32,106 bases of DNA from a virus: positions 1 to 32,106 of the IMG/VR virus record IMGVR_UViG_3300020160_000353. One strand, given 5' to 3'. This document shows, piece by piece, positions 1 to 32,106 of the stretch (positions within the stretch are counted from its first letter, which is position 1; each line of letters begins with the position of its first letter). A model generated the notes under the pieces. The model ran no database searches, had not been told where the DNA came from, and saw only the letters and a program-made list of their open reading frames with translations. Both the position numbers and the translations under genes were made by a program.

Positions 1-65
1 CATCCTGTTGTATAGGTTATATACAGCATTTTATTTTTTAAATTGTAACCTGAAAGGAAAGAAAA

Positions 66-1481
66 ATGAACGCTTTTGTTGAAGCAGTTAAAAACCAAGA
101 AGCCCGCACTGCCAATGGCATGAAGGCTCGTAAGAACACAGCCAACGCGGTTGTGGATCTATTCTTCAAAATCGGCGCAAGCCGTGGTAAGAATATTGTA
201 CCGGACTTCACTGCGGCTCTTGTCGAGAACGAAGATCTAGCCTTGCGTGTAGCACAATGGGCTCGTGACGTTCGTGGCGGTGCTGGTGAACGCGAATTGT
301 TCCGTAGTGTACTTGTACACTTGGAAAAGACTAACCCAGATGCGGCAGAAGCCCTGATGGGTAAGATCCCAGAATTGGGACGTTGGGATGACTTGTTTGT
401 CTTTAAGTCCAAGGACTTGAAGGCCAAGGCATATACCATGCTTGGAGACGCTCTGCGAGCTCGTAATGGGCTTGCGGCTAAGTGGACTCCTCGTAAGGGC
501 CCAATTGCGGTTGAAATCCGCGAATTCTTTGGTATGAGCCCAAAGCAATACCGTAAGAGTCTTGTTGGATTGACTAATGTTGTTGAAAGCCAAATGTGTG
601 CGAACGCATGGGACAACATCAACTTTAACCACGTACCTTCTTTGGCGGCTAGCCGTTACAAGAAGGCATTCAACCGTCATACTGAAAAGTATGCTGAATA
701 CGTAGCAAAGCTGGTTAAGGGTGAAGCAGGAGTCAAGGTTAACGCCGGCGCTGTTTACCCATACGATGTTTTGAAGGGCGTAATCAACCACTATGGTGGT
801 GTAAGTTTCGGTAAGACTGAACTTGACCACATTGTGGCACAATGGGAAGCTCTGCCTAACTTTGTTGGTGATGCTAACATCCTACCTTTGGTAGACGTTA
901 GTGGCTCTATGAGCACACCAGCAGGTAAGGGAAGTTCTTTCACTTGTATGGATGTTGCTGTTAGCTTGGGTCTATACCTATCTGACAAGAACAAGGGTGT
1001 GTTCAAGGACACATTCTTGACTTTCAGTGCTAAGCCAGAACTATTGAACCTTAAGGGTAACGTAGTTCAAAAGGCGGCCCAAATGGTCAAGAGCGACTGG
1101 GGTATGAACACCGACCTAGTTAAGGCAATGGACAAAATCCTTGCTACTGCGGTCAAGGGTAACGTTCCTCAATCTGACATGCCAAGCATGTTGTTGATCT
1201 TGTCCGACATGCAATTTGATGCTTGTGCCCGTTTCGACGACAGCGCAATGCAAATGATTGTACGTAAGTACAAGGACGCAGGATACGAAGCCCCAAGCAT
1301 CGTGTTCTGGAACTTGAACTCTAGCGACAACGTTCCGGTCAAGTATGACCAACGTGGGGCGGCTTTGGTTAGCGGCTTCAGCCCAAGTATCGTCAAGGCG
1401 GTCTTGAGCGCTGACACTGACCAGTTCACTCCAGAAGGCATCATGATGAAAACCATCATGATACCACGTTACGATCTGTAA
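66..1481 (+). CDS. DUF2828-type protein with C-terminal von Willebrand factor A domain
   Basis: The 471-residue protein has a helical N-terminal half (about 1-265) and a VWA half. The MIDAS metal site is visible as DVSGS at residues 277-281, a Thr-Asp at 349-350 and an Asp in LILSDMQF at 381. This layout matches the DUF2828 family, distantly related to TROVE/Ro60 proteins, which bind structured RNAs in other organisms. The role of the phage members is not known to me; RNA binding or chaperoning is an inference from the fold family and from the tRNA genes next door. The start is supported by a GAAAGGAAAG Shine-Dalgarno 5-14 bases upstream. A strong hairpin terminator follows directly, so the gene ends its transcription unit. 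Family confidence is high; function is unknown. Confidence 0.85.
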   Translation: MNAFVEAVKNQEARTANGMKARKNTANAVVDLFFKIGASRGKNIVPDFTAALVENEDLALRVAQWARDVRGGAGERELFRSVLVHLEKTNPDAAEALMGKIPELGRWDDLFVFKSKDLKAKAYTMLGDALRARNGLAAKWTPRKGPIAVEIREFFGMSPKQYRKSLVGLTNVVESQMCANAWDNINFNHVPSLAASRYKKAFNRHTEKYAEYVAKLVKGEAGVKVNAGAVYPYDVLKGVINHYGGVSFGKTELDHIVAQWEALPNFVGDANILPLVDVSGSMSTPAGKGSSFTCMDVAVSLGLYLSDKNKGVFKDTFLTFSAKPELLNLKGNVVQKAAQMVKSDWGMNTDLVKAMDKILATAVKGNVPQSDMPSMLLILSDMQFDACARFDDSAMQMIVRKYKDAGYEAPSIVFWNLNSSDNVPVKYDQRGAALVSGFSPSIVKAVLSADTDQFTPEGIMMKTIMIPRYDL

Positions 1482-1495
1482 AAAGATTGTAAGCC

Positions 1496-1522
1496 AATAC
1501 CCGCTTCGGCGGGTATTTTTTT
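1496..1522 (+). terminator. Rho-independent terminator after the VWA gene
   Basis: A perfect 9-bp stem AATACCCGC/GCGGGTATT closes a TTCG tetraloop at 1505-1508 and is followed by a run of T to 1522. It lies 15 bases past the stop codon of the VWA gene and before the tRNA promoter. Confidence 0.95.
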
Positions 1523-1534
1523 GACTGAAACATC

Positions 1535-1563
1535 TTGCTATAAATAGAAATCTCAAGTATAAT
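1535..1563 (+). promoter_or_regulatory. Sigma-70 promoter for tRNA-Arg
   Basis: TTGCTA (1535-1540), a 17-base spacer and TATAAT (1558-1563) form a good sigma-70 promoter. Transcription should start close to the 5' end of the tRNA at 1573. A T4-type late box overlaps the spacer. Confidence 0.75.
1539..1546 (+). promoter_or_regulatory. Candidate T4-type late promoter box
   Basis: TATAAATA is the exact T4 late-promoter consensus (gp55-type sigma). It overlaps the -35/spacer of the sigma-70 promoter, so the tRNA region could be read early and late. A single octamer in AT-rich DNA can arise by chance. Confidence 0.4.
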
Positions 1564-1572
1564 ATAGCTTAA

Positions 1573-1647
1573 CTGGCCATAGTTAAATGGATATAACACA
1601 GACCTTCTAAGTCTGATTTCCAAGTTCGATTCTTGGTGGCCGGACCA
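1573..1647 (+). tRNA. tRNA-Arg (anticodon TCT)
   Basis: The acceptor arms CTGGCCA (1573-1579) and TGGCCGG pair over 7 bp with one G-T. The anticodon stem CAGAC/GTCTG holds the loop CTTCTAA, giving anticodon TCT (reads AGA). The T arm is CCAAG-TTCGATT-CTTGG, and CCA is encoded at 1645-1647. AGA is rare in many bacterial hosts, which fits a phage codon supplement. Confidence 0.93.
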
Positions 1648-1664
1648 TTAACACAAGGAAAACT

Positions 1665-1847
1665 ATGAATATCAAACCTACTGCTAGCTTCAAAATGTCA
1701 AAACAAACCAAACGCTCTTTAGCATTGATTGTTGATCCTCAAAAGCGTGGAGAACAAAGACGTATCATGATTCAAGCTGAATTGGCAGGTGCGGTTAAAC
1801 ACAAGCCAGAAAAGCGAAATACCAATTTCGCAGGTAAAGCAGAGTAA
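1665..1847 (+). CDS. small basic phage protein, unknown function
   Basis: This 60-residue Lys/Arg-rich protein lies between two RNA genes, 17 bases after the CCA of tRNA-Arg. An ACAAGGAAAA Shine-Dalgarno sits just before the ATG, which supports expression. No signal peptide or membrane segment is visible. The composition (many K, R, Q) would suit nucleic-acid binding, but no motif supports a specific role. It was probably made from the same transcript as tRNA-Arg. Confidence 0.65.
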   Translation: MNIKPTASFKMSKQTKRSLALIVDPQKRGEQRRIMIQAELAGAVKHKPEKRNTNFAGKAE

Positions 1848-1855
1848 ATATCAAT

Positions 1856-1961
1856 GCGGTCGTGAGTGGAATATGGCAGACCTCCGAAACCTGTTGGGTC
1901 TAGGGATGGGGCAAAGTCTTAGACAACGCCTTTGTAGGTTCAAGACCTACCGACCGTACCA
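1856..1961 (+). tRNA. tRNA-like element, anticodon unresolved (possibly class II or decayed tRNA)
   Basis: The ends are convincingly tRNA-like. The 7-bp acceptor GCGGTCG (1856-1862)/CGACCGT (1951-1957) has one G-T. A perfect T arm GTAGG-TTCAAGA-CCTAC occupies 1934-1950, an A discriminator follows, and CCA is encoded at 1959-1961. T8-G9 and a D-loop-like ATGGCAGA also fit. The middle does not fold into a normal anticodon arm. A 6-bp stem AGACCT/GGGTCT (1878-1883/1896-1901) closes a 12-base loop, and an 8-bp stem GTCTAGGG/TCTTAGAC (1898-1905/1917-1924) competes with it. At 106 bases it is about 15-20 longer than a class II tRNA. It could be tRNA-Leu-like with an enlarged variable region, a tRNA with an insertion, or a pseudo-tRNA. 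Confidence 0.55.
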
Positions 1962-1967
1962 TACAAT

Positions 1968-2717
1968 ATGTCAGATACTTTAAACAACTTTATACAAGCA
2001 TCGTGGGCTCGACGAAAAGAACTCACCAACATAATTTTTGAACGTACTAACGGCTATGTGTTTAGCGGCCCGTTTAAAGGAATGAAAATACTTCCCAAAT
2101 GGGAATGGGGCGACAGCGACTGTGCTGGCAAGCTCTTGGGAATATACGAGTGCGAACTTTATCCTAGCGTAGAGAAAGTCATCAATAACAATCACGATCT
2201 AATATTGAATATAGGATGTGCCGAAGGCTTTTATGGTGTAGGTCTAGGAATGAGAACATCGGCGCAGGTAGTAATGGTTGATCCATTTGTTGCCGCCCTA
2301 AGCATCGCTAGAGAGAATGCCAAAGTAAACAATGTCAATAAGATTCTGTTTAGTTCAGAAAGCCATCCCGAAGTATTTAGACACTACCTACAAAAGTATA
2401 AGAACCCATTTATCTTTATGGACTGTGAAGGCCACGAGAAGAAGTTTTTAGATTTAGAAGCTATACCAGAACTATCATACACTTCTGTAATCGTAGAATG
2501 TCATGACAATGTTTGGCCGGGCATTACTGAAGAACTTAAAGACAAGTTTAAAGATACACACAATATTGAAGCAATTCCACAGGGTGCCAAAAACCCTTAT
2601 ATGTCCATCACTCACGACCTTTGTGACTATGACAAAGTACTGCTATGCTGTGAAGAACGACCAATGACTATGACTTGGTTGTATATGACTCCCAAAGATG
2701 CTGGTAACTGTTCATAA
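1968..2717 (+). CDS. class I SAM-dependent methyltransferase (FkbM-like)
   Basis: The 249-residue protein carries the SAM-binding motif I as LNIGCAEGFYG (residues 80-90) and the acidic motif II end VVMVDPF (101-107, Asp105). A later FIFMDCEGHEKKF segment resembles FkbM-type methyltransferases, which often methylate sugars or small molecules. The substrate cannot be read from sequence. No clear Shine-Dalgarno precedes the ATG, which begins only 6 bases after the CCA of the tRNA-like element, so the 5' boundary is the weakest point. The 3' end overlaps the next gene by 20 bases, which suggests co-translation. With the downstream oxygenase and glycosyltransferases it may belong to a glycan-modifying set (inference). 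Confidence 0.8.
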   Translation: MSDTLNNFIQASWARRKELTNIIFERTNGYVFSGPFKGMKILPKWEWGDSDCAGKLLGIYECELYPSVEKVINNNHDLILNIGCAEGFYGVGLGMRTSAQVVMVDPFVAALSIARENAKVNNVNKILFSSESHPEVFRHYLQKYKNPFIFMDCEGHEKKFLDLEAIPELSYTSVIVECHDNVWPGITEELKDKFKDTHNIEAIPQGAKNPYMSITHDLCDYDKVLLCCEERPMTMTWLYMTPKDAGNCS

Positions 2718-3336
2718 AGAACCTTTTACATTTATTGTTATTGATGATTGGCTAGACAACGAGACCAATCAACTATTCCTCAATGAAAGTATTAGGTTGA
2801 TTCCCTACATGAAAGAAAGTAAAGTAGGGCACGACGGTGGCAGTACGATAGCAAAGTTTTTCAAGAAGAGCAAAAATCTTTGGATGTTCTTACACTATAT
2901 CGCACACAAAGATCAAAAGAATCTAGCTGTAGAATTTGAAAAATTATTGTGGTCGGCAGAAATGCGACAGATTTTTCAAAATACCAATGACGGATTGTTT
3001 AATGCTATATTGTCTACTAACAGTAGCGATCTACTGTTGAGCAAATACGAAGATGAAGATCACTACGAATGGCATAGAGACTACTGTCATCTAGTAACTG
3101 TAAACTATATGTTGGCCAAAGAACCGTTACAGTTCCAAGGCGGAGAATTTTTAGTAGGCGGATGGGACAGTCAAGAAGTTACCCATACAATAGAATTTAA
3201 AAACAATCGTTTAATAATTTTCCCCAGTAGAGCGTTCCATAAAGTTACTCCAGTAAAAAATCTCCAAGGCGGAAGTGAACATGCCCGATTTACTTTACAG
3301 TACTGGAGTCAATTAAAGTACCGCCAAGAAACTTGA
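2698..3336 (+). CDS. 2-oxoglutarate/Fe(II)-dependent oxygenase
   Basis: The 212-residue protein shows the Fe(II) facial triad of this superfamily: HRD at residues 126-128, then His181 in FHKVTPV. Arg197 in ARFTLQYW is well placed to bind 2-oxoglutarate. A GGEF segment before the second His is typical of prolyl-4-hydroxylase-like members. The reaction should be a hydroxylation coupled to 2-oxoglutarate decarboxylation; the substrate is unknown. Such enzymes are frequent in T4-like aquatic phages. It overlaps the methyltransferase by 20 bases and ends just before the tRNA-Thr promoter, whose -35 overlaps its stop codon. Confidence 0.87.
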   Translation: MLVTVHKEPFTFIVIDDWLDNETNQLFLNESIRLIPYMKESKVGHDGGSTIAKFFKKSKNLWMFLHYIAHKDQKNLAVEFEKLLWSAEMRQIFQNTNDGLFNAILSTNSSDLLLSKYEDEDHYEWHRDYCHLVTVNYMLAKEPLQFQGGEFLVGGWDSQEVTHTIEFKNNRLIIFPSRAFHKVTPVKNLQGGSEHARFTLQYWSQLKYRQET

Positions 3337-3362
3337 CTTTCAAGATCAAGTAAATATATAAT
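3333..3362 (+). promoter_or_regulatory. Sigma-70-like promoter for tRNA-Thr and glycosyltransferases
   Basis: TTGACT (3333-3338), an 18-base spacer and TATAAT (3357-3362) lie 24 bases upstream of the tRNA. The -35 overlaps the end of the oxygenase gene. Confidence 0.65.
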
Positions 3363-3385
3363 AGTAGCAGTTAAATAAAAAGCAC

Positions 3386-3461
3386 GCCGCTTTAGCTCAT
3401 TTGGTAGAGCAACGCACTTGTAATGCGTAGGTGGTCAGTTCGAATCCGACAAGCGGCACCA
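3386..3461 (+). tRNA. tRNA-Thr (anticodon TGT)
   Basis: The acceptor GCCGCTT/AAGCGGC pairs perfectly. The D arm is GCTC-ATTTGGTA-GAGC. The anticodon stem ACGCA/TGCGT holds CTTGTAA with anticodon TGT at 3419-3421. The T arm GTCAG-TTCGAAT-CCGAC has one A-C mismatch. CCA is encoded. It reads ACA and ACG. Confidence 0.95.
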
Positions 3462-3475
3462 TTTAATAGGTTACT

Positions 3476-4630
3476 ATGTCACAAAAATTTAGATTTCACA
3501 TATTGGGATTACCCCATACAGTATCAAGCAAAGAATATAACGCTTGTGCCTACACTCAAAAAGTTGTCAAGTTTGGCAAGATGATGAAAGAGCGAGGGCA
3601 CTATATTATTCACTACGGACACGAAGACAGTGACCTAGTATGTGATGAACATGTTACAGTATCAACTAACAAAGATTTAGAAATCGCCTACGGTAGTTAC
3701 GACTGGCGCAAGAACTTCTTTAAGTTTGATACAGGCGACCATGCTTATCAAACGTTTTACAAAAATGCTATCCGAGAGATTGGACTACGCAAACAACCTA
3801 AAGATTTTATCTTACCATTCTGGGGATCGGGTGTCCGTGAAATTTGTGACGCACACCAAGACATGATCTGCGTTGAACCGGGAATTGGCTACGCAGGTGG
3901 ACATTGGTCACGTTGGAAGATTTTTGAAAGTTACGCAATCATGCATGCGTTCTTTGGTCTTACCAGTGTGGGTACTTGTAACCAAGATTGGTATCACGCA
4001 GTTATTCCTAACTACTTTGATCTAGAGGACTTTGAATACAAGCCAGAAGAAAAAGAAGATTACTTCTTGTTCCTAGGTCGTGTATACGAAGGCAAAGGTA
4101 CGCACATTGCTATTGAAACAACTAGAGAGATCGGCGCCAAGTTAAAGATCGCAGGTCAAAATAATCTAGCGGCAATGGGATATGACAAGACTCCAGACCA
4201 CGTAGAGTTTATCGGTTACGCTGATGTGCCTACTCGTAAGAAACTAATGAGTCGAGCCAAAGCCGCATTTGCCCCCAGTCTTTACACAGAACCATTTGGC
4301 GGCGTACAAATTGAAATGTTGTTAAGTGGTACTCCTACTATTACTACAGACTGGGGTTCATTCAGCGAAAACAATATACAGGGCGTAACAGGCTATCGTT
4401 GCCGAACTATGGACCAGTTCAAGTGGGCCGCAAAAAACATTGACAAGATTGACCCTGCTAACTGTCGCAAGTTTGGAGAAAACTTTAGTCTAGAGCGTGT
4501 CGCTCCAATGTATGAAGAATACTTCCAAATGGTATATGACGTATACGATGGCAAGGGTTGGTACGCAGAACATCCAGAACGAACTGACCTAAATTGGTTG
4601 GCAAGACAACATCCCGGATTATCTCTATGA
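3476..4630 (+). CDS. GT4-type glycosyltransferase (GT-B fold)
   Basis: The 384-residue protein has the C-terminal nucleotide-sugar domain of family 4 transferases. It shows [10 protein letters not shown] (residues 199-208, with the donor-phosphate Arg/Lys) and [16 protein letters not shown] (272-287) with the two spaced glutamates of the EX7E motif. The acceptor-binding N-terminal half (1-180) is not recognisable by family. It should move a sugar from a nucleotide donor to an unknown acceptor. The ATG lies 14 bases after tRNA-Thr with only a weak TAGG upstream. Its stop overlaps the next glycosyltransferase as ATGA, so the two are probably co-translated partners. Confidence 0.88.
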
Positions 4631-5565
4631 AAAGAGTAGTATTTTATTTTGAGCCTGCTTGGGCTTTCGGAACTGTTCATTATGAGCTGTTCAAATATCT
4701 CTGGGGTTATGGTTTTAACTGTCAGCTACTTCCTTGGAACAAAAGTTATACCCGCGAGGAAATGGAGGAACTAAATGAGACTACAGATCTCTTTGTAACT
4801 ACTCCACACGGGTGGCGCTTCTTGGGATATGACTACCAAACTGTTCGCCCGGAACAATGTGTCATTATCAGTCATGCTAAATTAGATATGACTGAACTCG
4901 TACATCATCACGGGATGGACGATTTTAATAAGTTCTATAAGTACGGAGCAGTTAGTGAATGGTTAGTAAATGTCAGTAAAGAACTAGGTATCGAACGCCC
5001 AGCTGAACTAACTCCAGTCGCTATTAATTTTAATACATTTTATAGCCCGCCCAACGATAGCCTGCGTGTTGTAGGTTATACAGGATCATTCCATCCTAAA
5101 GCAGAATTCACGGACGATATGGTACAGTCTCAACTAGCTCAACCTAAATACCATAAACGTGGCTGGTTAGTAGCAGAAGCTGTCCGTAGAGCAGGACTTG
5201 AATTTAAAGTAGCACAACCCTATCACAATAGCTTTATTACCATGCCCGGTTTTTACAAACGGGTTGATGCTATCCTAGCGGCCAGTACAGAAGAGGGCGC
5301 AGGACTTCCGGTTATGGAGGGCGGTGCCGCAGGTAAGCTGGTTATTAGTACACCAGTGGGACATTGGAACCAAAGAATTGGTGATGCAGGTGGTCATGCT
5401 GTTCCTATTCCTGAAGAAGAATTTTTAGAAAAGAGTGTAGAATTACTCTGCTACTATAAAGATAATCCGGTAAAATATAGACAACGATGTTTAGAAATAC
5501 AAGATCATGCTAAAAGCTATGATTGGAAATATGTGATTGACAGGTGGGTTAATATTTTAAGCTGA
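4627..5565 (+). CDS. glycosyltransferase, GT-B type
   Basis: The 312-residue protein starts at the ATG that overlaps the upstream stop as ATGA; a longer form from 4594 is possible but less likely. A conserved [10 protein letters not shown] segment and [20 protein letters not shown], which corresponds to the donor-site E-x7-E region of GT4-like enzymes, support the call. The N-terminal [10 protein letters not shown] looks like the first strand of a Rossmann domain. Donor and acceptor are unknown. It is probably paired with the preceding GT4 enzyme in building one glycan. Confidence 0.8.
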
Positions 5566-5628
5566 TAAACTACGTATATAACGGGGAATTTTTTTAAGAT
5601 AATTACATAAAAGAATAGAGGGTTTTCA

Positions 5629-6384
5629 ATGTTTAACTCAGGCACCTATGATTGGTCTCAATTAGATAGAGATCTAATAGCCAGTATGGTATCTTTTACC
5701 AAGCCCTCAGTAGTTGATAAAACGTTATCTCCTACAGAATTTACCAAAAAAATTAGAACATTGCTTCGATTTTTTAAAATTCCTGTGTCTGTTAAAACAA
5801 CTTATGCTAAAGAAACAACCAAAGATACAGTATGGGTAGGCGGATTGTATTATGCTGTTCCGGATAAAGTTGGTCAAACAGCTATCACTTTACTCCTACA
5901 GTTTAACCCAAAAAATAAAAATCAAATATCAATTAACTACAGACATTTTAGAAAAATGTGCTGGTCATTAGCAGACACACTATTACACGAAATTGTTCAC
6001 ATGAGGCAGTACCGACGTAGATCTTTTAAAGATATTCCAGGATTCTATAGTACAGCTAACAGCGGAAAAAAACGAGCAGAGCAAGTTTACCTTGGACACG
6101 ACGACGAAATAGATGCGTATTCGTTCAACATAGCTTGCCAACTTATAGATAAGTTTGGCTATGATGAAAAAGCTATAGTCAACTATCTAAACTCAGATCT
6201 CAACGATAAAAGGAAAAAATCAAATAGCTTTAAGTTATACCTAGAGGCGTTCGATCACAATCACAAGCATACTGTAATTAAAAAATTAAAGAAAAAAGTC
6301 ATGCGATATGTACCCAACGCCGCCGAAATAAGAAAACCTTATAGAACAACCGATTGGTTAAAAACGTGCGAAAAACAAAAATAA
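5629..6384 (+). CDS. zincin-like metallopeptidase-related phage protein, copy 1
   Basis: The 251-residue protein has a zinc-binding HEIVH at residues 120-124, inside a helix LADTLLHEIVHMRQY. A second helix DDEIDAYSFNIA (158-169) provides Glu160, a plausible third ligand as in gluzincins. The Lys-rich C-terminus is KKLKKKVMRYV. The start is supported by AGAGGG upstream. No signal peptide is seen, so it probably acts in the cytoplasm or virion. The next gene is a clear paralogue. The HExxH suggests peptidase activity, but the substrate is unknown and the fold could have another role. Confidence 0.75.
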   Translation: MFNSGTYDWSQLDRDLIASMVSFTKPSVVDKTLSPTEFTKKIRTLLRFFKIPVSVKTTYAKETTKDTVWVGGLYYAVPDKVGQTAITLLLQFNPKNKNQISINYRHFRKMCWSLADTLLHEIVHMRQYRRRSFKDIPGFYSTANSGKKRAEQVYLGHDDEIDAYSFNIACQLIDKFGYDEKAIVNYLNSDLNDKRKKSNSFKLYLEAFDHNHKHTVIKKLKKKVMRYVPNAAEIRKPYRTTDWLKTCEKQK

Positions 6385-7088
6385 AAAAATTTAATTGCTG
6401 TCCGAAATTAACTAAACCAGTGATCATCCCTACGAGAAAAGAAGTATTAGATATTCTAGAAGATATTAAACCAAAGATAGTTAATCAATTTTTATCCGTA
6501 GATGAGCTAGTACAAGACCTGGGTGTGTTTATTGGACAGCGGTTTAACATCGACGTTAAACATGCCGAAGCCGGACAAGTCGATCAAAACGACATCGAGT
6601 TAAACGGATACTACGACGGTGGACTTGACGAAGTAGGTGATACTGCTATCGAAGTTTATCTTATTACCAATCCAATGCAAGATGTAATAATCATTGACGC
6701 AGAACAATTTGAAATCATTGCTAGAAAAATTGCTGATACACTTAGCCACGAAGTTATCCATATGAGTCAATTCCGTGCTCGAGATTTTCTCGAAGTTGAA
6801 AGAATTGAGTATTCAGATATTGAAGAAGATGAAGAAGAAGATGAACGCGGCTATCTGAGTAGCCCGGATGAGATCAATGCTTATGCTTATAACATAGCAA
6901 ACGAACTTTTGGAAAAGAATGCTCTACCGGTAGTACTCCAAAAATTAAATAGGCTTAAAGACATATCAATAGAAGACAGTCTCAATCTTTGGGCCTATGT
7001 TAATGCTTTTGAAAAGAATACCAATCATCCTGTCCTAAAACGATTAATCAAAAAAGTCTATAAGAGTTTATTGGATCTTTCCAAATAA
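6366..7088 (+). CDS. zincin-like metallopeptidase-related phage protein, copy 2
   Basis: This paralogue of the preceding gene retains IADTLSHEVIHMSQF and SPDEINAYAYNIANEL at equivalent spacing. Between them it carries an acidic stretch (about ten consecutive D/E residues near 6820-6850) that copy 1 lacks. The C-terminal half also aligns (NAFEKNTNHPVLKRL against EAFDHNHKHTVIKKL). There is no ATG near the start. GTG at 6366 is used here, TTG at 6354 is an alternative, and no strong Shine-Dalgarno decides between them. It overlaps copy 1 by about 19 bases, so the pair looks like a tandem duplication kept under co-translation. Confidence 0.72.
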   Translation: MRKTKIKKFNCCPKLTKPVIIPTRKEVLDILEDIKPKIVNQFLSVDELVQDLGVFIGQRFNIDVKHAEAGQVDQNDIELNGYYDGGLDEVGDTAIEVYLITNPMQDVIIIDAEQFEIIARKIADTLSHEVIHMSQFRARDFLEVERIEYSDIEEDEEEDERGYLSSPDEINAYAYNIANELLEKNALPVVLQKLNRLKDISIEDSLNLWAYVNAFEKNTNHPVLKRLIKKVYKSLLDLSK

Positions 7089-7104
7089 ACGGTAAAATCA
7101 GTTA

Positions 7105-7133
7105 TTGACAAAACCTGAAACATGCTGTATACT
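7105..7133 (+). promoter_or_regulatory. Sigma-70 promoter of the lipoprotein cluster with dyad over the -10
   Basis: TTGACA (7105-7110), a 17-base spacer and TATACT (7128-7133) are near consensus. The ATG of the next gene (7140) is 6 bases past the -10, at the expected transcription start. An 8-bp inverted repeat AACATGCT/AGCATGTT (7119-7126/7137-7144) brackets the -10. Confidence 0.85.
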
Positions 7134-7139
7134 TAAAGC

Positions 7140-7391
7140 ATGTTAAAAATTTTCCTACCTATATTAACTGTGCTCTTAGTTGGTTGTTCGGGTATTCCGA
7201 CAACTGAATATAGAGTATTGACTCCTTACGAGGTTAGTATAATTCCAGTCGACTGCTACAATAAAAAGCATATAGTAGCATGGCTAGAAGACCAGCTTAA
7301 ATGGACTGATCAATTTCCGAGACTGTACAATGACAACATCGATGCCATCAAATTTAAACTTTGGGAAATTCGCACTAATTGCCCTCGTTAG
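7140..7391 (+). CDS. small lipoprotein, probably translated from a leaderless mRNA
   Basis: The 83-residue protein begins with a lipoprotein signal peptide: MLK, a hydrophobic stretch and the lipobox LVGC with Cys at about residue 16. The mature part has two more cysteines and a WLEDQL segment, and no known domain. The start codon coincides with the predicted transcription start of the sigma-70 promoter just upstream, so no Shine-Dalgarno can be on the mRNA. It heads four consecutive exported proteins and overlaps the second. The second protein shares the Cys then WL pattern (DCYNKKHIVAWL against NCEIAQEQLDWL), so the two may be related. Confidence 0.75.
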   Translation: MLKIFLPILTVLLVGCSGIPTTEYRVLTPYEVSIIPVDCYNKKHIVAWLEDQLKWTDQFPRLYNDNIDAIKFKLWEIRTNCPR

Positions 7392-7665
7392 TCTAAGTGG
7401 ATGTGCTAGTCAGCGTATCCATCCTAGTACTGACAAATTGGTAAGGATTGAGCCAAACTGTGAAATAGCACAGGAACAGTTAGATTGGCTAAGAAGCATT
7501 AGGCCGACATTTAAGGAACGTATAAGCGCAAGGAATGAAGTGTTAGCATGGGGTGGCTTCTCAAGAGATTACCAGAACAACAAAAATATTAGTGATGGTA
7601 AAATTGATTGGCTTATTGATTTAAACATTCGAGATATTTACAGAAAATGTCAAAAAGAAAGTTAA
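7330..7665 (+). CDS. small lipoprotein
   Basis: The 111-residue protein has a hydrophobic N-terminal segment ending in the lipobox LSGC followed by AS, which predicts lipidation and, with Ala-Ser after Cys, outer-membrane sorting in a typical diderm. The start could be ATG 7330 or ATG 7342; the signal peptide is complete in both. It overlaps the preceding lipoprotein by 62 bases and the following secreted protein by 19. No enzymatic motif is seen. A role at the host envelope is inferred from the lipobox only. Confidence 0.7.
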   Translation: MTTSMPSNLNFGKFALIALVSLSGCASQRIHPSTDKLVRIEPNCEIAQEQLDWLRSIRPTFKERISARNEVLAWGGFSRDYQNNKNISDGKIDWLIDLNIRDIYRKCQKES

Positions 7666-8225
7666 TCGTTATTGCTAGTATTCTAGCAGTCAGTTCTGCT
7701 TCGGCTCAGGAATGTATTCTTAAAGAAAAGACTACTGCTAGAGAAACCGGAACTGTTGCCCTAATTAAAAATATCAATGCCGAAGTAACTCCTTGGGGTA
7801 AGGGGCAACAAAAATGTACTGCTAGTTTGGAAGGATATGCTAACGGTAAGTGGCATAATGCCACTGGAGAATTTATTTGGGATGGTGATTACACTCCTGC
7901 TAAAGCCTGCGGTGCCGCTGTTGAATTGGCGAAAAAGAATTTGCTCACTGGCTTGAATTCAAGTACAATAGTAAATGAAAGTGTGGTAATATGTAAGGAA
8001 CAAGAAGAAAAGGACAAGCCAATTATAAATCCTAGGATTGGAACGATTCTAGATGATATAACTCGGTTACGCCCTAATCCTAAATTTCCAAAGTCATTTT
8101 ACCATAATGGTGAAGAATGTAAGTGGTACCTCGAAACAGGATGGAATGGCAAAGACATTCGACAGTTTAACGGTATTGTTTGCAGGTACGGTCCAACCAA
8201 ATGGATTATTGTTGATAAGTTTTAA
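7647..8225 (+). CDS. secreted (periplasmic) protein, unknown function
   Basis: The 192-residue protein starts MSKRKLIVIASILAVSSASA and then Q, a classical Sec signal peptide with a signal-peptidase-I site after ASA (about residue 20). The mature part has several cysteines that could form disulfides in the periplasm (for example ECIL, QKC, KAC, VICK, EECK, VCRY). No domain was recognised. It overlaps the preceding lipoprotein gene by 19 bases and lacks a clear Shine-Dalgarno, which suggests translational coupling. Confidence 0.7.
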   Translation: MSKRKLIVIASILAVSSASAQECILKEKTTARETGTVALIKNINAEVTPWGKGQQKCTASLEGYANGKWHNATGEFIWDGDYTPAKACGAAVELAKKNLLTGLNSSTIVNESVVICKEQEEKDKPIINPRIGTILDDITRLRPNPKFPKSFYHNGEECKWYLETGWNGKDIRQFNGIVCRYGPTKWIIVDKF

Positions 8226-8246
8226 CACACACAGAAAGGTATTTTT

Positions 8247-8849
8247 ATGAAACTGAAAACTCTAGCTCTTGCTTCAATGGTGGTGGCTCTATCTGCTTGC
8301 TCAGGTATGAGTACACTTAAAACAGAAAATCTCGATAGAAAGACTGTACCAACTTGGTATCTCGAACACATCGACACTGGTACCGAAATGAAGGCATGGT
8401 ATAAGCCTTGGGACCGTCAAGGCATGTATTACGCTGTAGCAGAAGATGTTAGCTCTAGCATGGAAATGGCAATGAAGAAAGCCACAATGAAAGCTAAGGC
8501 TAAAATCGCAGACCGAGTCAACGGTGAAATGAATAGTCGTACTACTATCCGTTTTGACGAAAAGGGTAGTGCTGATCGCCCAACTGGTACTTCGACCGCA
8601 CAGGACGTTATCGTTAATTTGATTGCTGAAAGTGTTGTACGTACCTATGGAGTTGAAAAGAAGATGGTTGTCTTCAATCCCGAAGCCAATAACTATCGAG
8701 TATTTGTTATGTTGAAGATCAGTCAGCAAGATGTGCAGACACTTGCCGAAACTTATGATCAAAACAAACAGATCAAACTTCAAGGTCGGGTCGCTGGCAA
8801 GACTATTGACGAAACTGCGGCAGAAGTTTTGAAACAAGCTCAACATTAA
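8247..8849 (+). CDS. LPP20-like lipoprotein
   Basis: The 200-residue protein has a signal peptide ending in lipobox LSAC (Cys at about 18). The mature domain resembles the LPP20/LPOB family, with WYLEH, then YYAVAEDVSSSMEMAMKKA and a following helix of AKAKIADRV, then MVVFNPEANNYRVFVML. The family has no settled biochemical role. A strong AGAAAGG precedes the ATG. As the fourth exported protein in a row it suggests that the phage remodels or shields the host envelope, for instance in superinfection exclusion (inference). Confidence 0.7.
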   Translation: MKLKTLALASMVVALSACSGMSTLKTENLDRKTVPTWYLEHIDTGTEMKAWYKPWDRQGMYYAVAEDVSSSMEMAMKKATMKAKAKIADRVNGEMNSRTTIRFDEKGSADRPTGTSTAQDVIVNLIAESVVRTYGVEKKMVVFNPEANNYRVFVMLKISQQDVQTLAETYDQNKQIKLQGRVAGKTIDETAAEVLKQAQH

Positions 8850-8917
8850 TTTGGAAACCAAGAATTCATTAACCATAGCTTTTATAGGATAATTACAAGA
8901 ATACCACAAAGGAAGTT

Positions 8918-9619
8918 ATGAAAACCAAACCCAAGTTTAATATCAAGCCGGCCGCAAAGCCAGTACCACCCCAGCAAACTCAACCACAGGGCAGAGCACC
9001 GTCAATCATGATTGCAGTACCTGCTATGGAAATGGTTAATGCTGAATTCGCACAGCATCTTGCTATGGCGGCCGCTAACATGGTTGCCAATGGTATTAAG
9101 ATCAACTGTGCGTTTAATATCGGATCAGTTATCACTATTGCTCGTCGCAATCTTACTGACATCTTTTTGAAGTCAGATTTTGATTATGTATGGTGGGTTG
9201 ATAGCGATATGAAATTTCCGATCGATGCTCCCTTACGTTTGTTGAAAAGGCAAAAGGCTATCGTTGGCGCAAACTATCGCCGCCGACGTTTTCCTAATCC
9301 TAACTTCACTGGCATGATGGGATCAAATGGACAATTTACAGAGTTTCAAACTACTGACCAAAGTCCTCCAATGGAACTGATCGATGTTCTTCCGCACGGT
9401 TGTGTTCTAGTACATCGTTCAGTATACGAAAAAATTCCCCAGCCTCACTACTTACAAGAATATATTCCCGAGCTTAATTTAGAAATTGGCGAAGATATCT
9501 ATTTCTGTCAGCAGGCTCAAAAGGCTGGTTTTGAAGTTTGGTGCGATCAAGAACTTAGTCGTGAAATAAGCCATATTGGTATATTCCACTTTAACTATAA
9601 CTTGTCAGTGCCAAAATAA
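8918..9619 (+). CDS. GT-A-fold glycosyltransferase
   Basis: The 233-residue protein has a Pro/Gln-rich N-terminal tail (1-28), then a GT-A domain. PSIMIAVPAMEMV is the first strand, FDYVWWVDSDMKFP (about 88-101) contains the metal and nucleotide-sugar binding DxD, and GCVLVHRSVYEKI and EDIYFCQQAQKAG match the acceptor-side motifs of family 2-like enzymes. An AAAGGAAG Shine-Dalgarno supports the start. It is the third glycosyltransferase in the window and lies just before a sugar epimerase. Donor and acceptor are unknown. Confidence 0.8.
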   Translation: MKTKPKFNIKPAAKPVPPQQTQPQGRAPSIMIAVPAMEMVNAEFAQHLAMAAANMVANGIKINCAFNIGSVITIARRNLTDIFLKSDFDYVWWVDSDMKFPIDAPLRLLKRQKAIVGANYRRRRFPNPNFTGMMGSNGQFTEFQTTDQSPPMELIDVLPHGCVLVHRSVYEKIPQPHYLQEYIPELNLEIGEDIYFCQQAQKAGFEVWCDQELSREISHIGIFHFNYNLSVPK

Positions 9620-9633
9620 CTGAAAGGCGAACC

Positions 9634-9792
9634 ATGTTCGAAAGTATTGAATTGCGTAAAGTAGAAAACGGAATCATCATTGTTATTCGTGATGATGAGA
9701 ATGACGAAAAAGAATATGTCTATGACACAACACGCAAGGCACTAAAATTTGTCAAAGACCTGCTAGAAACAAAAGAGGCTAAGGTAAATTGA
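9634..9792 (+). CDS. 52-residue phage protein, unknown function
   Basis: This short ORF fills the gap between the glycosyltransferase and the epimerase. It has a good GAAAGG Shine-Dalgarno, starts MFESIELRKVENG and has a strand-rich first half (IIIVIRDDEND) followed by a helix (RKALKFVKDLLE). Its stop TGA overlaps the TTG start of the epimerase as TTGA, which supports both genes being real and coupled. Confidence 0.65.
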   Translation: MFESIELRKVENGIIIVIRDDENDEKEYVYDTTRKALKFVKDLLETKEAKVN

Positions 9793-10823
9793 ATCATGTT
9801 TTAGTAACAGGCGGTAGTGGGTATGTAGGTAGTCATGTCGCCAAAATGCTGTTTGAACACGGATATTCTCCCATAGTATTTGATCTACAAGCAAAATCTA
9901 GACCATGGGCTAGTCCGAACTGGCCCACTATTAGTGGTGACATTAATAATAAATGGTCCATAGATACATTATTTGGAAACTTCAAGTTTGATGCGGTTAT
10001 ACATCTTGCCGCAAGTTCAGAGGTAGGTGCCAGTGTAACAGATCCTCTACGTTATTATCAAAATAATGTAGGAGGGTCTGCTGTAATTCTAGATGCTTGT
10101 AAACGGTTTAACGTAGATAAATTTATCTTTAGTTCTACTAGTAGTGTTTACGGAGAAATTCATCCTAGTCGATTACCCACAGTTGAACATTATCCAAAGA
10201 GCCCGGTTACTAGTTATGGTAGCAGTAAATGGGCAGTCGAATGTATGTTGCGTGATGTTGATGTTGCTCACAACATTCGCTCAGTTAGCCTGAGATATTT
10301 TAATGCCAGTGGCGCAAGTCCAGACGGAAGTATTGGAGAGTATCGTCCTAGACCTACACACCTTATTCCTAGTATCCAATATGTTGTAGATGGCCACAAA
10401 CCTATGTTCTCTATCAACGGTGACGACTACGCTACACCGGACGGTACTGCGATTAGAGACTTTACACACATCTGGGATATTGCTAGAGCACACGTTAAAG
10501 CATTAGAGTACCTTGGCGCAGGTGGCAAGACTGACTCATTTAACATTGGAGCAGGATCTGGTAAGAGTGTACTTGAAGTTTTTAATGAATACCAAAAACA
10601 ACTAGGACGCTCGATTCCAAAAGAAGTAGTTAGCAAGAGGCCAGGTGACATCCCGTGGAACTACGCAGATATCACTAAGGCAAAAGAGGTGTTGGGCTGG
10701 GAACCTGTCATGAGCGACTGTACTTCAATCGTTCGAGACGCCCAACAATGGTATTCAAGCAATCTATATAAAGAGATTTCAAATGAACGAGTTACTAGTA
10801 ATACTTGTACTATTTCAAATTAA
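9789..10823 (+). CDS. galE: UDP-glucose 4-epimerase (GalE-type extended SDR)
   Basis: The 344-residue length is normal for GalE. The NAD-binding motif TGGSGYVGSH is at 7-16, SSTSSVYG at 115-122 carries the catalytic Ser/Thr, and YGSSK at 143-147 holds the Tyr/Lys pair. RYFNASGASPDGSIGE and THLIPS are characteristic of GalE. It should interconvert UDP-glucose and UDP-galactose (or the GlcNAc forms), which would supply donors for the three nearby glycosyltransferases. The start must be TTG at 9789, because an in-frame stop lies three codons upstream and no ATG or GTG is near. The 3' end overlaps the next gene by 41 bases. Confidence 0.9.
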   Translation: MNHVLVTGGSGYVGSHVAKMLFEHGYSPIVFDLQAKSRPWASPNWPTISGDINNKWSIDTLFGNFKFDAVIHLAASSEVGASVTDPLRYYQNNVGGSAVILDACKRFNVDKFIFSSTSSVYGEIHPSRLPTVEHYPKSPVTSYGSSKWAVECMLRDVDVAHNIRSVSLRYFNASGASPDGSIGEYRPRPTHLIPSIQYVVDGHKPMFSINGDDYATPDGTAIRDFTHIWDIARAHVKALEYLGAGGKTDSFNIGAGSGKSVLEVFNEYQKQLGRSIPKEVVSKRPGDIPWNYADITKAKEVLGWEPVMSDCTSIVRDAQQWYSSNLYKEISNERVTSNTCTISN

Positions 10824-11139
10824 ACATTGGTATATTGATTTTGTAAATCAAAGTGCTGAAGAAGTTAAATACAAAGGTAGTTACTTAGACTGGCGCGGTG
10901 TTAAACACAGTCTAAAACAAGGACTAGGTACCTTTGCTGTACTATTTTTATTCTGTTCTTTCGAAGCATCATTAATTTTTGGTGTTATAGATTTTTTACT
11001 ACATTACCACATCGATTGGACTAAAATGAATAAAGGCAATCGAGATATAACTACACCGCAATTTTGGAACCATTTAGGTCTTGACCAAATGGCACACCAA
11101 ATAACTTACATTGGCATTATATATGCCCTAACATTATGA
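10783..11139 (+). CDS. DUF3307-like small membrane protein
   Basis: The 118-residue protein shows the DUF3307 pattern: a first hydrophobic segment with HWYIDFVNQ and a following Lys, then HSLKQGLGTFAVLFLF, a second hydrophobic segment with FGVIDFLLHYHIDW, and a final DQMAHQ before a third hydrophobic segment. The conserved His/Asp residues near the membrane are typical of the family, whose function is unknown. AAAGAG precedes the ATG. It overlaps galE by 41 bases and the next gene by 4 (ATGA). Confidence 0.7.
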   Translation: MNELLVILVLFQIKHWYIDFVNQSAEEVKYKGSYLDWRGVKHSLKQGLGTFAVLFLFCSFEASLIFGVIDFLLHYHIDWTKMNKGNRDITTPQFWNHLGLDQMAHQITYIGIIYALTL

Positions 11140-11624
11140 AAAAAGAATACAATATAAAAGACCGGGTGTGGATTCACCTAGGCGAAAAGAAACTAGTAGA
11201 AGGTCGAGTTGTCGAAGTTATTGACCTAGAACATCTAGGTGAAGGACACAGTAGGGATCGAGAACTATATGTGATCGAACTCCACACAGGAATCGACGAT
11301 GTCTACGAAGTTCGAACATTCGATCAAATTAGTCCAGACGCAAAAGGTCCTATCCAACTGTTTAGGAATCTTAAAGAAGTTATAGAGAACAATCGCTACT
11401 TGAAAAAAGTAGGAATGCCAATTCCTATTCCTGCTCGTAACCCTTTGGAAGAACTTGCCAAAGAAATTAACGAAGACATGGCCCAGGACGATGACGAGCC
11501 TACTCCGGAACAAATACATGCGGCGATTGACAAATCACAAAAATCTTCAACTCATGCTCCTTTAAACTTACAAAAAGATAACGCTCCTAAAAAACGTTAT
11601 TTTAAGAAAAAGAAAACAGTCTAA
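11136..11624 (+). CDS. conserved phage protein, unknown function
   Basis: The 162-residue protein has an N-terminal strand-rich part (1-65, including KDRVWIHLGEKKLVEGRVVEV, which looks like a small beta-barrel) and a charged tail ending KKRYFKKKKTV. An acidic middle (EDMAQDDDEPTPEQ) separates them. No catalytic motif is visible. It is joined to both neighbours by ATGA and TAATG overlaps, so it is translated as part of a run. Confidence 0.65.
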   Translation: MKKEYNIKDRVWIHLGEKKLVEGRVVEVIDLEHLGEGHSRDRELYVIELHTGIDDVYEVRTFDQISPDAKGPIQLFRNLKEVIENNRYLKKVGMPIPIPARNPLEELAKEINEDMAQDDDEPTPEQIHAAIDKSQKSSTHAPLNLQKDNAPKKRYFKKKKTV

Positions 11625-11950
11625 TGATCGCTTGGACAGAGTCAATAAAACAAATATTTCCAGAATACGATAACATAAAGTCATTGATGGAAGAAGGCGC
11701 CAAAGTAAAGCCAATAATAAGACAGCGTGGCAAGAACTGGCGGGTTTCTATTGAAGAAGTTTATCCAGAAGAAATAAAGTACGGTACGACTACTGATCCA
11801 GATATATTAAATGAAGCGATTGATTGGACAACAACTCAACTTAGCAGTTGGCCAAATGTGCGTAGGATGAGTTGGCAAGATTGGGATTTTAAACGTAAAT
11901 CTGATGTTGATAAATTTATAACTATATATTACTTAAGATGGGCAACGTAA
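11624..11950 (+). CDS. conserved phage protein, unknown function
   Basis: The 108-residue protein starts in a TAATG overlap with the upstream stop and overlaps the next gene by 13 bases. It is Trp-rich in its second half (WTTTQLSSWPNVRRMSWQDW). No signal peptide, membrane helix or known motif is seen. Confidence 0.6.
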   Translation: MIAWTESIKQIFPEYDNIKSLMEEGAKVKPIIRQRGKNWRVSIEEVYPEEIKYGTTTDPDILNEAIDWTTTQLSSWPNVRRMSWQDWDFKRKSDVDKFITIYYLRWAT

Positions 11951-12249
11951 GATATAAGGTTGTAGAAAAAGAAGGGCAACAGATTGTTGAAGAAATTCAC
12001 AAGGTTGTAGTTCATCGGTTTCGAATGGGCGATGTTGAAGACCCGGACTTGTATGCCTCACAACCGATGTATGAATGGGAAAAGAGCGAAGCTGGGCAGT
12101 TTATAATGAAACATGCTGTAGATACACCAGAATGGCATAGGCATCTCGATCAGTTTAGTTACGGACATGAATATGCTATAGTAGCAGAGTTGGAAAAGAA
12201 AAAGCTCTCGGAGTTCTATTTGAGATTTGACAAAACACTAATAAGGTAG
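11938..12249 (+). CDS. conserved phage protein, unknown function
   Basis: This 103-residue protein resembles short proteins I know from T4-like aquatic phages with the pattern FRMGDVEDPDLYA, then WEKSEAGQF and DTPEWHRHLDQFSYGHEYAI. No function is known to me. The -35 and spacer of the next sigma-70 promoter lie inside its 3' end, so that promoter is an internal one in an otherwise continuous gene run. Confidence 0.65.
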   Translation: MGNVRYKVVEKEGQQIVEEIHKVVVHRFRMGDVEDPDLYASQPMYEWEKSEAGQFIMKHAVDTPEWHRHLDQFSYGHEYAIVAELEKKKLSEFYLRFDKTLIR

Positions 12250-12255
12250 TATAAT
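12227..12255 (+). promoter_or_regulatory. Consensus sigma-70 promoter with start codon at the transcription start
   Basis: TTGACA (12227-12232), a 17-base spacer and TATAAT (12250-12255) are a perfect match. The next gene's ATG is at 12262, 6 bases past the -10, where transcription should begin, so the mRNA would be leaderless. Confidence 0.87.
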
Positions 12256-12261
12256 AAACAC

Positions 12262-13101
12262 ATGGCACAACATTCAAACTATTGGTCATGTAGCCCTTTT
12301 GCTGATTGGCTACGTGGCACTAAAAAACTCAGCGCAGGTACCTCAGAAGAATGGGACTCTTGGACCACTGCGGCTCAAATGAAACATAACTTTCGCTACT
12401 GGTTAGCAGAAGACGGTCTAAGCAATCTACAAGATTTTGTAACTTGGCCTGCTAGGAAATTAAACGATGTTCGTTACTATGTTAATAACCGCTGGGTTAC
12501 TAAGTCTCATGCCCTTACTGCTCATCCCCGAGATATCAAACCGGGCGATTGGTGTGATGTGGGCAATCGTTTCCTTCCTTGCCTTTTTAACGAGTTGGTT
12601 GATTTTGTTGAAATAGAACAAGCATGGCATTACTGTATTTGGAGTGACGAGCACAAAAAAGAATTTGAAGTTCCATGGTGGCGCAAAGGTTGGCTACGTT
12701 GGAGAACATGGCGCAGTCCAGAAGCAGGCATGGCTTATTTGAACTGGGCTAGTACACTGACCAACGCAGAGTTTCTAGATGAAGATAAAAAGCACGAAGC
12801 TGTGCCAACTTATCAGGCCAAAGCCGCTAAGGAAATTATCGAGCTGTACACTTGGTGGACTGTTACATATCGCAATCGTCCAGATCCATATGATGCTAGC
12901 GGCTGGAGTGATCACTGCGATGCTATGCGTATCAAGTATCCGGGTAGTTTCTTTTCTAGCCTAAACAGCAAAGATCCAGAAGATCGTAAAGCCAGCGACA
13001 AGGCTCACAAAGCACTTCAGAAGATAGAAGCCGCCTATGCTAAAGAAGACGAAGCTATGATGATCCGTTTGATTAAAATCCGAGAAAGCCTGTGGACGTG
13101 A
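12262..13101 (+). CDS. Trp-rich phage protein, unknown function, probably leaderless
   Basis: The 279-residue protein is very rich in Trp and aromatic residues, with FADWLRGTKK near the start and WWRKGWLRWRTWRSPEAGM in the middle. It has no signal peptide and no domain I recognise, though the opening SPFADWLRGT is familiar from uncharacterised phage proteins. The only ATG at the start sits where the strong sigma-70 promoter should begin transcription; the nearest AAGG is 15 bases away and would not be on the mRNA. High-level, Shine-Dalgarno-independent translation is inferred. Confidence 0.7.
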   Translation: MAQHSNYWSCSPFADWLRGTKKLSAGTSEEWDSWTTAAQMKHNFRYWLAEDGLSNLQDFVTWPARKLNDVRYYVNNRWVTKSHALTAHPRDIKPGDWCDVGNRFLPCLFNELVDFVEIEQAWHYCIWSDEHKKEFEVPWWRKGWLRWRTWRSPEAGMAYLNWASTLTNAEFLDEDKKHEAVPTYQAKAAKEIIELYTWWTVTYRNRPDPYDASGWSDHCDAMRIKYPGSFFSSLNSKDPEDRKASDKAHKALQKIEAAYAKEDEAMMIRLIKIRESLWT

Positions 13102-13102
13102 A

Positions 13103-13207
13103 ATGTTTAAATGGATTGGTGATTTATTTTTCAAATTAAGTTTGAGGCGTAAATTAAAAAAACGTCTTAAAGAAATACGGGATAGAGACCCCTATATCTA
13201 CAAATGA
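13103..13207 (+). CDS. 34-residue basic peptide
   Basis: The short ORF encodes an N-terminal amphipathic segment MFKWIGDLFFKL, a Lys/Arg-rich helix (RRKLKKRLKEI) and the ending RDPYIYK. It begins two bases after the upstream stop and its TGA overlaps the next ATG (ATGA), which argues that it is real. Tiny proteins of this design, an amphipathic head then a basic helix and a terminal DPFIYK-like tail, recur in T4-like phages as far as I recall. It could associate with membrane through its head. Confidence 0.6.
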   Translation: MFKWIGDLFFKLSLRRKLKKRLKEIRDRDPYIYK

Positions 13208-13977
13208 AATTTTTGCTCGCCAATGGATGTAGTCATACTGCTGGTTCCGATATCGTGCCCGCCGGAGGATTTAAACTTGGTCAACCGTGGGGAGACCCAA
13301 CCGAAGCTTGGCCTCGTTGGGTAGGAGACCATTTTGGTATTACTAATTTTAACATTGCTGAAGCAGGAATTGGTAATGAGCAGATAAGTAGGTCTACAAT
13401 CATGTACGTGTCAGAAGAACTCAATCAAGTAGATCCAAAAGACTTAATGGTATGTATAATGTGGTCCGGATTTAATAGATACGAGTACTGGTGTCCTGAT
13501 CAATATCGGCATAAATCTACAAACTTAGGAATGCTTGAAAAAAATAAGCCTTGGTGGCGTCAGATTGGCAACCGACAGCCGTCTACACTAGTTAAAGAGT
13601 ATATCAAACTTAAATCGTTGATTGAAGATGAATATTATTGTTACTATAAAAATTTATATCACATGTACAATACTGCTATATTTTTGGAATCAAAGGGAAT
13701 AGAATATTATTTTTCTAACGGAATAAACGATTTTATTTCGATAAACGAAATGCGGACACATCATAATCTTCAACACCTATATGCTGATATGCTACACATT
13801 TACGGAAAAAACCGTATTAGTCGACATCTGGGCTTCTTCTCAAGTAGTGGGCTTACTTTTGAAAAATATTTGAAAGATAAAGGAATACCACCGATCCCTA
13901 AACATAAACATTGGGGATCCGATGGACAAAAAGAATACGCAAAACTGTTTATTAAACACATAGAAGATAACAAATGA
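13204..13977 (+). CDS. SGNH/GDSL-hydrolase-like phage protein
   Basis: The 257-residue protein has block I-like NGCSHTAGSD at residues 7-16 (nucleophile Ser10), a block II/III-like NIAEAGIGNEQISR segment, and a C-terminal HWGSDGQKEYAK that could supply the catalytic His and Asp. These are the features of SGNH hydrolases, which deacylate or de-esterify lipids and glycans. The motifs differ from textbook GDS(L), so catalysis is probable rather than certain. Similar proteins are common in T4-like phages. Overlaps with both neighbours are ATGA. Confidence 0.65.
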   Translation: MKFLLANGCSHTAGSDIVPAGGFKLGQPWGDPTEAWPRWVGDHFGITNFNIAEAGIGNEQISRSTIMYVSEELNQVDPKDLMVCIMWSGFNRYEYWCPDQYRHKSTNLGMLEKNKPWWRQIGNRQPSTLVKEYIKLKSLIEDEYYCYYKNLYHMYNTAIFLESKGIEYYFSNGINDFISINEMRTHHNLQHLYADMLHIYGKNRISRHLGFFSSSGLTFEKYLKDKGIPPIPKHKHWGSDGQKEYAKLFIKHIEDNK

Positions 13978-14546
13978 AACAAGAACTAGATAAATTGTTG
14001 TGTGAGAAGTATCCAAAGATGATGGTCAACCGTAACAAGGACATGAAAGAAACTTGTATGTGTTGGGGATTTGAATGTGGCGATGGTTGGTTCAATATTT
14101 TAGATCAGCTTATGGGCAATATCCAGCATCACATTGATTGGAAAAACAAACAGCGTAATTGGGCTATTGAGTATAATGCTATGGCCGCACAATGTAAAGC
14201 AGGTAACTTTGATCTTTTTGATCAAAGTATGGAAGGTGTAATTAGCACAGAATATAAAGAGAAGCGCCTTGCTGAAATCGTTGCTGGTGACTTTAGAGAA
14301 GTTCCTCCAGAGTTTCCACAAGTTACGTTAGACCAAGTTAAGGAAAAGTTTGGCACACTACGTTTCTACTATACAGGCGGTGACGATGAGATTAGTGGTA
14401 TGGTACGTATGGCAGAAAGTATGAGCGCTATTACTTGCGAAGGGTGCGGAAAGCCTGGCACACAAACCAAGGGCGGTTGGATTAAAACTATCTGCGAACC
14501 CTGCGAAGAAGAACGGAGTAAACGATGGAAACAGCAAGAGACATAA
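13974..14546 (+). CDS. conserved phage protein with C-terminal zinc ribbon
   Basis: The 190-residue protein ends with CEGC (155-158) and CEPC (174-177), spaced as a four-cysteine zinc ribbon. Ahead of it is VKEKFGTLRFYYTGGDDEI, a block I recognise from uncharacterised phage and prophage proteins. The N-terminal part has further cysteines (CMCWGFECGDGW). A nucleic-acid or protein-binding role is possible from the zinc ribbon alone. It overlaps the next gene by 22 bases. Confidence 0.68.
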   Translation: MKQELDKLLCEKYPKMMVNRNKDMKETCMCWGFECGDGWFNILDQLMGNIQHHIDWKNKQRNWAIEYNAMAAQCKAGNFDLFDQSMEGVISTEYKEKRLAEIVAGDFREVPPEFPQVTLDQVKEKFGTLRFYYTGGDDEISGMVRMAESMSAITCEGCGKPGTQTKGGWIKTICEPCEEERSKRWKQQET

Positions 14547-14758
14547 CTAATCAATTAATCTATAGAGCTAAAAATTTAAGCGAATGGATCGTTACAAAAA
14601 AGATTCCATTTGGATTTAAATTTTTAGGAACTGTACCTTTTGATATGTTTATCGATGAAAGAGGCATAGCAGAAATTAAAATTTGGGCAGTTACTGCCGA
14701 TGAAGCAGAGAAAAAAGCAACTGAATGGATTAACAAACACGTAGAAGATCATGAGTAA
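14525..14758 (+). CDS. small phage protein, unknown function
   Basis: The 77-residue protein starts inside the 3' end of the zinc-ribbon gene and overlaps the following ATG by 8 bases. It has a compact alpha/beta look with the ending EAEKKATEWINKHVEDHE. No motif is recognised. The start is not well fixed because only a weak GAACGGAG lies upstream. Confidence 0.55.
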   Translation: METARDITNQLIYRAKNLSEWIVTKKIPFGFKFLGTVPFDMFIDERGIAEIKIWAVTADEAEKKATEWINKHVEDHE

Positions 14759-15251
14759 AATATACCTAATCAAACCATTACACAAGAAAAGCATTTGCTG
14801 GCATATTGAATTGTTCCGTGACAATGCGGACGGTTCTATCAGCTGGGTCAACATCGACGATCACTATCGTTGGGGACAGGGTTTTGTAGAAGAAGACATG
14901 GATATAAACTTGCCCTACGAAAGTGACGAGCAGGCTACTGCTCGCACAGACTGTGGCTGGGGAGCAGAACTAGACGACCAACACGCTTGCTGGTTCGAAT
15001 ACAGTGACGATTTTACCGACGAACAAAAAGAAGAATTCGAAACAGCATACCACGAAGGTGGTGCTGGTTGGTTATTCGATGGCGATCACGAATGGCAGGT
15101 TGAAGATGATTATTTGATCATCGATGCCCCTTTCCAAGTTAGCCTATGCGATGAAGATGGTACTGTAATTGAAGAAAATGTAAAACTTAAAAAGCGCCCT
15201 GATCCTAGTACAGCATGGCCTTTTTCACAGGAATTTCCAAATGACCAATAA
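14751..15251 (+). CDS. highly acidic phage protein, unknown function
   Basis: The 166-residue protein is strikingly acidic, with Asp and Glu making up roughly a quarter of residues and frequent Trp (for example WGAELDDQHACWFEYSDDF). No signal peptide or catalytic motif is seen. Such composition is found in DNA-mimic inhibitors but also in ordinary phage proteins, so mimicry is only a hypothesis. It overlaps the neighbours by 8 and 11 bases. Confidence 0.62.
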   Translation: MSKIYLIKPLHKKSICWHIELFRDNADGSISWVNIDDHYRWGQGFVEEDMDINLPYESDEQATARTDCGWGAELDDQHACWFEYSDDFTDEQKEEFETAYHEGGAGWLFDGDHEWQVEDDYLIIDAPFQVSLCDEDGTVIEENVKLKKRPDPSTAWPFSQEFPNDQ

Positions 15252-15477
15252 AGAAGAAAAGAAAATCAAAGTTGAATTTGCTCCAGGTGCCTTTGACAGT
15301 TTTGAAGGTACGCAGGAAGAACTTGACGCACTTCAGAAAGAGATTATAGAAACTTTTTCTAACATGTCTCGAGAAGAGCTAAAAGAACAAAGCCGAAAGG
15401 TCGATGTAGAAGATCTCATGGAAGATCCAGAATTGGCTAGACAATTAACAAAACACGCAACTCGTAACCTACACTAA
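15241..15477 (+). CDS. small acidic phage protein, unknown function
   Basis: The 78-residue protein overlaps its upstream neighbour by 11 bases. It is mostly helical and charged, with GTQEELDALQKEIIETFSN and a middle MSREELKEQ. A coiled-coil-like segment is possible between residues 25 and 50. Function is not recognised. Confidence 0.6.
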   Translation: MTNKEEKKIKVEFAPGAFDSFEGTQEELDALQKEIIETFSNMSREELKEQSRKVDVEDLMEDPELARQLTKHATRNLH

Positions 15478-15484
15478 GGTATAT

Positions 15485-15649
15485 ATGAACTTTAGATCTT
15501 GGGTCCAAAATAAATGGTATGAACATTTAGATGAACTTGACAGCCTGATGCTGCCGCGGCCCAATTACGATGTTAAAATTTATTTTCAAAAATACAAATG
15601 GTGGTTAAAGCGTGAATACCAATTCCAAAAAAGTCTCGAGCAGTCCTGA
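15485..15649 (+). CDS. 54-residue phage protein, unknown function
   Basis: This short gene has an AAGG Shine-Dalgarno 6 bases before the ATG and fills the gap after the acidic protein. It begins MNFRSWVQNKWYEHLDELD and has an aromatic/basic stretch IYFQKYKWWLKREYQF. It overlaps the next gene, which starts with GTG, by 38 bases. No homologue is recognised. Confidence 0.55.
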   Translation: MNFRSWVQNKWYEHLDELDSLMLPRPNYDVKIYFQKYKWWLKREYQFQKSLEQS

Positions 15650-16178
15650 ACGGCATACCTTTCAAGCAGAAGGTTATATCAAACGCTGTGAAGAAAAGGG
15701 CGAAGAGCCCAATTCCGACTATGTCAATATGTACAAAACTTTTCGCGAACAAGATGAAGAAAATCTTACAGATCCCGAATGGCAAAAAGATAACATGGAG
15801 TACGATCTCCGTAGTACCGAATGGATCTGCGACAAAGTAAAAGCACACGATAATTATGCCCAAAACTTGTATGCGGCCATGTGTAACATGCAGTTTATCA
15901 AATTGGCTGTTATACCTATTCTTAAAGATCAACGGTGGAGTGCCAGCTGGCGGCATAGCGGGGGTATTGTTGCCGACATGCAGGAAAAAGGTGATTACAT
16001 TGATTGGTACTGTAGTGGTATTGGCAATGAAGAATACGGAAACGGTCTAGATGGTACTAAACCTGTAGTAGATGAAGATGGTCGAGAATACGTACCCGAA
16101 GGTGTAGTTACTGACGAGATCCGAGAAGATTTGAAAAAATTGGGTTGGGTTGCTGTGCCATGGGACGATGATGAGTAA
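15612..16178 (+). CDS. conserved acidic phage protein, unknown function
   Basis: The 188-residue protein begins with GTG at 15612; no ATG is available until well inside the conserved part. It contains WSASWRHSGGIVADM, then DYIDWYCSGIGNEEYG and a terminal LGWVAVPWDDDE. This combination resembles uncharacterised T4-like phage proteins. It overlaps the 54-residue gene upstream by 38 bases and the downstream gene by 8. Confidence 0.65.
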   Translation: MNTNSKKVSSSPERHTFQAEGYIKRCEEKGEEPNSDYVNMYKTFREQDEENLTDPEWQKDNMEYDLRSTEWICDKVKAHDNYAQNLYAAMCNMQFIKLAVIPILKDQRWSASWRHSGGIVADMQEKGDYIDWYCSGIGNEEYGNGLDGTKPVVDEDGREYVPEGVVTDEIREDLKKLGWVAVPWDDDE

Positions 16179-16452
16179 GCCTATAATCCTAAACGAAAAC
16201 GCATGGCTTAAAATCTATAACCATATTGCCAAACAGTATCCTCCGGGCGTGTTGTTAATTCGCAACAGGATGCGAGATGTATTAGGCTTTACCAGCAGGA
16301 CACATCGAGAATGGGTTCCAAAAATGGATGGCGGTTATTACGAAACTTCCATCCGTTTGGACTTCTACAACGAGCCAAAACGTACAATGTTCCTGCTAAA
16401 ATATTCTGAATATTTGGAAGAAAACGGTAAAACCTTTCTTGACATAGCATGA
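16171..16452 (+). CDS. small phage protein, unknown function
   Basis: The 93-residue protein is taken from the ATG at 16171, which overlaps the upstream stop (ATGAGTAA); an extra in-frame ATG lies directly before it at 16168. It begins MSKPIILNENAWLKIYNHI and contains WVPKMDGGYYETSIRLDFYN. The -35 of the next promoter lies within its final codons. Function is not recognised. Confidence 0.58.
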   Translation: MSKPIILNENAWLKIYNHIAKQYPPGVLLIRNRMRDVLGFTSRTHREWVPKMDGGYYETSIRLDFYNEPKRTMFLLKYSEYLEENGKTFLDIA

Positions 16453-16467
16453 AAGTCAGTGTATAAT
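16439..16467 (+). promoter_or_regulatory. Consensus sigma-70 promoter with dyad over the -10
   Basis: TTGACA (16439-16444), a 17-base spacer and TATAAT (16462-16467) match consensus. An 8-bp inverted repeat TCAGTGTA/TATACTGA (16456-16463/16473-16480, one G-T) brackets the -10. The downstream gene has a normal AAGGAG leader. Confidence 0.87.
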
Positions 16468-16499
16468 ATAACTATACTGAAACAGCAAGGAGCAACTAA

Positions 16500-17681
16500 A
16501 TGGCCACTAAACTTCAAACAGCAAGTATTGCGATTCGTCAAAACAAAGGACGAGACCTAAGCCCAAAATGGGAAGGTGCCTCTGAATGGGAAGGCAATAA
16601 ATTTACCCGATTCTTCCACGAAGCAATGGCTTGGTACCGTCTGGAAAAGTCCGGTAAAGAACTTAAACCTCAAGTTATTAACTGGATGGCTCAAAACGGT
16701 TACGATCGTAGTGACATTGAAGCATTTAAGAAAACTAAAGACAATCGTTGTAGTTTGACAATGGGCTCGATTGCCGCATGTCTGCTTCGCGGTATGCCCG
16801 AAATCCACGCAGGTTTTAACGACGGCAAAGACACAGGGCAATGGCTACGCACTCAGATTGCCACTGTAGTATCTGACGGCAAAGACGACATTGACGACAG
16901 CGAAGAAGCAAAGCCAGTGGTTAAGGCCGCAGTATATGTGCCTAACATCCAAGAGCGTTTGAAAGAAGCCGCTGGCGACATGAGCGAAGAACTTGATATT
17001 GCTATTGACAATTGGATTATGGATCCTGAGAACTTTGATCCAAAAGCATTTAAAATTGTAAGCCTGCTTCGCGGTAAAGGTTGTAAGGCCGCCCACGCTC
17101 GATTTATCAAGGCCTACTTCAAGTCAGGACACGATGAGCTGTTGGAACTTGCCAGCGGTAATGCTGACGAGCAGTTGCGAGAAGGCTACAAACACGTTAG
17201 CCGCAAGAATGTTAAGAAGCTGATCGAGTTCTATGAGTTGATCGCGGCCGCTTGTGAGCAGATTGCCGCAGAAGCCAAAATACTTAAGAAGCCCCGTGCT
17301 AAGAAAGTTAAGCCGGCAGAAGAATTGGTTAAGAAATTGAAATTCTTAGTTACTGATCCTAAACTTGGTATTACTAGCGTTCCACCTCAAGGCATCATCG
17401 GGGCTCAGGCCGCAGTAGTATACAACGCAAAGACTCGGAAAATCGGTGTGTACATTGCTACTAACAGTGCCGGGTTGAACGTTAAAGGTACAAGTATCAT
17501 TGACTTTACAACAAAGAGCTTTCAAAAGACTCTGCGTAAGCCTGCGGATCAAATCAAAGAGTTTAAAGAACAAAATACACAACGGCGTGTCACTGACTGG
17601 TTTGGTAAGATTAAGGCTACTGAAACTGTCATGAACGGACGCATGAACGCAGACATTATGATCCTGAAGGTGTTTAAATGA
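16500..17681 (+). CDS. conserved phage protein, unknown function
   Basis: The 393-residue protein has a strong promoter and an AAGGAG Shine-Dalgarno, so it is probably abundant. The N-terminal half is helical with WEGASEWEGNKFTRF and a GSIAACLLRGMPEI segment. A Lys-rich linker (KILKKPRAKKVKPAEE, about 259-274) leads to a C-terminal strand-rich domain with VVYNAKTRKIGVYIATNSAG. The two-domain layout with a basic linker hints at nucleic-acid association, but no known domain is recognised. The stop overlaps the next ATG. Confidence 0.68.
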   Translation: MATKLQTASIAIRQNKGRDLSPKWEGASEWEGNKFTRFFHEAMAWYRLEKSGKELKPQVINWMAQNGYDRSDIEAFKKTKDNRCSLTMGSIAACLLRGMPEIHAGFNDGKDTGQWLRTQIATVVSDGKDDIDDSEEAKPVVKAAVYVPNIQERLKEAAGDMSEELDIAIDNWIMDPENFDPKAFKIVSLLRGKGCKAAHARFIKAYFKSGHDELLELASGNADEQLREGYKHVSRKNVKKLIEFYELIAAACEQIAAEAKILKKPRAKKVKPAEELVKKLKFLVTDPKLGITSVPPQGIIGAQAAVVYNAKTRKIGVYIATNSAGLNVKGTSIIDFTTKSFQKTLRKPADQIKEFKEQNTQRRVTDWFGKIKATETVMNGRMNADIMILKVFK

Positions 17682-17965
17682 ACGAAACTGTACTATGTAA
17701 AGATTGTTCTCATAGTTTTAGAAAGTTCAAAGACTGGTTTATTCTAGGTTCAAACGAGTACGCTTATACCTGCCTCAAGTCCTTTAAGCCAGAACATAAT
17801 GAACCTAATCCAGTTATCGGGAACATAAAAATTAAGGCCAAATACGAAAGTTGTGCTGTAGCCCGGGTCGGTCGTCCGGACAGAGATGATCGTTGTGGAG
17901 AAGCCGGTAAGTGGTGGACCCCAAAAGATAAAAAAGATCTATTCACATATATTAAAAGAATTTAA
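17678..17965 (+). CDS. small cysteine-rich phage protein
   Basis: The 95-residue protein has CKDC near the N-terminus (residues 7-10) and further cysteines at about 32, 59 and 73, ending in CGEAGKWW. The spacing suggests a zinc-binding knuckle. The beginning [12 protein letters not shown] resembles phage and prophage proteins in which the same Cys pattern surrounds a variable middle. Function is unknown. It starts at an ATGA overlap. Confidence 0.62.
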
Positions 17966-17976
17966 AAAGGAAAACT

Positions 17977-18567
17977 ATGTTAGTACCAATGGTAATTGAA
18001 AAAACAAGCACAGGAGAACGTGCCTTTGACATTTATAGCCGATTGCTCAACGAGCGTATCGTGTTTTTGAATGGCGGAGTTGACGACCATACTTCCAATC
18101 TTATCGTAGCGCAATTTCTACATTTGGAAAGTCAAGACAGCGAGAAGGATATCCATTTTTATATTAACAGTCCGGGTGGGGTAGTAACCTCAGGTATGAG
18201 CATCTATGACACCATGCAGTTTATTAAACCCGATATCTGTACCTATGTTATGGGGCAAGCCTGTTCTATGGGCAGTTTATTGGCGCAATCTGGCACTGCG
18301 GGCAAACGCTTTATGCTACCCTACGCTCGCCATATGATTCATCAACCCAGCGGTGGTGCTCGTGGGCAGGCTACAGACATGGAAATCCAAGTAAAAGAGA
18401 TCCTAAAAATGAAGAAAGAGCTTACAGAAATCTATGTAAAGCATAACAGCAAGGGCAAAACTTTTGCTCAACTTAGTGCTGATATGGAGCGAGATTTCTT
18501 CATGGACGCAAAAGAAGCTCTTGAATACGGTCTAATTGATCAAATCGTAACTAAACGCCCAGAGTAA
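17977..18567 (+). CDS. clpP: ATP-dependent Clp protease proteolytic subunit
   Basis: The 196-residue protein aligns along its length with bacterial ClpP. Catalytic Ser97 lies in [10 protein letters not shown], His122 in MIHQPSGG and Asp173 in [26 protein letters not shown] and the N-terminal MLVPMVIE are hallmark segments. No propeptide is present: it begins where mature ClpP begins. It should assemble a 14-mer protease or mix with host ClpP, and needs a host Clp ATPase because none is in the window. AAAAGGAAAA precedes the ATG, and a strong terminator follows. It could process or clear phage or host proteins; prohead processing is a further possibility. Confidence 0.93.
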
Positions 18568-18582
18568 TTGTTCCTAAGCCGT

Positions 18583-18625
18583 AAGGCCCTTGTGTGCTAA
18601 ATATAAAAAAGCATACAAGGGCTTT
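18583..18625 (+). terminator. Rho-independent terminator after clpP
   Basis: A long stem, 18583-18597 with 18611-18625 (core GCCCTTGTGTGC/GCATACAAGGGC, one G-T in the core and one below it), closes a 13-base A-rich loop. Only a short T run follows, so efficiency may be moderate. It argues against a GTG start at 18594 for the next gene. Confidence 0.82.
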
Positions 18626-18647
18626 CTCTCATTTACGGAACAAAACC

Positions 18648-19727
18648 ATGGTAAAGACATTTGACGCAGGTAATTTAGAAAATATTCCACGTTCTAGTTT
18701 GTTGCTGAACGAAAACGACATCAGCGGCGATCTAATTGACGGCGGTACTATTACAAATTTTGGTAGTACAGGAATTCAAGATAAGGCTACAAAACAAAGT
18801 CTAGTCGTAGAAGACGACAAAATTACAGTAAAAAATATCTCTGTAGAAACAGTAACTGGTGATTTTACTGTACGCGGCGATGTTAAAATCTACGGAGTAC
18901 TAGATGCTGGATTTGTGAGAACTACTGAATTAGTTACTAATCAAATCTACGAAAAGCAATACCTAGAATTTGCCCACGGCGACAAGGGTACAAACATGGG
19001 AACTGGTCTGCTATGGCCAGGAGAACCTTACAATAAACAACTGGTATTAATGGCTGGTCCAGATAGATTCTTTAGCACTGAAAACATTGACATTGCCAAA
19101 GGTAGAGATTTCATGATCGGCGGCAACAGCGTTATTGGTCTCGAGTCCCTTGGCAACAGTATTCTATATTCTAGTTTAAGAACCGTTGGTTCATTAAAAG
19201 AACTTAATGTAACAGGCAAAGTTAATTTCAATGACTACATATTCTTTGACCCGTTTAACAATAGATTTGCCTTGGGTCAGGACCAACCAACAGCCAAGTT
19301 TACAATCTATGATTGGGAAAACAACGTAGAAGTTGTCATTGATACAGACAAGCAATCTAGAGCAAGAATTGGCACTTTCAATACCAAAGCATTAGACCTA
19401 ATCACAGACGATCAGGTTAGACTCAGTATCAGCGAGCAAGGTCATATTACATTTGGACACGAACTACGTGACAATACTGTAGTCCGTACATATGGTAAGC
19501 TGGCCGTTAACGTTAAGAATCCTACAGAAGATTTTGAAGTTGGTGGAAGTATGCGTGTTGGTGGAAAGCTACAGACACGTGGAACTGAACCACCAACTCA
19601 GGGAAGTTTTACACAAGGTGATGTGGTTTGGAACGATAATCCACTTCCAACAGGTTGGGTAGGTTGGGTTTGTGTTCGAACTGGTAACCCTGGTACATGG
19701 AAGGCATTTGGACAAATAAGTGCTTGA
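18648..19727 (+). CDS. phage fibre-type structural protein
   Basis: The protein is taken from ATG 18648 (359 residues), because an upstream GTG at 18594 lies inside the terminator stem. It has beta-rich, repetitive middle sequence (VTGDFTVRGDVKIYGVLDAG). Its C-terminal module GDVVWNDNPLPTGWVGWVCV then GTWKAFGQI matches a carbohydrate-binding or trimer-tip module common on phage tail spikes. It probably forms a trimeric fibre or accessory tail protein. It is preceded by clpP and separated from the main fibre operon by about 3.7 kb of unrelated genes. Confidence 0.75.
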   Translation: MVKTFDAGNLENIPRSSLLLNENDISGDLIDGGTITNFGSTGIQDKATKQSLVVEDDKITVKNISVETVTGDFTVRGDVKIYGVLDAGFVRTTELVTNQIYEKQYLEFAHGDKGTNMGTGLLWPGEPYNKQLVLMAGPDRFFSTENIDIAKGRDFMIGGNSVIGLESLGNSILYSSLRTVGSLKELNVTGKVNFNDYIFFDPFNNRFALGQDQPTAKFTIYDWENNVEVVIDTDKQSRARIGTFNTKALDLITDDQVRLSISEQGHITFGHELRDNTVVRTYGKLAVNVKNPTEDFEVGGSMRVGGKLQTRGTEPPTQGSFTQGDVVWNDNPLPTGWVGWVCVRTGNPGTWKAFGQISA

Positions 19728-19752
19728 CCTAGTTAAATAATTATCATACAAT
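19724..19752 (+). promoter_or_regulatory. Sigma-70-like promoter of the queD-like gene
   Basis: TTGACC (19724-19729), a 17-base spacer and TACAAT (19747-19752) give a good promoter. Its -35 overlaps the stop codon of the fibre-type gene. The predicted start near 19759 leaves a leader of about 83 bases. Confidence 0.72.
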
Positions 19753-19758
19753 AACAGT

Positions 19759-19807
19759 TAGCGGACTTTAACGACTTTCATCCCGCTTTATAAACTCTGC
19801 ATGTCGT
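19759..19807 (+). promoter_or_regulatory. Potential pseudoknotted 5' leader
   Basis: AGCGG (19760-19764) pairs with CCGCT (19783-19787), and ACGAC (19771-19775) pairs with GTCGT (19803-19807). The two 5-bp stems interleave as in an H-type pseudoknot, at the very start of the predicted transcript. PreQ1 riboswitches are H-type pseudoknots controlling queuosine genes, but their conserved bases are not evident here. Short stems can arise by chance. Confidence 0.35.
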
Positions 19808-19841
19808 CAAACTTGCTACTTTACAATAAAGGAGACTAGAG

Positions 19842-20348
19842 ATGGCAAATCTTCAACCAGTACAATACAAGTACACCAGTACCAAAGAATATCACGACGC
19901 ATTTCCATGTGCGTATCGCCAATGGCGAGCTGATAGTCACTGTAATCTAAATCACGGTTACAGTTTTTCAATGAAGTTCTATTTCGGAACCAACGACCTA
20001 GATGTCCGCAATTGGGCGGCAGACTACGGTGGTTTAAAAGAACTTAAAAAGATCCTAGAGGATCAATTCGATCACACTACACTAGTCAGCGCAGATGATC
20101 CAGAACTAGAATTCTACAAAGAAATGGAACGCCGCAAGTTGGCCAAACTAACTATTCTGCCAGCATTAGGATGTGAAGCGTTAAGCGATATGCTATACAA
20201 GTATGTCAACGGAGTTTATATTCCAGACATGTGGGGCGACGGTGAAAGCAAGCGCCTTTGGTGCTATCGTGTAGAAGTACGTGAAACTCAAAGTAATATG
20301 GCCTATCGTGAAGGCCACCGTGAATGGAATGAAGATCTTTTTGCTTAA
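19842..20348 (+). CDS. queD: 6-carboxytetrahydropterin synthase / PTPS-like protein (QueD family)
   Basis: The 168-residue protein shows the QueD/PTPS layout: DSHCNLNHGY (residues 31-40) in place of the zinc-binding H..HGH, then DYGGLKELKKILEDQFDHTTL (61-81) with the family's FDH, then GCEALSDML (110-118) and VEVRETQSN (144-152) with the late conserved Glu. The third zinc His is replaced by Tyr40, which may alter metal binding. QueD makes the precursor of preQ0/queuosine; in phages it can feed 7-deazaguanine DNA modification, but no partner gene is present here. AAAGGAGAC precedes the ATG. Annotation as QueD-like is safe; activity is less so. Confidence 0.82.
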   Translation: MANLQPVQYKYTSTKEYHDAFPCAYRQWRADSHCNLNHGYSFSMKFYFGTNDLDVRNWAADYGGLKELKKILEDQFDHTTLVSADDPELEFYKEMERRKLAKLTILPALGCEALSDMLYKYVNGVYIPDMWGDGESKRLWCYRVEVRETQSNMAYREGHREWNEDLFA

Positions 20349-20354
20349 TTGATC

Positions 20355-20383
20355 TTGACAATCTGATAGGCATAGTGTATAAT
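20355..20383 (+). promoter_or_regulatory. Consensus sigma-70 promoter nested in a terminator hairpin
   Basis: TTGACA (20355-20360), a 17-base spacer and TATAAT (20378-20383) match consensus. The -10 lies in the top of a 13-bp hairpin (20366-20378/20385-20397) that is followed by a T run. A five-codon ORF (20390-20407) starts 6 bases past the -10. Confidence 0.88.
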
Positions 20384-20401
20384 AGCATTATGCCTATTTT
20401 T
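20366..20401 (+). terminator. Probable terminator of the queD-like gene overlapping the next promoter
   Basis: A hairpin with arms ATAGGCATAGTGT and GCATTATGCCTAT (two G-T pairs) has a 6-base ATAATA loop and a T run at 20397-20401. It is only modestly GC-rich, so it may work as an operator as well as, or instead of, a terminator. Confidence 0.6.
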
Positions 20402-20407
20402 GTTTAA
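20390..20407 (+). other. five-codon leaderless mini-ORF
   Basis: ATG CCT ATT TTT GTT TAA encodes MPIFV. It begins exactly where the strong promoter should start transcription and its stop overlaps the Shine-Dalgarno (TTTAAGGAG) of the next gene. It may be a chance ORF; the same -10 to ATG spacing occurs at two real genes here. Confidence 0.3.
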
Positions 20408-20416
20408 GGAGCGATT

Positions 20417-20725
20417 ATGGATTTAGATTTTGGCGGTACTAGTTACGACAGTGACACACAGTACAAAATGATTCACAACTTACTACACGAAGGTGTATTC
20501 ATTGTTGAATTTACCAAAATAAATGGTGAATTACGTACAATGACCTGTACACTACACAAAGACTGGATGCCTACGGAAGCTATTCGAGAGCATCACCAAA
20601 CTCGATTATACGATCCAGAAACTGTAGCAGTATGGGATACAGACAAGCAGGCCTGGCGTAGTTTTAAAACAATGCGTGTAATTTCAATCAAGGAGAAGAG
20701 CTATGACTCAAAGTTGGACACTTAA
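20417..20725 (+). CDS. SH3-fold DUF2693-like phage protein
   Basis: The 102-residue protein has the DUF2693 pattern: GVFIVEFTKINGELRTMTCT then HKDWMP and a closing VAVWDTDKQAWRSFK. The family is an SH3-like beta barrel widely found in T4-like phages with unknown role. An AAGGAG Shine-Dalgarno lies before the ATG and a strong promoter drives it. It overlaps the next gene by 23 bases. Confidence 0.78.
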   Translation: MDLDFGGTSYDSDTQYKMIHNLLHEGVFIVEFTKINGELRTMTCTLHKDWMPTEAIREHHQTRLYDPETVAVWDTDKQAWRSFKTMRVISIKEKSYDSKLDT

Positions 20726-21146
20726 TGTAGAAGAAGATCCAGAAACCGGAGATGCTATCCTAACATTCCCTCCAGACATGCTATCGAAAGCAGGGTGGAA
20801 AGAAGGGGATACGCTAGAGTGGATTGATCGTAAAGACGGTTCTTGGGAACTTAAAAAGAAAGAAGAAAGCGAATGGGTGTTGGTTGAGTGTGTTAGCACA
20901 TTCCGCGAACGCTATATGGTCGAGGTGCCAAAGGGTAAAGAACTTTGGGCACTAGATACTGTCACGATGAATGAAGCTAAAGAATTTAGCCAAGAGCATC
21001 TCGGCGAACAAATTGTTAGCCACCGAGTCGTTACCAAAAAAGAAGCATTAGAATTGTGTGATAAGGATAACGACTACGTTAGTTCTTGGGACGAGGAGAC
21101 AAAAGTTAAAAACTTTTTCACAACTTGGGAAGAACAAAAAGACTGA
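20703..21146 (+). CDS. AbrB-like N-terminal domain phage protein
   Basis: The 147-residue protein has an N-terminal segment, residues 5-52, with ILTFPPDMLSKAGWKEGDTL and WIDRKDGSWELKK. This is the swapped-hairpin pattern of AbrB/SpoVT DNA-binding proteins, though in phages it is not known to bind DNA. A second domain (about 57-125) with WVLVECVSTFRERYMVEVP is familiar from T4-like phages, without known function. AAGGAGAAG precedes the ATG. It could be a regulator; the promoter dyads nearby make this worth testing. Confidence 0.65.
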   Translation: MTQSWTLNVEEDPETGDAILTFPPDMLSKAGWKEGDTLEWIDRKDGSWELKKKEESEWVLVECVSTFRERYMVEVPKGKELWALDTVTMNEAKEFSQEHLGEQIVSHRVVTKKEALELCDKDNDYVSSWDEETKVKNFFTTWEEQKD

Positions 21147-21328
21147 TGAAAGATACACTTTTAGTTGTAGCAGTATTTTTGTTGTTTTTAGCATTAGGGG
21201 GAATATTTTTCCTCTTGCCCAAACACGGTACAGTAGTGTATAATTGTACATGGGCAGAGATTAGTCCTGATATTCCGCCCAAAGTTAAAGAAGAATGTCG
21301 TAAACTTAATGTAGAAAGATCTAAATGA
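21146..21328 (+). CDS. 60-residue single-pass membrane peptide
   Basis: The start at 21146 (TGATG overlap with the upstream stop) gives 60 residues; an earlier ATG at 21125 would add seven. It has one transmembrane segment (VVAVFLLFLALGGIFFLL, about 7-25) and a conserved soluble tail YNCTWAEISPDIPPKVKEEC, which I recognise from aquatic T4-like phages. Function is unknown. The sigma-70-like promoter of uvsE lies inside this gene. Confidence 0.68.
   Translation: MKDTLLVVAVFLLFLALGGIFFLLPKHGTVVYNCTWAEISPDIPPKVKEECRKLNVERSK
21215..21244 (+). promoter_or_regulatory. Sigma-70-like promoter upstream of uvsE
   Basis: TTGCCC (21215-21220), an 18-base spacer and TATAAT (21239-21244) lie inside the membrane-peptide gene. 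A 5-bp inverted repeat GTACA/TGTAC (21228-21232/21245-21249) brackets the -10. The decamer AGTGTATAAT is shared with the promoters at 16459 and 20375. Confidence 0.55.
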
Positions 21329-22347
21329 CCAAACGTATTGGCTTTGCCTGTAAGTGGATAGACCATCCAGAACAGGTAAATGGGATCAAACCCAATGATG
21401 ATGCTAAAAAATATAATACTGGCAGTACCACAGTAGCCTGGTTAAATAGACAAAGCCGGGATGTAGCTGATCAAAAGCTCTGGGACCTTATGGTACAGAA
21501 CATTGAATCTACTCGGTTGCTAGTTAAACGTGTAGGAGAACTAGATGAAAATCTTAGAATGGTACGACTCAGTAGCGATATCTTGCCTGTGTACACTGAG
21601 CCAGTTTGGAGCAGGTTTTGGAGGCTTCCCGATACACGAGCCTATTGCGAAAGAGGATTTAGAGCTGTGGGAGATCTGGCTCGCGAGATGGGTGTTAGGT
21701 TGTCTTTCCATCCTGGCCAGTTTGTTGTCTTGGCATCTATTAACCCAGGTATTGTAGAACGAAGTATAGAGGAGTTTGAATATCATGCCGATATGGTCAG
21801 ATGGATGGGCTACGGTAAGGCCTTCCAGGATTTTAAAATCAACGTACACATCTCGGGTAAACAAGGTCCCGAAGGCATTCGAGCTGCCTACAAACAGCTT
21901 ACCCCCGAAGCCCGCAACTGTATTACAATTGAAAACGAAGAAAACTCCTGGGGATTAAATGACTGCTTGGATTTGGGTGATCTCTTACCTATTGTTTTGG
22001 ACATACATCATCACTGGATTCGAGAAGGAGAATACATTAAGCCTAACGACCCGCGTGTATTACGTGTTATTGAGTCTTGGCGTGGTGTTCGTCCCACTCT
22101 TCATTATTCAGTTAGTCGCGAAGATTATCTGTTAGATCACGATATCAACGCGGTACCTGATCATGAGCAACTGTTAATCGAAGGCTACAAAAAACAAAAG
22201 CTCAGAGCACACAGTGACTTTTATTGGAATCAAAATGTAAACGATTGGGCTCTTACTTTTCTCGATCAGTTTGATATGATGTGTGAATCCAAAGGAAAGA
22301 ATCTTGCTAGCCATGCTCTATATAAATATTACTTGAGTGGTCAATAG
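21325..22347 (+). CDS. uvsE: UV damage endonuclease UvsE/UvdE
   Basis: The 340-residue protein is a TIM-barrel UV endonuclease. Metal-site motifs are in order: HPGQFVVL (129-136), KINVHISGKQG (171-181), CITIENEENSWG (199-210), LPIVLDIHHHW (221-231) and HSDFYW (296-301). The enzyme nicks 5' of cyclobutane dimers and 6-4 photoproducts, starting an excision repair path. For a phage of sunlit water this protects DNA inside the cell after adsorption. It overlaps the membrane-peptide gene as ATGA. A TATAAATA box lies within its last codons. Confidence 0.92.
   Translation: MTKRIGFACKWIDHPEQVNGIKPNDDAKKYNTGSTTVAWLNRQSRDVADQKLWDLMVQNIESTRLLVKRVGELDENLRMVRLSSDILPVYTEPVWSRFWRLPDTRAYCERGFRAVGDLAREMGVRLSFHPGQFVVLASINPGIVERSIEEFEYHADMVRWMGYGKAFQDFKINVHISGKQGPEGIRAAYKQLTPEARNCITIENEENSWGLNDCLDLGDLLPIVLDIHHHWIREGEYIKPNDPRVLRVIESWRGVRPTLHYSVSREDYLLDHDINAVPDHEQLLIEGYKKQKLRAHSDFYWNQNVNDWALTFLDQFDMMCESKGKNLASHALYKYYLSGQ
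22321..22328 (+). promoter_or_regulatory. Candidate T4-type late promoter box before sod
   Basis: TATAAATA is the T4 late consensus. It lies inside the 3' end of uvsE and would give a leader of about 107 bases for the superoxide dismutase gene. This is chance-prone, since it is a single box in coding DNA. Confidence 0.35.
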
Positions 22348-22441
22348 GGCATCCAAGGATCCGCAAGCAAAGAATTTTCCCTATTTCTTCTTATAGCACA
22401 GCCAATGTGGCTACACGGCGAATTGGCGCTCACTTAATATT

Positions 22442-22987
22442 ATGTATAACTTTATAAGACAGATTAACGAAGGCAGGATTGGTAAGACACTAGAACGTGT
22501 TAAATTGGCCTATTCTACGACCGGATTAGGAAAAAGCCTCAGCAAGCAGTCTTTAGAATATCACTACGGCAAGTTATACAAATCCTACTGCGATCGCTAT
22601 AACGCAGGTGAAGGTGATTCAGATTTTAATGAAGCTGGCGCATACCTACACAACATTTATTTTAGTCAGTTCCGTTCTCCGAAAGGTTCTAACAAGCCCG
22701 ATGGAGCAGTTCTAGGGCTTATCGAAGAACACTTTAAATCTTGGGAAAAATTTCAAGAAGCGTTTGAAAAAACAGCAATGAGCATACAAGGTAGCGGATG
22801 GGTTTATCTAGCCAAAGACGGCGAAATTAAAACCATAAAAAATCACCAGATCAAAAAGGATATCGTAATCCTAATTGATTGGTGGGAACACGCCTGGGCG
22901 TTAGATTATCAAGCCGATAAAAAGGCCTATCTAAATAATCAATGGAAGATTATCGACTGGCCTATTATCAACGCAAGACTCACTTAG
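22442..22987 (+). CDS. sod: Fe/Mn-family superoxide dismutase
   Basis: The 181-residue protein carries all four metal ligands: His41 in LEYHYGKLYKSY, His70 in AYLHNIYF, and Asp146 with His150 in DWWEHAWALDYQ. GSGWVYLAKDG is another family signature. It should convert superoxide to oxygen and hydrogen peroxide in the cytoplasm. The N-terminal 20 residues exceed the usual start. No Shine-Dalgarno is visible before the ATG (CACTTAATATT), which is unusual for this genome. An AGCCA-ATG-TGGCT hairpin lies in the 94-base gap before it. Fe or Mn preference cannot be read safely. It converges on the next gene, overlapping at the 3' end. Confidence 0.9.
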   Translation: MYNFIRQINEGRIGKTLERVKLAYSTTGLGKSLSKQSLEYHYGKLYKSYCDRYNAGEGDSDFNEAGAYLHNIYFSQFRSPKGSNKPDGAVLGLIEEHFKSWEKFQEAFEKTAMSIQGSGWVYLAKDGEIKTIKNHQIKKDIVILIDWWEHAWALDYQADKKAYLNNQWKIIDWPIINARLT

Positions 22988-23318
22988 CCTTTTTAACTAC
23001 TTTTAACGCAGTCTTTTTAGGAGCCCTGGCAGTTGCTGGGGCTTTTTCTTTTGCTGGTGTTGCTACAGCGACCTTTGGCGCACGTGGTTTGCGTGGCTTT
23101 TTAGCCGGTTCAGCAGTGGCAGCTAGGTCTAGGGGTTCTAGATCTAATGCTACGGCCACCGGATCAACCTTAGTTTCCACTACTGGTTGAACTGGTTCCG
23201 GTACCAATGGGATTGGTGTAACAGCGGCTGGCTCAGGTACCTTGTATGGTACTGATTCGACCGCTGGCGCTACTTCGGCTGGTTTGCCTGTAAAAAACTC
23301 TTTAATTTTCTTAAACAT
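22980..23318 (-). CDS. Lys/Pro/Ala-rich basic protein (histone-H1-like tail)
   Basis: This is the only convincing minus-strand gene. Its mRNA has a good Shine-Dalgarno (GCAAGGAGACATCG then ATG). The 112-residue product starts with an amphipathic helix MFKKIKEFFTGK, continues with a Pro/Val/Glu-rich disordered stretch (13-67) and ends in a Lys/Pro/Ala tail with KKPRKPRAPK, which resembles AT-hook or H1-type DNA-binding tails. It may bind DNA or sit in the virion. It is tail-to-tail with sod and overlaps its stop by 8 bases. The plus-strand frame over it has no gene features. Confidence 0.75.
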   Translation of the reverse strand: MFKKIKEFFTGKPAEVAPAVESVPYKVPEPAAVTPIPLVPEPVQPVVETKVDPVAVALDLEPLDLAATAEPAKKPRKPRAPKVAVATPAKEKAPATARAPKKTALKVVKKAK

Positions 23319-23408
23319 CGATGTCTCCTTGCAAGTTAATTCGATAATGTATTTAATACCGTGTTAATAAAGGTCTAAATTTCATTTGACTGCCTTTGGC
23401 TAACTTAA

Positions 23409-23416
23409 AATAAATA
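23409..23416 (+). promoter_or_regulatory. Candidate late promoter box, distal, before the fibre gene
   Basis: AATAAATA fits the NATAAATA form of the late box reported for T4-like cyanophages. It lies in the 171-base gap between the divergent basic-protein and fibre genes. Confidence 0.4.
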
Positions 23417-23460
23417 CTTGTTAGAACACTACCTGCTATTAACCCAGCAGTTTCAACCAG

Positions 23461-23468
23461 AATAAATA
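23461..23468 (+). promoter_or_regulatory. Candidate late promoter box, proximal, before the fibre gene
   Basis: AATAAATA lies 22 bases before the fibre ATG. A start near 23475 would leave a short leader holding the GAGGAAAA Shine-Dalgarno. The position suits a strong late virion gene. Confidence 0.5.
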
Positions 23469-23489
23469 TGGTGTAGTACAGAGGAAAAC

Positions 23490-26400
23490 ATGTCTAATCA
23501 AACAATTAACATCGGTAGTCAACCAAACGACGGCACAGGCGACAGCATTTACACAGCCTTTCAGAAGGTAAATGCTAATTTCCAAGAAGTATATACATTA
23601 CTTGGTTACGGGGCCGGCTTTAGTTTCTTAAGACTTAAAGAAGCTCCAGCATTCCTAAGACCTAACGCTATTCTACAAGTAAATTCTGTAGGTACAAAGT
23701 TTATAAACAAAACTCTTGTTGCCAGTACAGGTATGCAGATTATCATTACAACCTCAACTATTGAGTTTGTTAACACAGCGTCTTCTATTAAAGCTGACGG
23801 AAACCCAACATTATCCGCTAACCTAAGCGGTGAATTTGCCTTTAGTTTGATTAACATGGATGCCGCAGGTCCTCATGCGGATCGCGATGCTGTAAGTCGT
23901 AAGTGGGTCTATGAAAACTTTTTACAACGCGACGGATTGGTAGTATATGACACAACAAGTAGTTCTGAATTACAGTATAACGGACTAAGCGTTTTAAGAA
24001 CCAATGTTAACCTAATAACAACAGCCACAGGGGAACTAAATTTAGTAAACAAGAAATACGTAGACCGCCTAGTCGAAACTAGTAGTTTCGTAAGTAATGT
24101 TAACTTTTTTGTAACAACAGTAGGTGACGACAATAGATTTGAAGTTGCTAGTTCTAAAAGAGGTCGAGCAAATGCCTACGCATTTAAAACCATTAATAGA
24201 GCGGCGGAGGCAGCTGAACAGTTTATTGCCTCCAGCCAGATCGTCCTGGGCCCATACCAAAAAACTATTAGTTACGGCCAAGGTACTGCCAATGCTGTAA
24301 TTGCTTCTACAACTTCTAGCCCAATTTTAAGTACCAGCACATTCGCAACACGAATTAAAGTTACCTTGCCTGTAGAATATTTTAACGTAGGTACAGATCC
24401 TTTTATTAACAAGAGTATCTTTCCTGGTAACTATCTAATTGGTGCCCGTAGCGAAGCGGTGGGGTTAATTGAATCTGTAATATTAAACAGCGGTATAGGC
24501 GAAGAATATTATGATGTAACTCCGGTTGACTACGCAAAAACATATAATGTACCTGTTACCCCAAATACCCAAGGACCAGAAGTAACATTTAGTTTAGGAG
24601 TCGGAAGAGTAATTGATGTTCCAAATTTCTGGATTGGTTATAGGTTTGTTGTCACTGACTCAAACTACGCAGTAGTTGCCGACGGCGTAATTACCTCAAT
24701 TAACACAACTATAGATACATCTAATAATGTCATTGATACTATAAATGTAGACTTCGGAACCGGCTTATTACCAAACACCAATGTGATCGCAGCCGACAAG
24801 TGGCATGTTTATTCAGCTTACTTTGAAGTAGGTGAAGAACTACAATGGGGACAGAAGCAAAATAAAAATCAATGTACCATCTTAGTTGAATCTGGAGAAT
24901 TTGAAGACAACTATCCTATTAAGGTTCCAGAAAACTGCTCTATCAAAGGTGATGAATTCCGCCGTAGCGTTATCAAACCAAAACCGTTATTTGGTACACG
25001 ATTGCCAGGTATCAGCGCATCTAAGTGGGCCAACACCTACTTCTATCGAGATGCTCAGATTGATGGTATTATCGTAACTCAAATAAGCACTACAACCAAT
25101 TTTGCCAGTTCAGTTAACATTACTGCTGATAACATTAATAACGATGCTACTACTGACATAGTAACTTTTACCTTGGCTAGCGGCACAGCGCCGGCCAGCT
25201 GGGTAGGTAAGATTTTTAAAACAAATTCAACCTATGACGCACAGGGAGAAATTAGATCCGTTAATGGAAATATTTTTACTGTCTCATTAGCACAGAACAG
25301 CACGTTCGAAAAGGCTATTGAAAATTATGTTGTAGGTACTACAGTGATTCCAAGCGGTGCTTGGTACGTTTATGCTCCTATTAAAAACGGCTATCACTAT
25401 CTTAGAGATAGTAGTAGAAAAATTAATACACTTACTACCCAAACAAATGGTGGTGGTTTAAACAATGCCGCGATTAATTTAGAATTAAACAGAGAATTTA
25501 TACAAAAAGAATGTATCGCTTATCTACAGTATACATATACTAGTGGCGGATTTATCTGGGCGAATCAAAGCGACACTACTAAATCAAAATGCGAAAGAGA
25601 CATTGGTATTATCGTAGATGCTCTAGTAACTGACCTACGTAGTGGTGGTAATAACTACACTATCAACGCCGGTGACAGCTATAGAAATGTAGCAGTTGTT
25701 AAGAATTTACAACTTGGCCCAACTGTGGCAGCGATTGACCATATCTGGGATATCGGAACGTTAATCATTAATAACGAAGATGTTAGCGCATTACAGCCAA
25801 CAGTACTCCAAGTTAAAACAGATCTTGCTCCAGAAACTACAGCAAGGGCCGTGCTAGCTGACCTAGTACAGGCATGCTCTAGGATCGTTAACAACGATCC
25901 AGCATTTAATCCTCCTAAGTATAACGATCAATTAGACTTGTTCTTAATGAATGACGCAACAATTAATCGATACATTAGTGCTCAAGGTCACGGCGGATTC
26001 ATGAAGGTACTTGACCCAGATGGACAAATTCTTGCCAAGTCACCTTACACACAAACTGCTTCTAGTTTTTCTAAGAGTTACAACAGACAGGTATTTTCCG
26101 GCGGTATGTTTATTGACGGCTTCGCCGGTAATATTAGTGTCGACTTAACCGGAGCAACCATAACTAACGACAGCCAAGGTAATCCTGTTAAGATTAACAT
26201 TAACGCGGCTGGTGGCTTAGGTCGTCCAAGTATTACTGGCGATGGCACTTACCTTCGTCCACAAGTTCCTTGCTTCTTTGTCCACAAAGGTGTTACATAC
26301 GAAGTTAGCTTCGTTGGAGAATGGAATCCCACTCTAGGTACAGGTAGTTTAAATCTTAACCCATTACGTCCGGGTGGTATCAGTGCTGTTACTCCAATAG

Positions 26401-29400
26401 TAACAAATATCGCTACAGGATTTAAGGTCGGTGGTGGAACATTAACAGTACCTGTAAGATTTAGTACTCCCACACAAACGGGCGGTCTAAGTGCTACCGG
26501 TACCGCAGTTATCAGTAACATCGGTAACGTGACAGCGGTTAATGTTGCGTTCCCAGGATCCGGTTATTCAAACGGTCAATATACAAACGCCTCATTGGGA
26601 TGTCCAACTATCATTATAGGTGGCGGACGACTAACATGGACAAGAGACTCTGGTGGTAGCATTACTGGATACAGTATTATCGATGCTGGTGTTGGATATG
26701 CTACTAATACATTAGTTAACTTTCCAATATCGTCTGGAGGAACAGCGTCTGCTTATATCGACGGCGTGAATGGTACCGGAGGTATTACATCCGTTGTAAT
26801 TAGTAACCCGGGGCTAGGTTATACCGAAGATCCAGTTGTAACTTTTGGTGATAATATTTTATACAATTTAAAAGTTACTCCAGGATACAATGTAACAACC
26901 GCTCATCCAATACCTAGTAGTTTAACATTAATTACAGCTGGTAATCGTTCTATGTTGGCTAACGACTTTACACAGATGAACGATTTAGGTTATGGTATTT
27001 TCTGTAGTAACGGTGGATTAGTTGAAAACGTTTCCATGTTTACCTACTACTGCCATAGTGCTTACTATTCTCTAAATGGTGGTCAATGTCGTAGTATCGC
27101 AGGCTCAACATCCTACGGTGTCAATGGACTAAAATCCGAGGGAAGCGATCCGAACGAAGTTCCTATTGCTATCCGCAATAAACGTGCTATGACCCAGCAG
27201 GTTGCTGTATACTCATTGGGAGATTATATCAACGCCACAGACGACTACACAGTTTATATAACTTTGGCCGCAGATGGTTATGCTCCATTATCTCAAAGCC
27301 AGCTTGAAATTAATCACTATGGTACTATCAAACAGTATAATGTAAAGAGCGCAATATTAGTCACTGACGTAGCAGTTCCTGCTAATACCTATGCGTTAAC
27401 CATTGACGACGGAACTGGTCAAGGATTGATTGCTGCAGTTCCAGACGCATGGCCAGCTATTGTTCGAATCTACTACGTACAAGAATTGTTAGACATTAAC
27501 AAGGACACACTAAGTCGTCCGGCTACAGTTTTAACATTCTACGAAGATCCAACTAATGTATATAATATTCTTTCATATACACAAACAGGTGCTGATAGTG
27601 CTACGGCAGAATCAGATGAACCTTACAACTATATTCTTTTAGAACCATATACTGAGGGCGGATTATTTAGACAAGGTCTTGGCCAGTTTACTGTAACATC
27701 CGGTGGTCTTGGATTTAATACCAATACAAATTATACAGCAACTATTCCTGCGCCAAGTACGGCAGGTACTGCCACAGTCAACGGTACACAGAGTAACACA
27801 AATCTTGTAACTATTAGCAGTCCTGCTAACACAATTTTACCAGGAAGTAGAGTTACTCTAACAGCGGGCGGTGGCGATCCTAGCGGTATATCTGGAGCGT
27901 CAACTTATGTAACATGGGTTAACGCCGCTAAAACACAGATTAGAGTTAGTAGAATAATCACATGGACTAACGGCACTGGACTAACATTCTCAGGAACACA
28001 GGCAGTAGGTTATGGTAGATGTAATAATGCCGCTGCCGGAACTATCGATCAGTTAGTGTTAACTAACCAAGGTGCCGGTTATGATGGTACCACTGTTAAC
28101 ACAATTACAGTTACAGGCGGATCAGGAGCCGCTACTATAACAGCATACCCTGTAGGAGTTGTTGGTTCCAATAAAATCAAAGTAGTCGATATCAGTGCTA
28201 CTGATGAGGCTAGGATCGTAGCAGGATTGGCTGCGGCTACTCCTTACTACTATTCTTTTGTTTGGGAAGGTGTTAACTATAAAATTACCAGTTACAAGAA
28301 TTCAACCCAAACCGGAAACGAATGGGGAGAAGTAACAGTTCAAACTGTCACAACGGCGGCGGCACTTCAGGCACCAGTTATCGCATCTACTCTAAGAGCT
28401 GGTATCGGAGCTAACACAGGCGGTGATGTTACTGTTCGTATTAGTACTATGCGTGTAACAGGCCACGACATGTTGAACGTAGGCACTGGTGGGTACGCAG
28501 ATTCTAAATATCCAAACGACTTGTATGGTCCTCCGATCAATCCGCCAGACAGCGGCAAAGAAACAAGAGAGTTACGCAAAGGTCGTGTTTACTACGCAAC
28601 CACTGACCAAGACGGAAACTTTAAAGTTGGTAAGAGCTTTAGCGTTGACCAAGGTCGAGGTACTGTTAGTATCAGTGCTCCTATTAGCTTAACCAACGTT
28701 GACGGTATTAGCTTTAAACGTGGACAAACACTGGTTCAAATATTCAGTGTTGACGGAACTATGGGCGGCAATAGTAATAATGCTGTTCCTACAGAACGAG
28801 CAATCATTACCTACGTTAACAATCGTTTAGGCCTAAACAAGAATAACAACCAAGCAGGCGTTACTAAGATTGGTAGTGGTTTCTTAGACCTAAGCGGTTT
28901 CCAATCAATGAATGGACCAATAAAGAGTAAAATTATTGTTCCAACTGACAGCGGTGTATATTGGGTAGGTACATCAACTAATTTCTATACAGAAATGCAT
29001 GCTGTACGATTCTTTGGTACTTCTACAACTGCCTTAACATGGAATAGTTCAAGAAGCGTAACATTTACTGGTGATGTAACCGGTACCTTTAGTATCAATG
29101 GTGGTGCCGATGTAACCGGCGTTACAATGACTATCCAGCCTAACAGCGTGACATTAGGAACAGACACTACAGGTGATTATGTTTCTACCGGCTCTACAAC
29201 TGGATTTGGTATTAGCGGAAGTACAACAGGGGAAGGTCAAACATTCACTGTTAATTCTAACGCAACAAGTACAAACACTGCTAACACTATTGTTTATAGA
29301 GATGGCAACGGTGACTTTGCCGCTCGCAACATAAACGCAACATTCGTAGATGCGACTCTCGTAGACGCAGATATTGTGGCCAGCAATGTTACAGCAACAA

Positions 29401-31238
29401 CTATCACTCACAGCGGCACAGACGGCACCGGTGACATTGGCGCATCTGGTAACAAGTTTGGCACAGCATACCTAACTGGGGTTAGCGTAGCATCTATTAC
29501 CCACAACGGTACAGACGGTACTGGCGACATTGGCCAAAGCGGCAATAAGTTTGGCACAGTTTATGCTACTACGTTTAACGGTGCGTTAAGTGGAGCGGCA
29601 ACAAAAACTTCTAACACACTAACGGTAGGAACATATCTAAGTTTTGATACTGGTACTGGATTCGATGGTGCTGCCGATAGACAGATCAGAACAAATGGCA
29701 CATCTAGCAATACTATTAGCACCCTTGTTGCTAGAGACTCTAGCGGTGATTTTACTGCGAGAAAGATCACAGCAGAAACATTCACTGCGACTACAGAGAT
29801 CATATCGGCCAAAGTCAACGGTATCTATCCAGAAAATACATTTGCCTATACAACTGCCACTACAGGAGGAGCGTTCTTACGCATAAGCGGCACAGGAAGT
29901 TCTCAGAAAACTAAACCGACCGTAGTTACACTCACTGATAAAGTAGAACTTGAAATTTTAAAGATTGTCTCAGAAATAGCACCTTCAGATCCAGGAGGAG
30001 CGGCGCTGAGAGCAATCTTTACTACTACTAACGCAAGCAGTGCACCTGCGGGATTGATATACGGTGACGTTTCAGCTACCGGTGGAGCATGGAATGCTTC
30101 AACTAATCCACTAGACTTGAGTGACTATACTGTTTTTGCAAGATATAGAGGAGGAAGCTCCACTAATTCCAGTGCTGAAAACATTAGAGTAAATCAATTC
30201 CTTGCCTATGTTCAAGCGAATGCCAACAGACAGTTAATGGTTGACTATGGTTATTTTGATGCTGGAGTTACATTAAAGGACGAAAGCGGATCACCAATCA
30301 CAAGAGAAATCGTATTGTTGGCTATGCTAGACCCCGGACAACAAGCGTTACTTGACATTTATAATACCCTTGATCCATTCGGTTTAAGGTACGGAGACCT
30401 TGATGGATCAGGAGGAGCCCTAAACCTGTCGGATTATACAATAATGCTACAGTTTGTTGCAGGAACAGTTACCAACGATGCCCAGCTATTTAGAATTCGA
30501 AGACTGTTGGCAAAGATTAGTGCCAGTCCATTTAAAGAATTAATCGAAGCATACGGCTACATTAGAACCGACGGTCGAGATGATATTAAATTTAAGTCCG
30601 GTACAAACATTACCGTATCGGCCTCAGACGTTAAAGAAATCACAGTTACAGGTTCATCAACTCCAAGTTTCTCTAGTATTACTAAGAGCGGCACAGATGG
30701 CGTAGGTGACATCGGTGAAAGTGGTCAACGATTTGGCACAGCATATATAGCTTCTGCTAGCTTAGGATCTATCGCTAAAACTGGAACCAACGGTACTGGT
30801 GACATTGGTCAAACTGACAACAGGTTCGGTACTATCTACGGTACAGCAACTAAAGCACAATACGCTGACTTGGCCGAGCTTTACAAAGCCGACGGCAACT
30901 ACGATCCAGGTACTGTAGTTTCCTTTGGTGGTGAAGAAGAAATTACTGTTTCCAGAGAATTCATGGATCGCAGAATAGCAGGAGTTATTTCTACAAATCC
31001 TGCTTACCTAATGAATGACGTTGAAGGCGCAGGTATTCCAGTAGCACTACAAGGTCGTGTGCCATGTAAGGTAGTAGGCAAGATACGTAAAGGTGATATG
31101 CTAGTAGCCAGCGGAATGGTGCCAGGTGTTGCTACAGCAGAGGAACATCCAGCATTAGGTTCTGTAATTGGTAAGGCGCTAGAAAACTACGACAGCCAGA
31201 CCATAGGACTGATCGAAGTCGTGGTAGGGAGAATTTAA
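23490..31238 (+). CDS. giant fibre/tail structural protein with dockerin-like insert
   Basis: The 2,582-residue protein begins MSNQTINIGSQPNDGTGDSI, a head motif of phage fibres shared with the next gene. A parallel-beta-helix-like part near 465-500 (TILVESGEFEDNYPIKVPEN) is followed by Gly/Thr/Asn-rich beta repeats. The block KETRELRKGRVYYATTDQDG to about residue 1790 is typical of T4-like aquatic phage fibres. Four GTDGTGDIG units (1972-2026 and 2397-2451) flank an insert with two dockerin-like loops (Asp2193 region and DLDGSGGALNLSD at 2303-2315). The C-terminal ADLAELYKADGNYDPGTVV to the end (about 2457-2582) is the conserved terminal domain of such fibres. A GAGGAAAA Shine-Dalgarno supports the start. 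It is likely a host-recognition or baseplate-attached fibre. Confidence 0.87.
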   Translation: MSNQTINIGSQPNDGTGDSIYTAFQKVNANFQEVYTLLGYGAGFSFLRLKEAPAFLRPNAILQVNSVGTKFINKTLVASTGMQIIITTSTIEFVNTASSIKADGNPTLSANLSGEFAFSLINMDAAGPHADRDAVSRKWVYENFLQRDGLVVYDTTSSSELQYNGLSVLRTNVNLITTATGELNLVNKKYVDRLVETSSFVSNVNFFVTTVGDDNRFEVASSKRGRANAYAFKTINRAAEAAEQFIASSQIVLGPYQKTISYGQGTANAVIASTTSSPILSTSTFATRIKVTLPVEYFNVGTDPFINKSIFPGNYLIGARSEAVGLIESVILNSGIGEEYYDVTPVDYAKTYNVPVTPNTQGPEVTFSLGVGRVIDVPNFWIGYRFVVTDSNYAVVADGVITSINTTIDTSNNVIDTINVDFGTGLLPNTNVIAADKWHVYSAYFEVGEELQWGQKQNKNQCTILVESGEFEDNYPIKVPENCSIKGDEFRRSVIKPKPLFGTRLPGISASKWANTYFYRDAQIDGIIVTQISTTTNFASSVNITADNINNDATTDIVTFTLASGTAPASWVGKIFKTNSTYDAQGEIRSVNGNIFTVSLAQNSTFEKAIENYVVGTTVIPSGAWYVYAPIKNGYHYLRDSSRKINTLTTQTNGGGLNNAAINLELNREFIQKECIAYLQYTYTSGGFIWANQSDTTKSKCERDIGIIVDALVTDLRSGGNNYTINAGDSYRNVAVVKNLQLGPTVAAIDHIWDIGTLIINNEDVSALQPTVLQVKTDLAPETTARAVLADLVQACSRIVNNDPAFNPPKYNDQLDLFLMNDATINRYISAQGHGGFMKVLDPDGQILAKSPYTQTASSFSKSYNRQVFSGGMFIDGFAGNISVDLTGATITNDSQGNPVKININAAGGLGRPSITGDGTYLRPQVPCFFVHKGVTYEVSFVGEWNPTLGTGSLNLNPLRPGGISAVTPIVTNIATGFKVGGGTLTVPVRFSTPTQTGGLSATGTAVISNIGNVTAVNVAFPGSGYSNGQYTNASLGCPTIIIGGGRLTWTRDSGGSITGYSIIDAGVGYATNTLVNFPISSGGTASAYIDGVNGTGGITSVVISNPGLGYTEDPVVTFGDNILYNLKVTPGYNVTTAHPIPSSLTLITAGNRSMLANDFTQMNDLGYGIFCSNGGLVENVSMFTYYCHSAYYSLNGGQCRSIAGSTSYGVNGLKSEGSDPNEVPIAIRNKRAMTQQVAVYSLGDYINATDDYTVYITLAADGYAPLSQSQLEINHYGTIKQYNVKSAILVTDVAVPANTYALTIDDGTGQGLIAAVPDAWPAIVRIYYVQELLDINKDTLSRPATVLTFYEDPTNVYNILSYTQTGADSATAESDEPYNYILLEPYTEGGLFRQGLGQFTVTSGGLGFNTNTNYTATIPAPSTAGTATVNGTQSNTNLVTISSPANTILPGSRVTLTAGGGDPSGISGASTYVTWVNAAKTQIRVSRIITWTNGTGLTFSGTQAVGYGRCNNAAAGTIDQLVLTNQGAGYDGTTVNTITVTGGSGAATITAYPVGVVGSNKIKVVDISATDEARIVAGLAAATPYYYSFVWEGVNYKITSYKNSTQTGNEWGEVTVQTVTTAAALQAPVIASTLRAGIGANTGGDVTVRISTMRVTGHDMLNVGTGGYADSKYPNDLYGPPINPPDSGKETRELRKGRVYYATTDQDGNFKVGKSFSVDQGRGTVSISAPISLTNVDGISFKRGQTLVQIFSVDGTMGGNSNNAVPTERAIITYVNNRLGLNKNNNQAGVTKIGSGFLDLSGFQSMNGPIKSKIIVPTDSGVYWVGTSTNFYTEMHAVRFFGTSTTALTWNSSRSVTFTGDVTGTFSINGGADVTGVTMTIQPNSVTLGTDTTGDYVSTGSTTGFGISGSTTGEGQTFTVNSNATSTNTANTIVYRDGNGDFAARNINATFVDATLVDADIVASNVTATTITHSGTDGTGDIGASGNKFGTAYLTGVSVASITHNGTDGTGDIGQSGNKFGTVYATTFNGALSGAATKTSNTLTVGTYLSFDTGTGFDGAADRQIRTNGTSSNTISTLVARDSSGDFTARKITAETFTATTEIISAKVNGIYPENTFAYTTATTGGAFLRISGTGSSQKTKPTVVTLTDKVELEILKIVSEIAPSDPGGAALRAIFTTTNASSAPAGLIYGDVSATGGAWNASTNPLDLSDYTVFARYRGGSSTNSSAENIRVNQFLAYVQANANRQLMVDYGYFDAGVTLKDESGSPITREIVLLAMLDPGQQALLDIYNTLDPFGLRYGDLDGSGGALNLSDYTIMLQFVAGTVTNDAQLFRIRRLLAKISASPFKELIEAYGYIRTDGRDDIKFKSGTNITVSASDVKEITVTGSSTPSFSSITKSGTDGVGDIGESGQRFGTAYIASASLGSIAKTGTNGTGDIGQTDNRFGTIYGTATKAQYADLAELYKADGNYDPGTVVSFGGEEEITVSREFMDRRIAGVISTNPAYLMNDVEGAGIPVALQGRVPCKVVGKIRKGDMLVASGMVPGVATAEEHPALGSVIGKALENYDSQTIGLIEVVVGRI
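29403..29566 (+). repeat. Coding repeat, GTDGTGDIG units 1 and 2
   Basis: Two units of about 24 residues (ITHSGTDGTGDIGASGNKFG and ITHNGTDGTGDIGQSGNKFG) start at 29403 and 29496, exactly 93 bases apart. Confidence 0.85.
30063..30440 (+). other. dockerin-like EF-hand pair inside the fibre gene
   Basis: Two segments, GDVSATGGAW then NPLDLSDYTVFARY (from 30063) and GDLDGSGGALNLSDYTIMLQ (from 30393), follow the dockerin type I pattern: GD, a Ca-loop rich in D/N/S/G, then a short helix. The second loop DLDGSGGALNLSD is 1 residue longer than usual. Calcium binding is inferred. Confidence 0.6.
30678..30842 (+). repeat. Coding repeat, GTDGTGDIG units 3 and 4
   Basis: Units ITKSGTDGVGDIGESGQRFG and IAKTGTNGTGDIGQTDNRFG start at 30678 and 30771, again 93 bases apart. 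They are more diverged than units 1 and 2. Confidence 0.85.
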
Positions 31239-31756
31239 TGGCTTTATTATATATTAACACAGGCACCGGTGCTAACAAAGGTGATGGCGATAGTCTAAGA
31301 CTTGCGTTTTGGAAAATCAATCAAAACTTTGCCAACATAGGTAGTTCTTCAACAGTAACAATATCAGACGGTAACGATGTTCCAACTGTAGACCTTAAAG
31401 TCTATAGCGGAACGTTCACTCTTCCAGTGTCCGGTAGTACCGCTGTTCAATTGATCGAATTTGACAAGCGTGTCTACAGAAGTGCTAGTATAGATATTTT
31501 TGCTGAAGATGCGACTGCCCTAACACAAGATGCCGCTAGTGGATATATTGTCACATGGAATAATACTGCCAGCCGAGTGATTGGTACAGGCATTGTTAGT
31601 CTACGCCAGAACGGAACTACAGGCAATGCCAATTGGGACCTAGTAGATACCTCAATTTACGACAACAGGGTAAGAGTTCAAGCATACAACGTTTCAGGGA
31701 GCACCAGTCAGAATGTAATTAACTGGAAAGCTAAAGTCAGTTTATTTAGGTTATAA
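31238..31756 (+). CDS. small virion protein sharing the fibre N-terminal motif
   Basis: The 172-residue protein starts in a TAATG overlap with the fibre stop. Its opening YINTGTGANKGDGDSLRLAF then WKINQNFANI aligns with the fibre's INIGSQPNDGTGDSIYTAF then QKVNANFQEV, so both probably attach through the same fold. The rest is beta-rich with no catalytic motif. It may be a fibre-base or adaptor protein. GTAGGGAGAA provides a Shine-Dalgarno. Confidence 0.72.
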   Translation: MALLYINTGTGANKGDGDSLRLAFWKINQNFANIGSSSTVTISDGNDVPTVDLKVYSGTFTLPVSGSTAVQLIEFDKRVYRSASIDIFAEDATALTQDAASGYIVTWNNTASRVIGTGIVSLRQNGTTGNANWDLVDTSIYDNRVRVQAYNVSGSTSQNVINWKAKVSLFRL

Positions 31757-31759
31757 AAT

Positions 31760-32106
31760 ATGACATCTCCAGTATGGATTACACCGGCAGGATTTTTAGG
31801 AACTGTAACGGAAAGGACTTCCGTGAATGTGGCCTTCACTGTTAGCGGAACGGCGACTACATTTTCTGTACTAGCAGGAGAGTTGCCTAGTGGGCTTGTT
31901 CTTAAACAAGAAACTACAGCAACTTTGGAAACATTTGACGTGGCTTATTTTAGAGTATCCGACGGCGTTGAAAATAATGATTTTGTAATTAAATTAACAG
32001 ACCCAGCAAAAATTCAAAATGCCAGAGATCAACTAAACAATGTTGTTCCTAAACTGCACCTTACTGGCTTGATTATAAAAAGCACAGCAAGTTATAATCC
32101 AAATTA
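31760..32106 (+). CDS. partial virion protein with Ig-like/putative cadherin-like repeat
   Basis: The gene starts at ATG 31760 and runs off the window (115 complete codons). It begins MTSPVWITPAGFLGTVTERT, followed by an Ig-like segment (VSGTATTFSVLAGELPSGLV) and YFRVSDGVENNDFVIKLTD. This arrangement is common in large structural proteins of T4-like aquatic phages. Its full length and C-terminal half lie outside the window. Confidence 0.7.
   Translation, partial: MTSPVWITPAGFLGTVTERTSVNVAFTVSGTATTFSVLAGELPSGLVLKQETTATLETFDVAYFRVSDGVENNDFVIKLTDPAKIQNARDQLNNVVPKLHLTGLIIKSTASYNPN

Follow-up and report, generated by a model that had tools for sequence, protein, structure and literature searches.

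A family of phage tRNA-like RNAs with tRNA-Leu features and no anticodon arm

The tRNA genes of phages are usually explained by decoding, either as codon supply or as replacements for host tRNAs that have been cut. YrlA, a bacterial Y RNA, has a tRNA-like module. The nearest analogue found for the RNA described here is RNA C of phage T4 (rnaC), which is classed as a late RNA in the accessible text of PMC9697503, and whose role is called unknown there and in the accessible parts of PMC3014915 and PMC12685909. As far as the text of PMC3929946 is available, tmRNA is also without an anticodon arm, and the partner of bacterial Ro60 is tRNA-like according to the available part of PMC7824862. For E. 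coli tRNA-Leu, the accessible portion of PMC9976931 gives A73, A15-U48, G18G19 and A20a as essential, reports that charging persists in variants lacking the anticodon and variable arms, and describes the anticodon arm as dispensable for charging by leucyl-tRNA synthetase (LeuRS) and needed for editing.

The RNA examined here consists of 106 bases at positions 1856-1961, on the plus strand, of the window, the 32,106-nt stretch of viral DNA from IMG/VR record IMGVR_UViG_3300020160_000353. The original prediction had placed at these positions a tRNA-like RNA with intact acceptor, T arm and CCA, and the 7-bp acceptor, the T arm, A73 and the CCA are all confirmed. The 5' strand of the acceptor stem (GCGGUCG, 1856-1862) pairs with CGACCGU, the first pair being G-U; this 3' strand is followed by A73 and an encoded CCA (1951-1961, the CCA ending at 1961). 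The D arm (1865-1883) has a 3-bp stem, AG(u)G:CCU, with a bulged U, and a loop, GAAUAUGGCAGA, that contains A14, A15, G18, G19 and A20a. Two long hairpins had been proposed as alternatives in the centre; both exist and are conserved, but they lie side by side. Hairpin 1 (1884-1904), at the position of the anticodon arm, has a CC...GG base and an inner ACCU-GUU-GGGU, and is devoid of an anticodon. Hairpin 2 (1908-1932), a long variable arm, is made of GGGGC/GCCUU, a 3x3 internal loop and GUC-UUA-GAC. A lone base, U48 (1933), the partner of A15, separates it from the T arm GUAGG-UUCAAGA-CCUAC (1934-1950), with its 5-bp stem and UUCAAGA loop. The ATG of a methyltransferase-like gene is found at 1968, six bases past the CCA, as had been noted, but the RNA does not directly follow tRNA-Arg, as a 60-aa ORF (1665-1847) separates the two.

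ARAGORN and Rfam recognize only tRNA-Arg (1573) and tRNA-Thr (3386) in the window and nothing at 1856-1961, so that neither gives a confident cloverleaf with an anticodon at the RNA. Between 1820 and 2000 there is no Rfam tRNA match even at E ≤ 10. The folding energy is ordinary (z of -0.15, 85 of 200 shuffled sequences folding as well), and the single sequence therefore cannot decide whether the RNA is real.

Relatives were collected from IMG/VR. A first scan with the last 25 bases of the window RNA returned a near-identical contig and a different contig (L005) that shares the RNA and has a homologue of the gene downstream of it. Further scans used the D region, the T side with the D region left out, and a second type of D arm. 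Those with the D region yielded 47 contigs (L013 and L027 without the structure), then 114 (L090 and L105 without the structure, L056 and L099 ending within the RNA, and L059 and L082, too short as parsed, left out of alignment A1). The T-side scan gave at least 119 matches, and the scan with the second D-arm type 64 (L261 without the structure; L219, L246, L254 and L267 ending within the RNA). Altogether, the family comprises at least 143 distinct sequences from at least 241 viral contigs. Lengths range from 93 nt, in a member cut by the contig end, to 119 nt, full-length members measuring 96-119 nt.

The structure is maintained throughout this collection. All seven acceptor pairs are present in 141 of the 143 distinct members and six in the other two, with 25 different 5' strands. 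The T stem has 5/5 pairs in 143/143 and the loop is UUCNA in 142/143. A73 is invariant (143/143) and the CCA is encoded in 128/143, in keeping with a tRNA-like 3' end open to completion by a CCA enzyme. U48, a position that the D-side searches did not constrain, is U in all 143. In alignment A1, made of 62 distinct sequences, the acceptor, D stem, base of hairpin 1, hairpin 2 and T stem together amount to 1546 pair cells, 99.7% of which hold standard pairs; the figure is 90.9% for 500 shuffles and no more than 48.8% once partners are slid. Two-sided changes occur at 17 of the 25 pairs (shuffled mean, 8.4), including six of the seven acceptor pairs. The CC:GG base of hairpin 1 is maintained, with compensation. 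In hairpin 2, the outer stem is paired at 99.3% and the inner stem at 100% across the 62 sequences, although the middle inner pair is UA in 28, AU in 23, GC in 6 and CG in 5. RNAalifold alone recovers the acceptor along with hairpin 2 and the T arm, but pairs the D region differently.

The lack of variation of the D stem in A1 comes from the search pattern, which prescribed it. The stem nevertheless forms in 112/112 distinct members (AG[U/C]G:CCU in 103, AGC:GCU in 7, AcGG:CCU in 2), and in the sets where it was not forced the third pair is compensated and the bulge moved (AGuG:CCU, AGC:GCU, AcGG:CCU).

The R1 model found one strong match in each of 80/80 sources that include its training set (85.8-122.4 bits) and in each of 82/82 sources outside it (60.5-111.6 bits), the best ordinary tRNA in the scored sources reaching 43.0 bits. 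A second subgroup gives R1 matches of 55.7-91.2 bits at 51 of 55 loci. The 60.5-bit case, L137:6074-6193, retains an intact 3' half and lacks the 5' acceptor and D half; it is either decaying or the result of recombination, and was excluded from the 143 members. Such a truncation shows that loss of the RNA can occur. Each of the 20 large carrier contigs (50-238 kb) holds one strong R1 copy, the next best match scoring 47.8 bits. Unlike the fold energy, the comparative evidence for an RNA beyond chance is overwhelming, and the 106-base element is almost certainly a real conserved RNA.

The original prediction had also held that no normal anticodon arm is formed, and the family bears this out. 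In minimum-energy folds of 111 of the 112 distinct members (L181 was not parsed, and a few folds are doubtful), the apical loop of hairpin 1 has 3 nt in 26, 4 nt in 48, 5 nt in 24, 6 nt in 9, 7 nt in 1 and 8 nt in 3. GNRA, UUCG and CUUG tetraloops are among them. The shortest hairpins 1 are about 12 nt long, for example CUGC-UAAA-GCAG; the whole centre spans at most 45 nt in 15/112 members, and L109 and L115 are alike except that hairpin 1 is almost wholly lost. With a hairpin that shrinks to about 12 bases and loops of 3-8, an anticodon arm of a 5-bp stem and a 7-base loop is therefore impossible. Among the features of a decoding tRNA, the 7-bp acceptor, 5-bp T arm and discriminator base are thus present, with a CCA that is mostly encoded, and the 5-bp anticodon stem with its 7-base loop is absent, a loop of that size occurring in 1/111 folds. 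Hairpin 2 stands where a class II tRNA has its variable arm, and has an architecture of its own. The window copy fails the Rfam tRNA gathering cut-off, which L010 and L045 pass marginally (29.7 versus 29 bits). ARAGORN calls a tRNA at 12 of 191 member loci, as Pro, Arg or His among the ten matches listed. Taken together, the RNA is very probably non-decoding.

In 102 of the 106 distinct regions upstream of the RNA, the best -10 hexamer agrees with TATAAT at five or more of six positions. The hexamer ends exactly 6 nt upstream of base 1 in 92/106 and 5-7 nt upstream of it in 101/106, a spacing also found in 40 of 43 upstream regions of the second subgroup. Combined -35/-10 scores reach 9/12 in 92/106 regions, against a shuffle mean of 11.6. 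Ordinary tRNAs of the same loci have a -10 box of this quality at 5-7 nt in 16/396 cases. From this spacing, transcription should start at base 1, with a sigma-70-like promoter so placed in nearly all members. The window copy is an exception, its own promoter score being the poorest of all distinct upstream regions. There, a promoter-like site on the plus strand upstream of tRNA-Arg (TTGCTA-17-TATAAT, 1535-1563), with 10/12 consensus matches, probably drives a unit of tRNA-Arg, the 60-aa ORF, the RNA and the methyltransferase-like gene. A terminator-like site (1496-1517) bounds this unit upstream.

The large carriers contain between 1 and 38 ordinary tRNA matches per contig (n = 20), a 199-kb contig having 1. 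A gene often begins 6-85 nt 3' of the RNA, and varies: it may encode a methyltransferase-like protein, tRNAs, a lysine-rich protein, an oxygenase, a glycosyltransferase or a secreted protein. The lysine-rich protein, found downstream in many loci (for example L197), has 64 residues (MSNTVEQLK...), is histone H1-like by eye and has no PHROG match. ORFs of this downstream stretch cluster over 138/191 loci, and an ATAAGTA motif, which we take to resemble T4-type late promoters, often precedes the gene. Elsewhere in the window, positions 66-1481 encode a Ro60/TROVE-like protein (phrog_850, 'RNA-binding protein'; Pfam DUF7788 and DUF2828). Two adjacent genes, 5629-6384 and 6354-7088, have a similar layout and HExxH-like motifs (HEIVH and HEVIH); neither has a Pfam match, their products are perhaps paralogous metallopeptidases, and relatives of the first lie near the RNA in 22/191 loci. 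A single ORF of 2582 aa occupies 23490-31238.

Named phages sharing a window protein are jumbo phages or what we take to be T4-like phages, of proteobacteria and a cyanobacterium; in nine such relatives chosen by a shared window protein, R1 scores at most 39 bits. Searching the members by blastn against named phages and plasmids returned T-arm/acceptor fragments, tRNA genes and short pieces, and no whole member. A scan of genome contigs gave two matches, both without the RNA structure. As, in the loci scanned, nothing in Rfam release 15 other than the general tRNA model matches the RNA, and no description was found in a literature search with most subscription papers outside its reach, the family is new, of a known kind, that of tRNA-like RNAs.

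The family keeps features of tRNA-Leu. U8, A15-U48, G18G19, A20a and A73 are found in 143/143 members, and the full LeuRS set (U8, A14A15, G18G19, A20a, U48, A73 and UUCNA) in 112/112. Among ordinary tRNAs of the same loci, after those with an unlocatable T loop were dropped, the set is present in 36/39 tRNA-Leu and 36/323 others. Because the D-side and T-side searches force different parts, each part of the set was free in one search, and the set is complete in 48/48 members found without the D-side constraint. The D-loop motif GAA(1-3)GGNA[GT]AC is present in 101/112 members; in ordinary tRNAs of these loci it occurs only in tRNA-Leu (17/39) and in no other isotype. Profiles of the whole acceptor, D and T module do not single out leucine, the best isotype appearing as Pro in 28, Tyr in 23, Leu in 18, Arg in 18, Trp in 17, Ile in 5 and Cys in 2 (n = 111). 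On balance, charging by LeuRS is slightly favoured. Neither the Leu/Phe-tRNA-protein transferase (PF03588), a leucine donor enzyme, nor a class I synthetase (PF00133) was detected in the 20 large carrier contigs.

The comparison of members shows a predicted tRNA upper half that is kept, with the 7-bp acceptor, 5-bp T arm, D-loop/T-loop elbow, A73 and usually the CCA, and an anticodon arm replaced by a hairpin of varying length and loop, which should be unable to present an anticodon. The RNA thus looks built for tRNA-like handling without codon reading. The preferred reading, with a probability of roughly 0.5 judging from sequence, is that it is a stand-alone, non-decoding mimic of tRNA-Leu, probably leucylated, acting off the ribosome. 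Its own promoter would give early and abundant synthesis, with no need of RNase P; the 3' end would be trimmed, and the host CCA enzyme would complete the CCA where it is not encoded. Once folded into the elbow of the L, it would be charged by host LeuRS, as the reported determinants are kept and the anticodon is not read by this enzyme. The leucyl-RNA or the bare RNA would then act off the ribosome, because it cannot decode. That a single-copy, non-decoding tRNA shape is carried by phages with 1-38 tRNA matches points to a use outside translation, and the earlier suggestion of a tRNA mimic with another role, possibly binding a synthetase, fits the evidence. As its likeliest use, the RNA may tentatively be seen as a competitor or decoy for host enzymes that bind the acceptor or elbow, such as the synthetase, EF-Tu or defence toxins attacking the CCA end; a dedicated leucine donor, the next likeliest, is doubtful. 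More speculatively, it could represent a new class of RNA, a leucyl-RNA born with a mature 5' end, charged by the host and never decoding, donor or decoy, which would escape editing since editing depends on the anticodon arm.

Several other explanations were weighed against a tRNA-Leu mimic. It is unlikely that the RNA and T4 stable RNA C are distant homologues within one old phage family of tRNA-like RNAs. The 3' 95 nt of rnaC (1407-1501 of the T4 sequence L215, minus strand) form a tRNA-like domain ending in UACA, with a 7-bp acceptor, a T arm and no clear anticodon arm (assessed partly by eye), and both RNAs lie near tRNA genes; but rnaC lacks the GAA..GGNAGAC D loop, has a 5' extension, and reaches 23 bits with the R1 model, no more than a tRNA-Ser. 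A role in cis, as the leader or a processing element for the gene that follows, instead of as a free RNA, has slightly poorer prospects: proximity of that gene, down to 6 nt after the CCA in the window, would suit it, but the genes differ between loci, A73 is invariant and the CCA is mostly encoded.

A Y-RNA-like partner of the neighbouring Ro60/TROVE-like protein, the DUF2828 partner of the original prediction, is improbable. The gene adjoins the RNA in the window, and a tRNA-like partner has a precedent in bacterial Ro60 (accessible text of PMC7824862). However, counting phage contigs only, phrog_850 is present in 10 of the 20 large carriers, and was not found in the perhaps incomplete contigs of 238, 199 and 169 kb; with a homologue at 10/191 loci in the fetched flanks, a general role is not supported. 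In the window, moreover, the terminator-like and promoter-like sites (1496-1517 and 1535-1563) lie between gene and RNA. No Rfam YrlA match overlaps the RNA in the window or the 15 further loci scanned, the sole sub-threshold match in those 15 (L077:867-932) overlapping ordinary tRNAs.

A decayed tRNA, or one with an insertion or intron in the anticodon arm removed by splicing, is very improbable. The ordinary single-sequence fold and the truncated L137 would agree with it, but compensatory changes hold the stems throughout, pairing is kept across 143 distinct sequences, and central stems and acceptor are both preserved in relatives; about 12 nt take the place of the anticodon arm in the shortest members, fewer than a 5-bp stem and 7-base loop need, which refutes an insertion for the family. 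The RNA is also far too short to hold a group I intron. A ribosome-rescue RNA of the tmRNA type, with which it has the absent anticodon arm in common (accessible text of PMC3929946), is equally improbable, as neither a tag reading frame nor pseudoknots are seen in the RNA and Rfam gives no tmRNA match at it in the window or the further loci scanned.

Compared with known systems, the phage RNA shares with bacterial tRNA-Leu (class II) the D loop GGAA-N-UGGYAGAC, A15-U48, G18G19, A20a, A73, the long variable arm and the CCA. It differs from it by the lack of an anticodon arm, a bulged U in most D stems, a longer, two-part variable arm, a full length of 96-119 nt and a promoter at base 1. With tmRNA it shares a tRNA upper half without an anticodon arm, whereas it has no mRNA-like domain, has a hairpin at the place of the anticodon arm, and carries determinants of the Leu type and not of the Ala type, of which G3-U70 is the sign. 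YrlA has in common with it the tRNA-like module (accessible text of PMC7824862) and, in the window, an adjoining Ro60-like gene; the phage RNA differs in its free CCA end, and the Ro60-like protein was not found in half of the carriers. T4 rnaC, or species 1 RNA, is likewise a phage-encoded tRNA-like RNA near tRNA genes with an acceptor and T arm, but is annotated as 139 nt, with its 5' extension, another D loop and the low R1 score. Its 3' domain is possibly an analogue or a distant relative, and the family gives T4 RNAs C and D, both unexplained, something to be compared with.
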